From Desmonostoc muscorum LEGE 12446 (GTDB lineage: Bacteria; Cyanobacteriota; Cyanobacteriia; Cyanobacteriales; Nostocaceae), in assembly GCF_015207005.2 (NCBI RefSeq), contig NZ_JADEXS020000001.1:4836001-4900000 (forward strand): DNA of 64,000 bases, read 5' to 3'. Positions 1 to 64,000 of this stretch are shown piece after piece. Position 1 is the stretch's first letter. Each line of letters starts with the position of its first letter. A model generated the notes under the pieces. The model was not told the origin of the DNA. It did no database searches and worked only from the letters and a program-made list of their open reading frames with translations. The position numbers were made by a program, and so were the translations under genes.

Positions 1-224
1 TTGCCTTGTCCAGTCAGGTAAGGCAAATAAATTACAAAGTTGCTGAAAATTTATAGATTCATTCTAAGTTAAAGATTATACATTTTTTGCGTATATTTTG
101 CGTGACAATTAAATAGTACCTTTCAAGCTTCATGAAATCCGGAAAAATGGTTGACACGACTGAAGTTATACTCGGATTTTCGTCAGCCTATTAATCTTGA
201 GAAGATTAGCACAGGAGAGGAACT
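1..224. other. AT-rich leader before the serine-rich gene
   Basis: No coding region or RNA gene was recognised here. The stretch is AT-rich, and a good ribosome-binding site (AGGAGAGG, about 213-220) immediately precedes the ATG at 225. Confidence 0.5.
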
Positions 225-602
225 ATGTGGAGCTTGATCGTATTTTTACTGATTGTCCTGGGCTTTATAGCTCTCATCAAAGGTGCTGCTTCACCCACTA
301 AAAAGAGTTCCCATAAAAGCAGTAGAGGCTACTTTAGTAACTCTTCTAGTAATAGCACCAGTAGTTCATCTGTTGGTGATGCTCAGATATATAACCCTAG
401 TAGTGACTATAACTTTAACAGCAGTAACTACAACTCCAATAGTAGCTATGATTCCGGCAGTAGTAGCTATGATTCCGGCAGTAGTAGCTATGATTCTGGC
501 AGTAGTAGCTGTGATTCCGGCAGTAGTAGCTGTGATTCTGGCAGTAGTAGCTGTGATTCCGGCAGTAGTAGCTGTGATTCCGGCAGTAGTAGCTGTGACT
601 AA
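225..602 (+). CDS. Serine-rich heptapeptide-repeat protein with N-terminal membrane segment
   Basis: Small protein of 125 residues, function unknown. Residues 2-19 form one hydrophobic segment (WSLIVFLLIVLGFIALI) that could be a membrane anchor or signal peptide. Next comes a short basic stretch (residues 26-34), then a low-complexity Ser/Asn/Tyr region. The C-terminal 50 residues are seven tandem copies of DSGSSS followed by Y or C, ending in Asp. The first two copies end in Tyr and the last five in Cys, so the tail is cysteine-rich. The start is supported by the strong ribosome-binding site. It converges with the next gene, leaving a 17-bp gap. A surface or cell-wall-associated role is only a guess. 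Confidence 0.7.
   Translation: MWSLIVFLLIVLGFIALIKGAASPTKKSSHKSSRGYFSNSSSNSTSSSSVGDAQIYNPSSDYNFNSSNYNSNSSYDSGSSSYDSGSSSYDSGSSSCDSGSSSCDSGSSSCDSGSSSCDSGSSSCD
450..596 (+). repeat. Seven 21-bp tandem repeats coding DSGSSS(Y/C)
   Basis: Seven in-frame 21-bp units end the serine-rich gene. Units differ at the TAT/TGT codon (Tyr to Cys) and at a silent TCC/TCT site, which suggests expansion of a later variant copy by slippage. Confidence 0.9.
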
Positions 603-619
603 ACTGAAAATTGGTAGAA

Positions 620-1270
620 TTAAACCCCAGGCTTCATTGTCCGGTTACGCACACTTCCCGCTTGACAATCGCGTAACCAAGCTTTGACTCCTTGAGCGAT
701 CGCACCATTACTACTATCACGTGGCGGGGATAGTGCTTGCTTTTCTGAATAGGAACCAGTTTGAGTAAACATCATCACTACACGCCAACCACTTTTAGTT
801 TTAGTCAACAATAGCCAGTGAAATTCTTGTAATTCTACCGCTTTCTTACTTATATACTGGCGTTCTAAGGTAGTAAAAAATACTTGCTCAACTCCTGATG
901 CAGAACTTTCAGGGGCGTCTTTACTATATTCTTCAAGGTTAAGGGGTAGGGGAGTAAACTCAGGTCTTCCTGCTACCAACATATAACTATATAAGTCACT
1001 GCTGCGGCTGCGACGGCGGGCGCGTTGACTAGCGCGGTTGGTGTAACTAGGTAAATCTTGCAATAACTGTGTAGTCAATATTTCTAAATCTTGCTCAGAA
1101 CACGAAGATTTTACCCCAATGTTGATGTTTCCCCTCTGTGCTAGCAAAGAGGGGTTAGGGGTGAAATTCTCCGCGAATGCTGAGTTATTGAAGATGTTTG
1201 GTGTTACAAACCAGAAACCACAAACTAGGAGCCACAAGCCATAAATTTGATTTCTGATTTCTACCTTCAT
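620..1270 (-). CDS. Exported hypothetical protein downstream of pyrF
   Basis: Protein of 216 residues that I do not recognise as a named family. It begins with a hydrophobic stretch at about residues 9-32 ([12 protein letters not shown], followed by AFAENF), consistent with a signal peptide. The mature part is basic around residues 80-92 ([13 protein letters not shown]) and ends with a conserved-looking region around WLRDCQAG. Its ATG overlaps the pyrF stop by 4 bp, so translation is probably coupled and it is probably the third gene of a tyrS-pyrF operon. A periplasmic or membrane-associated location is inferred from the N-terminus only. Confidence 0.65.
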
Positions 1271-1998
1271 GCGATCGCACTCAATTCCTCACAAATTCTC
1301 TTCCAAGCTAACTCAGGGTCAGCAGCAGTAGTGATGGGACGCCCAATCACTAGATAATCTGCCCCAGCACTGATAGCTTGGAAAGGAGTGAGCGATCGCT
1401 TTTGATCGCCAATATCAGCCCAAGTCGGTCTCACACCCGGACAAACTAGCAAAAAGTTATCTCCACAAGTTTGCCGTAGTTGTGCTACTTCTTGGGGCGA
1501 ACACACTACTCCATCCAACCCCGACTCTTGCGCCATCAGTGCCATTTCTAGAGCGTATTCTGGCAATTCTAAGGGAATTTTCAAGTCAAATGCCAACTGC
1601 CTCGAAGAAATGCTTGTTAGCAAAGTAATCGCTATTAATTTAGGTGGTTTTACACCCACTTGGCCAGCCCCTTGATGTGCCGCCTCAGTTGCAGCTTTGA
1701 GAGCTTCTCTACCACATGTGGCATGAATTGTCAATAAATCCACCCCATACCGAGCTGCACTACGGCAAGCACCAGCAACAGTGTTGGGGATGTCGTCAAA
1801 CTTTAAATCGAGAAAAATGCGCTTTTGCTTAGACTTGAGTATTTCCAGAATTTTCGGTCCAGTGCTGGTAAACAACTCCAAGCCTACTTTGAAGAAAGTA
1901 ACATCCTCAAGTCGATCCACAAGGGCGATCGCACTTTCTTTGTCTGGCACATCCAAAGCCACGATCACACGTTGTTTTGCCGATTCCCCACTCCCCAT
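1267..1998 (-). CDS. pyrF: Orotidine 5'-phosphate decarboxylase
   Basis: Catalyses the last step of de novo UMP synthesis, decarboxylation of OMP, in the cytoplasm. At 243 residues it has the usual size of the group I enzyme. The active-site motif [10 protein letters not shown] (Asp-x-Lys-x-x-Asp) is present, and phosphate-binding sequences occur near the end (CPGVRP and YLVIGRPIT). The start lies 14 bp after the tyrS stop, inside a short G-rich repeat (GGGAGTAGGGAATGGGGAG on the coding strand), so the first six residues may come from the repeat. It overlaps the downstream hypothetical gene by 4 bp. Confidence 0.95.
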
Positions 1999-2012
1999 TC
2001 CCTACTCCCCAT

Positions 2013-3203
2013 CTAAAGCACTAAACGCACAAACTTGTTTTTGCCAACTTGTAAAACTTTACCTTGTAAATCAGTAGCAGTAGCAAAAGTGGTATCGACA
2101 TCAGAAATGCGATCGCCATCTAAACGCACTCCACCTTCTTGAATTTTCCGCTTGCCTTCCCCTGTACTTTTACACAAACCAGTGACATTGAGAAGATAGG
2201 CTAACTTTACGGGAAATTGGGACACCCCAGCCAGAGAAAATTCTGGAACTGCACCTTCCTTACCGCCGCTTTCGGCAGCTTCTTTAGCTTCTTGGGCTGC
2301 CGTTTCGCCGTGGTACTGTTTAACAACTTCCCACGCCAAAAGTGTCTGGCGATCGCGGGGATTTTCTGGCAATTGATCTAAAGGTAAATCTGTCAACAGT
2401 TCAAAATACTGCTCTAGTAGATTATCTGGTATTCCTTGTAACTTCTGATACTTCTGTCCTTGGTGTTCTGATAACCCAATATAATTACCTAAGGACTTGG
2501 ACATTTTTTGCACGCCATCTGTGCCAATCAAAATTGGCAGCAGCATCCCAAATTGTGGCTTTTGACCAAAATGGCGCTGTAAATCTCTGCCCACAGCAAT
2601 GTTAAATTTCTGATCAGTCCCTCCTAATTCCACATCTGCCTCAACTGCAACCGAATCAAAACCTTGCATCAACGGGTACAGGAACTCATGGATAAAAATC
2701 GGATTCTCTTTTTTATAGCGATCGGCAAATCCCTCTTTAGCCAACATTTGCCCGACAGTCATCGTGGAAAGTAACTCCAAAATTTTCTCTAAGTTCAGCT
2801 GGGAAAGCCATTCGGAGTTATAGCGCACCTCTAACCTTCCTGGTGTGTCAAAATCCAAGATAGGACGTACTTGGTCAAGATAAGTCTGGGCATTTTGGGC
2901 TACGTCTGCTTCTGTAAGCTGACGACGCACCTCAGATTTACCAGTCGGATCGCCAATGCGTGCTGTAAAATCGCCAATAATTAGAACTGCTATATGACCA
3001 GCATCTTGAAAAGCTCGCAGTTTTCGTACTGGTATGCTATGACCTAGATGGATATCAGTACCAGTAGGGTCAATGCCCAATTTGACCCTCAAAGGTTGGT
3101 TTGTAGTTAATAAGCGCCTTTCTAGACTTTCACTGTTAACATCAACTGGTTGTGGGAAAACTTCTACTACACCACGATTCAGCCAATTCATATCTGGCGT
3201 CAT
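2013..3203 (-). CDS. tyrS: Tyrosyl-tRNA synthetase
   Basis: Charges tRNA-Tyr with tyrosine. The class I signature HLGHSIP (HIGH) lies in the Rossmann fold and KMSKSLGN is the KMSKS loop. GGTDQKFN and the [10 protein letters not shown] region are typical of TyrS. A C-terminal S4-like RNA-binding domain ends the protein ([19 protein letters not shown]). The open frame extends upstream to 3335, but the extra 44 residues do not look like TyrS; the ATG at 3203 (MTPDMNWL) gives 396 residues and is preferred. It is probably the first gene of an operon with pyrF and is divergent from the PBP gene. Confidence 0.93.
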
Positions 3204-3376
3204 ACTAGAAAATCCACTGTTAGCTATGCTTTGTACACTAGAAGTTAAGTTGGTTATAAACACTTGCAATTTATCCACTTTCTCATCTGCCAAACTACTA
3301 TAATTGCAAAAAATTAACCGCCTTGCTTCGCCCAATGAATTACAGTTAAATTTACAAGTGAGGAAGTGAAATCGCC

Positions 3377-5302
3377 GTGTCGTCGTCTAGGACTTTTGAA
3401 GAGAAACAGCCACAACGTCGGGCTTCATCAGGTTTTGAGTTTTTGAAAGGAGTTGGTCAGGTAACTGGCGGCACTCTTCTTTCAATCACCATGCTGGCAA
3501 GTTCCATTGTAGCCGGAGGACTGGTTGGTTTAGCGATTAGTTTCCGTAATTTGCCAGATGTAAGACAGCTACGCAACTTCTTTCCCTCAGAAACAACTTA
3601 CATTTATGACATTAAAGGTAAACTCTTAGCCAGTGTCCACGGAGAAGCCAATCGGGAAGTAGTTCCCCTGGATCGGATTTCCCCGAATCTCAAACGGGCA
3701 GTATTGGCAAGTGAAGATAGCCACTTCTACGATCACCACGGGATTAACCCCACTGGTGTTGGACGTGCTGTAGTAGTTAACGCTGTAGCAGGTGGAGTCA
3801 AAGAGGGTGGCTCTACTGTTACCATGCAATTGGTAAAAAACCTATTTTTGACTCGCAAGCGTGCCTTTACCCGGAAGTTAGCAGAAGGTGTGCTGGCAAT
3901 TCGGTTAGAGCAAATTCTCACCAAAGATCAAATTTTAGAAATGTACCTCAATCAAGTTTATTGGGGTCATAATAATTATGGTGTACAGACGGCGGCACGC
4001 AGTTACTTTAATAAATCAGCAGAATATTTAAGCTTGGGTGAGTCAGCAATGATGGCGGGTTTGATTCAAGCACCAGAAGAATTCAGCCCCTTTGCCAGCA
4101 TGAAGCTGGCAAAACAGAAACAAAAAGAAGTGCTGGGACGAATGCTGGAATTGAATTGGATCAACCAGCAAGAGTACGACGATGCCCTCAAGCAAGAAAT
4201 TAAACTTGGTAAAATCAAATCCTTTCAAGGTAGTGCCCTACCTTATATAACCAATACTGTAGCGCAGGAGTTGGCTAAGAAGTTTGGGCGTGAGGCACTA
4301 CTCAAGGGCGGAATGCGGGTGCAAACTACAGTTGACGCCAATTTCCAAACGATGGCAGAGGAAACTGTCGTCAAGTGGCATAAATCACTGCTGGGGCAGG
4401 GATTATCGAAGAATCAAATCGCTTTGGTGGCAATTGATCCGCGCACGCATTTTATCAAAGCACTGGTGGGTGGTGTAGATCCTAAAGTCAGTGAGTTCAA
4501 TCGGGCAACTCAAGCTCAACGACAGCCTGGATCTTCTTTTAAACCCTTTGTCTATTATGCTGCTTTTGCTACTGGGAAATATGGACCAGACACAATAGTA
4601 ATAGATTCTCCAGTCAGCTATCAAGATGGTAATGGTCGGTACTTTCCCAGAAATTATGATGGGGGTTTTAGCGGTCCTATGCCAATCCGCACAGCTTTAG
4701 CTCAGTCACGCAACATTCCCGTGATCAAACTCGGTAAGTCTATAGGGATGAATAGAGTCATAGAAACCTGCCGTACCTTGGGCATTATGAGTCCAATGGA
4801 ACCTGTGACTTCACTACCTCTGGGTGCAATTGGTGTCACTCCCTTGGAAATGGCTAGTGCCTATGCTACCTTTGCTAATTATGGCTGGCAGTCGCCAACG
4901 ACTGTAATTGCCCGTGTCAGCGATAGTAGTGGTAACGTATTACTAGATAATACCCCTAAACCCCAGCTAGTTCTAGACCCTTGGGCTTCAGCAGCCATTG
5001 TCGATGTGATGCGAACGGTAGTTACTAGTGGTACAGGTAAAGGTGCTGCCATAAATCGTCCCAGCGCTGGCAAGACAGGTACAACTTCCTCAGAAAAGGA
5101 TATTTGGTATGTTGGCACTGTGCCACAGTTAACTACTGCTGTCTGGGTGGGGAGAGACGACAACAGACAATTAGCTAGCCGTGCTACAGGTGGCGGTATG
5201 GTTGCTCCTATTTGGAAAGATTTTATGGAAAAGGCACTCAAAAATGTACCAGTAGAAAACTTCAAGTCACCTTCCCAGTTTCCTCGTCCCAAGTCACAAT
5301 AA
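3377..5302 (+). CDS. Bifunctional penicillin-binding protein 1A-type
   Basis: Class A PBP that polymerises lipid II and cross-links peptidoglycan at the outer face of the cytoplasmic membrane. The 641-residue protein has one membrane segment (about 33-56). A GT51 glycosyltransferase domain (about 70-245) carries the catalytic [12 protein letters not shown] at 111-122, [12 protein letters not shown] and the [10 protein letters not shown] motif. A transpeptidase domain (about 340-625) carries SSFK (nucleophile Ser386, Lys389), SRN (444-446) and KTG (566-568). The start is a GTG preceded by GAGGAAGTGA. The gene is followed by AT-rich inverted repeats and then an insertion sequence. Filamentous cyanobacteria have several such paralogues, so no symbol is assigned. 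Confidence 0.93.
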
Positions 5303-5373
5303 TTTTGGATTTTAGATTCTAGATTTTGGATTAATTGCCAATCCAAAATCCCAAATTTAAAATCTAAAATTGA

Positions 5374-6608
5374 CAGGACTTACGCAACTGGCACAATGCG
5401 ATCGCTAACAAATAGTACTAAAGTACTATAAAAATGCAGATGAAATGAACTAGAGTACAAATGTAAATTGTTCCTTTTCACACCAAATTTTTGGGCTGCT
5501 GCTCAGGCTACTGTAACGAATACTTTTGAATATGAAGTTTACTAAATTAGATTATTGCCAGTATCTACTTAGTAGCCAAATTAATTATACCATTACCAAT
5601 TTGGCAGAGCATTTAGAGAGTATTAGCCATGATACAATTAACTATTATTTGAAAAGAGAAAAATTAACACCTCGTTTACTATGGGATAACGTGAAAGAGG
5701 TAGTTGAGCCTGATGACAATGGTTACATAATATTTGATGATAGCATTTTAGATAAAAGGTATTCTGAAGAAATAGAAATAGTCAGAAGACAATATAGTGG
5801 TAATGAGCATGGTGTCCTTAAAGGCATTGGCGTAGTTAGCTGCGTGTATGTCAACCCTACACTTCAAAGATTTTGGGTCATAGATTATCGAATTTTTAAT
5901 CCTGATGTCGATGGCAAAACCAAGATAGACCATGTGAAAGACATGCTCCAAAGCCTTGTGTATCATAAGCTTTTACCATTTGATACTGTTTTGATGGATA
6001 CATGGTATGCGGTACACAGTTTAATGCTATATATTGATAGCTTAGACAAAATTTATTATTGCCCTTTAAAAGACAATCGGTTAGTTGATGATACATTTGG
6101 TCAAGCAAAATATAAACGTATTGAATTATTAGAATGGAGTCAAGAAGAATTAGATTGTGGTAAGATAATCAAAATTAAAGGGTTCCCAGCTAATAAAAAA
6201 GTGAAACTATTCCGGGTTACTGTTTCTACCAACAGAACGGATTATGTCGCAACTAACGATTTATCTCAAAGTTCCACGGATGTTGTACAAGAGGTGTGTA
6301 AAATTCGTTGGAAAATCGAGGAGTTTCACAGAGAAATTAAACAATTAACTGGGATTGAATTTTGCCAATGTCGGAAAGCTAGGCTTCAAAGAAATCATAT
6401 CGCTTGTGCAATGTTAGTTTGGGTTAGGTTAAAGAATTTAGCCTATACAACTGGTCAAACTATTTATCAAATCAAGCATAACTTGCTTTCTAATTATTTA
6501 ATTCAGCAACTGAAACGCCCAAGTATTCTTATGTGCTTGGTTTGATTTAAATTGTCGCCTGTCAGGGCTGCGCCCTGCCCGCTATTTGTGCCAGTTGCGT
6601 AAGTCCTG
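5374..6608 (+). mobile_element. Complete IS4-superfamily insertion sequence (1,235 bp)
   Basis: The ends are perfect 22-bp inverted repeats: 5374-5395 begins CAGGACTTACGCAACTGG, and 6587-6608 is its exact reverse complement. Both sides are flanked by the same 5 bp, ATTGA (5369-5373 and 6609-6613), a target-site duplication. One intact transposase gene fills the interior. The right end lies 5 bp beyond the stop of the convergent DUF1825 gene, so the insertion did not damage a gene. Intact ends, duplication and gene indicate a recent insertion. Confidence 0.93.
5526..6545 (+). CDS. DDE transposase, IS4 superfamily (IS701-like)
   Basis: Cut-and-paste transposase of 339 residues. The probable catalytic triad is Asp71 (IIFDDSILDK), Asp158 (VLMDTWYA) and Glu265 in RWKIEEFHREIK. 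That last segment fits the IS4-type R-x3-E-x6-K pattern (Arg261, Glu265, Lys272). The frame is uninterrupted and bounded by the perfect inverted repeats of the element, so it may be functional. The base composition is more AT-rich than that of neighbouring genes. The subfamily is uncertain: the protein looks IS701-like, but IS701 elements usually duplicate 4 bp and this one duplicated 5. Confidence 0.85.
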   Translation: MNMKFTKLDYCQYLLSSQINYTITNLAEHLESISHDTINYYLKREKLTPRLLWDNVKEVVEPDDNGYIIFDDSILDKRYSEEIEIVRRQYSGNEHGVLKGIGVVSCVYVNPTLQRFWVIDYRIFNPDVDGKTKIDHVKDMLQSLVYHKLLPFDTVLMDTWYAVHSLMLYIDSLDKIYYCPLKDNRLVDDTFGQAKYKRIELLEWSQEELDCGKIIKIKGFPANKKVKLFRVTVSTNRTDYVATNDLSQSSTDVVQEVCKIRWKIEEFHREIKQLTGIEFCQCRKARLQRNHIACAMLVWVRLKNLAYTTGQTIYQIKHNLLSNYLIQQLKRPSILMCLV

Positions 6609-6613
6609 ATTGA

Positions 6614-6937
6614 CTAGGGCTGTTTCTCTAGCTCGGCTTTCATCCGTTCTAAAGTGAGGTGCATTTGGTCAAACATTTGTTGGGGGGTGACACCGAACTG
6701 GCCTAACTGGGTTTTCAGTTGCTCTACTGTCATTTGTGCCATGAAATCTTCTGATAGCTCGAAGCGCTTCATAAAGATGCGATACCGATCCATCATTGCT
6801 TCCATTTGCTCAATAAACAGCTTTTTGCCCTCACGGTCAAATTTACCGTAGCCGTTGCCAAGCTTGATAAGTGCTTGATAATCATCAAACAACTGCTTTG
6901 CTTCTTGCTGAACTATCTCAGAATCGAAGAATCCCAT
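6614..6937 (-). CDS. DUF1825 family protein
   Basis: Small cytoplasmic protein (107 residues from MGFFDSEIV) of a family conserved across cyanobacteria, with no established function. It is almost entirely helical and charged (QQEAKQLFDDYQALIKLGNGYGKFDREGKK, split here for reading, followed by the MDRYRIFMKRFELS and QFGVTPQQMFDQM regions). The frame extends 9 codons upstream to 6964, but the conserved family start is the ATG at 6937. The insertion sequence sits 5 bp after its stop codon, so any native terminator has been displaced. Confidence 0.85.
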   Translation of the reverse strand: MGFFDSEIVQQEAKQLFDDYQALIKLGNGYGKFDREGKKLFIEQMEAMMDRYRIFMKRFELSEDFMAQMTVEQLKTQLGQFGVTPQQMFDQMHLTLERMKAELEKQP

Positions 6938-7377
6938 GTTCCCTATATAAAACTGAGCGCCCACACTCAGCAGCTTAATAGTTTGAGCCTGCCGATTTTA
7001 GATTTTAGATTTTAGATTTTAGATTAAAAATTACTTGGGTACTCCTTTCCTACGTAACGCTAAGCTAACGGAGAAACAAGCTAGATGTCCCGGCCTGATT
7101 AGGCAGAACAAATCCTTTCATCCCCAATTTCAAGTCCGACGCTCAAGGACTCGCTCTAAGCGTTCGCGTAGCGTCTCATAAAGAAGCCATGCCGAAGGCG
7201 TTGCCTCTCGTAGAGAAGGCTTTACGCTGCGCTATCAAGCCCCTATCCAGAGTGGTCTGTTTCAATCCAAAATCACCAATCAAAAATCCAAAATTGATTG
7301 ACTTCTATTTTTATTCTAGTCTAGGAGAGTAATCTAGTGGACAAGCTTCGGTTTGAGTACGGTTTCTTGCCGAAATT
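6938..7377. other. Intergenic region with heptanucleotide and dispersed repeats
   Basis: No gene was recognised. It holds four tandem GATTTTA heptamers (6994-7021), of the short tandem repeat type common in Nostoc and Anabaena. It also holds a composite of small palindromic repeats at about 7130-7260 (words such as GCGTTCGCGTAGCGTCTC and CCGAAGGCGTTGCC), which resembles dispersed repeat families of Nostoc genomes. Confidence 0.7.
6994..7021 (+). repeat. GATTTTA heptanucleotide tandem repeat, 4 copies
   Basis: Four exact contiguous copies of GATTTTA. Related imperfect runs occur after the PBP gene (5303-5370), at 28515-28552, 30536-30593 and 30650-30685. Confidence 0.9.
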
Positions 7378-8310
7378 TCAACACTTGACTTGAGAACGTT
7401 TGCCGTCTCTAAAACCACTTAATAAAGCCGCAATACTCAAAGCTTTGGCAATTGATTTCGGATTAGCGTTTTCACCGGGTTGAATTTTCAATCTAGTAGC
7501 GCATTTCAAAGCTAGTGAATGTTGTGGGTTAAGTTTTAATGCTTGACTGATGTAAACCCTGGCCATCCCTAGTAATTTCTGTTGGAGATGTACAAAACCT
7601 AATAACGCGTGATAATCACTGTTATTCGGCTCTAACTTGATGGCATCGCGGAGTTCTTGCACAGCTAACGTCCATTTGGTTAATTTAGTATACTCAATAG
7701 CTCGCTCGTAGTGACGTTGAGCGTAGTTTTTCAAAACTGGTTTGACATTAGTTTTTTCACATAATGTCAATTCAACTGGCTTGACTTCTACCTTAGGAAT
7801 GATGGAGAGAGGTTCTTGAGGTAGCAAAAGATGAGATTTATGCAACTGTAAGTAAGCTAAATTCAGTGTACTAATTTGTCGCGTTACTTGATAAAACTGA
7901 TGTAGTGATTTGTATTGAGCTTCTGCATAGCAAGCGATCGCTTCTTCGTAAAATAACTCTGCTTGGGGTGGAGACATTTCCCGAATTTCCTGGACTATGG
8001 TACTTTCAGAAGACAAAGCTTGCTGCTTGAGGACTCTTGCTTGTGACAACAGCATAGTTATGGCGCTAAAGCGCTTGTGTTGATTTTTCAACTGTTCATA
8101 GGCTGGGTTGATTAAATGGCTAAATATTGCCGTTGCTAATTCTTGGTCTTTTTTGCTGCTTTTGGTATGGCGATCGGGATGTAGCAGTTTTGCTAAAGTG
8201 TGATAGCGTTTGAGAATCTGGCGATCGTCAGCAGTCACAGAAATTCCTAGCACAGCATAAGGATCGCAAAGCTGTTCAAGCCATTTCGGCGGTAGGAAAG
8301 TCTGTGACAT
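7378..8310 (-). CDS. J-domain protein with C-terminal TPR-like repeats
   Basis: DnaJ-type Hsp70 co-chaperone family member, 310 residues from MSQTFLPPKW. The J domain (about 14-75) carries the essential HPD motif (LLHPDRH, 44-46). The middle is helical with no zinc-finger cysteines, so this is a class C J protein. The C-terminal third (about 200-290) has TPR-like helices (HYERAIEYTKLTKWTLAVQE, then NNSDYHALLGFVHLQQKL). The frame continues upstream to 8376, but the ATG at 8310 is closer to the J domain and is favoured. The client or DnaK partner is unknown. Confidence 0.82.
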   Translation of the reverse strand: MSQTFLPPKWLEQLCDPYAVLGISVTADDRQILKRYHTLAKLLHPDRHTKSSKKDQELATAIFSHLINPAYEQLKNQHKRFSAITMLLSQARVLKQQALSSESTIVQEIREMSPPQAELFYEEAIACYAEAQYKSLHQFYQVTRQISTLNLAYLQLHKSHLLLPQEPLSIIPKVEVKPVELTLCEKTNVKPVLKNYAQRHYERAIEYTKLTKWTLAVQELRDAIKLEPNNSDYHALLGFVHLQQKLLGMARVYISQALKLNPQHSLALKCATRLKIQPGENANPKSIAKALSIAALLSGFRDGKRSQVKC

Positions 8311-8603
8311 CGTAGTAATCCGATCGCTTAAAAACTGAAAATTAGCATCAAAGCTCAATGCACACTCATGTGACACTTACTCAAGTTTCTTCTCAGACGC
8401 TAAATCCTGGGACTTTCCACCCAAAAGTCACAAAGGCAAGGTAGAGGAGTTGACTAAAATAAAATTATATGGCCACTATTTAAGTAAAAATTTAGCAATA
8501 TAGTCAGGATAGTTGCCACCATTGTATTTCTGGATTTGAAATTTGGAATTACTGATGGCTGTCTTATTGTAGGAACTGTGGTACTGGTATATTTTTTAGA
8601 AAT

Positions 8604-8978
8604 ATGTTGACTAAGCGCAAAAGCCGAAGTGTTGCCGCTGTTCTAGCTTTTTCTGGCACGCTGACAATTTCCGGATTACATAAATTTTATCTGGGACAGC
8701 ACCTATGGGGTATTTTGTACGTGTTGCTTTCCTGGACGCCTATCCCCAAGGTAGCTAGTGCTATTGAAGGAGTTTGGTATTTAGCCCAAGATGAAGAAGC
8801 TTTCGATCGCAATTTTAATCTAGGCAAGTCAGCTACGAGGAATTCACAGCGCGTGAGTAATCAGGTAGGAGCAGTTGCTGATGCAATGCGAGAATTAGAT
8901 GCTCTACGCCAAGATGGACTAATTTCAGAATATGAATTTGAGCAAAAACGCCGCCAACTGCTAGACCAGATTTCTTGA
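8604..8978 (+). CDS. TM2-domain protein with SHOCT-like C-terminus
   Basis: Small membrane protein of 124 residues. The N-terminal half is a TM2 domain: two hydrophobic segments around a short turn with the typical GLHKFYLGQHLWGILYVLL signature. The C-terminal 30 residues (MRELDALRQDGLISEYEFEQ, then KRRQLL) match the short SHOCT motif often found at the ends of bacterial membrane and stress proteins. It lies 14 bp upstream of the helix-hairpin-helix gene on the same strand, so the two are probably cotranscribed. The function is unknown. Confidence 0.8.
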   Translation: MLTKRKSRSVAAVLAFSGTLTISGLHKFYLGQHLWGILYVLLSWTPIPKVASAIEGVWYLAQDEEAFDRNFNLGKSATRNSQRVSNQVGAVADAMRELDALRQDGLISEYEFEQKRRQLLDQIS

Positions 8979-8992
8979 GGTGAGCGACAATC

Positions 8993-9526
8993 ATGAACAA
9001 TTGGCTACCTTTAAATTTGAAGCTGCAAAAACTCCGTGCCAAGCTGCTCAACGATCCCTACTATCGCCTGCAATCTGGCGAAGAAATTCAGATCGCGGCA
9101 AAATTAGGTATCCGCATTGATGCTAATCAAGCAACTGTAGATGATTGGTTACGCCTACCAGGTTTGTCAATTCACCAAGCGCGATCGCTTGTGGAACTTT
9201 CACGTTCAGGTGTGAAATTTTACTGTGTTGAAGATATCGCTGCGGCTTTGGGTATGCCAGCACCGCGACTTGAACCATTAAAACCTCTATTAAATTTTAG
9301 TTATTATGACCACGAATCTTTAGTTCATCCGACAAATTTAGTTAATCCGAACACAGCAACAGTTGAAAATTTAGCACAAATTCCCTTTATCGATTTGTCT
9401 TTAGCACAAGCAGTGGTGCAAAATCGTCAATCTGCTGGGCCTTATCATAACCTGGCTGATTTCCAGCGACGGTTAGAGCTACCTGGTGATGCGATCGCTC
9501 AACTAATGTATTTTCTTCGCTTTTAA
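8993..9526 (+). CDS. Helix-hairpin-helix (ComEA-like) DNA-binding protein
   Basis: Protein of 177 residues with two helix-hairpin-helix units. The first is at about 40-90 (GIRIDANQATVDDWLRLPGL, then SIHQARSLVELSRSG). The second is at about 115-175 (VNPNTATVENLAQIPFIDLS, then LAQAVVQNRQSAGPYHNLAD). The N-A-x-x-x-x-L-x-x-x-P-G pattern is the ComEA-type fold, which binds DNA non-specifically. No signal peptide is evident, so a role in competence-type DNA uptake is uncertain. The start is supported by GAGGTGAG upstream, and the gene is probably cotranscribed with the TM2 gene. Confidence 0.8.
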   Translation: MNNWLPLNLKLQKLRAKLLNDPYYRLQSGEEIQIAAKLGIRIDANQATVDDWLRLPGLSIHQARSLVELSRSGVKFYCVEDIAAALGMPAPRLEPLKPLLNFSYYDHESLVHPTNLVNPNTATVENLAQIPFIDLSLAQAVVQNRQSAGPYHNLADFQRRLELPGDAIAQLMYFLRF

Positions 9527-9588
9527 CTTCAGGTTCCCATAGAAGGTAGATGTCTTGCAAGGAAATTCTACCTTCTTGTTTTAACTAA

Positions 9589-10194
9589 TTAAATAAACCC
9601 AATGCGATCAAGAGGCCAAAAGCGAAATGTTGCCCGACCAATGATATTTTTTCTGGGTAAAAAGCCCCAATAACGAGAGTCGTTACTGTCGTTGCGGTTA
9701 TCTCCCATGACAAAAAATTGGTCTTCTGGAACTTTCACTGGTTGAAACGGCTGATTTGCTGGTTCCGCAATGTAGTCTTCTGCTATGGATTGACCGTTGA
9801 GATAGACTTTGCCTTGAATAACACTAATTACCTCACCAGGCTGGCCAATCACTCGTTTGATGAAGGCTTGGTCTTTGGGATATCCTCGACGTTGTAGTTC
9901 TGCGGGTGGCCCAAAAACAATAATGTCTCCAGTTACGGGGGGGTGAAAATGATAGGAGATTTTTTCCACCACCAAGCGATCGCCTGTATGTAAGGTAGGT
10001 AACATCGAGTCAGAAGGTATGTAACGAGGTTCGGCGATAAAAGTCCGAATTAGGAGTGCCAAACATAAAGCGATCGCCACTAAAATTAGATTTTCCTGCC
10101 AACTACGCCATACTTTTAACGACGCACGCTCTTGCTTTGCATCACTTTCCTGAGGAATCATAGAAATTTTTAGCCAGTTAAAGAAGTGGAACAA
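9589..10194 (-). CDS. lepB: Signal peptidase I
   Basis: Membrane-bound serine/lysine protease that removes signal peptides from exported proteins. One transmembrane segment spans about 36-52. The catalytic serine is in SDSMLPTLHTGDRLVVEKIS (Ser63) and the general-base lysine is in AFIKRVIGQPGE (Lys113). The conserved box GDNRNDSNDSRYWG lies near the end. At 201 residues it has typical cyanobacterial length. An alternative ATG at 10161 (MIPQESD) would shorten it by 11 residues and is plausible. No gene is close upstream. Confidence 0.93.
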   Translation of the reverse strand: MFHFFNWLKISMIPQESDAKQERASLKVWRSWQENLILVAIALCLALLIRTFIAEPRYIPSDSMLPTLHTGDRLVVEKISYHFHPPVTGDIIVFGPPAELQRRGYPKDQAFIKRVIGQPGEVISVIQGKVYLNGQSIAEDYIAEPANQPFQPVKVPEDQFFVMGDNRNDSNDSRYWGFLPRKNIIGRATFRFWPLDRIGFI

Positions 10195-11496
10195 ATACCT
10201 TGATTATTTTGGCTTCAAAGGTATACTAATAAACAAGCTGAACTTTTCACCAATTAATACATAGATTAAATAATACATTTATTGCATCTACCAAAGCTAT
10301 GCAAGAGTGCTGAAAATAAACTATCGCTCGTTTCAAGTAACATAAGATAACGATTAGGATTCCTAGATAATTAAAAATCCTAATTCTAATTGCTGCAATT
10401 ATAAGGCAAGTTACTAGATAATTTTCAGTTTTGCTTCCTTCTGCTAAAAAAATTAGTTGCCGACTGTAAAGCTATATAGACAGTCGGTTTTTTCTGTGAG
10501 CAGCAAAAAAATTAACTGCGTCCAGTATAATTAGTCAAGAAACATTTGATTTAAATACAATGTTTAATGTTTTAATAGTTGTGTGACAGACTATTAAGAT
10601 TTTAACAAATTGTTGATAAAAATGCGAATTATTTAAGTAATTTTACGGTAACAAACCATATTAATTTGTAATATTAATGATGTATGAACCTCCTTAGTTA
10701 TCAAGAAGAACGATAGCAGATAAAAAGTCAGTGGCAATTTTGACTAAAATCTCACCATTAAAAATAGAGTTAATCTGCCAATAGAATTATTTTTGCTAAA
10801 CGAGTAAAAAGTATCTAGATTAACGACTAAGTGCCCCTTGGCAATGAGAAACTATATTTAAATAATTTCCGTCTAGTTGTTTGATAGAAATTATAAAGCA
10901 ACATTCTCTCCGTTGAAAATTTAATTTTTTCTTAAAAAGGAAGCGATGGCATTAGGCAGTAAAATATATTTTATTAATTTTATAACGACATAGTTGATTA
11001 GAGTCTTTTTTCAAAATACCTCACCCGTTGCTAATAGTTTTGTACATTAATTAAATAATTCACTAAGCTGTCAATCTAGAACTTTCCTATCAAATGTCTA
11101 ACCTGGAAAACATGCAACTTGTAGCCCTGACAGCTTAGCTAATGCAAAGGTATCCAATCTGAAAGCATAGTACTACTGTAGCTAGCAGCCAGGTGAGAGA
11201 ACAGTTAATTCAAAACTCTGATTAAGAAGATTTATATAGGAGGTGTGGTTAATCATCTAAATTATGCTCCTTCTTAGAGCTAGTGGACAGAATCCCTAAG
11301 TGCAGACTTTACTGCTTATAAGTGAGTTGAGATTCAACATCTAGTTTTTAGTGAAAGCTGTAGAATCTGTCTTCTCGATTCTAATGTTCAGAATTAATTA
11401 TACAAAGCAATCGGTTTTTAAATATCTAAAGAATTTTGTGCTAGAACTTACTGTCATATACGTAGCTGATGGTTTGATCGTTGAAGGAGCTATATA
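10195..11496. other. 1.3-kb AT-rich non-coding region
   Basis: No protein or known RNA gene was recognised in either strand. It is strongly AT-rich with only short open frames. The one clear structure is a plus-strand terminator-like hairpin at 10460-10493 without an assigned gene. The 3' part is presumably the promoter and leader of the polysaccharide deacetylase. Confidence 0.6.
10460..10493 (+). terminator. Orphan rho-independent-type terminator
   Basis: An 8-bp perfect stem (CCGACTGT at 10460-10467, ACAGTCGG at 10480-10487) with a 12-nt loop is followed directly by six T. No plus-strand coding gene ends nearby, so it may end an unrecognised small RNA. Confidence 0.65.
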
Positions 11497-12405
11497 GTGG
11501 AAAATAATAAGTCGTTTTTGTGGCCAGAAGGAATATTAATTGGGCTGCTTGCCTTGGGTGGTGTTTTTAGTGTTGGTTTGATGATGCTTCTGAGACCAAA
11601 TACTTCCGAAGCTCAGAGTAGACCAAATATCAATGTAAACAATGTATCTGCAAACACAGGAACTCAGCAGCGCATTGAGAAATTAAAGGGAGCGATGCTG
11701 ATGAGTTGGCAACAACAGGCACAAGTAAAAGGCGTCTCCTACCCCGTACCATCACGTTTTCAAGGGGCGATAGTTAAAGCGGCAAAACTGACTCAAGCAG
11801 AGAAAGTCATCGCTCTGACTTTTGATGATGGTCCTTGGCCTCAAACTACAAAGCAAGTACTAGATATCTTAAAATCAAATAACATTAAAGGGACATTTTT
11901 TGTTGTTGGGCAAAACCTGAAAAATTATCCAGAATTAGGAAAGGAAATTGTAGCTCAAGGTCATGTGATTGCCAACCATACTTGGCATCACTGGTATCAC
12001 GCCTTTAATCAACAAGCGGCTGCCTTTGAAATTGAGCGGACAACAGACTTAATTTATCAAGTTACAGGTGTTAAAACAACTTTGTTCCGGCCTCCTGGAG
12101 GTATGATGCACAACGGGCTAGTTGCTTATGCCAAAGGCCAAAAATATACTGTCGTAATGTGGTCAGCTGACTCCATAGACTACAAACTGCCAGCTGTCCC
12201 AAAGTTGATTAATAATGTAATTAAAGATTCAAAGCCTGGTGGCATTGTGCTAATGCATGATGGTGGTGGTAACCGTTCCAGAACTGTGCAAGCTTTACCG
12301 GAAATAATTAGTAACTTTAGAAATCAAGGCTATCGTTTTGTTACTGTTCCAGAACTTTTAGAAATTGAAGATACAGAAATAAAGTTGCTTGCTAACAAAA
12401 AATAA
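11497..12405 (+). CDS. Polysaccharide deacetylase (NodB-homology, CE4) with membrane anchor
   Basis: Predicted exported enzyme of carbohydrate esterase family 4, which deacetylates N-acetylated sugars such as peptidoglycan or chitin-like polysaccharide. The 302-residue protein has an N-terminal membrane segment (about 12-32). The NodB domain carries TFDDGP (108-113, catalytic and metal Asp110/Asp111), NHTWHH (metal ligands His161 and His165), LFRPPGG and a C-terminal VLMHDGGG motif. The start is GTG, preceded by GAAGGAGC. The substrate cannot be read from sequence. The gene stands alone, and a strong hairpin follows at 12521. Confidence 0.9.
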   Translation: MENNKSFLWPEGILIGLLALGGVFSVGLMMLLRPNTSEAQSRPNINVNNVSANTGTQQRIEKLKGAMLMSWQQQAQVKGVSYPVPSRFQGAIVKAAKLTQAEKVIALTFDDGPWPQTTKQVLDILKSNNIKGTFFVVGQNLKNYPELGKEIVAQGHVIANHTWHHWYHAFNQQAAAFEIERTTDLIYQVTGVKTTLFRPPGGMMHNGLVAYAKGQKYTVVMWSADSIDYKLPAVPKLINNVIKDSKPGGIVLMHDGGGNRSRTVQALPEIISNFRNQGYRFVTVPELLEIEDTEIKLLANKK

Positions 12406-12517
12406 TAATTATTAATTATAAGTTATTGGCCAACACTAAATTGACTAACAACTAAAATTATATTTTTTGGCTAAAATGCTAGATGGCAATCCTAATTGAT
12501 TTCGTTGAAGTTATAAC

Positions 12518-12560
12518 AAAGATCCCCGACTTCTATAACAAGTCGGGGATCTTTATTATT
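12518..12560. terminator. Strong hairpin, probable terminator after the deacetylase
   Basis: A perfect 12-bp stem (GATCCCCGACTT and its complement, 12521-12532 and 12540-12551) with a 7-nt loop, preceded by AAA and followed by TTTATTATT. It sits 115 bp past the deacetylase stop and could work in either direction. Confidence 0.7.
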
Positions 12561-12569
12561 TGTCAATAG

Positions 12570-12676
12570 ACCAATACGGTTCAGTTAAGGAAATTTATTT
12601 GTTAAGGCAGGCAGGGGAGGCAGGGGAAGCAGGGGAAGCAGGGGGAGAGAAAAAAGCTTAACTGAACTGTATTGGT
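12570..12676. mobile_element. MITE-like element, 107 bp
   Basis: The ends are 20-bp inverted repeats with one mismatch (ACCAATACGGTTCAGTTAAG at 12570; the complement at 12657-12676 reads CTTAACTGAACTGTATTGGT). The sequence CAATAG lies directly on both sides (12564-12569 and 12677-12682), as expected of a 6-bp target duplication. The interior has no open frame and contains GCAGGGGAGGCAGGGGAAGC-type repeats. It is too small to encode a transposase, so it would have to be mobilised in trans. I know of no name for it. Confidence 0.7.
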
Positions 12677-12701
12677 CAATAGACCTCTTGCAAAAGTCCC
12701 T

Positions 12702-12773
12702 AACACCCCACCCCCAACCCCTCCCCTTGGTAAGGGGAGGGGAGCGTTTGCTTCAGCAAATGCGGGGTGGGGT
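12702..12773. repeat. Composite multi-hairpin repeat
   Basis: The outer arms AACACCCCACCCC and GGGGTGGGGTT enclose two inner hairpins, CCCCTCCCCTTGG/TAAGGGGAGGGG and GCGTTTGC/GCAAATGC. The layout resembles dispersed cyanobacterial repeats; no gene is associated. Confidence 0.7.
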
Positions 12774-13042
12774 TCTTTATCGAACAGAATAGAGGCGTCA
12801 GTCGTCAGAATTCAGCAATGTTTTTTGACCGAAAAAGCGGATGAATAACCGGGTTTAAGACTCCCACCAAATTGAAAATTTGGTGGTCAACAAGACCTGC
12901 GCCGGTCCCAATCCCCGACTGATAGCGAAGCGTTAGCGAGTCTTCTCCCAAAGGGAGACGCCAAAGGCGAACGAGCGTCTTGATTCTGACTCCTGAATTC
13001 TGACTTCTGAATTCTTCTTCAATTTTGATTTATGCAAGAAGT

Positions 13043-16000
13043 CTAATGACTAGTAGTTACTAAACTGAACTCAGTTGTTTTGTTTTCAGGATTGGCTTGG
13101 GGACTATCAGCTTCAGAAGGCGGAACCAACTGCCAGAATTTCGGCAAAAATTCTTGCCAGTTTTGCAGAATTTTCTTCGCTTTTGGTGAACCAGTTCGTT
13201 CTACATGAGTTTTGATTAACTCTTGCAATTGGTTTGCACCCGCTTCGGTAATCACTCGCTGCATTTTGACAATTTCTGGGTTGACTAACTCAGGAAATGA
13301 ACCGTCTTCATCTAAAAAGTATGCCAGTCCACCAGTCATTCCAGCAGCTACGTTACGCCCTACTTTACCAAGAACGACAATTACACCACCAGTCATGTAC
13401 TCACAGCAGTGATCCCCAGCACCTTCAATCACTGCGATACCTTTGGAGTTTCTCACGGCAAAGCGTTCTCCTGCTAAGCCGTTGGCAAATAATGTCCCAC
13501 CAGTAGCGCCATAAAGACAGGTATTACCAACTATGACGTTTTGTGATGAATTATAAGTGGCATCAGATGGGGGTTTGATGATAATTTTGCCACCATGCAT
13601 TCCTTTGCCTACGTAGTCGTTTGCCTCTCCTTCCAAGGTGAGAATAATACCGGGGAGATTGAAAGCCCCAAAGCTTTGCCCAACACTACCTGTGAATTTG
13701 AGATGAATTTGTCCTTCAAAGCCACTGTCACCGTATTGGGAAGCGATCGCTCCTGCTAATCTAGTACCTACTGTTCTATCAGTATTGACTATGGAGAAGG
13801 TCTTGGTAATAGCAGATTGATTATCAATGGCAGCTTGAATGTCGGGATCGGCAAGGAATTTGTCATCTAAAACCACGCCGTTGCTGTGAACTTCTTCATG
13901 GACTAACCAGTTACGATTTTCTTTGCTATCTGGTAGCTGAAGTAAACAGTTGAGATTTAGCGATCGCGTTTTGGTAAGTTTTACCTCTGGACGCACTTTC
14001 AATAAATCTGCACGTCCAATGATTTCTGACAAAGAACGGTAGCCGAGTCGTGCTAACAAACTCCGCACTTCTTGGGCAATGAAGTAGAAGAAGTTGACAA
14101 CTTGTTCCGGTATTCCTGTAAACCGCTTGCGGAGTTCTTCTTTTTGAGTCGCAACACCCACAGGGCAGGTGTTCATGTGGCAAACTCGTGCCATGATACA
14201 GCCCTCAGCAATCATCGCAATGGAGCCGAAACCGAATTCTTCAGCACCCATCAATGCCCCGATGACCACATCCCAGCCACTCTTCAGTCCGCCATCAACG
14301 CGTAAAATCACGCGATCGCGCAAACTATTTTCCATCAAAACGCGATGCACTTCACTTAAACCAAGTTCCCAAGGTGAACCCGCATGTTTAATCGAACTGA
14401 GTGGCGATGCACCCGTACCACCATCATGACCAGAAATTTGGATAATATCAGCATTTGCCTTGGCTACACCCGCAGCGATCGTTCCAATACCGACTTCTGC
14501 AACTAGCTTCACCGACACTTTTGCTTTCGGGTTAATTTGGTGTAGGTCAAAAATCAGCTGTGCTAAGTCTTCAATGGAATAAATATCGTGGTGCGGTGGT
14601 GGCGAAATCAGCGTCACACCTGGCTTCGATCGCCTTAACATGGCAATATATTCACTCACCTTCGGTCCTGGAAGTTGTCCACCTTCCCCAGGCTTGGCAC
14701 CTTGGGCAATTTTAATTTCAATTTGCTTGGCGTTGACTAAATACTCTGGGGTGACACCAAAGCGTCCCGATGCAACTTGCTTAATGGCACTATAAGCGCG
14801 ATCGCCATTTCGCAATCCATTTAAATGAGGTAGGGTTGGCGAATGCCCTGATTCATCTACGTCATCCAAAACTGTATAGCGCACTGGATCTTCGCCGCCT
14901 TCCCCAGAGTTAGATTTGCCGCCAATGCGGTTCATGGCGATCGCTAAAGTTTCATGTGCTTCTCTTGACAAAGCGCCTAAAGACATGCCACCAGTACAGA
15001 AGCGGTGGACAATTTCAGATACCGATTCTACTTCTTCTATAGATATGGACGGGCGATCGCCTTGGAAATCTAGCAAGTCACGCAAAGCAGTTACTGGTCT
15101 GCCTTGGAGGTGTTTTTTGTAAACTTCGTAGTGGTCGTAGTTGTTGCCATCTAAAGCTTTATGCAGCGCCTTTACCATTTCTGGGCTATTCATGTGGTAC
15201 TCGCCCTTAGCACGGTACTGCACAAAGCCCAAGTTTTCTAATTTGTTGTTTGTCAGTTCTGGGAAAGCTTTGCTGTGGAAAGAAAGCACCTCCAGGGCGA
15301 GTTCGCTGACACTCAAACCGCCGATGCGGGAAGTGGTACCACGAAATCCCAGTTCGATTAAATCCCTACCGATGCCGATCGCTTCAAAAATTTGGGCTGC
15401 TTGATAGCTGGAGAGCAAGGAAATTCCCATCTTGGAGAGGATTTTCAGCAAACCCGACTCTACTGCTTTGCGATAATTTCCTAAAGCTTGCTCTAGGATG
15501 AGGGTGGGTATTTTTTTCCCCTCCATTAATTTTTGAGTTCTGGGATCGGACCACCAATCGCGCACTGTGTCCAAAGCCATATACGGACAAACTGCACCAG
15601 CACCGTAGCCAATGAGACAAGCAAAGTGATGAGTACTCCAGCATTGGGCAGTATTGACAATCAGGGATGTTTTCATCCGCAACCCTTCCCGAATCAGGTG
15701 GTGATGGACGGCGCCGACTGCTAGTAGGGGAGGAATGTAAGTGTATTCTGTGCTAATACTGCTATCACTTGGGCGGTCGCTTAATATTAAAATCTTTGCA
15801 CCTGCCCGCACTGATTCAGCGGCTTGTGCTTGTAAAGACTCGACGGCAGCTTTTAATCCTTCTGGACCGGTGGCGATCGCAAATAAAGTTGATAACTCGG
15901 CTGTGGCAAATCCTGACAGCTTAATCGCCTCTAATTCTGCCTCGTTCAACACCGGCGACTCAAGTTTCAGTCTCCGGGCATATTCTGGCTTTGGATCTAA

Positions 16001-17761
16001 TAAGTTACCCCGTTCACCCAACTCGACTTTCAAAGACATCACCAGCTTTTCCCGTAGGGGATCGATCGCCGGATTGGTTACCTGAGCAAAACGCTGTTTG
16101 AAATAGTCATAAAGCAAGTGTGGTTTTTCTGACAATACTGCTAGGGGAATATCATCTCCCATGCAGAAAGTCGGTTCTGATCCGGCGATCGCCATTTGTT
16201 CGATCACCATGTCCACATCTTCTGTGGTGTAACCGAAGGCAGTTTGACGCTGAAGTAAGGTTTGTTTGTCAATCGTCAATAGACCTTGGTCATTTGTCGA
16301 TTGTCCTTTGCCATTGCCATTTCCATTTGATGTGTGACTAATGGCCAATGACTTTAATTCTTGACGGTACTGTTGCAGCCATTCTCCATAGGGATGCTGC
16401 TTAGCGATGCGCTGTTTTATATCCCAATTTTTCAGCACCTCATGATTTTCTAAATCCACGGCAATCATTTGCCCTGGTCCTAGTCTACCTTTCTCTATAA
16501 TCTTGGCTTCTGGGAAGTCTATTACTCCAGCTTCGGAAGCTACAACAATGTAGTCATCTTCGGTAATCAGGTAACGAGCTGGTCTTAAGCCATTGCGATC
16601 TAGTGTCGCCCCAACTTTTTGACCATCACTGAATACTAAAAGTGCCGGGCCGTCCCATGCTTCTTGCAAACCGCTGTAATATTCGTAGAAATCAACAATT
16701 TCCGGATAGTCATTTAAAGAAGGCTGATTTTTGTAAGCCTCTGGAACCATAATCATTAAGGCTTCCAAGGGGCTGCGTCCAGAACGCACCAGCAATTCCA
16801 GCACATTATCTAAAGTAGCTGAATCGCTGTTGTCAATGTGAACTAATGGCTTGAGTTCGTTGATGCGAGTCTCTTTTAAAGAACCTGCACCCATAGCCCA
16901 TACTGGATGATTTAAGGTAGCTTCTCGTGCCATCATCCAGTTGATGTTACCCAATAAGGTATTGATTTCGCCATTGTGACCCAAAAGCCGCATTGGTTGG
17001 GCTAGCGGCCATTTGGGCATCGTGTTGGTGCTGAAGCGACGATGGTAGACAGCAAAGGCACTTTTGTAAAGTGGATTTTTTAAATCTTGATAAAATTCTC
17101 CCAATACAGCAGAACGCACCATGCCTTTGTAGACAATTGTCCGGCTTGATAAGGAGCAAATATAAAATTCTTCTGAAATATTATTTGCAAGTTTACTAAT
17201 TCGGCGGCGGGTAATATATAGTTCTCGTTCTAGTTCATCGCCGCTTTTGTCAACGGACGCTAACAAAACTTGCTCAATTTGGGGTTGATTTTCTCTTGCT
17301 TGTACCCCCAGCAAATCAGGTTGCACCGGTACTACTCGCCATCCCAGTACAATCAATTTTTCTTGTGCAGCTATTTCCTCAACTGCTGCCCTAGCTTTTT
17401 GTGCTGCTTGTTGGTCTTGTGGTAAGAATATCATCCCCACAGCTGTATTGTTGGTAGATGAAAATTCCTTTTTTCTTTGGGCAAATTCTTCTTGAAACAA
17501 CTCCCAAGGAATTGCTGTCAATAGTCCCGCACCATCGCCAGAGTCTTGGTCAGCGCTACAACCCCCCCGGTGTTCTAAGCAGGTCAAAGCAGCTAAAGCT
17601 TTTTCGACAATTTCGTGGCTGGCATGATTTTGACGATGAGCAATAAAACCCACACCACAGGCATCTCGTTCCTCTACTAACCACCTTTGCCCCTGACAGG
17701 TATTTATTGAGTCAATATCCGCTGTGATTTTCTGGTCTTGATTCATCGATTGATTATTCAT
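13043..17761 (-). CDS. gltB: Glutamate synthase large subunit, probably ferredoxin-dependent (glsF type)
   Basis: Converts 2-oxoglutarate and glutamine to two glutamates, the second step of GS-GOGAT nitrogen assimilation. The 1,572-residue protein starts with a short propeptide before the N-terminal nucleophile Cys35 (ERDACGVGF) of the class II amidotransferase domain. A central domain, an FMN-binding synthase domain ([37 protein letters not shown]) and a 3Fe-4S cluster loop ([15 protein letters not shown]) follow, then a C-terminal GXGXG beta-helix. No gltD-like small subunit lies next to it, which fits the ferredoxin-dependent enzyme. An unusual Asn/Gly-rich insert near residues 472-498 comes from an intergenic-type repeat. 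Confidence 0.93.
16267..16350 (-). repeat. In-frame repeat insertion inside glutamate synthase
   Basis: On the coding strand this stretch reads as the GTCATTAGTCA / CAATTGTCAATTG-type spacer repeat common between Nostoc genes, here interrupted by AATGGAAATGGCAATGGC. It encodes [18 protein letters not shown] and adjacent residues, which do not look like the surrounding conserved protein. The frame is kept. Confidence 0.6.
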
Positions 17762-18514
17762 ACCCTGTACCTGAACTATTGAGTTACCAATTTTGCCACT
17801 ACTTATGAGAAAAAATTTTCAATTCAGCGATGCAGAAACACATCAGCACTGAATTTTAGGGAAAAAAAATTTTAACTTCGGTTTTACTTTTTAGTTAACC
17901 TGTGTTAAAATAGTTACGTATTTTTTATGTATTTATGCAGTTGTTAGACAAGCTAATTTAGCCAAGACATTGTTATTGCCCTGACATTTTCTTTTTTATA
18001 TTGTGAAGCTAAGTCTTTTCTCAATTCCCTTGTTCCAGATGCACACTACTTATTCATAGAGCCTGTCTTGGCTTACCTAAAACATAATTAAAACAGAAAG
18101 CTGCGCTAGGTTTGAAAATCAAAATTATCCCGATACGGCAATAAAATCAGCGTATTACAATATATACTCATTTGACAATTCCCAAAAATTCCTCTTGATC
18201 CAGTTGCCACCTCTCTCACTAGTAATTACACTCCACTGAAGTAGGAAGAGTTGCAACTAGCAGTGAGGATTGAATATCTTAATCCAGTTTTGATAACTAA
18301 GACTACCGTGTATGGTGTGATTGGTATTAGTGCCAGTTACAACACTTGGTTACAGTCGCTTAGGCGGCTAAATTGCTGTTTCTTTTTAAAAGAGATAACA
18401 ATCCAATATATACATTATCATGTTTTTCCGCCAAATAAATGATGTTTTTGATATTTGCAAATAATTAGTTAGTTTATACCTTGGGTGATAGTTTTGAAAA
18501 ATACCTAGTAAATT
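17762..18514. other. Divergent intergenic region between gltB and the glycosidase-like gene
   Basis: 750 bp, AT-rich, with no convincing gene. A GTAACTATTTTAAC word on the gltB strand near 17900-17913 resembles half of an NtcA site (GTA-N8-TAC) but lacks the second half, so no operator is called. A short open frame at 18251-18442 lacks a ribosome-binding site. Confidence 0.5.
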
Positions 18515-20566
18515 ATGGTAAAAATGCCGAATTGTTGCCAACAACAATACTCCAGTGTTATTTCACTGATTGGGAATAGTAGGTTTATCCGAGCTAGTGT
18601 GTCACCAATAGTTTTGATAGCGGTGTGCTTAGCTACTACCTATGGTAACGCCCAGGAGTCCCCTAAAAATAGTAAACCAATACCAAGGTTAATTTCACAG
18701 TCACCGACATCTCCAATACCCGCGGTGCGATCGCCTTCTGTTGGTAATCAAATATCCCTCAATGGGCGTACCTTACCAGGAACTTGGTTGCAGCGGACTG
18801 GAAAATCTGGTCAAATCACGACTCATCTCAGTGACGGCGCATTCCGGCAATTATTTGGAGTAAATTTTTTAAACAGTAGCAACTGGACTAGGCAACCAAT
18901 ACAGTGGTTTTCTTCGGTGAGCAACCCATTAGTTTTAAGCACTACCTTACTAAAGGGATATCGCTATCTGGATATTACTAATTTTGCTCAAACAGCTGGA
19001 TGGCAGATCCAAGCCAATGGTAACACCTTAGCGATCGCCACCCCGAAAGCACAAGTCACAAACATTGTTCAAAGCCAGCAACCTTCAGACGCAAGTGTTA
19101 CTTCCTTGCAACCAACTCGAATTCTTGTCGATTTAAATCGTCCAACTCCCTGGCAAGTTGCACAAGGATCAACTGTTAAAACAATTCCGACTCCATCCCT
19201 CGATCCAGACACACCACCACCCAAATCGACTACACCAGCGAATCGAGAGTGGACAGTTACCCTGGATGCAATAGCCGATCCCGTTTTAATAGAACGCTAT
19301 ACTCCCCAGCCACCACCAACAGCACCACCAACATCATTACCAGATATACTCAAACAATTATCGCCAGCAACACCACCAGTATTACCAGATCCAGAACCAC
19401 TAATTCAAAAAGTGGAAGTGGTGAAAAACCAAACCATTATTCGTCTGAGTGTTCCCTTTGGCCTATCGCCTCAAGTTAGTACTGTAGCAGACCCCCATCG
19501 CCTGATTATCGATATTCGATCCGATCCTCTAGAAGAGCGGGATATTACTTGGGCACCGGGATTGCGCTGGCGACAGCATTATATGAATTTAGGCACAGAA
19601 CGCTTTCCAGTGGTTTGGTTAGAAGTTAATCCCCGGAGAGTTGGGCTAACGTTGAAACCGATGTGGGTTAGCCCTGATACACTTATAGGTACTGCTCCCT
19701 TAATCCAAACAGCACAACGCTACTTAGCAGTAGCTGGAATTAATGGTGGTTATTTTAACCGTAATAATAGATTGCCCTTGGGTGCGATTCGCCGAGATGG
19801 TCAGTGGTTATCAGGGCCTATTCTCAACCGAGGAGCGATCGCCTGGAATGATTCTGGTCAATTTTACTTTGGCCGCCTCACCTTAGAAGAAACTTTAATC
19901 ACTGCAAATAACCAGCGCTTACCAATTCTCTTTCTTAATAGTGGGTACGTCCAGAGTGGTATTGCTCGTTATACCCGTGCTTGGGGAGCAACTTACACAC
20001 CTCTAACCGACAACGAAGTTATCCTGGTGGTACAGAAAGACCAAATTACTAATCAATTACCAGGCGGCAAAGTTGGTGAGCAGGCGATTCCTATTCCCCA
20101 GGATGGCTACCTGCTAACGTTACGCGCCAGCGCTACTGCTAGTGCCTCACAATTACCTATTGGTACCGCACTCAGTATTTCCAGCGCTACTGCTCCCGCT
20201 GATTTTAGTCGTTATCCCCACATTATCGGAGCAGGACCGCTATTAATCCAAAATCGTCAAATTGTCCTTGATGCCAAAGCCGAAAAATTCAGCAACGCCT
20301 TTATTGCAGAAAAAGCTATTCGTAGCGGTATTTGCACAACACCAACAGGCACACTGATGATTACTGCCACTCATAATCGTGTCGGCGGTTATGGCCCTAC
20401 ATTGGCAGAACATGCCCAAATAATGCAACAGATGGGGTGTGTGGACGCTCTAAATTTGGACGGTGGTAGTTCTACCAGCCTTTACTTAGGAGGACAACTA
20501 CTTGACCGTTTCCCCAGTACCGCTGCTCGTGTCCACAATGGCATTGGTATTTTCCTGCAAAAATAA
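18515..20566 (+). CDS. Exported phosphodiester glycosidase (NAGPA-domain) family protein
   Basis: Protein of 683 residues. The N-terminus has a hydrophobic export signal (about 30-48, ending AQESP). It is followed by a Pro/Thr-rich linker around 210-295 and a beta-rich segment with AMIN-like character (VVKNQTIIRLSVPFGLSPQV). The C-terminal half is a NAGPA/DUF2233 phosphodiester glycosidase domain, with GINGGYFNRNNRLPLGAIRR, GAGPLLIQNRQIV and the diagnostic end LNLDGGSSTSLYLGG. The family hydrolyses or binds sugar phosphodiesters; the substrate here is unknown. The ATG at 18515 lacks a clear ribosome-binding site, and 18524 is an alternative. Confidence 0.85.
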   Translation: MVKMPNCCQQQYSSVISLIGNSRFIRASVSPIVLIAVCLATTYGNAQESPKNSKPIPRLISQSPTSPIPAVRSPSVGNQISLNGRTLPGTWLQRTGKSGQITTHLSDGAFRQLFGVNFLNSSNWTRQPIQWFSSVSNPLVLSTTLLKGYRYLDITNFAQTAGWQIQANGNTLAIATPKAQVTNIVQSQQPSDASVTSLQPTRILVDLNRPTPWQVAQGSTVKTIPTPSLDPDTPPPKSTTPANREWTVTLDAIADPVLIERYTPQPPPTAPPTSLPDILKQLSPATPPVLPDPEPLIQKVEVVKNQTIIRLSVPFGLSPQVSTVADPHRLIIDIRSDPLEERDITWAPGLRWRQHYMNLGTERFPVVWLEVNPRRVGLTLKPMWVSPDTLIGTAPLIQTAQRYLAVAGINGGYFNRNNRLPLGAIRRDGQWLSGPILNRGAIAWNDSGQFYFGRLTLEETLITANNQRLPILFLNSGYVQSGIARYTRAWGATYTPLTDNEVILVVQKDQITNQLPGGKVGEQAIPIPQDGYLLTLRASATASASQLPIGTALSISSATAPADFSRYPHIIGAGPLLIQNRQIVLDAKAEKFSNAFIAEKAIRSGICTTPTGTLMITATHNRVGGYGPTLAEHAQIMQQMGCVDALNLDGGSSTSLYLGGQLLDRFPSTAARVHNGIGIFLQK

Positions 20567-20867
20567 GAAATTGGCGATTGGGGATTAGGGATTGAGGACT
20601 GTGCATTGGGCATTCGTTATTCCCCTCATCTCCCCAGTCCCCAGTCCCTTTTTAAAGTTTACAACAAGCTGCCCTTTTGCTTGATGAAGACTTAATGTAG
20701 ACCTAAAAGTTTTAATAGTAATGGTTTACACCATAACGTTTAGTTTTGTTATCTTTAGCAAGGTGCTAGAAAATTCCTGATTTTCAAGGTTGCAAGATAG
20801 CGCCAAATTTTTTCATCAATAGTTCTAAGAGTACCCACGGTTTGTTATGTCTCCAAATGAGGTAACT

Positions 20868-21287
20868 ATGGCTCGATATCAAGAAACTGTACAGACTGAC
20901 ACTCTACATCTACCTCCAGCTATTAGTTCCAAAGGTGTTGCTGCAACTGAGTTACGTCCTTGGGGTGCTTTTACAGTATTGGAAGAAGGACGCGGATACA
21001 AAATCAAGCGTATTGAAGTTAAGCCTGGACACCGCCTGAGTTTACAAATGCATCATCACCGCAGTGAACACTGGATTGTCGTCTCTGGTACAGCTAGGGT
21101 AGTTTGCGGTGAGCAAGAAGTATTACTGAGCAATAATGAGTCAACCTATGTACCTCAATGTACAGCTCATCGTTTAGAGAATCCTGGTGTGATTCCTTTG
21201 GTGTTGATTGAGGTGCAAAATGGCGAATACTTGGGTGAAGATGATATTATTCGCTACCAAGACGATTATGCTCGTACCAAGGATTAA
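20868..21287 (+). CDS. Cupin, mannose-6-phosphate isomerase type II C-terminal-like
   Basis: Single-domain cupin of 139 residues from MARYQETVQ. It matches the C-terminal isomerase half of bifunctional mannose-1-phosphate guanylyltransferase / mannose-6-phosphate isomerase. Metal-binding signatures are MHHHRSEHWIVVSGTARV and the second motif TYVPQCTAHRLENPG. RPWGAFTVLEEG-like sequence (here RPWGAFTVL) marks the family start. The likely activity is fructose-6-phosphate/mannose-6-phosphate interconversion for GDP-mannose, but the guanylyltransferase part is absent. The frame opens at 20847; the ATG at 20868 has a GAGGT ribosome-binding site and is preferred. Confidence 0.85.
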   Translation: MARYQETVQTDTLHLPPAISSKGVAATELRPWGAFTVLEEGRGYKIKRIEVKPGHRLSLQMHHHRSEHWIVVSGTARVVCGEQEVLLSNNESTYVPQCTAHRLENPGVIPLVLIEVQNGEYLGEDDIIRYQDDYARTKD

Positions 21288-21753
21288 AACCAAAACAACC
21301 AGATAAAAGCTCTAACCCGAAAACTGAATAGGCTTTTGTGCAAACTGTCTTTAGTAGCTACTGCACACCAGAAGTCCCTACCTAGTTGAGGTGGGGACTA
21401 AACCTTGTTAGTCATATTAAATGTAGTAGTATGTAGTTAAGAGCGATCGCCCTGTCAGACGAACATTAGGTAAAGCTAAAATTGGCCATTCCATCTAGAT
21501 AAAGCAAATAGCTAGACCCTCCCAACCCTCTAAAACAAAATTCCTCGCTAACTGGAGACAAAAATATTTATCAAAAATCAAAAGTCAATAAAAATATTCA
21601 TTCGTCCTTTGGAATTGAAATTTTGCTGTATAAATTATGGAGTCCAAATCTACCTTTACGTAGAAATAAACTTCACGCAGCATCTGAATAGAGAGCATTG
21701 GTCAACCGCTCTGTAGAATTAAGATAGGTTATTTAATTGCACAAACGAATTTC
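21288..21753. other. Intergenic region with one stem-loop
   Basis: No gene seen. An 11-bp stem (AGTCCCTACCT at 21373-21383, AGGTGGGGACT at 21389-21399, one G-T pair) with a 5-nt loop lies 86 bp after the cupin gene. It has no T tract, so it is only a possible terminator. Confidence 0.55.
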
Positions 21754-22080
21754 ATGATTCATCTGAGTCAAGCAGCCGCGAGTGAAATTGTCCGAATCAA
21801 GTCCAAGCAACAGCCAAATGTCTTGTTTCGATTAGCAGTAAAACCAGGTGGCTGTTCCGGGTTATTTTATGATATGTCCTTCGATGAAGCAATAAAAGTT
21901 GGCGATCGCCTTTTTGACTTCGACGAGATTCAAGTACTTATAGATGCCGAAAGTTTAAATCAACTCAACGGGTTGACAGTAGATTATTCAGAAGACTTAA
22001 TGGGTGGTGGTTTTCGCTTCCATAACCCCCAGGCGATCGCTACCTGTACCTGTGGCAATTCCTTCTCCATAGGTCACTAA
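21754..22080 (+). CDS. HesB/IscA family iron-sulfur cluster assembly protein
   Basis: A-type carrier or scaffold of 108 residues for Fe-S cluster assembly in the cytoplasm. The three conserved cysteines are present: Cys34 (KPGGCSGLFY) and Cys98/Cys100 (CTCGNSF). The length is typical of the family. It lies directly upstream of the str cluster on the same strand, separated by about 113 bp. Cyanobacteria encode several A-type proteins, so the exact paralogue (SufA, IscA or HesB) is not assigned. Confidence 0.9.
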   Translation: MIHLSQAAASEIVRIKSKQQPNVLFRLAVKPGGCSGLFYDMSFDEAIKVGDRLFDFDEIQVLIDAESLNQLNGLTVDYSEDLMGGGFRFHNPQAIATCTCGNSFSIGH

Positions 22081-22193
22081 TCATTATGCCAATAACACTA
22101 AAGACAAATGACAATTGACATAAACCCTTAAAAAACGATATAATCAGGATTTGTTAAAACTTAGACCATAAGCAGCTTTACGCGCTGTAACTC

Positions 22194-22577
22194 ATGCCAA
22201 CAATACAGCAGCTAATACGTAACGAACGCGAACAAGCGCGTCAGAAAACCAAGTCCCCAGCTCTGAAACAATGCCCCCAACGCCGGGGAGTTTGTACCAG
22301 AGTATACACGACCACACCAAAAAAGCCTAACTCAGCTCTACGCAAAGTAGCAAGGGTAAGACTCACCTCTGGGTTTGAAGTTACAGCTTACATTCCAGGG
22401 ATTGGTCACAACTTACAAGAACACTCAGTTGTAATGATTCGTGGCGGTCGGGTTAAGGACTTACCAGGCGTGAGATACCACATCATCCGTGGCACCTTAG
22501 ATACAGCCGGAGTCAAAGACCGCAAACAAGGCCGTTCCAAGTATGGAACCAAGCGTCCAAAAGAAGCTAAAAAATAG
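22194..22577 (+). CDS. rpsL: 30S ribosomal protein S12
   Basis: Ribosomal protein of the decoding centre, 127 residues, first gene of the str cluster. Recognisable by [14 protein letters not shown] at the start, the [14 protein letters not shown] segment and [20 protein letters not shown], and the basic C-terminal tail [15 protein letters not shown]. Streptomycin-contact residues of the KKPNSAL loop look wild-type. A 611-bp spacer separates it from rpsG, which is long for this cluster. Confidence 0.97.
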
Positions 22578-23188
22578 GACTAGGCGATTAATCGCATTAA
22601 AACACGATTAATCGTCCACCCTAGAAACGCTCAGGGACAAAAAACGATCAGTACCTATGTTCTAGCAGCAGTTATGAAGACTGTTGTATTTGTTTGAAGC
22701 AATCAAGCAAGCTACACCCTACACTCAGCGAGCAAGTGTAGAATTTCTGAGGAGAATCTTGTCAAAACAACAGAATTCTCATCCGGACATTAAGGTTTAG
22801 AATCTTGTCGTCTTGAGTATCTGGTTGCACGTAGCAAGTCAAACAATTTTAGATTTGCGATTTTGGATTTAATTTATCGAATCCCCAAAGGGATGAGATT
22901 TACAGACTCTTGATTTTTGATTTGTTTTGACCACAAGTTTAGGGGCATATCAACAAAAATTTTTAATCCAAAATCTAAAATCCGTCTTGAAAAGCTTTGA
23001 TGCCCTACGGCAAGTTGCAAAGCGCTCTAAGCCAAAAGTCGGCGCTCAAACTTTTCGCAAAATCCCAGATTCGCACGTGCAACGCTCGAAAAAAATTGAG
23101 GAAGTCTGAGGGTTGGGTTCCACCGCTTTTAGTTTCCGGTGTCTGATAGCATATAATTTCGTTGCCAAATCCGAATTAAAGGTGAAGT
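22578..23188. other. rpsL-rpsG spacer containing a dispersed repeat
   Basis: The spacer contains AT-rich GATTTTGGATTT-type repeats (about 22850-22985). It also contains a dispersed element whose words CTTGAAAAGCTTTGAT and CAAACTTTTCGCAAAATC recur in the rne upstream region (about 33865-33990). The open frame 22927-23109 is made of this repeat and is not called a gene. Confidence 0.65.
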
Positions 23189-23659
23189 ATGTCTCGTCGT
23201 GGTGTTATTCAAAGGCGCCCAGTTCCGTCTGACTCCGTATATAACAGTCGCCTTGTGAGCATGATTATCAGGCGGATCATGCGTCATGGCAAGAAATCGC
23301 TTGCCGCCAGAATTGTCTATGATGCATTAAAAACCATTGAGGAACGCACTGGCAATAATGCCCTCGAAACTTTTGAAAGAGCAGTGCGGAATGCTACGCC
23401 TCTAGTAGAAGTCAAGGCTCGGCGAGTCGGCGGAGCAACCTACCAAGTACCAATGGAAGTGCGTTCGGAGCGGGGTACTACCCTAGCACTGCGTTGGCTG
23501 GTGCAATTTTCTAGATCTAGACCAGGGCGCACAATGGCCAGCAAACTGGCAAATGAGTTAATGGACGCAGCCAATGAAACAGGAAACGCCATTCGCAAAC
23601 GCGAAGAAACGCACCGGATGGCGGAAGCGAATAAAGCATTTGCACATTATCGTTACTAG
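23189..23659 (+). CDS. rpsG: 30S ribosomal protein S7
   Basis: Primary 16S rRNA-binding protein that nucleates assembly of the 30S head, 156 residues as usual. The start [12 protein letters not shown], then [20 protein letters not shown] and the end [17 protein letters not shown] are characteristic. The ribosome-binding site AAAGGTGAAG precedes the ATG. Second gene of the str cluster. Confidence 0.97.
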
Positions 23660-23784
23660 GTAGAAAAACGATATATCGCATTTCTGAAGCGGTATATCGT
23701 GGATTTACAAAAAAGACGGTTTTCCGTAAAAGTATAGAATCTTAACAAAGAGTAATATACAAGATATCATGAGGCAAAAACTAT

Positions 23785-23790
23785 AGGAGG
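23785..23790 (+). promoter_or_regulatory. Consensus ribosome-binding site for fusA
   Basis: AGGAGG lies 5 nt before the GTG at 23796, which fixes a GTG start for EF-G. Confidence 0.85.
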
Positions 23791-23795
23791 TAATT

Positions 23796-25874
23796 GTGGC
23801 ACGCACGATCCCGCTAGAGAAAGTACGCAACATCGGTATTGCGGCGCATATAGATGCGGGCAAAACAACAACAACAGAGAGAATATTGTTTTACTCTGGG
23901 ATAATTCATAAGATTGGCGAAGTTCATGAAGGAACTGCCGTCACAGACTGGATGGAGCAGGAGCGGGAGCGGGGAATTACCATCACTGCTGCTGCTATTA
24001 GTACCAGCTGGAAAGATCATCAAATTAACATTATCGATACTCCAGGTCACGTAGACTTCACAATTGAAGTTGAGCGTTCCATGCGCGTGTTGGATGGTGT
24101 AATCGCGGTATTTTGTTCTGTGGGTGGTGTGCAACCGCAGTCTGAGACAGTGTGGCGACAAGCAGACCGCTATAAAGTTCCTCGGATCGCCTTCATCAAC
24201 AAGATGGATCGCACAGGAGCGAACTTTTATAAAGTTCACGAGCAAATGCGCGATCGCCTGCGGGCAAATGCGATCGCTATTCAACTACCAATTGGTAGCG
24301 AAAACGACTTCCAAGGTATTGTTGACCTCGTAAAGCAGTGCGCGTATATTTACGCAAACGATCAAGGAACTGATATCCAAGAGACCGATATCCCAGCCGA
24401 GATGCAAGCGCAGGTAGAAGAATACCGCACCAAGCTAGTAGAAGCAGTGGCAGAAACAGATGATACTCTGATGTCTAAGTACTTCGATGGCGAAGAACTT
24501 ACAGCAGACGAAATTGCTGCTGCTCTGCGTAAAGGCACAATTGCTGGCACAATCGTACCAGTACTTTGTGGCTCGGCATTTAAAAACAAAGGTGTACAGT
24601 TGATGCTGGATGCCGTTGTCGATTACCTGCCAGCACCAAGTGAAGTACCGGCAATTCAAGGCATACTGCCCAATGGTGATACTGTTGAGCGGCGGGCTGA
24701 TGACAACGAACCCCTAGCGGCTTTAGCATTCAAGATTATGGCTGACCCTTACGGTCGCCTAACATTTGTTCGCGTTTATTCTGGTGTGCTGAAAAAGGGT
24801 AGCTACGTCCTCAACGCTACTAAGAATAAAAAAGAACGGATTTCCCGCTTAGTTCTGATGAAGGCAGACGATCGACAAGATGTCGATGAACTGCGAGCGG
24901 GTGATTTGGGAGCTGCCTTGGGATTGAAAGATACCTTGACAGGTGACACCATCTGTGATGATGCTTCACCAGTAATTTTGGAATCCCTATTCATTCCTGA
25001 GCCTGTGATCTCGGTAGCGGTTGAACCCAAAACCAAGAATGACATGGATAAATTATCCAAGGCTCTGCAATCTCTCTCGGAAGAAGACCCTACCTTCCGT
25101 GTCAACGTCGATCCGGAAACAAACCAAACCGTGATCGCAGGGATGGGAGAACTACACCTCGAAATTCTAGTAGACCGGATGTTACGAGAATTCAAGGTGG
25201 AAGCGAATGTTGGCGCACCACAAGTAGCTTACCGAGAAACAATTCGGAAAGCTGTGAACAAAATCGAGGGCAAATTCATCCGCCAAAGTGGTGGTAAAGG
25301 TCAATACGGTCATGTTGTGATCGATTTGGAGCCTGGAGAACCTGGTACTGGTTTTGAATTTGTTTCTAAAATTGTTGGCGGTAGTGTGCCTAAAGAATAC
25401 ATCGGCCCAGCAGAACAAGGAATGAAAGAAAGCTGCGAATCCGGTGTTCTGGCTGGATATCCGTTGATTGATGTCAAAGCGACGCTAATTGATGGGTCAT
25501 ACCACGATGTAGACTCTTCGGAAATGGCTTTCAAAATCGCTGGCTCAATGGCAATGAAAGAAGCTGTGCTTAAAGCTTCACCAGTACTATTAGAGCCTAT
25601 GATGAAAGTTGAAGTGGAAGTTCCTGAAGACTTTATCGGGAACGTCATTGGCGACCTCATCTCCCGCCGGGGGCAGATTGAAAGCCAAAGCACTGAACAG
25701 GGACTCGCTAAGGTGGCATCCAAAGTTCCACTGGCGACCATGTTCGGCTACGCCACTGATATCCGGTCGAAGACCCAAGGTCGGGGTATCTTCACGATGG
25801 AGTTCAGCCACTACGAAGAGGTGCCTCGCAGCGTAGCTGAAACTATCATTGCAAAAAGCAAAGGGAACGCTTAA
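23796..25874 (+). CDS. fusA: Elongation factor G
   Basis: GTPase that drives ribosomal translocation, 692 residues. G1 is [20 protein letters not shown]3 is DTPGHVDF, and G4 is NKMDRTG. Domain II follows from about 300 and domains III-V end with the [20 protein letters not shown] segment. It starts with GTG behind a perfect AGGAGG. It lies between rpsG and tuf in the canonical order, 22 bp before tuf. Confidence 0.97.
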
Positions 25875-25896
25875 TTAAAAAAGGAAACGAGGATTC

Positions 25897-27126
25897 ATGG
25901 CACGCGCAAAGTTTGAAAGAACGAAACCCCACATTAATATCGGTACAGTTGGCCACGTTGACCACGGTAAAACTACCTTGACAGCAGCCATCACCATGAC
26001 CTTGGCAGCTATGGGTCAGGCTGTAGCTAAGGGCTACGACCAAATCGATAACGCACCAGAAGAAAAGGCACGGGGTATTACCATCAATACCGCTCACGTT
26101 GAGTATGAAACCGCAAGTCGGCACTATGCTCACGTGGACTGTCCCGGACACGCTGACTATGTAAAAAACATGATCACCGGTGCAGCCCAGATGGATGGTG
26201 GCATTCTCGTAGTTGCTGCTACCGATGGACCTATGCCCCAAACCCGCGAACACATTCTGCTGGCAAAACAGGTTGGGGTTCCCAGTCTGGTAGTCTTCTT
26301 AAACAAAGAAGACTTGATGGATGACCCAGAACTGCTGGAACTAGTGGAACTAGAACTGCGGGAACTGCTTTCTAGCTACGATTTCCCTGGCGATGATATC
26401 CCCATTATCAAAGGCTCTGGTCTGCAAGCCCTAGAAGCAATGACCAAGAACCCCAAGACCCAACGAGGAGAAAATCCCTGGGTAGACAAAATCTATGAAC
26501 TCATGGATGCTGTAGATTCTTATATCCCCACCCCTGAGCGGGATGTTGATAAGCCCTTCCTGATGGCTGTAGAAGACGTGTTCTCAATCACAGGTCGTGG
26601 TACTGTTGCCACAGGTCGGATTGAGCGGGGTGTAGTTAAGGTCGGCGATAACGTTGAACTAGTGGGTATTAGAGATACTCGCGCCACTACCGTAACTGGT
26701 ATTGAGATGTTCAAGAAGAGTCTTGACCAAGGTATGGCTGGGGATAACGCAGGCGTACTACTTCGGGGTATCCAAAAGGCTGATATTGAACGGGGTATGG
26801 TAATCGCCAAACCTGGTTCGATTACACCTCACACTCAATTTGAAGGTGAAGTGTATGTCTTAACCGAAAAAGAAGGTGGTCGTAAGACTCCATTTTTTGC
26901 TGGCTACCGCCCTCAGTTCTACGTCCGGACAACCGATGTAACCGGTACCATCAAAACTTTCACCTCCGATGATGGCAGCGAGGCAGAAATGGTGATGCCA
27001 GGCGATCGCATCAAGATGACAGTAGAATTGATCAACGCGATCGCTATTGAACAAGGAATGCGCTTCGCTATTCGTGAAGGTGGCCGCACCATTGGTGCTG
27101 GTGTCGTCTCCAAAATTCTCAAATAG
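25897..27126 (+). CDS. tuf: Elongation factor Tu
   Basis: Delivers aminoacyl-tRNA to the ribosome as a GTP complex. The 409-residue length, slightly longer than in E. coli because of an insert in the G domain, is normal in cyanobacteria. Motifs: [10 protein letters not shown] (G1), [13 protein letters not shown] (switch I), [20 protein letters not shown] (G3) and NKED (G4). It follows fusA by 22 bp, preceded by GAAACGAGG. A strong terminator-like hairpin follows at 27145. Confidence 0.97.
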
Positions 27127-27144
27127 CACCTTTTTGCTCATAAC

Positions 27145-27186
27145 AAAGGAGCAGAGATGGTATGATGCCTCTCTGCTCCTTTCTCT
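27145..27186 (+). terminator. Hairpin terminator or attenuator between tuf and rpsJ
   Basis: A perfect 13-bp stem (AAAGGAGCAGAGA at 27145-27157 and its complement at 27170-27182) with a 12-nt loop. Only a short TTT lies in and after the stem, followed by CTC, so termination may be partial, letting some transcription reach rpsJ. Confidence 0.7.
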
Positions 27187-27288
27187 TCCTTGAATTAAAG
27201 GGAGTGGGAAGTAGCGAAAAAAGACACTCCCCACTCACCACTCCCCACTCACTACTCCCCCTTTTACGCAGAACCTGGACAATTAAAG

Positions 27289-27606
27289 ATGGCAACTCTA
27301 CAGCAGCAGAAAATTAGAATTCGCTTACAAGCTTTTGACCGACGTTTATTAGATACATCTTGCGAGAAGATTGTAGACACAGCTAACCGCACCAATGCTA
27401 CAGCAATCGGTCCAATTCCTCTACCAACAAAACGCCGAATCTACTGTGTGCTGCGATCGCCTCACGTAGATAAAGATTCACGGGAACACTTTGAAACCCG
27501 TACTCATCGCCGGATTATTGACATCTACCAGCCATCTTCTAAAACCATTGATGCCCTGATGAAATTGGATTTACCATCGGGTGTTGATATCGAAGTCAAA
27601 CTTTAA
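27289..27606 (+). CDS. rpsJ: 30S ribosomal protein S10
   Basis: 105-residue small-subunit protein, also known in bacteria as the antitermination factor NusE. The segments [40 protein letters not shown] and [16 protein letters not shown] are diagnostic. It closes the cyanobacterial str cluster downstream of tuf, separated by a terminator-like hairpin and a CCCCACTCACC-type spacer repeat, and is followed by its own terminator at 27731. Confidence 0.97.
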
Positions 27607-27730
27607 TTAATCATTTGTCATTTGTCAATAAATAAAGGACAACTGACAAAACGCAAAGTCTGAGCTAAGGCTTCCTTAGATCATAACTTTGTAAGAGAGG
27701 ACAAATGATATTAGTATGAATATTTACCTT

Positions 27731-27765
27731 GCCCTGAAGAAATATATCTCAGGGCTTTTTATTTA
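27731..27765 (+). terminator. Rho-independent terminator after rpsJ
   Basis: A 7-bp stem (GCCCTGA at 27731-27737, TCAGGGC at 27749-27755) followed by TTTTTATTT. It is well placed to end the str transcript. Confidence 0.85.
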
Positions 27766-27853
27766 GCCACAAAACAAATGATAGAATGTAGACAAAGTAC
27801 GGGAAAAGCAGAGAAAAATAAATTTTAAAGATTAAGTTTATACCAAGGTAACA

Positions 27854-28504
27854 ATGACATCATCTTCTAAAATTGCAGTTCGCGAACTACCTCTGTTCCC
27901 GTTACCCGAAGTAGTTCTGTTTCCTACCAGACCATTGCCCCTGCACATCTTTGAATTTCGCTACCGAATCATGATGAACACGATTTTGCAGAGCGATCGC
28001 AGGTTCGGTGTTTTGATGTTCGATCCAGTTAAAGGTACAATTGCAAACACAGGATGCTGTGCCGAAATCGTTCATCATCAGCGTCTGCCAGATGATCGGA
28101 TGAAAATGTTGACTTTGGGGCAGCAAAGATTTCGTGTATTAGAATACGTTCGTGAAAAGCCATACCGTGTTGGTTTAGTAGAGTGGATTGAAGACCACCC
28201 ACCAACTAAAGATTTGCGACCTCTGTCTTCAGAAGTAGAACAACTACTGCGGGATGTTGTCCGCCTCTCAGCCAAATTAACGGAACAAAATATTGAGTTG
28301 CCAGAAGATTTGCCTGACCTCCCAATAGAACTATCTTATTGGGTAGCAAGTAATCTCTATGGTGTGGCCGCAGAACAGCAGTTATTGCTAGAAATGCAAG
28401 ATACTGCAACTCGCCTAGAGCGGGAAGCAGAAATTTTAACTTCTACTCGTAATCACTTGGCAGCTCGGGCTGTTCTGAAAGACACATTTAATGAGAAATC
28501 ATGA
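27854..28504 (+). CDS. LON peptidase substrate-binding domain protein
   Basis: 216-residue stand-alone version of the N-terminal (PUA-like) substrate-binding domain of Lon, with no AAA or protease domain. The family start ELPLFPLPEVVLFPTRPLPL, then HIFEFRYR, is clear and is followed by FGVLMFDP and the middle motif GQQRFRVLEYVREKPYRVG. The C-terminal half is helical. Such proteins are conserved next to ribosomal genes in cyanobacteria. The role is unknown; a part in protein quality control is inference from the domain. Confidence 0.85.
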   Translation: MTSSSKIAVRELPLFPLPEVVLFPTRPLPLHIFEFRYRIMMNTILQSDRRFGVLMFDPVKGTIANTGCCAEIVHHQRLPDDRMKMLTLGQQRFRVLEYVREKPYRVGLVEWIEDHPPTKDLRPLSSEVEQLLRDVVRLSAKLTEQNIELPEDLPDLPIELSYWVASNLYGVAAEQQLLLEMQDTATRLEREAEILTSTRNHLAARAVLKDTFNEKS

Positions 28505-28636
28505 GCAGTTATCAGTCAGACAATTTTGGATTTTAGATTTTGGATTTTGGATTGACCCTAAGGATCAATCCCCCTGTCTTGTACCATCAAGGAATTATTA
28601 GTCATTTGCTTTAGGCAAAGGACTAATGACGAATTG

Positions 28637-29509
28637 CTAAAGAGCGCTCACTGGTAAAACATTGTAAGTGCCCAAAATTTTGAGAATCTCTGTGTGGATA
28701 CTTAATTCTGCTAAAGCAGATTCCATTTGTGTTTCGTTGGCGTCTGCTTCTACATCAATGTAAAACAAATATTCTCCTAGCGATCGCTTCGTCGGACGAG
28801 ATTCAATCCGGCTGAGGTTAATTCCTAGCTGAGCAAAGATTTGCAAAGGTTTGACCAACGCTCCTGGTACGTTGGCAGGTACACTAAAAGCTAAGGATGT
28901 GTGAGTAGCACCTGTTTTTGAACCCTGAGATCCAGCTTTTACTTCGCCCTGACTTACTACCCAAAAGCGGGTAAAGTTTTCTGGATAGTCGTTAATACCA
29001 CTGGCAAGTATGGGCAGGTTGTAGAGTTGAGCTGCTCTACTAGAGGCGATAGCTGCTATCGTCGGATCTTGTTCTAATAGCTCCAGTGCTGCGGTTGTAG
29101 AATTGTTGGCAATAATTTGTACCCTTGGGAGAAATCGCTCTAACCATCCCTGACATTGTGCCAAAGCTTGGGGATGAGAGTAAACAGTTTGAATGCTATC
29201 TAAGCTATTCGCACAGGAAATTAAGGTATGGGTAATAGGTAATATCAAGGCCAACTGAATTCGCAAACTATCCAACTGCCACAGTGTATCTAGTGTCATG
29301 GTCACACTCCCTTCAATAGAATTTTCCACTGGCACAACAGCCAACTGGGCTTGACTATCAGCAACGGCGTGTAGTGATTGGGAGATGCTGGCATAGGGGC
29401 ATAACATAGTTTCAACTCCCGTACTTTTGCCCAGCCAGTTGACATAAAAAACAGCTGCTTGTTCTGAGTAAGTGCCGGCTGGCCCTAAATGTGCAATCGA
29501 TATAGTCAT
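28637..29509 (-). CDS. pheA: Prephenate dehydratase
   Basis: Converts prephenate to phenylpyruvate in phenylalanine synthesis. The 290-residue protein is monofunctional, with no chorismate mutase domain. The catalytic domain starts AHLGPAGTYSEQAA and carries VPVENSIEGSV and the catalytic Thr-Arg-Phe motif (NFTRFWVVS). A C-terminal regulatory ACT domain (about 200-285) includes GINLSRIESRPTKRSLGEYL, the phenylalanine-binding ESRP motif, so feedback inhibition is likely. It converges with the Lon-domain gene. Confidence 0.95.
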   Translation of the reverse strand: MTISIAHLGPAGTYSEQAAVFYVNWLGKSTGVETMLCPYASISQSLHAVADSQAQLAVVPVENSIEGSVTMTLDTLWQLDSLRIQLALILPITHTLISCANSLDSIQTVYSHPQALAQCQGWLERFLPRVQIIANNSTTAALELLEQDPTIAAIASSRAAQLYNLPILASGINDYPENFTRFWVVSQGEVKAGSQGSKTGATHTSLAFSVPANVPGALVKPLQIFAQLGINLSRIESRPTKRSLGEYLFYIDVEADANETQMESALAELSIHTEILKILGTYNVLPVSAL

Positions 29510-29930
29510 GCGTTTAGCCTTGAGTTGATAGTTTCGCTGGGATTAGGGATTGGGAAGGATTTGTAGAAAAGAGTTTTATCCATATACAAATAAATCGAAT
29601 TCTGAATTTAAGTAAATAAGTTATGCATACCAGTCCTCCACCAGTCAGATTTGCGGGCAGCTTTTCCCCAAATTTCTCTGAAGATTGAAGATAAATTGTA
29701 TTAGCTGATGCTATTTTTTACTACATAATTTTACTTTTTTGTCAATGTTGAATTTCAAATTTAGACTATGTTTAAGAGAAGATACTAATGAGCGTACCAA
29801 CTTTTCGCTGATGATGTATACCTCATCAGCAACTATAATTTTGAGAATAAATAAAGTTGCTAATTTTCTGTAGTCAGATATAAGTTGTTAAAAAATATTA
29901 AAATTAAGAAACAAATACTTTTATTCGCTC
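29510..29930. other. Divergent intergenic region upstream of pheA and DUF1997
   Basis: AT-rich with no gene seen. A stem-loop (GCTGATGA at 29807-29814, TCATCAGC at 29823-29830) lies about 100 bp before the DUF1997 start. It has no T tract and its role is unknown. Confidence 0.5.
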
Positions 29931-30518
29931 ATGGCTACCCGGTTTACTGCCTCCCAATCGGTTGAAATCGCTGTTCCAGAGGAGCCTATTCCCATTCAGC
30001 ACTATTTGCGTCAACCTCAACGCCTTGTTAAAGCTTTAGTTGACAATAGCCGAATTCAGCAGGTTTCTGAAGAGGTATTCCGCTTGAAAATGCGTCCGCT
30101 AACTTTTATGTCATTGAGTATTCAACCGACTGTAGACATGAGAGTTTGGGCAGAATCAAATGGCATAATTTATTTGCGATCGCTAGGCTGTGAAATTCTG
30201 GGTTTCGAGTATATTAACCAGCGGTTTGCTCTCAATTTAAAAGGGTATTTATCTCCCAAAGAGCAAACCACTGGTACTCGCCTGCAAGGAAGAGCTGATT
30301 TAGAAGTACAGATAGATTTGCCACCGCCATTTTCCTTGACTCCCAAGCCAATTTTAGAAGCTACCGGCAATGGTTTGCTTAAAAGCGTGCTGTTGACGGT
30401 CAAGCAACGATTATTACATCAACTGTTGGCAGATTATCGCTACTGGGTGATATCACAAACGAAAAACCAACGACTTGACGCCGAGAGTGTTGAATTACCA
30501 ATGCTGAATCCAGAGTAA
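29931..30518 (+). CDS. DUF1997 family protein
   Basis: 195-residue soluble protein of a family found in cyanobacteria and plastids, function unknown. The N-terminal part contains the family pattern HYLRQPQRLVKALVDNSRIQ. The middle has LKMRPLTFMSLSIQPTVDMR and a beta-rich core (GRADLEVQIDLPPPFSLTPK), and the end has VKQRLLHQLLADYRYW. The fold resembles START/SRPBCC-like lipid-binding proteins; that is inference. It converges with rnhB. Confidence 0.82.
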   Translation: MATRFTASQSVEIAVPEEPIPIQHYLRQPQRLVKALVDNSRIQQVSEEVFRLKMRPLTFMSLSIQPTVDMRVWAESNGIIYLRSLGCEILGFEYINQRFALNLKGYLSPKEQTTGTRLQGRADLEVQIDLPPPFSLTPKPILEATGNGLLKSVLLTVKQRLLHQLLADYRYWVISQTKNQRLDAESVELPMLNPE

Positions 30519-30687
30519 TTATTGCATCACTACCGAATTTTAGATTTTAAATTTTGGATAATGGAATTGAATAATTTAAAATCTAAAATTTAAAAAGGTC
30601 TGAGAGCCAGTGAATTTATACTCGCTCCGTGAGAACCAAGCTACGTGGAACAAATCTAAAATCCAAAATCTAAAATCCAAAATTGAG

Positions 30688-31365
30688 TCAATCAGTATTC
30701 AATACTTTGATTTGACAAGGACGAAAAGACTTGCGATGTAGGGGCGATGGACCGTATTCTTGCAGAGCCAGCAAGTGCTGCTGGCTACCATAACCCTTGT
30801 TACACTCCAAGTTGTACATCGGGTATTTTAATGCTAAGCGCATTATCAGGTCGTCACGCCAAACTTTGGCCACAATACTGGCAGAGGCAATAGCAAGCGA
30901 TCGCTCGTCTCCTTTGACTATTGTTTGTTGGGGCACTAGTAAGTCTTTGATTGACTGATTGCCATCAATTAAGCAGAGTACAGGCTGTACCTTTAACTTC
31001 AGTACAGCCCGCTTCATTGCTAACAGCGTCCCTTGCAAAATATTGATCTTGTCAATTTCCGCAGTGGAAGCAAACCCAATTTTCCAATCTACAGCCAGCC
31101 CACAAATTTGCTGTGCTAGCTGAGTTCTCCTTTGACTAGACAATTTTTTACTGTCTTTAATTTTAGCTGCCATTAGTTTTGGCAAAGCAGAATCTGGCAG
31201 GATCACGGCTGCGGCCACCACAGGGCCAAATAAAGCGCCTCGCCCTACTTCATCGACACCTGCAACTAGCCCTGGAATCCCTGACAAGGTAGAAAACTCC
31301 AGCCAACTGGATTTTTCCAGAGGTGCTGGCGAAGAAATAGCAGCAGTTTGCTGTGTTTCTACCAT
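30688..31365 (-). CDS. rnhB: Ribonuclease HII
   Basis: Endonuclease that cuts RNA in RNA-DNA hybrids and at misincorporated ribonucleotides. The 225-residue protein has the metal-binding start VAGVDEVGRGALFGPVVAAA (DEVGRG motif). It also has KDSKKLSSQRR, the IDGNQ motif and KGDERSLAIASASIVAKVWRD in the expected order. The start lies 8 bp after the rne stop, so the two form an operon, an arrangement conserved in cyanobacteria. About 35 N-terminal residues precede the domain. Confidence 0.95.
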   Translation of the reverse strand: MVETQQTAAISSPAPLEKSSWLEFSTLSGIPGLVAGVDEVGRGALFGPVVAAAVILPDSALPKLMAAKIKDSKKLSSQRRTQLAQQICGLAVDWKIGFASTAEIDKINILQGTLLAMKRAVLKLKVQPVLCLIDGNQSIKDLLVPQQTIVKGDERSLAIASASIVAKVWRDDLIMRLALKYPMYNLECNKGYGSQQHLLALQEYGPSPLHRKSFRPCQIKVLNTD

Positions 31366-31373
31366 AAGGCAAA

Positions 31374-33479
31374 TTAATTGTCCTCGATCGCTGAAGAACG
31401 ACGGCGGCGGCGACGGTTGGCAGTAGCGGTGCTATTGGCATCACTTTCATCTGCGTTGGTCAAGGGTGCTGAAGGGCTGTCAGTAAACCCTGATGGTTCA
31501 GTTGTCTCTTGGATGATCTCTGGGATTGAGGGTTTTTTTTCTGGCTCAATAACTTTCGGTATCGGTATTCTGCTTGGGGTAAGTTCAGATGTTGCTCTTT
31601 GAACAGTAGCTGATTCAGGGATTGATTCAGTTGGTATCGTTGGCAGTTGACCGGGCTGAATCACGTTAATAATCACAGACTTGGAATTTTTAACTTCTTG
31701 GTCTAATTTCACCAAGGGAGAGATTCCCATTAAGGCAAAAATATCCTGTTCTTGGAGTGTCATTTCTACAGTCCTAATTTCCGGTGGTTCTACCACTGGT
31801 TTGACTGGCTCTGCCTTGGTAATTTTAGTGCGCTCTATTCTTTCACTCCAACCTGGTTTACCAAGGGTAGGCGAGGGAATTTCTGGTGTTACTCCTAGTT
31901 CTGGTTCAGCATCAAGGTCTAAGTCTGGCTCGTTGACAAAAGCCAGTGGATTAATACCAGTCCGGGTTTCATCTTTCCCATTTAATCCGTTGACACCACC
32001 AATCCGACTGCGACGAGTGCGGGTACGACGTTTATTATCGTTAAGTTCTTGATAACTAGGATGATTGATCAAATTGAGATTACTCAATTCCGAGTCACCA
32101 TCGAATGGTTCCCCAAATCCATCATAGGTTTCTCGTGGTTCTGGGATGCGGGCAGATGGCTGACGCGGTTCTCTATGAGGCAGAGGAGAAACAATACGCT
32201 CACGCTCTGGTGATTCTGCTGGTGTGGGGAATCGGTTTTCGATTTCTCCAGGTAGACGCACGGTATGTCCTAAACCGCCACAGGTGGGGCAAGTTTCACC
32301 AAACAATTCGTAAATATTTTGACCCTGACGCTTGCGAGTCAGTTCTACCAAACCCAGTTCAGTTAGTTGAGCAATCTGGGGACGAGCTTTGTCTGCTTTA
32401 AGTGCTTTATTAAAGTGTTCGAGAACTTGTAGTTGGTCACGCCGCGATTCCATATCAATAAAATCAACGACAATCACCCCAGCAATATTTCGTAAACGCA
32501 ACTGGCGAGCAATTTCTGTTGCAGCTTCGCAGTTTGTCCACAAAACTGTTTCTCTAGCTGTTGCCGATCGCGTAAAGGAACCTGAGTTAACATCAATTAC
32601 TGTTAATGCCTCAGTTGGCTGAATGATGATGTAACCTCCAGAAGGTAGGTCTACCCTTGGTTTCAGAGCTTCTCGAATGGCGGCATTGATCCGGAAGTAT
32701 TCTAAAATTGGCGAGCGATCGCGATGATGATCGATTAACAATCCTTGGGGTGTTTGACCTCCACTCCAATTCTGTAAATACTGCTTGACTCGCTTCAAAC
32801 CAGTACTGGAATCCACAACAATCCGATTTACATCCGCGCCGTACATATCTCGCAATACACGCTGAATAAAATCATCATCCCGGTTGAGAAGTGCTGGGGC
32901 GCGGGTGGAATGGGCTTCCTGCTGGATTGCCTCCCACTGCTTTTGCAGCACCTCTAAATCTTCCATAATCGCTTCTTCTGGTTTGCCTTCGGCTTCTGTA
33001 CGCACCAGCAAACCCATTCCCGCCGGTTTAACCAAAATCGCTAGTGCCCGCAAGCGGTTGCGCTCGCTTTCACTTTTAATCCGTCGGGATAAATTTACGC
33101 CTCTGCCATAGGGCATCAGTACCACATAGCGTCCGGGTAAGGTGATATTACCCGTAAGCCTCGGTCCTTTCGTCCCCGTTGGCTCTTTCATCACTTGCAC
33201 CAACACTTTCTGCTGTGGTGCTAATAGTTCTGTAATTGCCGCTGCGGTACGCTTTAGCTTTAATGGCCCCAAGTCGGTGACGTGAATAAACCCGTTACGC
33301 TCTGGATCGCCAATATTAACAAAAGCCGCATCTATCCCAGGTAGTACATTTTCTACTACTCCTAAGTAGATATCACCTATTTGATGATGACCCGTAGCAA
33401 CAACTAGTTCCTGTATCTGATCTTCAGAAAAAACCGCAGCAATTTGGTGCTGCTCCGCGATAATAATTTGTTTTGGCAT
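31374..33479 (-). CDS. rne: Ribonuclease E/G
   Basis: Main single-strand-specific endoribonuclease of mRNA decay and rRNA/tRNA processing. The 701-residue protein starts with MPKQIIIAEQHQ and has an S1 RNA-binding domain (about 35-120) and a DNase I-like catalytic domain (VIDVNSGSF and VVDFIDMESRRDQ hold the Mg-binding Asp residues). It also has a zinc-link CPTCGGLGH (about 395). The C-terminal 300 residues are low-complexity and end with an arginine cluster (NRRRRRRSSAIEDN). In Anabaena such an Arg-rich tail recruits polynucleotide phosphorylase, and the same is inferred here. It is followed by rnhB. Confidence 0.94.
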   Translation of the reverse strand: MPKQIIIAEQHQIAAVFSEDQIQELVVATGHHQIGDIYLGVVENVLPGIDAAFVNIGDPERNGFIHVTDLGPLKLKRTAAAITELLAPQQKVLVQVMKEPTGTKGPRLTGNITLPGRYVVLMPYGRGVNLSRRIKSESERNRLRALAILVKPAGMGLLVRTEAEGKPEEAIMEDLEVLQKQWEAIQQEAHSTRAPALLNRDDDFIQRVLRDMYGADVNRIVVDSSTGLKRVKQYLQNWSGGQTPQGLLIDHHRDRSPILEYFRINAAIREALKPRVDLPSGGYIIIQPTEALTVIDVNSGSFTRSATARETVLWTNCEAATEIARQLRLRNIAGVIVVDFIDMESRRDQLQVLEHFNKALKADKARPQIAQLTELGLVELTRKRQGQNIYELFGETCPTCGGLGHTVRLPGEIENRFPTPAESPERERIVSPLPHREPRQPSARIPEPRETYDGFGEPFDGDSELSNLNLINHPSYQELNDNKRRTRTRRSRIGGVNGLNGKDETRTGINPLAFVNEPDLDLDAEPELGVTPEIPSPTLGKPGWSERIERTKITKAEPVKPVVEPPEIRTVEMTLQEQDIFALMGISPLVKLDQEVKNSKSVIINVIQPGQLPTIPTESIPESATVQRATSELTPSRIPIPKVIEPEKKPSIPEIIQETTEPSGFTDSPSAPLTNADESDANSTATANRRRRRRSSAIEDN

Positions 33480-34243
33480 TCAATTTCCTCAAAAATTGGC
33501 AGCACTAACAGGTTTAGAGGTTTTTTGTATCATTCCGGTTAATTACTTAATAAATGAAAACTCCTTGGATCTAGATGTCTTTTGACGCGTCTTTGCGTCA
33601 GCTTTCATTCTCAGTGTTAATACAGTTTGATCTTATACCTTCATTCCTGTAAGCCTAATAAAAAGACGCTACTGGTAATAACAATCGTCAAGCAATTTTG
33701 GATTTTAGATTTGCGATAGCTAGCTTCCGCCATGTCCGCGAGGGCCTTTTGGATTGAAACAGACCACGAGGGTAAGAGGCTTAAGAATTTGAGATTGATC
33801 GTTTGAGATTTGTTCCAGCTACAAGGGCAGGGCATGAACGAAAAAAAAACAATCCGAAATCTGTCTTGAAAAGCTTTGATCTAAGGAAGCCTTATCTCAA
33901 CGCCAGTACTCTACGAGAAGCCGCCCTCAGGGCGTCTACACACAAGTCGGGAAACCCGCTTTGAAGAATGGCTCAACTTTTCGCAAAATCTAAAATTGAA
34001 AATTGCAAGTCAACCTGAGCTTCTCAGTCAGTTAAAGGTCTATTGGTACTCTTAAGAGCTTTCACACGCTTGATTATTCCAGAACGGCTGCATATTCATA
34101 TTGTTTAAGCAATTAAATCAACCGTCCGTGGTTGATTTGTGATGCAATACCCTCTTTGAAAGAGAGTTGTGAGTTGAAAGTACTAAATCCTGAGTCAACT
34201 TTTAACTCAGGATGTCTGATTTGAGAGTAACCTACTGAAGTCG

Positions 34244-34407
34244 TTAACAAAAAAAAACTACTTCTATTTTCCATTCCCCAGATTTATCCTTAGGGTTATA
34301 TTCAGCAACACCAGTTGCTACTCTGTTTGAAGTTGCCCTAGCCGACGCTAAGCTGCGCTTTGGCTTTGCGCGTCTGTGGGCGTCTAGAAGTCGGCAGTTG
34401 CTTTCAT
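34244..34407 (-). pseudogene. 32-codon mini-gene interrupted by a palindromic repeat
   Basis: On the minus strand an ATG at 34407 with a GGAG ribosome-binding site 8 nt away reads MKATADF and then a stop. The stop lies in a 59-bp repeat (34337-34395) flanked by GCAACT on both sides. Removing the repeat and one GCAACT gives one continuous frame: MKATSNRVATGVAEYNPKDK followed by SGEWKIEVVFFC and a stop just before a T9 tract. The inserted 65 bp both adds a stop and shifts the frame. I do not recognise the reconstructed protein. A longer frame from 34432 reads through the repeat but lacks this start context. Confidence 0.6.
34337..34395. repeat. 59-bp palindromic repeat with 6-bp target duplication
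   Basis: Flanked by AGTTGC at 34331-34336 and 34396-34401 on the plus strand. Near its ends it carries inverted GCCGAC/GTCGGC, and inside it words typical of dispersed Nostoc repeats (GACGCTAAGCTGCGCTTTGG, GCGCGTCTGTGGGCGTC). It interrupts the mini-gene. Confidence 0.75.
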
Positions 34408-34410
34408 AGC

Positions 34411-34435
34411 GAGTTCTCCTTTCGGAGTACAACTC
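34411..34435 (-). promoter_or_regulatory. Hairpin sequestering the ribosome-binding site
   Basis: In the minus-strand RNA, GAGTT pairs with AACTC and CTCC pairs with GGAG around a GAAA tetraloop, with a 3-nt bulge. The GGAG is the ribosome-binding site of the ATG at 34407, so the folded form should block translation. It could be a riboswitch or thermosensor switch element. Confidence 0.6.
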
Positions 34436-34788
34436 TACAAGAGTAACGCACTGGCTCTTGGGCAGTACCGTGGATTAGACATTCAGCAGTTGTTTAAAAA
34501 GCATGGAGTTAGAGAACCTAACCGAGCCTGCTGTTCGTTACTGATTCACAAGGTAGCTATAGAGAGAGTGTGTGTTCTTTAATCTGCCTCAGTTTGTCTG
34601 GGATAAAATCCTAGAAGTTGCACTCTAATATCTTTGCTTTCGCCCCCTGAATGCGAGGGTAGTGAACCAGCTAATTCAATGCAGCGCCAGAAAATTTCTC
34701 TTCATCCCATTCTAACGCAACCTTGCTAAAAATCAATTCCTATGATTTGTTATCTTATGACAACTACTAGCAAGTTGTCATAGAGGGA

Positions 34789-37518
34789 TTATACCCCTAA
34801 AATTAGCCGATTGCGGTGAATGTGTAGGATTTGAAATTCTACATTAGCTACTGCCTCTAACATAAACAAGATTTGTTCCGGACGCAACAGCCAACCATCT
34901 TGGCGATAACTACCTACATAACGGATAACAGATATAGATTCTGCTGTGCTATTGTGGGTTTTTACCAATTCCAGTTCAAACAAGCGATCGCGCAGATTTA
35001 TTAACTGACTTTTGCCTGACTTGGTTGTTTGCTCGTACCAGAGTTCGTCTTTGGCTTTGATGGTATCAATCCAGTTTTCCCATTGTGCAGGCGTCACTTC
35101 TTTTGGTGTTGCCACATTTATCAAATACTCTGCGGACTCCAAGAGTTGGCTAGCTGCTTTCGCTTTTAAATCGATTTGCGCCACATCATATATGGGTATG
35201 TCTGTGGGCATTTCCTGAACTAGCTGTTCTTTAAAAGTATCAACTGGCACTGACATTGTTAGCTCGAAATCCGCAATTTCACCACTGCTAGTAGCTCCTA
35301 AAGCCAAAGCAGTAGCTAGAGAAATTCGCGGCATTGGATGAAACCCACCAGTGAAAGCAATTGGCAAGCCTGCTCGCCGTACAACTCGGTCAAACAAACG
35401 GATTAAATCCAGATGGCTCACTAAAGCCATGTTACCTTCTTTACCAAACGAAACTCGTATTCGTTGTGTCTTAGCAGTGTTGGGGACAAACTCACCAGCG
35501 AATTTTGGCACAGCAGGTGGTTCAATGACGATATTGTGCCCAAAATCAGTGCCACAAACGCCGCAGTGAGAACAACCTTCAAAAGAGCAGTCGGGTACAA
35601 TTGCAGATGCTAGAGCGCGTTCCAAGTCTTCTTTGAGCCACTTTTTGTCAATCCCGGTATCAATATGATCCCAAGGTAGGGGAGTATCGAGGGAGTGAGT
35701 ACAGACGCGATTAATCGCGTCTGTACAAAGTGGGGAGTGGGGAGTTAGGAATTCTCCGCTCTGCTCCTCTTTTGGGAAGAGATTCCATTCACCGTTTTCG
35801 ATTTGGCGGTATTTCCAATCTAGACCGGCTTGGGCGATCGCATCTCCCCAAGCAGTAAAAGCTCGATCTAAATTGTCATACCAGGAATCCATGCCTGCAC
35901 CCAATTCCCAGGCGCGGCGCACTACTTTGCCCAAACTGCGATCGCCTCGTCCAATAAAATCTTCCATTGCCGAAATCCGGACATCGGTAAAATTTGCCTT
36001 TGCTCCCTTTATCCGGCGGAATTCTTGGCGCAGCAGGTTTTGTTTGCGCCGAAATTCACTGGTAGAAACTGAGTGCCACTGAAATGGGGTATGCGGCTTG
36101 GGGGTAAAGTTAGAAATTGTCAAATTAAAGTTTAAGGGTTTTCTGCCTTTGCCCCGACATTCCCGCTGTAACCAACTCACCGTTTCAGCAATGCCCAAGA
36201 CATCAGCATCTGTCTCACCTGGCAAGCCAATCATAAAATATAGCTTAATTTTATCCCAGCCTTGCTCCCAAGCGGTTTTGACTCCCCGCAAGAGTTCTTC
36301 ATTGGTCAAGCCCTTATTCACAATGTCTCGCATCCGCTGAGTTCCAGCTTCTGGAGCAAAGGTTAGTCCGCCTTGTCGGGTACCTCCAAGGATGTTAGCA
36401 ATATTTTCATCAAATCTGTCTACCCGTTGGCTGGGTAGAGTCAAAGAAATGTTTTCATTTTTTAAGCGATTTTTAATTTCCATCCCCACCGCTGGTAAGG
36501 ATAAATAATCAGAACAACTTAAGGAAAGCAAGGAAAACTCGTTGTAACCAGTCGCCCGCATACCCTGTTCAATCGCTTCTACCACTTTATCTGGTTCTAC
36601 ATCTCGTGCTGGTCGGGTTAGCATTCCTGGTTGGCAGAAGCGACAACCACGAGTGCAGCCACGCCGAATTTCAATGGTCAAGCGGTCATGTACTGTTTCT
36701 ACGTAGGGAACTAGTCCAATGGAATATGCTGGTATCGGGGTTGCAACTCTTCGCAGAATTTGTTTTGGCACGTCTGGGCGCAGGGGATGAACTGAGCCAT
36801 CGTCTGCCATGTCGTAGAACTGGGGGACATATACCCCTGGTATCTGTGCCAAGTCTAGTAACAAATCTTCCCGACTCAAACCGGCTTGTTTGCCTTCTTC
36901 CAAAACCAAACCAATTTCTGGCAGTAGTTCTTCTCCATCTCCAAGGGCGAAAAAGTCGAAGAAGTCAGCGTAAGGCTCAGGATTTGATGTTGCTGTTTGT
37001 CCCCCAGCAAAAATTAACGGGTAAGAGGAGGACGCGGGGACGCGAGGATGGGGGGACGCGGCGATATTTTCTTTATTCTCCGCGTCCCCGTGTCCCCCTG
37101 TCTCCGTGTCTCTTCTCTCCCGCCAAGTCAGGGGAATCCCTGCTAAATCCAACATTTCTAGGATATTAGTTGCACCCAGTTCGTAACTGAGGCTAAAGCC
37201 TAAAATGTCGAATTCTGTGAGCGATCGCTTTGACTCTACCGCAAACAACGGTGTATTAGTTTCCCGTAGTTTGGCTGATAGATCTTGTCCTGGCAAGTAG
37301 GCGCGATCGCACAATTGGCTCTTTTGGGCATTCAAAATGTTATACAGAATGATGTGCCCTAAATTCGATGCACCGACTTCATAGACTTCTGGGTAGGTTA
37401 AGACCCAGCGTATTGTTGTCGTATCCCAAGGTTTGTGTACTGCTAAGCGTTCGTTACCCAAGTAACGCCCTGGTTTTAAAATATCCGATGTTATTAATTT
37501 TTCAACTGCAACAGCCAC
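34789..37518 (-). CDS. TIGR03960-type B12-binding-like radical SAM protein with DUF2344 domain
   Basis: Large radical SAM protein, 909 residues. The N-terminal cobalamin-binding-like domain precedes a radical SAM core with the cluster motif GCTRGCRFC. The C-terminal part has a cysteine cluster (CSFEGCSHCGVCGTDFGHN) and a DUF2344 domain (VSHLDLIRLFDRVVRRAGLP onward). The family is often adjacent to RNase E/G genes, as here (rne lies downstream on the same strand); a function in RNA modification is plausible but unproven. Two stretches are repeat-derived in-frame insertions: around residues 137-165 (GGHGDAENKENIAASPHPRV) and around 590-612 (TPHSPLCTDAINRVCTHSLD). Confidence 0.88.
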   Translation of the reverse strand: MAVAVEKLITSDILKPGRYLGNERLAVHKPWDTTTIRWVLTYPEVYEVGASNLGHIILYNILNAQKSQLCDRAYLPGQDLSAKLRETNTPLFAVESKRSLTEFDILGFSLSYELGATNILEMLDLAGIPLTWRERRDTETGGHGDAENKENIAASPHPRVPASSSYPLIFAGGQTATSNPEPYADFFDFFALGDGEELLPEIGLVLEEGKQAGLSREDLLLDLAQIPGVYVPQFYDMADDGSVHPLRPDVPKQILRRVATPIPAYSIGLVPYVETVHDRLTIEIRRGCTRGCRFCQPGMLTRPARDVEPDKVVEAIEQGMRATGYNEFSLLSLSCSDYLSLPAVGMEIKNRLKNENISLTLPSQRVDRFDENIANILGGTRQGGLTFAPEAGTQRMRDIVNKGLTNEELLRGVKTAWEQGWDKIKLYFMIGLPGETDADVLGIAETVSWLQRECRGKGRKPLNFNLTISNFTPKPHTPFQWHSVSTSEFRRKQNLLRQEFRRIKGAKANFTDVRISAMEDFIGRGDRSLGKVVRRAWELGAGMDSWYDNLDRAFTAWGDAIAQAGLDWKYRQIENGEWNLFPKEEQSGEFLTPHSPLCTDAINRVCTHSLDTPLPWDHIDTGIDKKWLKEDLERALASAIVPDCSFEGCSHCGVCGTDFGHNIVIEPPAVPKFAGEFVPNTAKTQRIRVSFGKEGNMALVSHLDLIRLFDRVVRRAGLPIAFTGGFHPMPRISLATALALGATSSGEIADFELTMSVPVDTFKEQLVQEMPTDIPIYDVAQIDLKAKAASQLLESAEYLINVATPKEVTPAQWENWIDTIKAKDELWYEQTTKSGKSQLINLRDRLFELELVKTHNSTAESISVIRYVGSYRQDGWLLRPEQILFMLEAVANVEFQILHIHRNRLILGV
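35699..35726. repeat. 28-bp perfect palindrome inside the radical SAM gene
   Basis: Each half reads GTACAGACGCGATT on its own strand. It sits in frame in a segment that does not look like the family, next to a GTGGGGAGTGGGGAGTTAGG spacer-type repeat. The core ACGCGAT/ATCGCGT also occurs in the 42133 array. Confidence 0.85.
37024..37114. repeat. G/C-rich inverted repeat inserted in frame in the radical SAM gene
   Basis: One arm is rich in GGGGACGCG (37031-37061) and the other in CGCGTCCCCGTGTCCCCC (37081-37098), around an AT-rich centre. It codes for a Gly/Asp/Glu-rich stretch between the conserved PLTWRERR and YPLIFAGGQ segments. Confidence 0.75.
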
Positions 37519-37677
37519 TATGCTATCTTCGAGCTACCTTAATTACAGTTACTCAAGCCTAACCTTAGCATTGAATTAGGTTTTCCAACAAAGTTTCTCG
37601 TTGCAACTTATAACTCCTTTACATAAAGTCTGCTCCTTACCTGAACTTTGCTCGTTTTACATAGGTTTTATATAAAT

Positions 37678-38007
37678 TTATGTTGCAGACAAGTCAGCTT
37701 CGCTTTCCAAAATTTCAAAAACTCTATCGAGTTGCGTCAGTTCAAAAATAATTTGAACTGAGGGAGCAACATTGCAAAGTCGGAAACTCCTGTTTAAACC
37801 CAGAGCTAGTTTGTGTGCAGATAACAATGCCATCAAACCTGCACTGTCTAATGATTCTACTGCCGCTAGATCTACTACCAAAATGGAAATATCATTTTTT
37901 GTGAGTCCTGTGGTCAGATCTCGTTCAAATTCCAAGGCGTTTGCAGCATTCAAACAGCCTTGGGGTTGAATAACCGCAATTTTGGGATACTGAAGCACTG
38001 CTTGCAT
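37678..38007 (-). CDS. STAS-domain anti-sigma factor antagonist
   Basis: 109-residue single STAS domain of the anti-anti-sigma (SpoIIAA/RsbV) type, acting in the cytoplasm by binding a partner-switching kinase. The phosphorylatable serine is in VESLDSAGLMALL (Ser55). The N-terminal beta strand is AVIQPQGCLNAANALEFERD. No anti-sigma kinase or phosphatase gene lies next to it. It is 159 bp upstream of the TIGR03960 gene on the same strand, so cotranscription is possible but not shown. Confidence 0.9.
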   Translation of the reverse strand: MQAVLQYPKIAVIQPQGCLNAANALEFERDLTTGLTKNDISILVVDLAAVESLDSAGLMALLSAHKLALGLNRSFRLCNVAPSVQIIFELTQLDRVFEILESEADLSAT

Positions 38008-38477
38008 GGTTACATCCTATGAGAGTTATTGAAGCGTCAAGGTAAGAATTATTTGAACATAAACTTTTTTTTGTTGCATCGACCATATGTCTTAGGTTTC
38101 TTTGCTGAATCTTTATTGCTTTAGTATGTCTGTTTAAAGATTGTCATAATTCCAGTTTCAAATGTGTTCTTATATACTTTTTTTTTATCTCAGTTCAAAA
38201 ACAATCAACATAAGACAGTGGTAGAGCAAAGAAATTATCCGTAACTTTCCTGAGGAAACTTGCCTAGTCTATAACTTAAGCTAATTTAGCCAAGTCTTAA
38301 CGGTAAGTTAAATCCCGCACTTTACGGTTACTGTTGACATTGGTCAAAGTCTGAGAAAATTATTATCTAACTAACTTAAACTGTGATCTAAATCACTAGT
38401 CAATTAGTATTTGATCGCTTTTTATACTTAGATTTATCTGGAATAATTAATGTCAATATAGAGTTGGATTATTAGTT
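38008..38477. other. AT-rich divergent intergenic region
   Basis: 470 bp between the STAS gene and the 66-residue protein. No gene, hairpin or operator was recognised beyond AT-rich promoter-like sequence. Confidence 0.5.
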
Positions 38478-38678
38478 ATGAGAACTAGGTACGCTATTCG
38501 TAAATTGGTAGAAAAAGCTCTTGATATTAAAAAACTAACTCCTGAGATAGAAAATGAAATCAACTCAGAACTCACGCAACTAGGTTACATTTCTGACGTT
38601 GATTACGAAGCTTTAGAATTATTAATGGCAGAGATGGATGCTGGTCGAATTCAGTTGGTTTCTAGCCTGGGATATTAA
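38478..38678 (+). CDS. Small hypothetical protein
   Basis: 66 residues, highly charged and predicted helical (KLVEKALDIKKLTPEIENEI, then NSELTQLGYISDVDYEALEL). It has no cysteines, signal peptide or membrane segment. The protein looks like a genuine compact domain rather than a shadow, because the opposite strand and other frames are not conserved-looking and the codon use matches its neighbours. No clear ribosome-binding site precedes the ATG. I cannot assign a family. Confidence 0.6.
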   Translation: MRTRYAIRKLVEKALDIKKLTPEIENEINSELTQLGYISDVDYEALELLMAEMDAGRIQLVSSLGY

Positions 38679-38972
38679 TCCTAATTCTTTGGATATAGAG
38701 GTTAAGAGCTATACTAAGTGAATTTAATTAAGGCTGGAGCAATCAGAGATATAGCGGTTCCTGCGTCGGTAAGGAACAGAAAAAACAATTCACCACAGAT
38801 GAAGATAGATTCTTGTAGAGGCGTCCCTACCTGTGTAACTTATTCAAAGGCAGCGCAGGTAATAAAGGGCGATATCATTGTTTTTATTTTTCTATGAGAT
38901 TGATTATTTAAATCATAAGGTGGCGTAAACTGTGGTAATGACCATGTACATTGTGCATTCCTGATAATCGCC

Positions 38973-40148
38973 ATGCAGTTCGCTAAACGCCTAGAAAAAA
39001 TTCCTCCCTATCTGTTTGCTGAAATTACCCATAAACAGAATGAACTCGTTGCGAAGGGAGTTGATATCATCAATATGGCTATTGGCGATCCAGATAAACC
39101 GACTCCTAATCATATTCTCCAGGTAATGCATGAGGCGATTGAGGATGCTTCGATGCACAACTATCCGCCTTATCAAGGTACGAAGGAATTCCGGGAGACG
39201 GCGGCTAAGTGGATGGAAAATCGGTTTGGGGTGACGGGGTTGAACCCTGATACAGAAATTGTTTCTTCAATTGGTTCTAAAGAAGCAATTCATAATACTT
39301 TCTTAGCGTTTGTGGAACCAGGAGACTATACATTAATACCAGATCCTGGCTATCCTGTGTATCGGACTTCCACGATCTTCGCTGGTGGTGAGTTTTTTAC
39401 TATGCCCCTGAAGGCAGAAAACGGTTTTTTGCCTGATTTGAGTAATATACCTGAAGAAGTAGCTCACAAGGCAAAACTGTTGTGGATTAATTATCCCAAT
39501 AATCCCACTGGGGCATTGGCAACATTAGAGTTTTTTGAAGAATTGGTAGGTTTCTGCAAGCAGTATGATATTTTGCTGTGTCACGATCACGCTTACTCAG
39601 AAATGGCATACGATGGCTACAAACCTCCTAGTGTGCTGCAAATTCCCGGTGCTAAAGATGTAGCGATCGAATTTCACAGTCTGTCTAAATCGTACAATAT
39701 GACGGGTTGGCGAGTGGGTTTTGTTGTTGGTAATGCCATCGGTATTCAAGGCTTAGCCCAGGTAAAAACTAACGTTGATTCCGGAGTGTTTAAGGCAATT
39801 CAACAAGCAGCGATCGCAGCTTATTCTAATACCACAGAGGCAGAACTCCAAGCCATCATGTCGGTTTACCAAAATCGCCGCGACATTATTGTTAGTGGAC
39901 TGCAATCTCTAGGTTGGCCAATGCAGCCTCCTAAAGCTACTCTTTACGTCTGGACACCTGTTCCTCAAGGATATTCCTCAGCAGAATTTGTGAATTTGCT
40001 ACTTGACAAATGTGGCATCCTTGTTCCTCCTGGTAGTGGTTACGGTGCATTTGGAGAAGGCTTTATCCGAATTGCTTTAACTATCTCTGATGAACGATTG
40101 CGAGAAGGAATTCAACGGATGAGAGATGCTGGTATTCGTTACGTGTGA
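38973..40148 (+). CDS. dapL: LL-diaminopimelate aminotransferase-like class I/II aminotransferase
   Basis: PLP-dependent aminotransferase of 391 residues. The start MQFAKRLEKIPPYLFAEITH, the INMAIGDPDKPTP loop and WINYPNNPTGA are typical of the DapL2-like group. The PLP-binding lysine is in HSLSKSYNMTGWRVGF, and the C-terminal substrate-binding arginine is in GEGFIRIALT. The group converts tetrahydrodipicolinate to LL-diaminopimelate for lysine and peptidoglycan, but closely related enzymes act on other amino acids and cyanobacteria carry a second DapL, so the substrate is uncertain. It is followed by tandem repeats. Confidence 0.8.
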   Translation: MQFAKRLEKIPPYLFAEITHKQNELVAKGVDIINMAIGDPDKPTPNHILQVMHEAIEDASMHNYPPYQGTKEFRETAAKWMENRFGVTGLNPDTEIVSSIGSKEAIHNTFLAFVEPGDYTLIPDPGYPVYRTSTIFAGGEFFTMPLKAENGFLPDLSNIPEEVAHKAKLLWINYPNNPTGALATLEFFEELVGFCKQYDILLCHDHAYSEMAYDGYKPPSVLQIPGAKDVAIEFHSLSKSYNMTGWRVGFVVGNAIGIQGLAQVKTNVDSGVFKAIQQAAIAAYSNTTEAELQAIMSVYQNRRDIIVSGLQSLGWPMQPPKATLYVWTPVPQGYSSAEFVNLLLDKCGILVPPGSGYGAFGEGFIRIALTISDERLREGIQRMRDAGIRYV

Positions 40149-40156
40149 TGAAGGGA

Positions 40157-40273
40157 TTGGGGACTGGGGACTGGGGACTGGGGACTGGGGAAGATGAGGG
40201 AGATGAGGGAGATGAGGGAGATGAGGGAGATGAGGAAGATGAGGGAGATGAGGGAGATGAGGGAGATGAGGGA
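40157..40273. repeat. Heptamer and nonamer tandem repeats
   Basis: About four GGGGACT heptamers (from 40158 to about 40190) run into nine contiguous GATGAGGGA nonamers (40193-40273, one copy GATGAGGAA). They fill the convergent gap between two genes. The opposite strand reads as a Ser/Pro repeat frame that is not a credible protein. Confidence 0.85.
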
Positions 40274-40308
40274 TAAGAATTAATAATCAATGCCCCATGC
40301 CCCAATCC

Positions 40309-40677
40309 CTAGTCCCCAATCCCTAGTCCCTGTTGATATGCTTGCCAAAGTTGGTGAATAAATCGATTGAGTTGCTGTTTGGCGGCTGAGTCAAGCTCAG
40401 CTTTTGGTTGTTTTGCTAAAAGTTGGCTCAATAAGGTAATTACTTCTGTGTCTAAAGCTGGTTGAAATAAATCGGCAGGCCAAAGGAGGTCAGATGCATC
40501 GCGTAAATCGGTAATTAGGGGAGATTCTTCAATGAAGGTGACCATTAATAAAGGACGCACCCAGCATAACTGACGGGAAACCACAAATTGAATGACTTCT
40601 GCATATAGATTCCTGTCACCATACTTTAAAGAGACTATTTGTCCCGGTTGAAGAAAATCTAGGTTCATGTCTATCAT
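40309..40677 (-). CDS. Hypothetical cyanobacterial protein
   Basis: 122 residues, soluble. The start MNLDFLQPGQIVSLKYGDRN, then LYAEVIQFV, is a beta-rich segment. It is followed by RQLCWVRPLLMV and a helical C-terminus (AAKQQLNRFIHQLWQAYQQG). The last few residues (GLGIGD) are encoded by the GGGGATTAGGG-type spacer repeat, so the original stop may have been altered. The start may be 40677 or the ATG at 40668. The function is unknown. Confidence 0.65.
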   Translation of the reverse strand: MIDMNLDFLQPGQIVSLKYGDRNLYAEVIQFVVSRQLCWVRPLLMVTFIEESPLITDLRDASDLLWPADLFQPALDTEVITLLSQLLAKQPKAELDSAAKQQLNRFIHQLWQAYQQGLGIGD

Positions 40678-40973
40678 TAACGCAGTTTGGGCAGCGACAA
40701 AGTTTGTTTTGTAATTTATTGAATTTAAAACTGAGAATGCGCTACTTTTGAAGAAGCTTCTGTAACATTAGGGTAGCACTCTGATGGTAACGATTTCTTA
40801 GAGGTATGCTTCATGAGTGCCTACGCAAAATTAAGATGACTAATCCCCGACAACAAAGGGTTTCTTTAGCATAGTACCTTGACAGAAATACTATAGAATA
40901 GGTAAACAACTGTTAAGCGATCGCTAGACAGAGGCTTTGTTGTAGTGAATTAACGATTAAAGAGCAAAGAGCA

Positions 40974-41255
40974 GTGTCAGTTGAAACCATTGAAAAGCGT
41001 TCTACGTCCCGCAAGCTCGCGCCTCGCTATCGCGTTTTGCTCCATAACGACGACTACAACCCTATGGAGTACGTGGTACAGGTACTAATAACCACTGTGC
41101 CGAGCCTTACCCAACCCCAGGCTGTTAGCATCATGATGGAAGCCCATACTAATGGAATGGCTTTAGTCATCACTTGCGCTCAGGAACATGCTGAGTTCTA
41201 TTGCGAAACATTGAAAAGTCACGGTTTAAGTAGCACCATTGAACCTGATGAATAA
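40974..41255 (+). CDS. clpS: ATP-dependent Clp protease adaptor ClpS
   Basis: N-end-rule adaptor that hands substrates with destabilising N-termini to ClpC/ClpP. 93 residues. The substrate-pocket motif is LLHNDDYNPMEYVVQVL, and the MMEAHTNGMALVITCAQEHA segment follows. The start is a GTG at 40974. Cyanobacteria have two ClpS paralogues; this one has the canonical motif. It lies 48 bp before the CPBP protease gene on the same strand, with a GTCATTGGTCATTTG spacer repeat between. Confidence 0.93.
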   Translation: MSVETIEKRSTSRKLAPRYRVLLHNDDYNPMEYVVQVLITTVPSLTQPQAVSIMMEAHTNGMALVITCAQEHAEFYCETLKSHGLSSTIEPDE

Positions 41256-41303
41256 TTATTAGTCATTGGTCATTGGTCATTTGCGATCGGTGACTTAATT
41301 GGT

Positions 41304-42134
41304 ATGAAAAAAAACCTTGTCCGTTTAGCCGAACGCCCTGCCCCTATTAGGCTGGGTTATTTTATTGGAATTTTATTGCTGCTATGGTTGCCTTTAGCTG
41401 CACCAATTTACTTACTAGTGAATGATTCAAATTTAGTAAGTATATTGACAATGGTATTATTATATGCATTGTTTATTATTCTCTTGAGGCTGTGGGGTAA
41501 GCGTGTCTATCAGCAGCCCCAAATTCTCCGACATTATGGCTTAAAATTCACGCGGCAAAACGGTGTGGATTTAATGCGTGGTTTGGCTATGGGGATAATT
41601 AATACTTTGATACTTTTTGGGGTACAGGGTTTGTTGGGTTGGTTGGTGTGGCAACAACCAAAAGTTTTCTTGGTGAAAGTGATTTTAGAGGGTTTAATTG
41701 TCGCTTTGGGTATTGGTTTTGCTGAGGAATTATTATTCCGAGGTTGGTTGCTAGATGAATTACAACGAGACTACAGTCAGCCTGTGGCAATGTGGACAGA
41801 TGCAATTACATTTGCAACATTGCATTTTATTAAACCGTTGGCAGTAATTATTCAGACATTACCGCAATTTCCTGCTTTAGTATTGCTGGGGTTAACGCAG
41901 GTATGGGGAAAGCGCTGGCATAGAGGACGCTTAGGTTTTCCAATTGGTTTGCATGGTGGTTTAGTTTGGGGTTACTACATTATTAATGTGGGAAAATTAG
42001 TCAAATATTCTGGTGAAGTTCCTGATTGGGTGACTGGTGTAAATAATAATCCTTTACAAGGAGTGATGGGAGTATTGTTGATGAGTATACTGGCGTTGTG
42101 GATACGGGGGCAATCTCGGCGATCGCTTGTCTGA
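41304..42134 (+). CDS. CPBP family intramembrane metalloprotease
   Basis: Polytopic membrane protein, 276 residues, with several hydrophobic segments. The CPBP (Abi/CAAX protease) motifs are present: EELLFRGWLL (Glu141, Glu142, Arg146), FATLHFIKP (His174) and GLHGGLVWGYY. The family includes prenyl-protein proteases and bacteriocin self-immunity proteins; the substrate here is unknown. The stop codon is the first base triplet touching the 14-bp tandem array. It is possibly cotranscribed with clpS. Confidence 0.88.
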   Translation: MKKNLVRLAERPAPIRLGYFIGILLLLWLPLAAPIYLLVNDSNLVSILTMVLLYALFIILLRLWGKRVYQQPQILRHYGLKFTRQNGVDLMRGLAMGIINTLILFGVQGLLGWLVWQQPKVFLVKVILEGLIVALGIGFAEELLFRGWLLDELQRDYSQPVAMWTDAITFATLHFIKPLAVIIQTLPQFPALVLLGLTQVWGKRWHRGRLGFPIGLHGGLVWGYYIINVGKLVKYSGEVPDWVTGVNNNPLQGVMGVLLMSILALWIRGQSRRSLV

Positions 42135-42327
42135 TAAATCAGACGCGATAAATCAGGCGCGATAAATTAGACGCGATAAATCAGACGCGATAAATCAGAC
42201 GCGATAAATCAGACGCGATAAATCAGACGTGATAAATCAGACGCGATAAATCAGGCGCGATAAATCAGACGCGATAAATCAGGCGCGATAAATTAGACGC
42301 GATAAATCAGACGCGATAAATCGCGTC
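42133..42327 (+). repeat. 14-bp tandem array, 13 copies
   Basis: Thirteen head-to-tail GATAAATCAGACGC units (42133-42314), then a partial unit fused to GCGTCTCTAC. The variants are GGCGC, TTAGACGC and one ACGT, and their pattern suggests block duplication of multi-unit segments. There are no spacers, so this is not a CRISPR. It begins at the CPBP stop codon. The core GACGCGAT recurs in the 35699 palindrome. Confidence 0.95.
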
Positions 42328-42423
42328 TCTACATCAGAATTTTGTGCTGATCTGAACCGTATTGCGCTATAACCTTTGGATGGGAATAAAAACGATCGCC
42401 ATAATTCACCTTGCGCGATCGCA

Positions 42424-42666
42424 CTACGCCACATTTTTGACTGAGATAATTCCCTCACCACACCACTGGATAAGTAGCCATCTGTCAGAATCTTTATCCA
42501 GTGCTGGCTTGAGACGGAAATTAAAAACCTCTTGCCATACCTCTACTCCATACTGGGATACAAAATCTGCCTCCAGTTCTTTGAACTTTTCCCATTGCCG
42601 ATTTGCGATAGCGGTTAGCATAGGAATGATTTCGATAATTGAGACTTGTGCGGCAACGGGTGTCAT
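42424..42666 (-). CDS. Small hypothetical protein, third gene of the DICT operon
   Basis: 80 residues, soluble, with no recognised domain (QWEKFKELEADFVSQYGVEV, then WQEVFNFRLKPALDKDSDRW). It starts 3 bp after the pentapeptide-repeat gene stop and shares its strand, so it is almost certainly cotranscribed with the two upstream genes. The size and context suggest a partner of the pentapeptide protein; this is inference. Confidence 0.65.
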   Translation of the reverse strand: MTPVAAQVSIIEIIPMLTAIANRQWEKFKELEADFVSQYGVEVWQEVFNFRLKPALDKDSDRWLLIQWCGEGIISVKNVA

Positions 42667-42669
42667 TAT

Positions 42670-43308
42670 TTACGTCCGCGTTTCAACCACTGTACCCACC
42701 ACACACGCCTTATCCAAATTAACGCCGCTCAAATTTGCACCTTCTAACTCTGCACAGAGCAAATTTGCCCCAGAAAAATTCGCTCCTGCCAAATTCGCGC
42801 CCCGCAAGTCAGCTTCTTCAAGGTTTGCTTCACTCAATAATGCCCCTTGCAAATCAGCACGACTCAAGTCTGCACCTTTGAGATTTGCCCCAGTCAAGTT
42901 TGCACCGCGCAAGTCAGCACCGCGTAAGTCCACCCCTTGTAAATTCACATTCATCAAGTTCGCACCACTCACAAAAGCACCTGCCAAGGATACATCGCTG
43001 AGTCTGGCTCCCATTAAGTTAGCACCCCGGAGATTACTACCCCGCAAGTCAGCGCCTGTTAAATCTGCTTGCATCAGGTTTGCTCCCATGAGATTCGCCC
43101 GTAAGTCGGTTCCTTGGAGGTTCGCCCCCATTAAATTCGCTCCCTCTAAATGCCCGCCTTCGAGTTTGGAAGCTGCGAAATTTGTACCGACAAGGGTGGC
43201 ACCAGCAAGATTAATTCGGTTTAAATCGAGTCTGGAGAGTTCCTCGTCTTCTAAATTTGCCCCTGGGAGTTGTTTGAGTTTTCCTAATTTGATAGCTTCA
43301 ATATTCAT
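42670..43308 (-). CDS. Pentapeptide-repeat protein
   Basis: 212 residues, nearly all consecutive A(D/N)LXX pentapeptides (ANLMGANLQGTDLRANLMGA and similar), which form a right-handed quadrilateral beta-helix. A short non-repeat start (MNIEAIKLGKLKQLPGANLE) and end (CVVGTVVETRT) flank the repeat. There is no signal peptide. Its ATG overlaps the upstream DICT/HD gene by 4 bp, so translation is probably coupled. Pentapeptide proteins mostly act as protein-binding scaffolds; the target is unknown. Confidence 0.9.
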   Translation of the reverse strand: MNIEAIKLGKLKQLPGANLEDEELSRLDLNRINLAGATLVGTNFAASKLEGGHLEGANLMGANLQGTDLRANLMGANLMQADLTGADLRGSNLRGANLMGARLSDVSLAGAFVSGANLMNVNLQGVDLRGADLRGANLTGANLKGADLSRADLQGALLSEANLEEADLRGANLAGANFSGANLLCAELEGANLSGVNLDKACVVGTVVETRT

Positions 43309-44693
43309 TTGTAGTAAGTACCAATCTCCTCACTTGTCTTGCTGTGGCTATCCCATTGGGAATCAAGTAGCCAGATACCGCTGCTGACTTTGGGTGTCAT
43401 TATGGGCAAGTCGAGTCCCTGTTGTAAACCCATAACTAATAAAGCTAGGGTATCTACAAGTTTAGGGTCAAAGCGGGTTGATTGTTGCTGTCTGCACTCA
43501 TCTAAAGCTTGAGTAAATATTTCTTGGCGATTCTGATCTGAGGACTTTCGCTGATTTATTCGCCACTGAAAGTCTGCCAATAATGCCAAAATTCTCGACT
43601 CTAGGGGAATTTCATCTCCAGCTAAACCTGCCGGTTCACCTGTGCCATTCCACCACTCGGTTTGGTGAGTAATAATTTGGGCAACTGCTCGCAGTCGTGG
43701 CATGGTTCGCAATACCTGTGCCCCTGGTATTAAAGGACAACTGGGGGCTTCTTCTCGATCGTGAATGCTTATTGTACCATAAGTGAGAACGCTTTCTGCT
43801 TTTTGTAATGGATCTATGCGATGCAACAAAGCTGCTAGCCGCAATCTCTTAATCTGCCATGCAGGAAGATCCAAAAGTTGGGCGATCGCTTCCGCAAGCA
43901 CCACTACTTCGGCAGCTGCCATTGGATTAGTAACATCTGCCATATCCAGCAGTTGCGCCATCCGCAAAAATGCTTGAATTTCGTTAGAAACCAAGTTCCG
44001 ATCTAGGGTTTGTTGGCGAAGCGCTGCGGGGATGGATAAATTGTCTTGTTCAGTCTGGAGATAATCGACTACACGGGAAACAACTACACCCAAATTTTCT
44101 AATCTGGCTATAGATGGTATAATCCCCTGTCTATGGGCAATGAGTTTATTCGCCAGTTCTGGGTTGTATTTTTTGATGTGAGCGATCGCTATTTCTGCTG
44201 TCTCTTGCACTAACTCTGGCTCAAATGTCCACAAGCCGTAGAATTTGCGCTCTAAGTCTGATGCTGGGATTCCACTACTGCCATAATCAGCCGCCGATAG
44301 TTCTTGACAAATTACCATTGCTGTGTAATTCGGCGACAAAATAATTAAGTGCCACTCTTGCGCTACTGGATCTGCCGGATCTAATGCTACTAAGTCTACA
44401 TTGGGTAGAAGGCTTGTAGGATGTTCGGCAAAGCCAGCGTCAGGGGCAGCCATGATGGTAATTTCGCGGCTGCGCTGGGCGATGTCTGCATATCGCCCGG
44501 CTTCTTGCAGATACCATTTACCCTGTTGGAAGGCTGTGATGACTAAAGGTTTATCGTCATCTGCTAGGATATGGTCTTCCAGGGCATGGCAGAGGGATAC
44601 TAAGGTATTTTTGTAGTACACCCCGAATCGAATTGGCCTGGTGCTGTGGCGATGAGCTATTTCTAGCTGTTGTAGGATTGAACCTTCTAACAT
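43305..44693 (-). CDS. DICT sensory domain protein with degenerate HD-GYP-like domain
   Basis: 462 residues. The N-terminal part (about 1-155) matches DICT, a sensory module found with cyclic-di-GMP and two-component proteins (RPIRFGVYYKNTLVSLCHAL onward). The C-terminal half (about 190-435) resembles an HD-GYP phosphodiesterase, but the metal and signature residues are altered. LLHRIDP (His291, Arg292) replaces LLHDIGK, and THQTEWWNGTGEP replaces the HHERxDGxGYP pattern. It is therefore probably a non-catalytic sensor or binding protein. First gene of a three-gene operon. Confidence 0.8.
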   Translation of the reverse strand: MLEGSILQQLEIAHRHSTRPIRFGVYYKNTLVSLCHALEDHILADDDKPLVITAFQQGKWYLQEAGRYADIAQRSREITIMAAPDAGFAEHPTSLLPNVDLVALDPADPVAQEWHLIILSPNYTAMVICQELSAADYGSSGIPASDLERKFYGLWTFEPELVQETAEIAIAHIKKYNPELANKLIAHRQGIIPSIARLENLGVVVSRVVDYLQTEQDNLSIPAALRQQTLDRNLVSNEIQAFLRMAQLLDMADVTNPMAAAEVVVLAEAIAQLLDLPAWQIKRLRLAALLHRIDPLQKAESVLTYGTISIHDREEAPSCPLIPGAQVLRTMPRLRAVAQIITHQTEWWNGTGEPAGLAGDEIPLESRILALLADFQWRINQRKSSDQNRQEIFTQALDECRQQQSTRFDPKLVDTLALLVMGLQQGLDLPIMTPKVSSGIWLLDSQWDSHSKTSEEIGTYYK

Positions 44694-44796
44694 GAGTTTG
44701 GGATTTTATGAAAACGAACCGCTTCAGGCGCTGATGGCGCTGAGGAAGAGAGGGGAGAAATTCAAAATTATGAATATCCCCAGATTCTTATGTATT

Positions 44797-46389
44797 TTAG
44801 GATACACCTGCTAGCTGTTTTTCTTTCTTCTCTATTGGTGAAGAAAGTGCTGCTTCTAAGTCCGCACAACCGAGTTTTTCTTCTAAAATATTCATAACTT
44901 CACGGCCGAAGTCGTTGGGATTTTGTTGCCAAGCTTGTAAACAGACTTCTCCAAAGAATGAACCAAGGGGTTCGGGGTTCCAAAGCAGTTTTTTGGCTGT
45001 CCAGGGCATCAGGCTCATTGGATTATACCCTGGTTTGAGGATGCCTTCTTTGAAGGCGTATTCTTCTAAATGGGTATGGGGTTGGAGTCCAATAAAGAAG
45101 ATGGCGGGTTCGACTTTATCAGCACCAAAAATTCGCTCTAGTTCCCGGTGGTAGGCGATGGTTTGGCGAATGGTTTCGGGACGTTCGTCAATGACGTTAA
45201 AGGAGTAGTTGACGGAAACCAAGTCGTTGAAACCAGCAGCTTTTAAGTCACGACAGTTTTGTAAGACGGTTCGGAGGTTGTAACCCATCCGCATTTTCCG
45301 CACGAGTTCTTGAGAACCGCTGGTAATGCCGATTTCAAAGTAGTTCATCCCGGTTTTGGCCATCAAGTCACACAATTGAGGTGTCAAATTGTCGGCTCGA
45401 ATGTAAGCTGCCCAGTGGATGTCTGTCATACCAGAATCGACGATTTTTTGCAAGAGTTCTATTGCATCGTCAATAAATTTGCGTGCGGGGATGAATTGGG
45501 CATCGGTAAACCAGAAGTTGCGAATGCCGCGATCGTATAATTGGCGGATCTCGGCAACTACTTCATCTGCTGGATTGATGCGTACTTGTTTACCTTCGAC
45601 AACCGTATAAACGCAATAACAACAGTTGTGAGGACAACCACGCTTAGTTTGTACACCTATATAAAAGTCTTCCTCTTGCAGATAATAGTTAAATTCTGGC
45701 CAGATGCTTTCGATATAGTCGTAGTTGCAAGCTGTTTTTTCTAGGGGAGTGGGTTGTTCGTGAATTAGCCGTTTTCGTGGTTGAGTTTCTCCCACAACAT
45801 AACAGCGTTCATCTCGAAACTCTCTGCCACTTAAAAATTTTTCCAGCAGAGTTTCCCCTTCACCCACAGAAATAATTGTCCCTTGGGGTAAGCTTTTACC
45901 CAGTTGTTCGTAAAAGACGCTGACTGCACCACCACCTATAACTGTACGGGCATGAGAATGATATTTTTGGGCACGCTTTAAACCGCGTTTGATCAAGCCC
46001 TGGTTACGCCACAGTTCTACATAGTAAGCAATGAAGATTCGCAAACCGCCCAATGCCCCACGTAATTTTAATAGAGGATTCTTGGCGTAGTAAAATTCAA
46101 AGGCATTTTGTAGTGGGTTACCACCACGTCCGCCAACTGGAGCATAAATTTGAATATCCCGCCAAGAAAATACTAGTAGTGTAGGTTTAAATTCATCGAT
46201 ACACCGATCCAAAGCCGAGGTGTAGTCTAAAGGTGGTACTGTTCCCAAATCAAAGATGCGCTGTTCGATGTTGGGAAATTGCTTGTGGACATGATCGCTC
46301 AGGTAGACAACCCCAATAGGAAAGATGGGGTTGCAGGGAAGGCGAACGTAAAGAATCCGATTTTCCATCATGGGTGTTTTGACTGCCAT
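44797..46389 (-). CDS. B12-binding-like radical SAM protein (cyanobacterial, possibly high-light acclimation type)
   Basis: 530 residues. The N-terminal half has cobalamin-binding-like Rossmann features (NRILYVRLPCNPIFPIGVVY, then SVGEGETLLEKFL). The central radical SAM core carries the [4Fe-4S] motif KRGCPHNCCYC and the barrel strands that follow (FWFTDAQFIP). The family is conserved in oxygenic phototrophs. I recall homologues labelled photosystem II high-light acclimation radical SAM proteins, but the sequence alone does not prove that. The start could be 46389, 46374 or 46371; none has a strong ribosome-binding site. Confidence 0.8.
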   Translation of the reverse strand: MAVKTPMMENRILYVRLPCNPIFPIGVVYLSDHVHKQFPNIEQRIFDLGTVPPLDYTSALDRCIDEFKPTLLVFSWRDIQIYAPVGGRGGNPLQNAFEFYYAKNPLLKLRGALGGLRIFIAYYVELWRNQGLIKRGLKRAQKYHSHARTVIGGGAVSVFYEQLGKSLPQGTIISVGEGETLLEKFLSGREFRDERCYVVGETQPRKRLIHEQPTPLEKTACNYDYIESIWPEFNYYLQEEDFYIGVQTKRGCPHNCCYCVYTVVEGKQVRINPADEVVAEIRQLYDRGIRNFWFTDAQFIPARKFIDDAIELLQKIVDSGMTDIHWAAYIRADNLTPQLCDLMAKTGMNYFEIGITSGSQELVRKMRMGYNLRTVLQNCRDLKAAGFNDLVSVNYSFNVIDERPETIRQTIAYHRELERIFGADKVEPAIFFIGLQPHTHLEEYAFKEGILKPGYNPMSLMPWTAKKLLWNPEPLGSFFGEVCLQAWQQNPNDFGREVMNILEEKLGCADLEAALSSPIEKKEKQLAGVS

Positions 46390-46975
46390 CTTGCCAATTT
46401 TCGGGGGAAAGCGAGAAAAATTTGAGTTTTAAGGGGTGTTTTTGTTTTGGTTGCTTTTATTTATCACAACCTCGCTTGACATTAAAGCTGATTATTGATA
46501 TGTGTTAACTTTTTATTCCCAATTCTAGGAATCAAGAAAGTTACTTTTCAGACTAAATGCATGTCATCCAGTGAGGTTTATGAAGATATTTTTCATATAG
46601 CTTTACGATAACATTGAGTTTATTCATTAAGCGACCATCTGGGCGTATTAATCTTGGGAGAGATAAAACAGCAAAACTGAGTTGTTCGCTAAGCTAAAAG
46701 CAAGGGGATCATCGTCAGAATAATGCCCTAATTATCTGTCTTCAACGAATTAAAGATTTTATACTGGGTAAAAATATCTAAAAATTTTACTTATAATGTA
46801 TAATTGCGAAAAAGGCATAAATAATTACAAAATTTTCATAACCATAAATATTTCTTTAGATAGAAATAATCTATAAATATTCAGTTGGTATTCACAGTTA
46901 CAGCAACTGGGGATCAGTCGGTGCTAGGCTTGGGTAGTCTAATGTAAAATTGTGGCGTAAAGCTCCTCAGCAGTT
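46390..46975. other. AT-rich divergent intergenic region
   Basis: 586 bp between the radical SAM gene and the DUF1830 gene. No gene, repeat or terminator was recognised. It presumably holds both promoters. Confidence 0.5.
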
Positions 46976-47371
46976 ATGGCTCAAATTTTAGATCCTCTAC
47001 CACCTGAGCAATCGGGGAAAATTCTCTGCTGCTACATTAATGCCACGAGCAAAATACAGGTAGCTCGCATCTCTAACATTCCCAATTGGTATTTTGAAAG
47101 GGTTGTTTTTCCAGGACAACGCCTAGTGTTTGAAGCTCCGCGAAAAGCTCAAATGGAGATTCACACGGGTATGATGGCAAGTGCAATTTTATCCGATAAG
47201 ATTCCGTGCGATCGCCTGATGCTTGATGAACCTAGCAATTATGAGTTAGATACAGACTCATCATTTGGAAAAGACCCTATAGATACCACAACAATAGTGC
47301 AGCAACTTAATACAAATACCGGAGATAGTATAAAACCCTTACAAATCGCTGGTTTAGCGGCTGTTGATTAA
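46976..47371 (+). CDS. DUF1830 domain-containing protein
   Basis: 131 residues, cytoplasmic, of a cyanobacterial family of unknown function. The conserved core (about 10-80) is GKILCCYINATSKIQVARIS, NWYFERVVFPGQRLVFEAP and CDRLMLDEP. The C-terminal 50 residues are less conserved and polar. It lies 99 bp before the DUF4079 start on the same strand, with a small AT-rich hairpin region between (GCTGAATTCAGCAGCC). The function is not known. Confidence 0.85.
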   Translation: MAQILDPLPPEQSGKILCCYINATSKIQVARISNIPNWYFERVVFPGQRLVFEAPRKAQMEIHTGMMASAILSDKIPCDRLMLDEPSNYELDTDSSFGKDPIDTTTIVQQLNTNTGDSIKPLQIAGLAAVD

Positions 47372-47470
47372 AAAAAACAATTTGGCTCAATTTTTAGGTT
47401 GCTGAATTCAGCAGCCTTTTTTATTTATTGCCCAATGCCCAATGCCCCACTGTCATCTACAATCATTCTT

Positions 47471-47932
47471 ATGAATCTGCCTTCATTTCTTTGGTTGTGG
47501 AAAATGGCCGCCTGGTCGATGGGGTTATCCTTGCTGGCATACCTGATGTTAGCAGTTACAGGCGTTTGGATGTTCCGGGCGAGAACTTCGCAGCAATTTC
47601 CTTTTATTCCGTTATTTATGGGTGGAAATAGAGGAGTGCGATCGCTCCACTATCTCATGGGCATCAGCATGGTAAGTTTAGTGCTACTATTGCTGGCGAT
47701 CGGCATTGTTGGCACTTTGGGTCACTTTGGTTCTTTGGGACACTCGTCACACTTGGCCGCTGGATTGATTGTGGTAGCCTTGGTTTTACTGTCTGCTTTC
47801 AGTGCAACGCAAATTACTCCCAGACGACCTTGGGCTAGACTTTTACACATCGGCGTAAATATTATTTTGTTTGTAGGATTTGCCTGGGTATCCCTTACTG
47901 GTTGGATCGTAGTACAAAAGTATTTACCTTAA
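47471..47932 (+). CDS. DUF4079-like membrane protein
   Basis: 153 residues from MNLPSFLWLWKM, with four hydrophobic segments (about 12-34, 60-85, 95-115 and 125-147) and His residues suited to a b-type haem or metal site (SLHYLMG, GHFGSLGHSSH, LLHIGVN). Membrane families of this kind in cyanobacteria are thought to resemble cytochrome b561-like proteins; that is inference. The frame extends upstream to 47399 through a CCCAATGCCC spacer repeat, so the ATG at 47471 is taken as the start. Confidence 0.75.
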   Translation: MNLPSFLWLWKMAAWSMGLSLLAYLMLAVTGVWMFRARTSQQFPFIPLFMGGNRGVRSLHYLMGISMVSLVLLLLAIGIVGTLGHFGSLGHSSHLAAGLIVVALVLLSAFSATQITPRRPWARLLHIGVNIILFVGFAWVSLTGWIVVQKYLP

Positions 47933-48236
47933 TTTCATTTAACGTATTCATTTCTTTAATAGTGATATTGTTAGCTATAGCAATCAGATTTGAATTGTGA
48001 AAAAATCTAAGTATATGTAGGGGAGCCAGCCGCGTGGGCGGGTTTCCCGACTTGAGCGGACTGGCGTTGTATTACGGCTTCCGTAAGCACCAAAATCTTC
48101 GGATGGTGCGTTAGGCTACGGCATAACACACCCTACAATCAAATATTTCTGACTGTGTTTCTTCAATTATTTGAGTGAAAACACAAATAATTAACTAATA
48201 TGTAAAATTAACTATACAGTAGCAAGTAAAATTACG
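47933..48236. other. Intergenic region with dispersed repeat
   Basis: The central part (about 48020-48135) is a composite repeat with words GTGGGCGGGTTTCCCGACTT and ATGGTGCGTTAGGCTACGGC that are common between Nostoc genes. No gene was seen. Confidence 0.6.
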
Positions 48237-50006
48237 ATGAACGGTCAACCCTTGGACGGGCGTTACGAAATTGTTCAAGTCTTGGGCGGAGGCGCTTTTG
48301 GGAATACCTTTTTAGCAAAAGACCTCAAACGTCCAGGTCGTCCGCAATGTGTAGTTAAGCAACTAAGCTACTCTAGTCCAGATCCCCAAGCCCTAGAAAC
48401 TGGACGCCGTTTATTTAAAAAAGAAGCAGAAACCTTAGAAAAGCTAGGACAGCATAACCAAATTCCCATGCTGCTAGCTGAATTTGAGGAAAATCAAGAA
48501 TTTTACTTAGTTCAAGAATATATTGATGGTTATCCTCTATATCAAGAAATTGTGCCTGGTCAACCTTGGACAGAAGATCAAGTTATCAGGTTATTGACAG
48601 ATATTTTACAAATTTTAGTATTTGTGCATGGACATGGTGTAATTCACCGAGACATTAAACCTGCCAATATAATGAGGCGCTCTTCTGATGGCAAGTTAAT
48701 TTTGATAGACTTTGGCTCAGTCAAAGAAATTGCCTCTCAAATCCCGAATGCACAATTCCCGCCAACAGTTGCTGTTGGGACTCCGGCATATATGCCGATG
48801 GAACAATATCAGGGTTTTCCACAGTTTAATAGTGATATTTACGCATTGGGTATGATTGCTGTCCAAGTAGTTTTGGGAGTACATACGAATGAATTAACAA
48901 AACTGCAACGGAATGACAGTCCTAATACTGGCGAAATTGTCTGGCCTCAGAAAATACAGCTGAGCGAACCGTTAGCATTTGTAATTAATAAAATGGTGCG
49001 ATTTGACTACCGTCAACGCTACCAGTCAGCAAGTGAAGTGCTTGACGATTTGAGTAAAATTGGTCAGCAAGACCGGGGTTTGCGTCTAGATACAACTATT
49101 ATTGATGAGCGAAATCCTAAGCCTCGAAAGCCAAAATTGCCGATTGTGGCAGGGATAGTGGGGCTGATTGCGATCGCTGGAGTAGGATTTGGTGTGTATA
49201 ACCAGCTACCTCAATTTAATGCGACCGCAGCTTTTAACAAAGGGTTGCAAAAGTATGAGAAAAAAGATCACTCAGGAGCAATCAGAGATTTCACTGACGC
49301 GATTAAAATAAATCCTAACTATGCGGAAGCATATTACGGACGGGCAAATGCTCAATTTTACGCTGGAAACTATCAGCGTTCAGTAGAAGATGCAACTAAG
49401 GCAATTGAGATTAAAGGCAATTATGCCGAAGCTTACAGCCGTCGGTGTGCTGCCTATGTTTTATTGCAAAATTTTCAACAAGCGGAAAATGACTGCACCA
49501 AAGCACTGGATAGCGATCAAAAATATGGTGATGCCTACTTCCATCGAGCAAATGCCCGCCGGAATTTGAATAATAAAGAAGGAGCGCTGGCTGATTTTAC
49601 TAAGTTTATTGATCTGAATCTCGACGATGCTCAAGCGTATATCAATAGGGGTGTTCTTTACATTGAAAAGTTCCAAGACTACGACAAAGCGATCGCGGAT
49701 TATAACCAAGCACTGAAACTAGCTGGCACAAAATCTCATATTACCGCGATCGCCTACGACGGTCGAGGCAATGCCCTTGCCGCTCAACAAAAATTACCTG
49801 CTGCACTTGAGGATTTCAACAAAGCCATTGAGTCCAAAGGAGATTTTGCCCAAGCCTACTTTAACCGTGGCCGTGTCTACGCTGAACTTGACAAAAGAGA
49901 GGAAGCAATTCAGGATTTCCAAAAAGCTGACACACTTTGTAGTCAACAAGGGCTGACAAGTTGCTCCAAGCTAGCACAGTCATTGATCGAACAGCTTAAT
50001 CAATAG
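48237..50006 (+). CDS. Serine/threonine protein kinase with C-terminal TPR repeats
   Basis: 589 residues. The Hanks-type kinase domain (about 7-275) has the glycine loop [10 protein letters not shown], catalytic Lys41 (CVVKQL), HRDIKPANI (Asp139) and DFGS (158-161). The activation segment [18 protein letters not shown] is intact, so the kinase should be active. A single membrane segment follows at about 301-322. Then comes an extracytoplasmic or peripheral region of about seven TPR units (residues 335-585, [20 protein letters not shown] type). Substrates are unknown. It stands alone, ending just before tandem repeats. Confidence 0.92.
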
Positions 50007-50484
50007 TTGGGCATGGGGCATTGGGCATTGGGCATGGGGCATTGGGTATGGCGCATTGAGGATTGGTTATTTCTTCCCCTGCCTCCCCTGCCTCCCCTGC
50101 TCCCCCTGCTCCCCCTGCCTCCCCTGCCTCCCCTGCTCCCCCTGCTCCCCCTGCCTCCCCTGCCTCCCCTGCTCCCCCTGCTCCCCCTGCCTCCCCTGCC
50201 TCCCCTGCTCCCCCTGCCTCCCCCAGGGCTGTTTCATTCCATTTCAAACAGGATTTGTCAAGATGGTTAGCAAGAAAATTGTAAGTAAGCGTGACGAAGA
50301 GATGAACATTTAAGCACTGAAATATCAGTAAAATAGTTGGTTTCATCGGCACGCCAGTAACAAAATAACTAATTTTTAATCGCTGGAACCCTTGATTTTT
50401 AAAGCTCTTTGGGGAATGAATCAGCCCTGCTGCCTCCCCTGCCTCCCCTGCTCCCCCTGCCTCCCCTGCCTCCCCACTACCAAG
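50007..50484. other. Intergenic region with C-rich tandem repeats
   Basis: GGGCATTGGGCATT spacer repeats (50007-50060) and then CCTGCCTCCCCTGCTCCCC-type tandem repeats (about 50080-50225 and 50429-50478) occupy the gap. Pro/Ala/Ser or Gly/Ala/Glu open frames over them are artefacts of the repeat. The AT-rich middle (50226-50428) has no gene. Confidence 0.75.
50080..50225. repeat. CCTGCCTCCCCTGCTCCCC tandem repeat block
   Basis: About four copies of a unit near 36 bp, made of CCTGCCTCC and CCTGCTCCC words. A shorter block with the same words lies at 50429-50478 and borders the ISAs1 element. The same word on the other strand (GCAGGGGAGGCAGGGG) fills the MITE-like element at 12570. Confidence 0.85.
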
Positions 50485-50558
50485 CAGGGTGGTTTCATAC
50501 AAACAGAGAAAAATGACAATACTTATGGGAGGCGATCGGAAATTGACAATCTGGAAGT

Positions 50559-51670
50559 ATGAACAATCTCATCGAACAGTTGCAGCAAGTCCCAGACTAT
50601 CGGCACATTAGAGGACGGAGACATGAATTGTGGTTAGTACTGTTTCTGATATTGCTGGGAGCCATGACAGGATATTGGGGCTATCGACCACTCGAAGATT
50701 TTACCCGTGTACACAGACAGAGTTTGATTGAACTGTTAAACCTAGATGTGACAATCAATTTTCCATCCTATTCAACATTTCGACGAGTACTGAAAACAGT
50801 GGATTTTCAGCCACTAACAGATTTATTTAATAATTGGGCATCGGTTTTTGTTCCACCAATACCAGGAGAAAGATTGGCAATAGATGGTAAAGGCATTCGT
50901 TGCACAGTCACAGATTACAGTCAGTCTTACCAAAACTTTATCAGTACAGTATCAGTTTATAGCCATGAGCGGGGTATTGTACTCAGGATGCAACCAATGT
51001 CCAACAAAAAAATTAGTGAAGTGGCGTAGGCGTAGCCCGTCGTAGACATCGTCAAACAATTAATCTCCGAGTTTTGTGGTCAACAAGTCGTTTTTACCCT
51101 TGATGCGTTACACTGCCAAAAAAAACTGTATCGCTGATCATCGATAGTGGCAATGATTACCTGATTGGATTAAAAGAAAATCAACCAACACTCTATAAAA
51201 TGGCTCAAACTGAATCACAACAGGATACTCCACTCAGCAGTGCCACAACTGTAGAGAATGTTCATTCTCGACTAGTCCAACGTGAGTGCAAGGTTTTTGC
51301 TGCCCCCGAACCACTTCAAAAAAAATGGTCTGGACTCAAAACTTTTGTGATTGTCGAGCGTCAGGGTGAGCGCAATGGTCAGCCATTTTCCGAGCGTCAA
51401 TTCTATATCTGTAGTCAATATCTCGAAGCTCAACAGTTACTTGCCGACATCCAAGGGCATTGGGGTATCGAAAATCGACTGCATTGGGTCAGAGATGTGA
51501 CATTCAAAGAAGACTTTCCATCACGGCGTGGTGGCAATGCCCCTGTGAATTGGTCTATCTTACACAACTTTTTTATTACGATCGCTCGCCAACTTCGTTT
51601 CCGAACTATTCCTCAAGCACAACGCGCCCTCTCCAATCAACTGCACAAAGTTTTTTCTTTCTTTGTATGA
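50559..51670 (+). pseudogene. ISAs1-family transposase, disrupted
   Basis: Two open frames cover parts of one DDE transposase. The first (50559-51029) has YRHIRGRRHELWLVLFLILL and AIDGKGIRC (first Asp). The second (51200-51670) has IQGHWGIENRLHWVRDVTFK (Glu region) and ends RALSNQLHKVFSFF. The intervening part encodes FTLDALHCQK (second Asp). Two lesions separate them: a 21-bp repeat (51024-51044) that adds in-frame TAG codons, and loss of one A in an A8 tract (51118-51125) that shifts the frame. No active protein can be made. Confidence 0.88.
51024..51044 (+). repeat. 21-bp dispersed repeat inside the ISAs1 transposase
   Basis: GCGTAGGCGTAGCCCGTCGT plus A. It splits the protein between ISEV and DIVKQL, keeps the frame, and adds two TAG stops. 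The sequence resembles repeats common between Nostoc genes. Confidence 0.75.
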
Positions 51671-51692
51671 AACCACCCTGCCTGCCTCCCCA

Positions 51693-54600
51693 CTACCAAG
51701 GGCTACCAATCATAGTGAAAGGTGCCCAGAAAAATGGATGTTTCAGAATTAACTGCTTTGCTTCAGCAGGACTGACATTTATCTTTGCTAGTGGGATACT
51801 CAAATCGCTATTGCTAATAATTAAGTTTTTGCCCTCTGAATCTATCTTGACTTTGCTGTGAATCATTGCGATTTGTGCTTGTCGGAGTGCTTGTGCTTTC
51901 ATAGATTGAGTCTGCAACTGCTGGTGAAACTCAGTCATCAAGCCCAAAGTTCCTGTATCTGACACCTGCCATAAACTCGCTACAACTGACTTCACACCCA
52001 TCTTGACAGCCGATCCTGCTAAGCCCAACTGTGACTTTTCATCACCGTAAGCTGATTCACAGGCACTTAGTACCAGTAATTCAACTTGTGGTCTATTCCA
52101 TCCCAACTTCGTAACTTCATCTATTTTTAGCTCCCTGTCGTATAGGCGGATGTATGAATTACCTAAATCTTCAGATTTTTCTCCAGGGGTAAAGTTCGCA
52201 TGGGTTGCTAGGTGAATAATCTCAAATGGCGTTGTCGAACGTTCTGCCTGGAGACGGTTGAGGGTAAAGTCCTGGTTGAGGATGGCTGCGCCTCGCCCCT
52301 TCCACACTTGGTTGACGATGGTTTCAGCCTCTACAGGGGCAGCAAGTAACTCTGTGACTGGGTTTTGATTTTGTGGCCCTGGATCAAATGTCTCAGATCC
52401 CATTGCTAGGACTCGTGAGTTTTTCACGCTAGCGTACTGGGTATTAATCAGGCTGAAAGTGGGTATCATGCCGATGCTATACTTTTCAATTAAAAACTGA
52501 TCTTGATCGTCAACGAGGGCGGCTATGGGTAGCGATCGCAAACGTGCATCCAACATCACGAATAGCAAATTCTCGATGCCTTCTTTTTTCAACTCAGCTT
52601 CTAGAGGTCTAATTAGCCATTTATAAAGTTGCTTTGCTGATTTTTTGTAGCTGCTACCGTTAGTTTTCTGGATATCGGGACGAGAATCAGGAGTTGCTTG
52701 GAGGGATACTTCCTGATAAAATTCATCCGCTACTTTCTGAAACTCTCCTCTAGTCACACCTGATACTTTATGGTAGATGTATTTTCCATCTGCTGTGAGG
52801 AGGCGCAAAACCAATGGATCGCTATCTTTTAGTTGTTCTTTGGAAGTTGGATTTTCAGCATTGAGTTTATAGTCTTGGGCAGTAAACTCTACATAAATCA
52901 GTCCGGCTTTGCTACTTATTTTTTGTTCAACTTGTTGGAGTTCATTGCGGATTTCTCCAAGGTTTTTAATCTGACTTTGTGGCAGGTTTAGTGCTGCTTC
53001 AATTCGACGAGTTTCGCTCTCTTCTTTGGAGCCAATATCGGATGCAACTGCGAGATTACTGTTATTTGATGTCAGTTGAAAATCGAGAGTCTTTTCATCA
53101 GGTTTTCCTGGAACTACCCGCCCTTGAGTAATGAGTTGAATCTTGCCTCTAGTCTCGCTATCAGGAAAGTATTCGGTAGGCAAAATCGTATTGCCGATAT
53201 TAGAGGTGATTGAACTAACAGTGCCATTAATTGTGCGTCTGCCGACAAAAAATGGTATAACGCTATCACCTCCATGATCGATGCTAATGGCACCACTACC
53301 TATTCCCCCAGATGCAGAAATGCTCGCCTCTATACCATTGCGATCTATGAAGCTACCTAAAGCTTGAAAATAAGCTCTAGTTTTAATATTTACGTCACCA
53401 CCTATGCCGTTAGTTCCACCTTGGGTATTGATTGATGTCACTGTAATATTATTATCTGGATCTAGCTTCACAGAGCCACCATCACCAGTGCTAGAACTCG
53501 AATTTATAACTTTGGCATCAATCTGAACGCGAGCCTGAATAGTAATATCACCACCATTTCCAGAAACATTATCAGAGTTGAGATTTTCAGTTTGGACTGC
53601 TCCTGTAGTGCTATTGAAGAAAATATTTCCAGAATTACCAACATTGGTGCGAGAAGAAACATTTGCTGTGGTAATGTTGGCAAAAGCGTTGAGGGTGATA
53701 TCACCGCCATTGCCATTACCATCGTTATTGGAATTTAAATTACCAGTTGCGATCGCACCTGTAGAGCTATTGAAGAAAATATTCCCGGAATTCCCAAGAT
53801 TAGTTTGAGAAGACACATTTGCTGTGGTAACGTTGCCAAAGGCATTGAGGGTGATATTGCCACCATTACCATTGAGATCGGTATTAGAATTGAGATTACC
53901 AGTTGCGATCGCTCCATTTTGGCTGGTAATACTAATACCTCCACCTTCTGTAGTGATGCTGCTAGTAGTAATATTCTGATTTGCTAAAAGAGTTAATGCC
54001 GCATTATCGATGCCTGTAATTGCCCCAAATGCATTAATAGAACCTGCCCCAACGGGAGACTGAATAATCACTGGGTCTTTGATAGTCACAGGATTATTAA
54101 TCGTAATCGCACCACTACTATTAGAAAGTCCAATAGTGATGGAATTGAAGCCATCACTTAAGGCGTTGATGTTAACTCTTCCACCACTATTATCACCAAG
54201 GTTGATATTTTTTGTTGGCGTTTGCGGCTGAAGCACTAAATTACCTGTACCGCTGACTGAATCAGTTGCTGATGGCAAGTTAATTTCATCGGCGTTCAAA
54301 GTGAGATTGTTAGTACCTGCTGCAATGGTATTGTTAAAGGCGATCGCACCAGTCCCTGCACTGAAAAGTTTGCTACCACTGCCATTTAAAGTCACAGGAC
54401 TACTGAAGGTAATATTGCCATTCCCAGCATTGATAACTTGACTACCAGTGCCAGTGAAAGTCACGGGACTATTATTAATAGTGATGTCGCCATTCGCCGT
54501 GGTGATGTTGCCAGAAAAGCTAGTATTACCAGCGCTGGTAATACTGATGCCGCCATTGGCTGTGGTGATGTTCCCAGAAAAGCTGTTATTACCAGCGCTG

Positions 54601-57600
54601 CTGATTGTCAACCTAGTTAGAGGATTTGTCGTACCGAGATTACCGCCAAAGCTGATATTACCTGTACCAGCAGTCAAAGAGAAATTAGTAGCCCCATCGA
54701 CGCTATTACTAAAGCTGATATTGCCATTATTTGAAGTGACTATGTTACTAGGAGTAGTTAAGGTGACAGCACCATTAAAGGTAATATTGTTACCCGTGGT
54801 TGAGACACTATTCCCAAGACTAATACTATTGGCAGTAAAGTTAATTGCACCACCAGTAGCGCCAGTAGAGGAAGCATCGACTTGTGCGGTGCTAGTATCA
54901 ATTGTTCCATTGGTGGTGAGAGTGACATCACCACCGTTGCCATTACCCCTAGCAATCAAGTCGCCTGTAGAAATATTTCCGCTTGTGCTGTTGATACTGG
55001 TATTACCTGCATTGCCTGTGACAGCAGAAGTATCAATATTTGCTGTAGTCACATTGCCATTGGCAGCCAGAGCAACATCACCACCGTCGCCATTACCCCT
55101 AGCAATCAATTCGCCTGTAGAAATATTTCCGCTTGTGCTGTTGATATTGGTATTACCTGCATTGCCTGTGACAGCAGAAGTATCAATATTTGCTGTAGTC
55201 ACATTGCCATTGGCAGCGACAGTGACATCACCACCGTTGGTATTACCTGTAGCAATCAAGTCGCTTGTAGCAATAGTTCCGGTTGTGCTGTTGATACTGG
55301 TATTACCTGCATTGCCTGTGACAGCAGAAGTATCAATATTTGCTGTAGTTACATTGCCATTGGCAGCGACAGTGACATCACCACCGTTGGTATTACCTGT
55401 AGCAATCAAGTCGCCTGTAGAAATAGTTCCGGTTGTGCTGTTGATATTGGTATTACCTGCATTGCCTGTGACAGCAGAAGTATCAATATTTGCTGTAGTC
55501 ACATTGCCATTGGCAGCGACAGTGACATCACCACCGTTGGTATTACCTGTAGCAATCAAGTCGCCTGTAGAAATAGTTCCGGTTGTGCTGTTGATATTGG
55601 TATTACCTGCATTGTCTGTGGCAGTAGCAGTATCAATATTTGCTGTAGTCACATTGCCATTGGCAGCAAGGGAGATATTGCCGCTATTGCCAGTGTCAGT
55701 AGCATTGGAATCTAAAACACCACCTGTGGTATCAATAGCACCACTTGTACTGCTGAGAGTAATATCACTGCCTTGTGTAGTGATATTACTTGTAGTAATG
55801 TTCTGGTTGGCTAGCAGAGTTATGGAAGCATTGTCTGTGCCACTAATGTCACCAGTTGCCGTGATACTTCCTACTCCCGTTGGAGACTGAATTCTTACAG
55901 GGTCTTTGAAGGTGACTGGGTTAGTGATATTAATTGCACCACTACCATCATTGCGACCGATAGTAATAGTACCAAAGCCATCTTGTAAGGCGTCGTTTAT
56001 TTGTGTTGTACTCAGGTATAAACTATCTGGAACAAAGCCATCAGCGATGTTGATATTTCGTTCAGGTGTGAAGGGCTGAAGGACTAAATTACCTGTACCA
56101 CTGACTGAATTAGCTGCTAATGGCAAGTTAAGTTCATCGGCAGTTAAAGTCAGATCGTTACCACCTGCTGCAAGGGTATTGGTAAAGGCGATCGCACCAG
56201 TACCTGCATTGAAGATTTTACTACCAATACCAGTCACAGTAACAGGACTGTTGATACTGATGTCACCATTAGCCGTGGTGATATTACCCGCTACGCTAGT
56301 ATTAGCAGCGCTAGTGATTGTCAAGCTACCCAAAGGATTTGGTAGATTACCCAAATCACCGCCAAAGCTGATATTACCTGTACCAGCAGTCAGGATTAAA
56401 TCACTAGAACCATCGACACTATTACTAAAGCTGATATCGCCATTGTCCGCGCTGATAAATGTGCTACCAAGATTAGCTAAGGTGACAAGGCCATTGAAGG
56501 TAATATCGTTGTCTGTGGTCGAGACATTACTGGAAGTGATGTTATTAGCTGCGGTAAAGCTAATTGCACCGCCAATTCCAGCAGTAGATGAAGCATTAAC
56601 TTCTCCAGCGTCGGTATTAATCACCCCATTTGTGCCAGCCAGGAGAGTGATATTACCTGCATCACTTATGAAAGTAAAAGTATCAATGTTTGCTGTAGTG
56701 ATACTGTTATTAGCAGCGAGGGAGATGTTACCACTGTTGCCAATGTCAGTGGCGTTGGAATCTAAAACACCACCTGTGGTATCAATAGCACCACTTGTGC
56801 TGGTGAGAGTAATATCACCGCCTTCTGTAGTGATATTACTTGTAGTAATATTCTGGTTGGCTAGCAGAGTTATGGAAGCATTATCTGTGCCATTAATGTC
56901 ACCAGTTGCCGTAATACTTCCCACTCCCGTTGGAGACTGAATCGTTACTGGGTCTTTGAAGGTGACTGGGTTGATAATATTAATCGCACCACCGCCATCA
57001 TTGCCACCGATAATGATAGTAGCAAAGCCATCTTGTAAGGCGTCGTTTATTTGTGTTGTACTCAGGTATAAACTGTCTGGAACAAAGTCATCACCGATGT
57101 TGATATTTTGTCCAGGTGTGAAGGGCTGAAGGACTAAATTACCTGTACCACTGACTGAATTAGCTACTAATGGCAAGTTAAGTTCATCGGCAGTCAAAGT
57201 CAGATCGTTATTACCTGCTGCAAGGGTATTGGTAAAGGCGATCGTACCAGTACCTGCATTGAAGATTTTACTACCAATACCAGTTACAGTGACAGGACTA
57301 TTAAAGGTAATGTCGTCTGTGGTTGTGATGTTATTGGCAATATTGGTATTGGCGGCGTTGGTTGTCAGACTAGTTAAGCCTGCAACTGCACCACCAAAAG
57401 TAATATCCCCTGTCCCCACAGTCACAGTCAAATCACTCGCCCCACCAACTGTATTGTTGAAGTTGATGTTGTTATTGGTGGTGTTGAACAGTTTTGCACC
57501 ACCACCAGTTAAGGTGACAGGACTATTAAAAGTAATGTCGTCTGTGGTTGTGATGTTATTGGCAATATTGGTATTGGCGGCGTTGGTTGTCAAAGTAGTT

Positions 57601-60600
57601 AAGCCCGCAACTGCACCACCAAAAGTAATATTCCCTGTCCCCGCAGTTACAGTCAAAGCACTCGCCCCACCAACTGTATTGTTGAAGTTGATGTTGTTAT
57701 TGGTGCTGTTGAAGAGTTTTGCACCAACGCCAGTTAAGGTGACAGGACTATTAAATTGAAGAATGCCTGTGGTTGTGATGTTATTGGCAACAAAACTGTT
57801 GGCGGCGTTGGTTGTCAGACTGGTTAAGCCCGCAACTGCACCACCAAAGTTAATGTTCCCTGTCCCCGCAGTTACAGTCAAAGCACTCGCCCCACCAACT
57901 GTATTGTTGAAGTTGATGTCATTATTGGTGGTGTTGAAAATTTTTGCACCAACGCCAGTTAAGGTGACAGGACTATTAAAGGTAATATCGCCTGTGGTTG
58001 TGATGTTATTGCCAACGTTAGTATTGGCGGCGTTGGTTGTCAGGGTAGTTAAGCCCGCAACTGCACCACCAAAAGTAATATCCCCTGTCCCCGCAGTTGC
58101 AGTCAAATCACTCGCCCCACCAACTGTATTGTTGAAGTTGATATCGTTATTGGTGGTGTTGAAAAGTTTTGCACCACCACCAGTTAAGGTGACAGGACTA
58201 TTAAAGGTAATATCGCCTGTGGTTGTGATGTTATTGCCAACGTTAGTATTGGCGGCGTTGGTTGTCAGGGTAGTTAAGCCCGCAACTGCACCACCAAAAG
58301 TAATATCCCCTGTCCCCGCAGTTACAGTCAAAGCACTCACTCCACCGACTGTATTGTTGAAGTTGATGTTGTTATTGGTGCTGTTGAAGAGTTTTGCACC
58401 AACGCCAGTTAAGGTGACAGGACTATTAAATTGAAGAATGCCTGTGGTTGTGATGTTATTGGCAACAAAACTGTTGGCGGCGTTGGTTGTCAGACTAGTT
58501 AAGCCCGCAACTGCACCACCAAAGTTAATGTTCCCTGTCCCCGCAGTTACAGTCAAAGCACTCGCCCCACCAACTGTATTGTTGAAGTTGATGTCATTAT
58601 TGGTGGTGTTGAAAATTTTTGCACCAACGCCAGTTAAGGTGACAGGACTATTAAATTGAAGAATGCCTGTGGTTGTAATGTTATTGGCAATATTGGTATT
58701 GGCGGCGTTGGTTGTCAGACTAGTTAAGCCTGCAACTGCACCACCAAAAGTAATATCCCCTGTCCCCGCAGTTACAGTCAAAGCACTCGCCCCACCAACT
58801 GTATTGTTAAAGTTGATGGTAGCTGTACCAGAAGTGTTGATGTTAGTTATAGCATTGGCAAGATTCAGCGGGCCGGTGAAGGTAATATTGCCGCCGTTAG
58901 TACCAGAAGAATCTATGTTACCAGTAGTAATGTTTCCACCTACTGTGGTTAAGGAAATTACGCCTCCATTACTCCCAGCGCCAGTAGCTGAAGAATTTAA
59001 GTTACCTGTGGTAATATTACCTGTAGCCAATTGACTTGATAAAGTTATTGGGCCACCATTTACCCCATCGATCGCAGAAGAAGTATTGATATTTCCTACC
59101 TGAATACTCCCTTCAGGTAGCGCACTTACTGGGTTTGTAAAGTTTGTGCCACCTGATGCAAGAGGAAAAGCTGTAACAGGAAGAGTTACTGCGGGTAAAC
59201 CAGCACGTAAAATTAACGCAGCACTGCCGGTTAATACACCTGAATCTGGGTCAGCTATTGGAATAGTCAGGTCTGGCCCTGTAATTGTAATGTCGCCACC
59301 CTGAATACTTCCCGTTGCCTCTACCTTCAGTGCTACTCCTGTGTAATTACCAAACAGCACATCTCCATTAGCCCTGATAATCGGATCGTAGAGACTGACA
59401 AAATTACCCGGACCATCCGATAAGTTGCGAATCAAAAATTGCCCACCACTGGCAAAGTGAGCATCACCTGATACATTGCCATCGCTGACTAAACTGAGAT
59501 TTCCGCCGCTTACAAAGGGTGTCTGGGGATGGTTCAGCGCTAGGATATCAATGTTTTGATTACCCTGAATGTAGAGATTTTGCCCAGCTTGGGCTAAAAA
59601 GGGATTCGCTACACTGTCGCGCACCCGTACTGTATCCTTAGCCAACAGATTTAAATCTCCAGTTGTCTGGAGTTGACTCTCTGGTAAAGTCAAATTTTGT
59701 GCGGCTGACAGGGTTGCTGTTCCAGATGTGACGCCTTTGACTACTACATCCCCAGGATTGACTAGAATGCCAGAAGTAGCGAGTTGTACTTGTCCGTTAC
59801 TGTTGACTGTTAATCCACTTGTATTGCCCAAACCGCTACCAGTCAATAGTTTAGGCAAGGTGGCAACGGAAATATTACTAGGTGTACCACCGTTGGTGGG
59901 AATCTCCAAACTCAGTAGGTTTCCTGGCTGGCTGATGCGTAATAGATTCTTTCCAGGTACGGAGGCAACGGTGATATTACCCCCTGGTGCTGATAGCTGT
60001 CCGGTGCTAACTACTGTCCCTGCCAGTAAATTTAAATTGTGGCCAGTACTTATTGCTAAATTGCCAGTGTTGATAATGCTTCCCGGCTGGGATGTGGCGA
60101 AATTAAAGGTGGTGGGTGTTCCCACTAATATTGCGTAGTTGTTGTTACCGAAAGCATTAAACCAATTATTCCCAATACCGATGCCGGTGGCGGTGGTAAC
60201 GGTGAAGTCGCCTGGTACGTTCAAAGCGGCGTTGGGGCCAAATATGACACCAGCTGGGTTCATCAAAAACAGGTTAGAATTCCCACCTACGACTTGAATC
60301 AAACCGTTAATCAATGAAGGGTCGCCGCCGACAACCCGTCCCAAAATATTTTGGATGTTTGGGTTAGAGAGAAAGTTGGCTATTTGGTTGGCATCAAGAC
60401 CGAGCTTTTGAAAGCTGTGGAAGAGATTCGCGCTATCTCCAGATAGAGAACCACCAGTAATATTTAGTTGGTTGCCGTTAGGGGTAACAATAGTATTTGT
60501 GCCGTCAGCAGCAGGGGTTATAGACTGGGCTTGCACTGGGGCGATGGCAATTACTCCTAAAGCGGCTAATTGAGCGATCGCATTGTTAACGGTTAGTAAT

Positions 60601-60629
60601 GATAAATTATTTTGGCTTAAAGATTTCAT
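51693..60629 (-). CDS. Giant two-partner-secretion exoprotein with C-terminal CHAT peptidase domain
   Basis: 2,978 residues from the ATG at 60629 (MKSLSQNN, with AAAGGAATT upstream); the open frame itself continues to 60695. A signal peptide ([15 protein letters not shown]) leads into a haemagglutinin-type TPS secretion domain (about 35-280, with [15 protein letters not shown]). A long Asn/Thr/Gly-rich beta-helix stalk of repeats follows, to about residue 2400. The last 420 residues form a CHAT domain, a caspase/separase-like cysteine peptidase, with His in [10 protein letters not shown] and Cys in [12 protein letters not shown] (codon 52059-52061). Both dyad residues are intact. It should cross the outer membrane through the divergent TpsB. 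The final codons lie in the direct repeat of the adjacent IS. Confidence 0.88.
54912..55661 (-). repeat. Five 150-bp in-frame repeats in the exoprotein
   Basis: Five consecutive 50-residue units starting [20 protein letters not shown] and containing GDLIA(T/R)GN. Units are close to identical at DNA level. Confidence 0.85.
55640..57285 (-). repeat. Two long direct copies, 1,050 bp apart, in the exoprotein
   Basis: Copies at about 56690-57285 and 55640-56235 encode nearly the same 200 residues ([53 protein letters not shown]). The offset of matching words is 1,050 bp. Confidence 0.8.
57243..58817 (-). repeat. Seven 225-bp in-frame repeats in the exoprotein
   Basis: Seven units of 75 residues starting [20 protein letters not shown] and containing FGGAVAGLT(S/T)LTTNAAN and [12 protein letters not shown] identity between units is very high. 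The second and fifth units are almost identical to each other, as expected from block duplication. Confidence 0.88.
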
Positions 60630-60752
60630 CGAATTCCTTTGAATAAAAACCAAGTGAAAATTTCCCCCATAAGTTTCTATGGGGGGATTATTCAACTGAA
60701 CATTGGGTATCCGCTAACTAGTAGCCAAGTCAGACCAACAGGAGGTTTATTC

Positions 60753-61667
60753 CTAATTAGGAACTCTTGGCACAGATACTTCAGACTTTAATGGCAAAAC
60801 CTTTGCTGGCTGTTGATTCACAACCTCAAAAGCTGTTTCATCTTCTTCTTCAATCAGATTAAATGGCTTATCGCCTCTGAGGGAAATAGTTAACAGTGGC
60901 GGCGTCTTGTCCAACCGAATACGAAATTTAGAATAACGCTGCAATGACCCAAAACCCTTTCTTTTGCGAATCGCCTTTTTCTGAGTATTAGTTTTGCCGT
61001 AAATTGTTACTACCCGCCCCGACCCATCAAAAACCGGACCCCCAGTCATCCCAGCAAAATTATACTGCGGTGGTAAGTTACTGTAAGTTTTTGATTTATC
61101 CTTTTTGGTTAATTGTGTGACATGAAAAACCAGCTTTTTACTTCCGGCTGGCGGGTTAGCAAATCCACCAACATAAACACCATTACAAAGCTGTGGATCG
61201 TCTAACAAGCAATCTGCCGGATCTTCTGATACAACTAGTTTGGCAGTTTTATAAGTCCGAGTGCTTTCAAAACGCACGATCGCTAAATCTTCATCCGCTA
61301 ACTCCTCTATATCTGTCTGGGTAGAAATCCGGATTTTTTGGCGTTTATTTCCTTTATTTCCTTCGGGTAGAGGTGTTACGATGTCGTAATTAGCACTTTT
61401 GTCCTGCACTACTGACTTGGCTGTAACTACGATATAAACATTTTTTCCTCCTTCCTGGTAGCGATCGCTAATGATTCCAGAACCAGAACTACCAGTGGTC
61501 GATTCAATCCGTACTACGGTTCCTCTAGCAATTGCGGCTACTTCGGTTGGTTGCAATTCTTTAAGTGTTTGTGTCGGCTGTACAGCTTCTTGTGCAAAAA
61601 CTTCACTGACTCCCGTGATGATTAATGCACCGATTAAAAAACCTCGTAAAATGTATCGATTTAACAT
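60753..61667 (-). CDS. Exported trypsin-fold pseudoprotease
   Basis: 304 residues from the ATG at 61667, which has GGAGG 10 nt upstream (the frame extends to 61691). A signal peptide ends near EVFAQEA. The trypsin-like fold is clear, but the expected TAxHV reads TAKSV (Ser85 in place of His) and the expected GxSGGP reads GMTGGPVFDGSG (Thr208 in place of Ser). Asp127 (DLAIV) is kept. With two of three catalytic residues changed it is probably inactive, a binding or regulatory protein. It lies 124 bp upstream of the exoprotein on the same strand. Confidence 0.82.
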   Translation of the reverse strand: MLNRYILRGFLIGALIITGVSEVFAQEAVQPTQTLKELQPTEVAAIARGTVVRIESTTGSSGSGIISDRYQEGGKNVYIVVTAKSVVQDKSANYDIVTPLPEGNKGNKRQKIRISTQTDIEELADEDLAIVRFESTRTYKTAKLVVSEDPADCLLDDPQLCNGVYVGGFANPPAGSKKLVFHVTQLTKKDKSKTYSNLPPQYNFAGMTGGPVFDGSGRVVTIYGKTNTQKKAIRKRKGFGSLQRYSKFRIRLDKTPPLLTISLRGDKPFNLIEEEDETAFEVVNQQPAKVLPLKSEVSVPRVPN

Positions 61668-61691
61668 AGTTTTCATTCCTCCACTTAGCAA

Positions 61692-62378
61692 GTTTACTTA
61701 AATTGTGAAGTATTCGCAGTTATTGATCTCCAAGCAGGTAGAACAATCCAGCTGCCTTCGTAGTGAGTAATACAAGCGAAGCAAGCTTGATATCGAAAAT
61801 ACTCTGGAATTGCGTATTCCTTACTAACTCGAACAATGATACGAACTACTCTAAATAAAGAGAAAATACTTATTTCCAGATTATACAGATTAATGATTTA
61901 AAAAAAATACTACACCGAGAAATTACATATAAAAATTACATAAATTTTATTTTTCTCAAAATTCTGGCTAAAGGTCAGGTTATATGAGATTATTCAGGTA
62001 AATTACACAGTAATTAACCAAAAAACTTCAAGATGTTCACTTAAAAACCCCTATATCCAATTTCAAGAATTTTGAATCTGATTAATCCTAAAGACACGGT
62101 TATTAACAGCATAGACAACTATGTTCTGTTTGCAGAATGACACCAATCAACCATCGCAACTATCCGAGAGCAATGCCTCAGAATCGCTTGCGATTACGCT
62201 ACCACTAGTGAAGGATGACAGTTGCACTATTGCTTCTACACTAAGCTTTTGGGACTATGTAGACTAAGTTTTTTGTATAACTTCCATTGAAACGGTTCAA
62301 TCTTGTATTTTGTGGTACAAAAAACTCTAAAATAGTCAAACTAGATGTACTATTTGTTACGTTTTTATATAAAAATTA
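61692..62378. other. Divergent intergenic region of the secretion locus
   Basis: 690 bp between the pseudoprotease and TpsB genes, AT-rich. It presumably carries both promoters. No gene, operator or hairpin was recognised. Confidence 0.55.
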
Positions 62379-64000
62379 ATGAAGAATTTTTCCAGAATCT
62401 ACCAAGACAAACAAAAAAGTAGGTGTTTGATATTACAAAAACAATTGTGGTGGGGCGTACTGTTAAGTCAGTGTACAGTTTTGGTTACTGGTATATCTCC
62501 AAGTTACGCTGATACTGATTCATCTCCAACTGTTGATACACTGATACGAAGACTGAAACAAAAAGCCGAACCTCAGTGCGATACTCAAAGTACACAAAGC
62601 CTAGAAGTCTCACCAACACCAGATGATGCAACAATTCTGGTAAAAAAAATACAACTGATATGTAGTAGTTTTTCTGAATCAAAGGAACTGAATCGGATAA
62701 TTGGAGAAGTTGAAGGATCTACAGTCACTTTGGCAGAGTTGCGAAGTATTGCCGATCAAATCACCGGGTGGTATTTTCAGCAAGGCTACATCACCTCAGT
62801 AGCGACTTTAGAAGCATCTGCCATTAAAGATGGTATCGTACCAATTAGGGTGATTGAAGGTAGCATTGAAGAAATTCAACTTGATCCGCCGACAAAACGT
62901 ATAAATTCAAGGTATGTGCGATCGCGGTTGAATCTGGGTATTACCAAGCCTTTTTCCCAAAGAAAATTAGAAGAACAATTAAGGTTGCTGCAAACAGACC
63001 CTTTGTTTGAAAAAGTCGAAGCCAGCATCCGTCCAGGGACTAAGCAGGGTCAAAGCATTGTAGTAGTGCGAATCACTGAAGCGAATCCCTTTGATTTAGG
63101 ATTTAGTGTTGACAACTACTCTCCCCCTAGCATCGGTTCCGAACGATTAGGGGTGGGTGTTAGCTATCGTAACCTGACAGGTCTTGGGGATCAACTCTTT
63201 GGGTCTTATTACTTCTCCACTCGCCAAGGCGGTAGTAATGTTTATGACTTTAGTTACCAAGTGCCCTTAAATCCGATGAATGGGACTTTGCAGCTAAGAA
63301 CTGCAATTAACAAAGTCAAAGTTATTGAAGCCCCTCTCAACGCTTTTGATATTCGTGGACAATCGGAATTGTATGAATTTACTTACCGTCAACCCATAGT
63401 GCGATCGCTCCGTGAAGAATTTGCCTTATCCTTAGGGTTTAGCGTCCAGAATGGTCAGACATTTACCTTTGCCGGTCCCACACCCTTTGGTATTGGCCCA
63501 GACGAAGACGGTAACAGTCGCACCCGAACAATTAGATTTGCTCAAGATTATGTTAGACGGGATCTACAGGGAGTTTGGGGATTCCGATCGCAATTTAACT
63601 TCGGGATTGGCGCTTTTGACGCCACCACAAACTCCGACCCCAACAAGCCTGATGGTCGCTTTTTCAGCTGGCTATTGCAAGTACAGCGCCAGCAACGTTT
63701 GGGTGCAGACAATCTTTTAATCGCCCAAGCAGACCTGCAACTAACACCAGATGGTTTATTACCCTCCCAACAGTTTGTCATCGGAGGTGGGCAATCAGTA
63801 CGCGGCTATCGGCAAAACGTCCGGGCTGGTGATAACGGATTAAGATTTACTTTAGAAGACCGTATCACATTGCAAAGAGACACCAGTGGAGAGGAAGCCC
63901 TGCAACTAGCACCATTTCTCGATTTGGGATACATTTGGAACGTAGATAAAAATCCCAACCTCATACAAAGACAGAGATTTATCGCTGGTGCAGGACTAGG
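62379..64000 (+). CDS. TpsB/FhaC-type outer-membrane transporter (3' end outside window)
   Basis: Open frame from the ATG at 62379 to the window end, at least 540 residues. A signal-like segment (WWGVLLSQCTVLVTGISPSYAD) is followed by a POTRA region (about 115-245, with ITGWYFQQGYITSVATLEAS and RSRLNLGITKPFSQ). The beta-barrel starts near DLGFSVDNYSPPSIGSERLG. The family hallmark VRGY (474-477, in GGGQSVRGYRQN) is present. This Omp85-superfamily pore exports TpsA proteins across the outer membrane; the divergent CHAT exoprotein is its likely cargo. No clear ribosome-binding site precedes the ATG. The gene is incomplete only because of the window edge. Confidence 0.88.
   Translation, partial: MKNFSRIYQDKQKSRCLILQKQLWWGVLLSQCTVLVTGISPSYADTDSSPTVDTLIRRLKQKAEPQCDTQSTQSLEVSPTPDDATILVKKIQLICSSFSESKELNRIIGEVEGSTVTLAELRSIADQITGWYFQQGYITSVATLEASAIKDGIVPIRVIEGSIEEIQLDPPTKRINSRYVRSRLNLGITKPFSQRKLEEQLRLLQTDPLFEKVEASIRPGTKQGQSIVVVRITEANPFDLGFSVDNYSPPSIGSERLGVGVSYRNLTGLGDQLFGSYYFSTRQGGSNVYDFSYQVPLNPMNGTLQLRTAINKVKVIEAPLNAFDIRGQSELYEFTYRQPIVRSLREEFALSLGFSVQNGQTFTFAGPTPFGIGPDEDGNSRTRTIRFAQDYVRRDLQGVWGFRSQFNFGIGAFDATTNSDPNKPDGRFFSWLLQVQRQQRLGADNLLIAQADLQLTPDGLLPSQQFVIGGGQSVRGYRQNVRAGDNGLRFTLEDRITLQRDTSGEEALQLAPFLDLGYIWNVDKNPNLIQRQRFIAGAGL

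Follow-up and report, generated by a model that had tools for sequence, protein, structure and literature searches.

A probable two-partner secretion locus with a TpsA-CHAT exoprotein and a trypsin-fold pseudoprotease in Desmonostoc muscorum

Three contiguous genes, encoding a TpsA-like exoprotein that ends in a CHAT domain, a trypsin-fold protein with altered catalytic residues and a divergently transcribed TpsB/FhaC-type transporter, occupy the end of the window, that is, the whole stretch of 64,000 nucleotides of Desmonostoc muscorum LEGE 12446 that was analysed. Judging from the sequence, we lean towards reading this locus as a two-partner secretion (TPS) unit for an extracytoplasmic CHAT cysteine peptidase, with a trypsin-fold helper. 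The three components had been noticed in a first-pass annotation of the same DNA, and each was recovered by domain searches and alignment. No description of the TPS-CHAT combination was found in the open-access PMC literature searched, and the combination with TpsB and a pseudoprotease seems to be undescribed, in agreement with that annotation; the export of CHAT proteins as such is less new, given the secreted CHAT proteins mentioned for marine picocyanobacteria in the accessible part of PMC7522525. The TPS-linked CHAT lineage, which has an invariant catalytic dyad and often a single cysteine, suggests that multicellular cyanobacteria use caspase-fold proteolysis in their envelope, with relevance to how they sense surfaces, to the biology of filament and sheath and to programmed death. 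Moreover, active trypsins and pseudoproteases form a natural series within one conserved gene unit, which makes a helper role testable.

The TpsA-CHAT locus and its trypsin-fold protein

The features of the locus are the following.

51693..60695 (-), TpsA-CHAT exoprotein ORF, 3000 aa, TTG start as called
60528..60629 (-), signal-peptide-like segment of TpsA-CHAT, a hydrophobic N-terminal stretch
59919..60512 (-), TPS secretion domain PF05860, residues 62-259, Pfam match with an NPAG motif inside
57273..58818 (-), 75-aa tandem repeats of the TpsA passenger (225 bp x 6.9)
54907..55667 (-), 50-aa tandem repeats of the TpsA passenger (150 bp x 5.1)
53545..53912 (-), 52-aa tandem repeats of the TpsA passenger (156 bp x 2.4)
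51702..52643 (-), CHAT cysteine-peptidase domain PF12770, residues 2685-2998, stopping 2 residues short of the C-terminus
52200..52202 (-), catalytic His2832 (HLATHA) of CHAT, from aligned columns
52059..52061 (-), catalytic Cys2879 (LSACES) of CHAT, from aligned columns
60753..61691 (-), exported trypsin-fold pseudoprotease, 312 aa, PF13365 at 34.3 bits versus a cut-off of 27.6
61413..61415 (-), Ser93, replacing the catalytic His of the trypsin-fold protein (alignment with intact relatives)
61287..61289 (-), Asp135, the catalytic Asp, kept (same alignment)
61044..61046 (-), Thr216, replacing the catalytic Ser (same alignment)
62379..64000 (+), TpsB/FhaC-type transporter, truncated at the window edge, 583 aa when complete in the genome
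62640..62861 (+), POTRA_2 domain of TpsB, Pfam match

The trypsin-fold gene lies upstream of the TpsA-CHAT gene, on the same strand and separated from it by 57 bp, and tpsB is divergent from this pair, 687 bp upstream. The tpsB ORF ends at position 4900130 of contig C1, corresponding to window position 64130, and its part inside the window matches ShlB with 106 bits and POTRA_2 with 55 bits. An IS remnant is found downstream of the TpsA-CHAT gene.

Read by eye, the ATG at residue 23 (about position 60629) is a likelier start than the TTG, and a putative cleavage site, VQA-Q, directly precedes the TPS domain. A separate scan of the first 500 aa gives PF05860 a score of 130.6 bits at residues 62-259, CHAT being the sole domain reported in the whole-protein scan; PF12770 scores 221.6 bits, above the curated cut-off, and covers model positions 2-289 of 289. 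In a Pfam scan of pieces spanning the entire protein only TPS and CHAT exceeded the cut-off, with no TPR and no SAVED domain, and no match to Cas7-11 (gRAMP) came up among the 8 proteins of the window that were scanned. Cys2879 is the sole cysteine of the protein.

PDB sequence searches gave no relative of TpsA-CHAT or of the trypsin-fold protein (best E 0.07 and 0.43). The structure model of CHAT is weak (pLDDT 57, TM-scores of about 0.3). Five PDB entries match it at E <= 0.001: four carry titles of a CRISPR effector with a caspase regulator or of Cas7-11 with TPR-CHAT/Csx29, and the fifth, 7x8a, is titled merely as a bacterial protein complex; SAVED-CHAT is a weaker match, at rank 28. The model of the trypsin-fold protein (pLDDT 45) is unusable.

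The first-pass annotation had seen altered catalytic residues in the trypsin-fold protein; its His-Asp-Ser triad has lost two members, His to Ser93 and Ser to Thr216. By its sequence the protein is a real pseudoprotease under purifying selection, its state being confined to one subclade of 6 loci; the triad is intact in 12 other loci, and the pseudoprotease clade (support 95/98) is nested within active proteases. Pairwise dN/dS among the pseudoproteases lies mostly at 0.16-0.29, like that of the active groups, as a rough estimate with many synonymous distances above 1; the comparison of locus L081 with the window gives 0.44. The window-type trypsin occurs in 3 of 388 genomes at E <= 1e-20, its own genome counted, and is therefore no universal partner.

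Recurrence and phylogeny of TPS-CHAT fusions

The first-pass annotation had suggested that the three genes should recur together if they form a system. The association does recur, with trypsin as an optional member and TpsB not always adjacent. The family-level set, built from matches with ORFs of at least 1000 aa (85 regions, at most 11 candidates scored per genome), holds 81 distinct TPS+CHAT fusions from 91 loci. TpsB lies within 5 kb of at least 48 of the 81, and a trypsin-like gene within 5 kb of at least 16, all 16 of which also have TpsB; these are lower bounds, since flanks are mostly 4-5 kb (5 kb on both sides for 1/81 fusions, 4 kb for 68/81). Within such flanks 33/81 fusions have no TpsB and 65/81 no trypsin-like gene; the partners are therefore not obligatory neighbours. 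At the class level the fusion is present in 39 of 40 loci, hand-picked among the matches listed with at most 4 scored per genome. One profile scan of genome contigs returned 5 loci, comprising 3 from cyanobacteria and 2 CHAT proteins of Planctomycetaceae, no TPS domain being found in the latter two.

The annotation had named a CHAT domain absent or degraded in homologues as a point that would count against it. The catalytic dyad is intact throughout the fusions: in aligned columns both His and Cys are present in 121/121 fusions, the simple motif pattern undercounting them (His 78/81, Cys 74/81). From the TPS domain to the end, the catalytic Cys is the only cysteine in 59/121 fusions, the window included, and the count is 1, 3 or 5 in 119/121, which is what a single free catalytic thiol together with disulfides would give. 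The cysteine argument does not extend to split loci, whose separate CHATs carry between 2 and 8 cysteines beyond residue 60 and often an even number of them; among CHATs with no signal-like N-terminus some have 9-22 cysteines and others only 2-4.

On contig C1 of the Desmonostoc genome, a CHAT match lies no more than 10 kb from 15 of 19 TPS genes (rotation mean 1.66; 15 is reached in 2/5000 rotations), and a POTRA_2 gene no more than 5 kb from 6 of the 19 (rotation mean 0.20; 6 is reached in 0/5000). A chance neighbourhood was rejected on this rotation test together with the recurrence in other genomes.

In the CHAT tree the 45 fused CHATs (22 of the 81 family-level fusions, 22 of the 40 class-level ones and one from the interrupted fusion copy in the own genome) group together with support 98/95. 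Their sister clade (92/81) consists of 14 CHATs that the own genome encodes as separate proteins. A TPS gene lies within 10 kb of 13/14 of these sister-clade CHATs versus 0/13 of the other separate own-genome CHATs in the tree. Signal peptides were judged throughout by a simple hydrophobicity score, a crude predictor, by which the TPS-CHAT fusions have signal-peptide-like N-termini, as do, signal- or anchor-like, 22 of the 49 own-genome CHAT ORFs surveyed (of 53 matches). To this extent exported CHATs are, by prediction, common in the own genome, and the statement of the first-pass annotation that CHAT peptidases are usually cytosolic fits it poorly; it also sits badly with the secreted picocyanobacterial CHATs (PMC7522525, as far as its accessible text goes). 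Signal-like N-termini and TPS nearness are not significantly linked among the 49 ORFs (Fisher p 0.14); in fact, the CHAT-TPS link in this genome holds by clade, not by signal-like N-terminus generally.

Proposed mechanism and alternative roles

Secretion of TpsA through TpsB is predicted from the TPS domain and the divergent tpsB gene. In the reading that we favour, Sec would export the 3000-aa TpsA and TpsB would carry its TPS domain and its repeat, beta-helix-like stalk across the outer membrane; CHAT, at the extreme C-terminus, would move last and serve as an active His/Cys peptidase of the cell envelope, kept at the tip of a stalk whose length varies. The trypsin-fold protein would be a dedicated periplasmic helper that lost catalysis and kept its fold, and most likely it binds unfolded TpsA as a chaperone or restrains CHAT; the chaperone role is suggested by analogy, DegP reportedly taking part in FHA secretion in Bordetella. 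Upon a stimulus CHAT probably cuts proteins of the envelope or periplasm, or else the stalk that carries it. Since the partners found near relatives (trypsin-like, COP23, DUF928, CHASE2) are predicted to be periplasmic or in the inner membrane, CHAT may act in the periplasm, facing inward, and the earlier placement of the peptidase outside the cell or on its surface was too strong.

These neighbours bear on a role in outside-in envelope signalling, which we regard as a possible but rather unlikely explanation: the TpsA stalk would be a surface antenna with CHAT on the periplasmic side of TpsB, and upon a signal CHAT would cleave periplasmic partners (trypsin-like, COP23, DUF928, CHASE2 receptors). 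Within 5 kb of the fusion ORFs, CHASE2 occurs in 24/88 family-level and 12/40 class-level cases, DUF928 in 19/88 and 11/40, trypsin-like genes in 15/88 and 1/40, and COP23 in 11/88 and 1/40, the 88 including duplicates and excluding the window. None of the four occurs near 26 control CHATs of the own genome (0/26), a set with one member of the TPS-linked clade and with some regions shorter than 5 kb per side. Hydrophobic N-termini are found in 22/23 trypsin-like, 13/14 COP23 and 33/36 DUF928 proteins. In the sister clade 12/14 CHATs are signal- or anchor-like and none has its own TPS domain, so that they should remain inside the outer membrane. In 56/121 fusions the extra cysteines number exactly two; they are mostly spaced by 4-5 residues and might act as a stop-transfer hook, but their positions vary and the window TpsA has no such pair. 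The 26 kb examined around the window fusion contain no match to CHASE2, DUF928, COP23, a ParA-like protein or a winged-helix domain. The accessible part of PMC7522525 describes a picocyanobacterial module that pairs secreted CHAT with surface proteins and/or adenylate cyclases, which is in line with signalling.

A broader reading, which we put forward more tentatively still, is that a class-wide cyanobacterial family of TPS-linked extracytoplasmic caspase-fold proteases, exported separately next to the TpsA or joined to its C-terminus, forms with its partners an envelope proteolytic cascade leading from surface contact to intracellular signalling. As one speculative whole, it would have periplasmic trypsins, COP23, DUF928 and CHASE2 receptors as partners, the activating trypsin of the window lineage turned into a pseudoprotease regulator, and some TPS-CHAT fusions with a GT2 glycosyltransferase fused in front.

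CHAT could alternatively be a release enzyme that cuts its own stalk and frees the adhesin, a cis version of SphB1-FHA or LapG-CdrA. We hold this to be unlikely, even if CHAT is the C-terminal end of the stalk in all 81 family-level fusions, which end 2 residues past the CHAT match. The genes of TPS maturation proteases are said, in the available text of PMC5422565, to lie outside TPS operons, to which an enclosed protease would be an alternative. The sister-clade CHATs are separate proteins, however, so that cis cutting need not be ancestral.

Doubtful to a greater degree is an exoprotease that, like LepA, would be released to the medium to serve nutrition or to process sheath or matrix. LepA is a precedent for TPS export of a protease in the accessible part of PMC5422565. 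A Nostoc water extract lists one short peptide for a CHAT-domain protein in the portion of PMC9895726 available, and 9 of its residues are found in 5 fusions and one unfused TPS ORF; against this, the link of the relatives with exported or membrane signalling partners is unexpected for a digestive enzyme. Contact-dependent killing, offered by the first-pass annotation, in which CHAT would be a CdiA-CT-like toxin for neighbouring cells, has in its favour an enzymatic C-terminal domain on a TPS stalk with TpsB often adjacent, but was set aside as very improbable: the C-terminal domain is conserved and not polymorphic, VENN occurs in 2/121 fusions and is absent from the window protein, a survey of the surroundings of 120 fusions shows 15 same-strand ORFs (<=250 aa) within 300 bp downstream, whose listed N-termini look unrelated by eye, and the fusions of the window and of L069, L070 and L071 are followed by the IS remnant and by a convergent kinase, respectively, with no immunity gene.

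Comparison with known systems

To our knowledge, those CHAT proteins whose structure has been solved and whose role is known are intracellular or located at the division site. Csx29 TPR-CHAT (Craspase) and SAVED-CHAT are intracellular and work with CRISPR or cyclic-nucleotide sensors; they share the CHAT fold with the window protein and, at the level of the weak structure model, Csx29 is among its best matches and SAVED-CHAT a weaker one, whereas the window CHAT is predicted to be exported and has no TPR or SAVED domain. HetF of Anabaena, a cyanobacterial TPR-CHAT protein, is a divisome component with TPRs and one predicted transmembrane segment, drawn with no TPS domain. In marine picocyanobacteria, module Syn_GI122 combines secreted CHAT proteins and uncharacterised proteins of the cell surface and/or adenylate cyclases; the accessible part of PMC7522525 names no TPS domain, TpsB or trypsin for them, and the likeness noted here is one of description.

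Among TPS systems, CdiA/CdiB shares with the window locus a TpsB and a TpsA with a C-terminal catalytic domain, but the window locus lacks an immunity gene and a VENN boundary and its C-terminus is conserved instead of polymorphic. FhaB/FhaC has in common the TPS domain, the long repeat stalk and a TpsB with POTRA, and we know of no CHAT in FHA. The FHA maturation proteases are said to be encoded elsewhere (PMC5422565, in the text available), whereas the trypsin-fold gene of the window lies immediately upstream of tpsA and its product has lost two catalytic residues.

LepA, of the LepA/LepB pair of Pseudomonas aeruginosa, is a trypsin-like protease. As is predicted for the window locus, the TpsA protein is itself the enzyme (PMC5422565, accessible part). 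Compared by description, the enzyme of the window locus would instead be a CHAT cysteine peptidase that forms the C-terminal end of a repeat stalk, and a pseudoprotease gene belongs to the unit. Finally, CdrA is a TpsA with a periplasmic C-terminal tail that is cut by LapG, according to the same portion of PMC5422565; LapG is a separate protein, whereas the predicted protease of the window is the C-terminus of TpsA itself.

Architecture of the locus

The window (C1:4836001-4900000 of a 9.6-Mb cyanobacterial genome) carries three contiguous genes, encoding a fusion of an N-terminal TPS domain (PF05860) and a C-terminal CHAT peptidase domain (PF12770) in a single ORF, a trypsin-fold protein and the outer-membrane transporter TpsB:

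51693..60695, minus strand: TpsA-CHAT, 3000 aa
Residues 62-259 of TpsA-CHAT: TPS domain (domain scan)
Residues 2685-2998 of TpsA-CHAT: CHAT domain (domain scan)
60753..61691, minus strand: trypsin-fold gene
From 62379, plus strand: TpsB, whose ORF closes just beyond the window end

Tandem repeats of 75, 50 and 52 aa fill the region between the two domains of TpsA-CHAT, and the size of the passenger varies: 3000 aa in the window and 2475, 2137 and 2574 aa in the related loci L069, L070 and L071, respectively. L069, from Nostoc sp. FACHB-973, is the closest named locus, at 96% across the last 452 residues. The 26 kb surrounding the window fusion contain one kinase (a weak kinase-profile match) in addition to TpsB and the trypsin-fold gene, and there was no match in this region to CHASE2, DUF928, COP23, ParA-like or winged-helix (wHTH) proteins. 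A Ser/Thr kinase with TPRs (48237-50006) is the convergent neighbour of TpsA-CHAT, and a kinase with the same beginning occupies the matching place in L069, L070 and L071. Directly after the end of TpsA-CHAT come two transposase fragments (50559-51670), DDE_Tnp_1_assoc and a DDE_Tnp_1 match below threshold; they are absent in L069, because there the kinase gene is just 144 bp from the fusion.

Distribution, neighbours and lineage of the fusions

Relatives of the C-terminal 452 residues occur in 80 of 145 family-level genomes (E <= 1e-60) and in 169 of 378 class-level genomes (E <= 1e-70). The family-level sample was composed of 85 regions with open frames of at least 1000 aa, taken outside the genome under study among the matches listed; adding the window and five further loci brought the set to 91 loci, which gave 81 distinct single-ORF fusions. 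At class level, where loci were picked from long ORFs among the matches listed, 39 of 40 contain a fusion.

The first-pass annotation had proposed a dedicated three-gene locus, and its genes do recur together: within 5 kb, TpsB accompanies at least 48 of the 81 fusions and a trypsin-like gene at least 16, all 16 also having TpsB, both counts being lower bounds because only one fusion has 5 kb on both sides (68 have at least 4 kb). On contig C1, a CHAT match lies within 10 kb of 15 of 19 TPS genes (rotation mean 1.66) and a POTRA_2 gene within 5 kb of 6 of 19 (rotation mean 0.20). Across the whole genome there are 9 POTRA_2 genes for 22 TPS domains and 53 CHAT matches; many TpsA-like proteins may therefore share transporters.

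Clustering of neighbours returned TpsB, Ser/Thr kinases, CHASE2, DUF928, ParA-like ATPases, COP23 and a small winged-helix protein. For 88 family-level fusion ORFs, a set that retains duplicates and omits the window, we counted within 5 kb TpsB 47 times, CHASE2 24, ParA-like 23, DUF928 19, kinase 17, trypsin 15, wHTH 14 and COP23 11; for the 40 class-level ORFs the counts were CHASE2 12, DUF928 11, TpsB 6, kinase 3, trypsin 1 and COP23 1. The 14 CHAT ORFs of split loci in the genome under study (one gene counted twice), where CHAT is a separate gene near a TPS gene, have TPS in 12, DUF928 in 6, CHASE2 in 4, TpsB and COP23 in 2 each and trypsin in 1. No such partner accompanies any of the 26 CHATs from this genome that served as controls; some of the control regions extend less than 5 kb to a side.

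In a tree of 74 CHAT domains, rooted by midpoint only, 45 fused CHATs (22 of the 81 family-level, 22 of the 40 class-level and one from an interrupted copy in the genome under study) form one clade (support 98/95). Joined to it (92/81) is a clade of 14 unfused CHATs from this genome (L009, L011, L014 to L024, L026). A TPS gene is no more than 10 kb away for 13 of these, against 0 of the 13 other separate CHATs of the genome in the tree; TPS linkage thus belongs to this CHAT lineage, in its fused and split forms. A dense CHAT gene cluster at G000:C1:8311000-8348000 (L199, L200), mostly with hydrophobic N-termini, has no TPS gene within 1.3 Mb.

It had been envisaged that the CHAT domain might prove degraded in homologues; in the alignment its catalytic His and Cys are kept in all 121 distinct fusions (81 family-level and 40 class-level). 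Cys2879 is the sole cysteine among the 3000 residues of TpsA-CHAT. From the TPS domain to the end, 59 fusions have one cysteine, 56 three, 4 five and 2 two, the extra pair being usually spaced by 4-5 residues, and an odd count is consistent with a single free catalytic thiol in addition to disulfide pairs. Separate CHATs, those of split loci, depart from this pattern: beyond residue 60 they have 2 to 8 cysteines, in many cases an even number.

Thirty-six of the 81 fusions start with a GT2 glycosyltransferase match (for example L050:5251-10455(-) and L090:4498-10122(-)), four such matches covering fewer than 150 residues; in the 16 junctions inspected, a signal-peptide-like internal segment precedes the TPS domain.

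Active and pseudoprotease forms of the trypsin-fold gene

Both catalytic His and Ser are missing from the trypsin-fold proteins of the window, L069, L070, L071, L074 and L081, the copies of the window and L069 being 99% identical. In L049, L075, L077 and L082 the His, Asp and Ser are retained and a second trypsin gene adjoins the first, and eight further loci (L111, L113, L116, L123, L124, L138, L147, L150) carry a more distant trypsin with intact triad, lipoprotein-like as judged by eye. L049:5206-18205 is a second unit in the genome under study, with TpsB, COP23, two intact-triad trypsins, TPS and CHAT, in which a transposase-like ORF separates the TPS part from the CHAT part.

The six pseudoprotease loci form one clade (95/98) nested within active proteases. 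COP23 is present in 12 of 12 intact-trypsin loci against 0 of 6 pseudoprotease loci, so the pseudoprotease state coincides with the absence of both COP23 and a second trypsin, but it most likely arose only once.

The pseudoprotease is under purifying selection: its pairwise dN/dS is mostly 0.16-0.29, close to that of the active trypsins (first group 0.15-0.23, second group 0.08-0.28); many of the synonymous distances are above 1. Higher values were obtained when L081 was compared with the window and L069 (0.44) and for the near-identical pair (0.46, from very few changes); one further pair is saturated.

Proposed function and known systems

Beside the observed architecture, conserved active site, recurrent partners and constrained pseudoprotease, a route can be proposed in which TpsA-CHAT would be exported by Sec, its translocation would depend on TpsB, and CHAT would act in the cell envelope. 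The trypsin-fold protein may be a dedicated chaperone or brake; DegP reportedly has a role in TPS export in Bordetella. Many cyanobacterial TpsB proteins are placed in the Hmw1B subgroup, according to PMC4104836.

The view that no system of this composition had been described holds for the combination, as no paper was found in the open-access literature searched for CHAT with TPS or haemagglutinin; it does not extend to secretion of CHAT as such, which is already noted in part of PMC7522525, where a gene module of marine picocyanobacteria comprises uncharacterised cell surface proteins, secreted CHAT proteins and/or adenylate cyclases. Passages elsewhere mention a transmembrane CHAT protein for Bacteroides (PMC11854122) and, in a WD40 paper, a cyanobacterial CHASE2-DUF928 gene cluster (PMC5587647). 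CHAT and TPS are each known, and the novelty is a TPS-borne CHAT beside an adjacent pseudoprotease.
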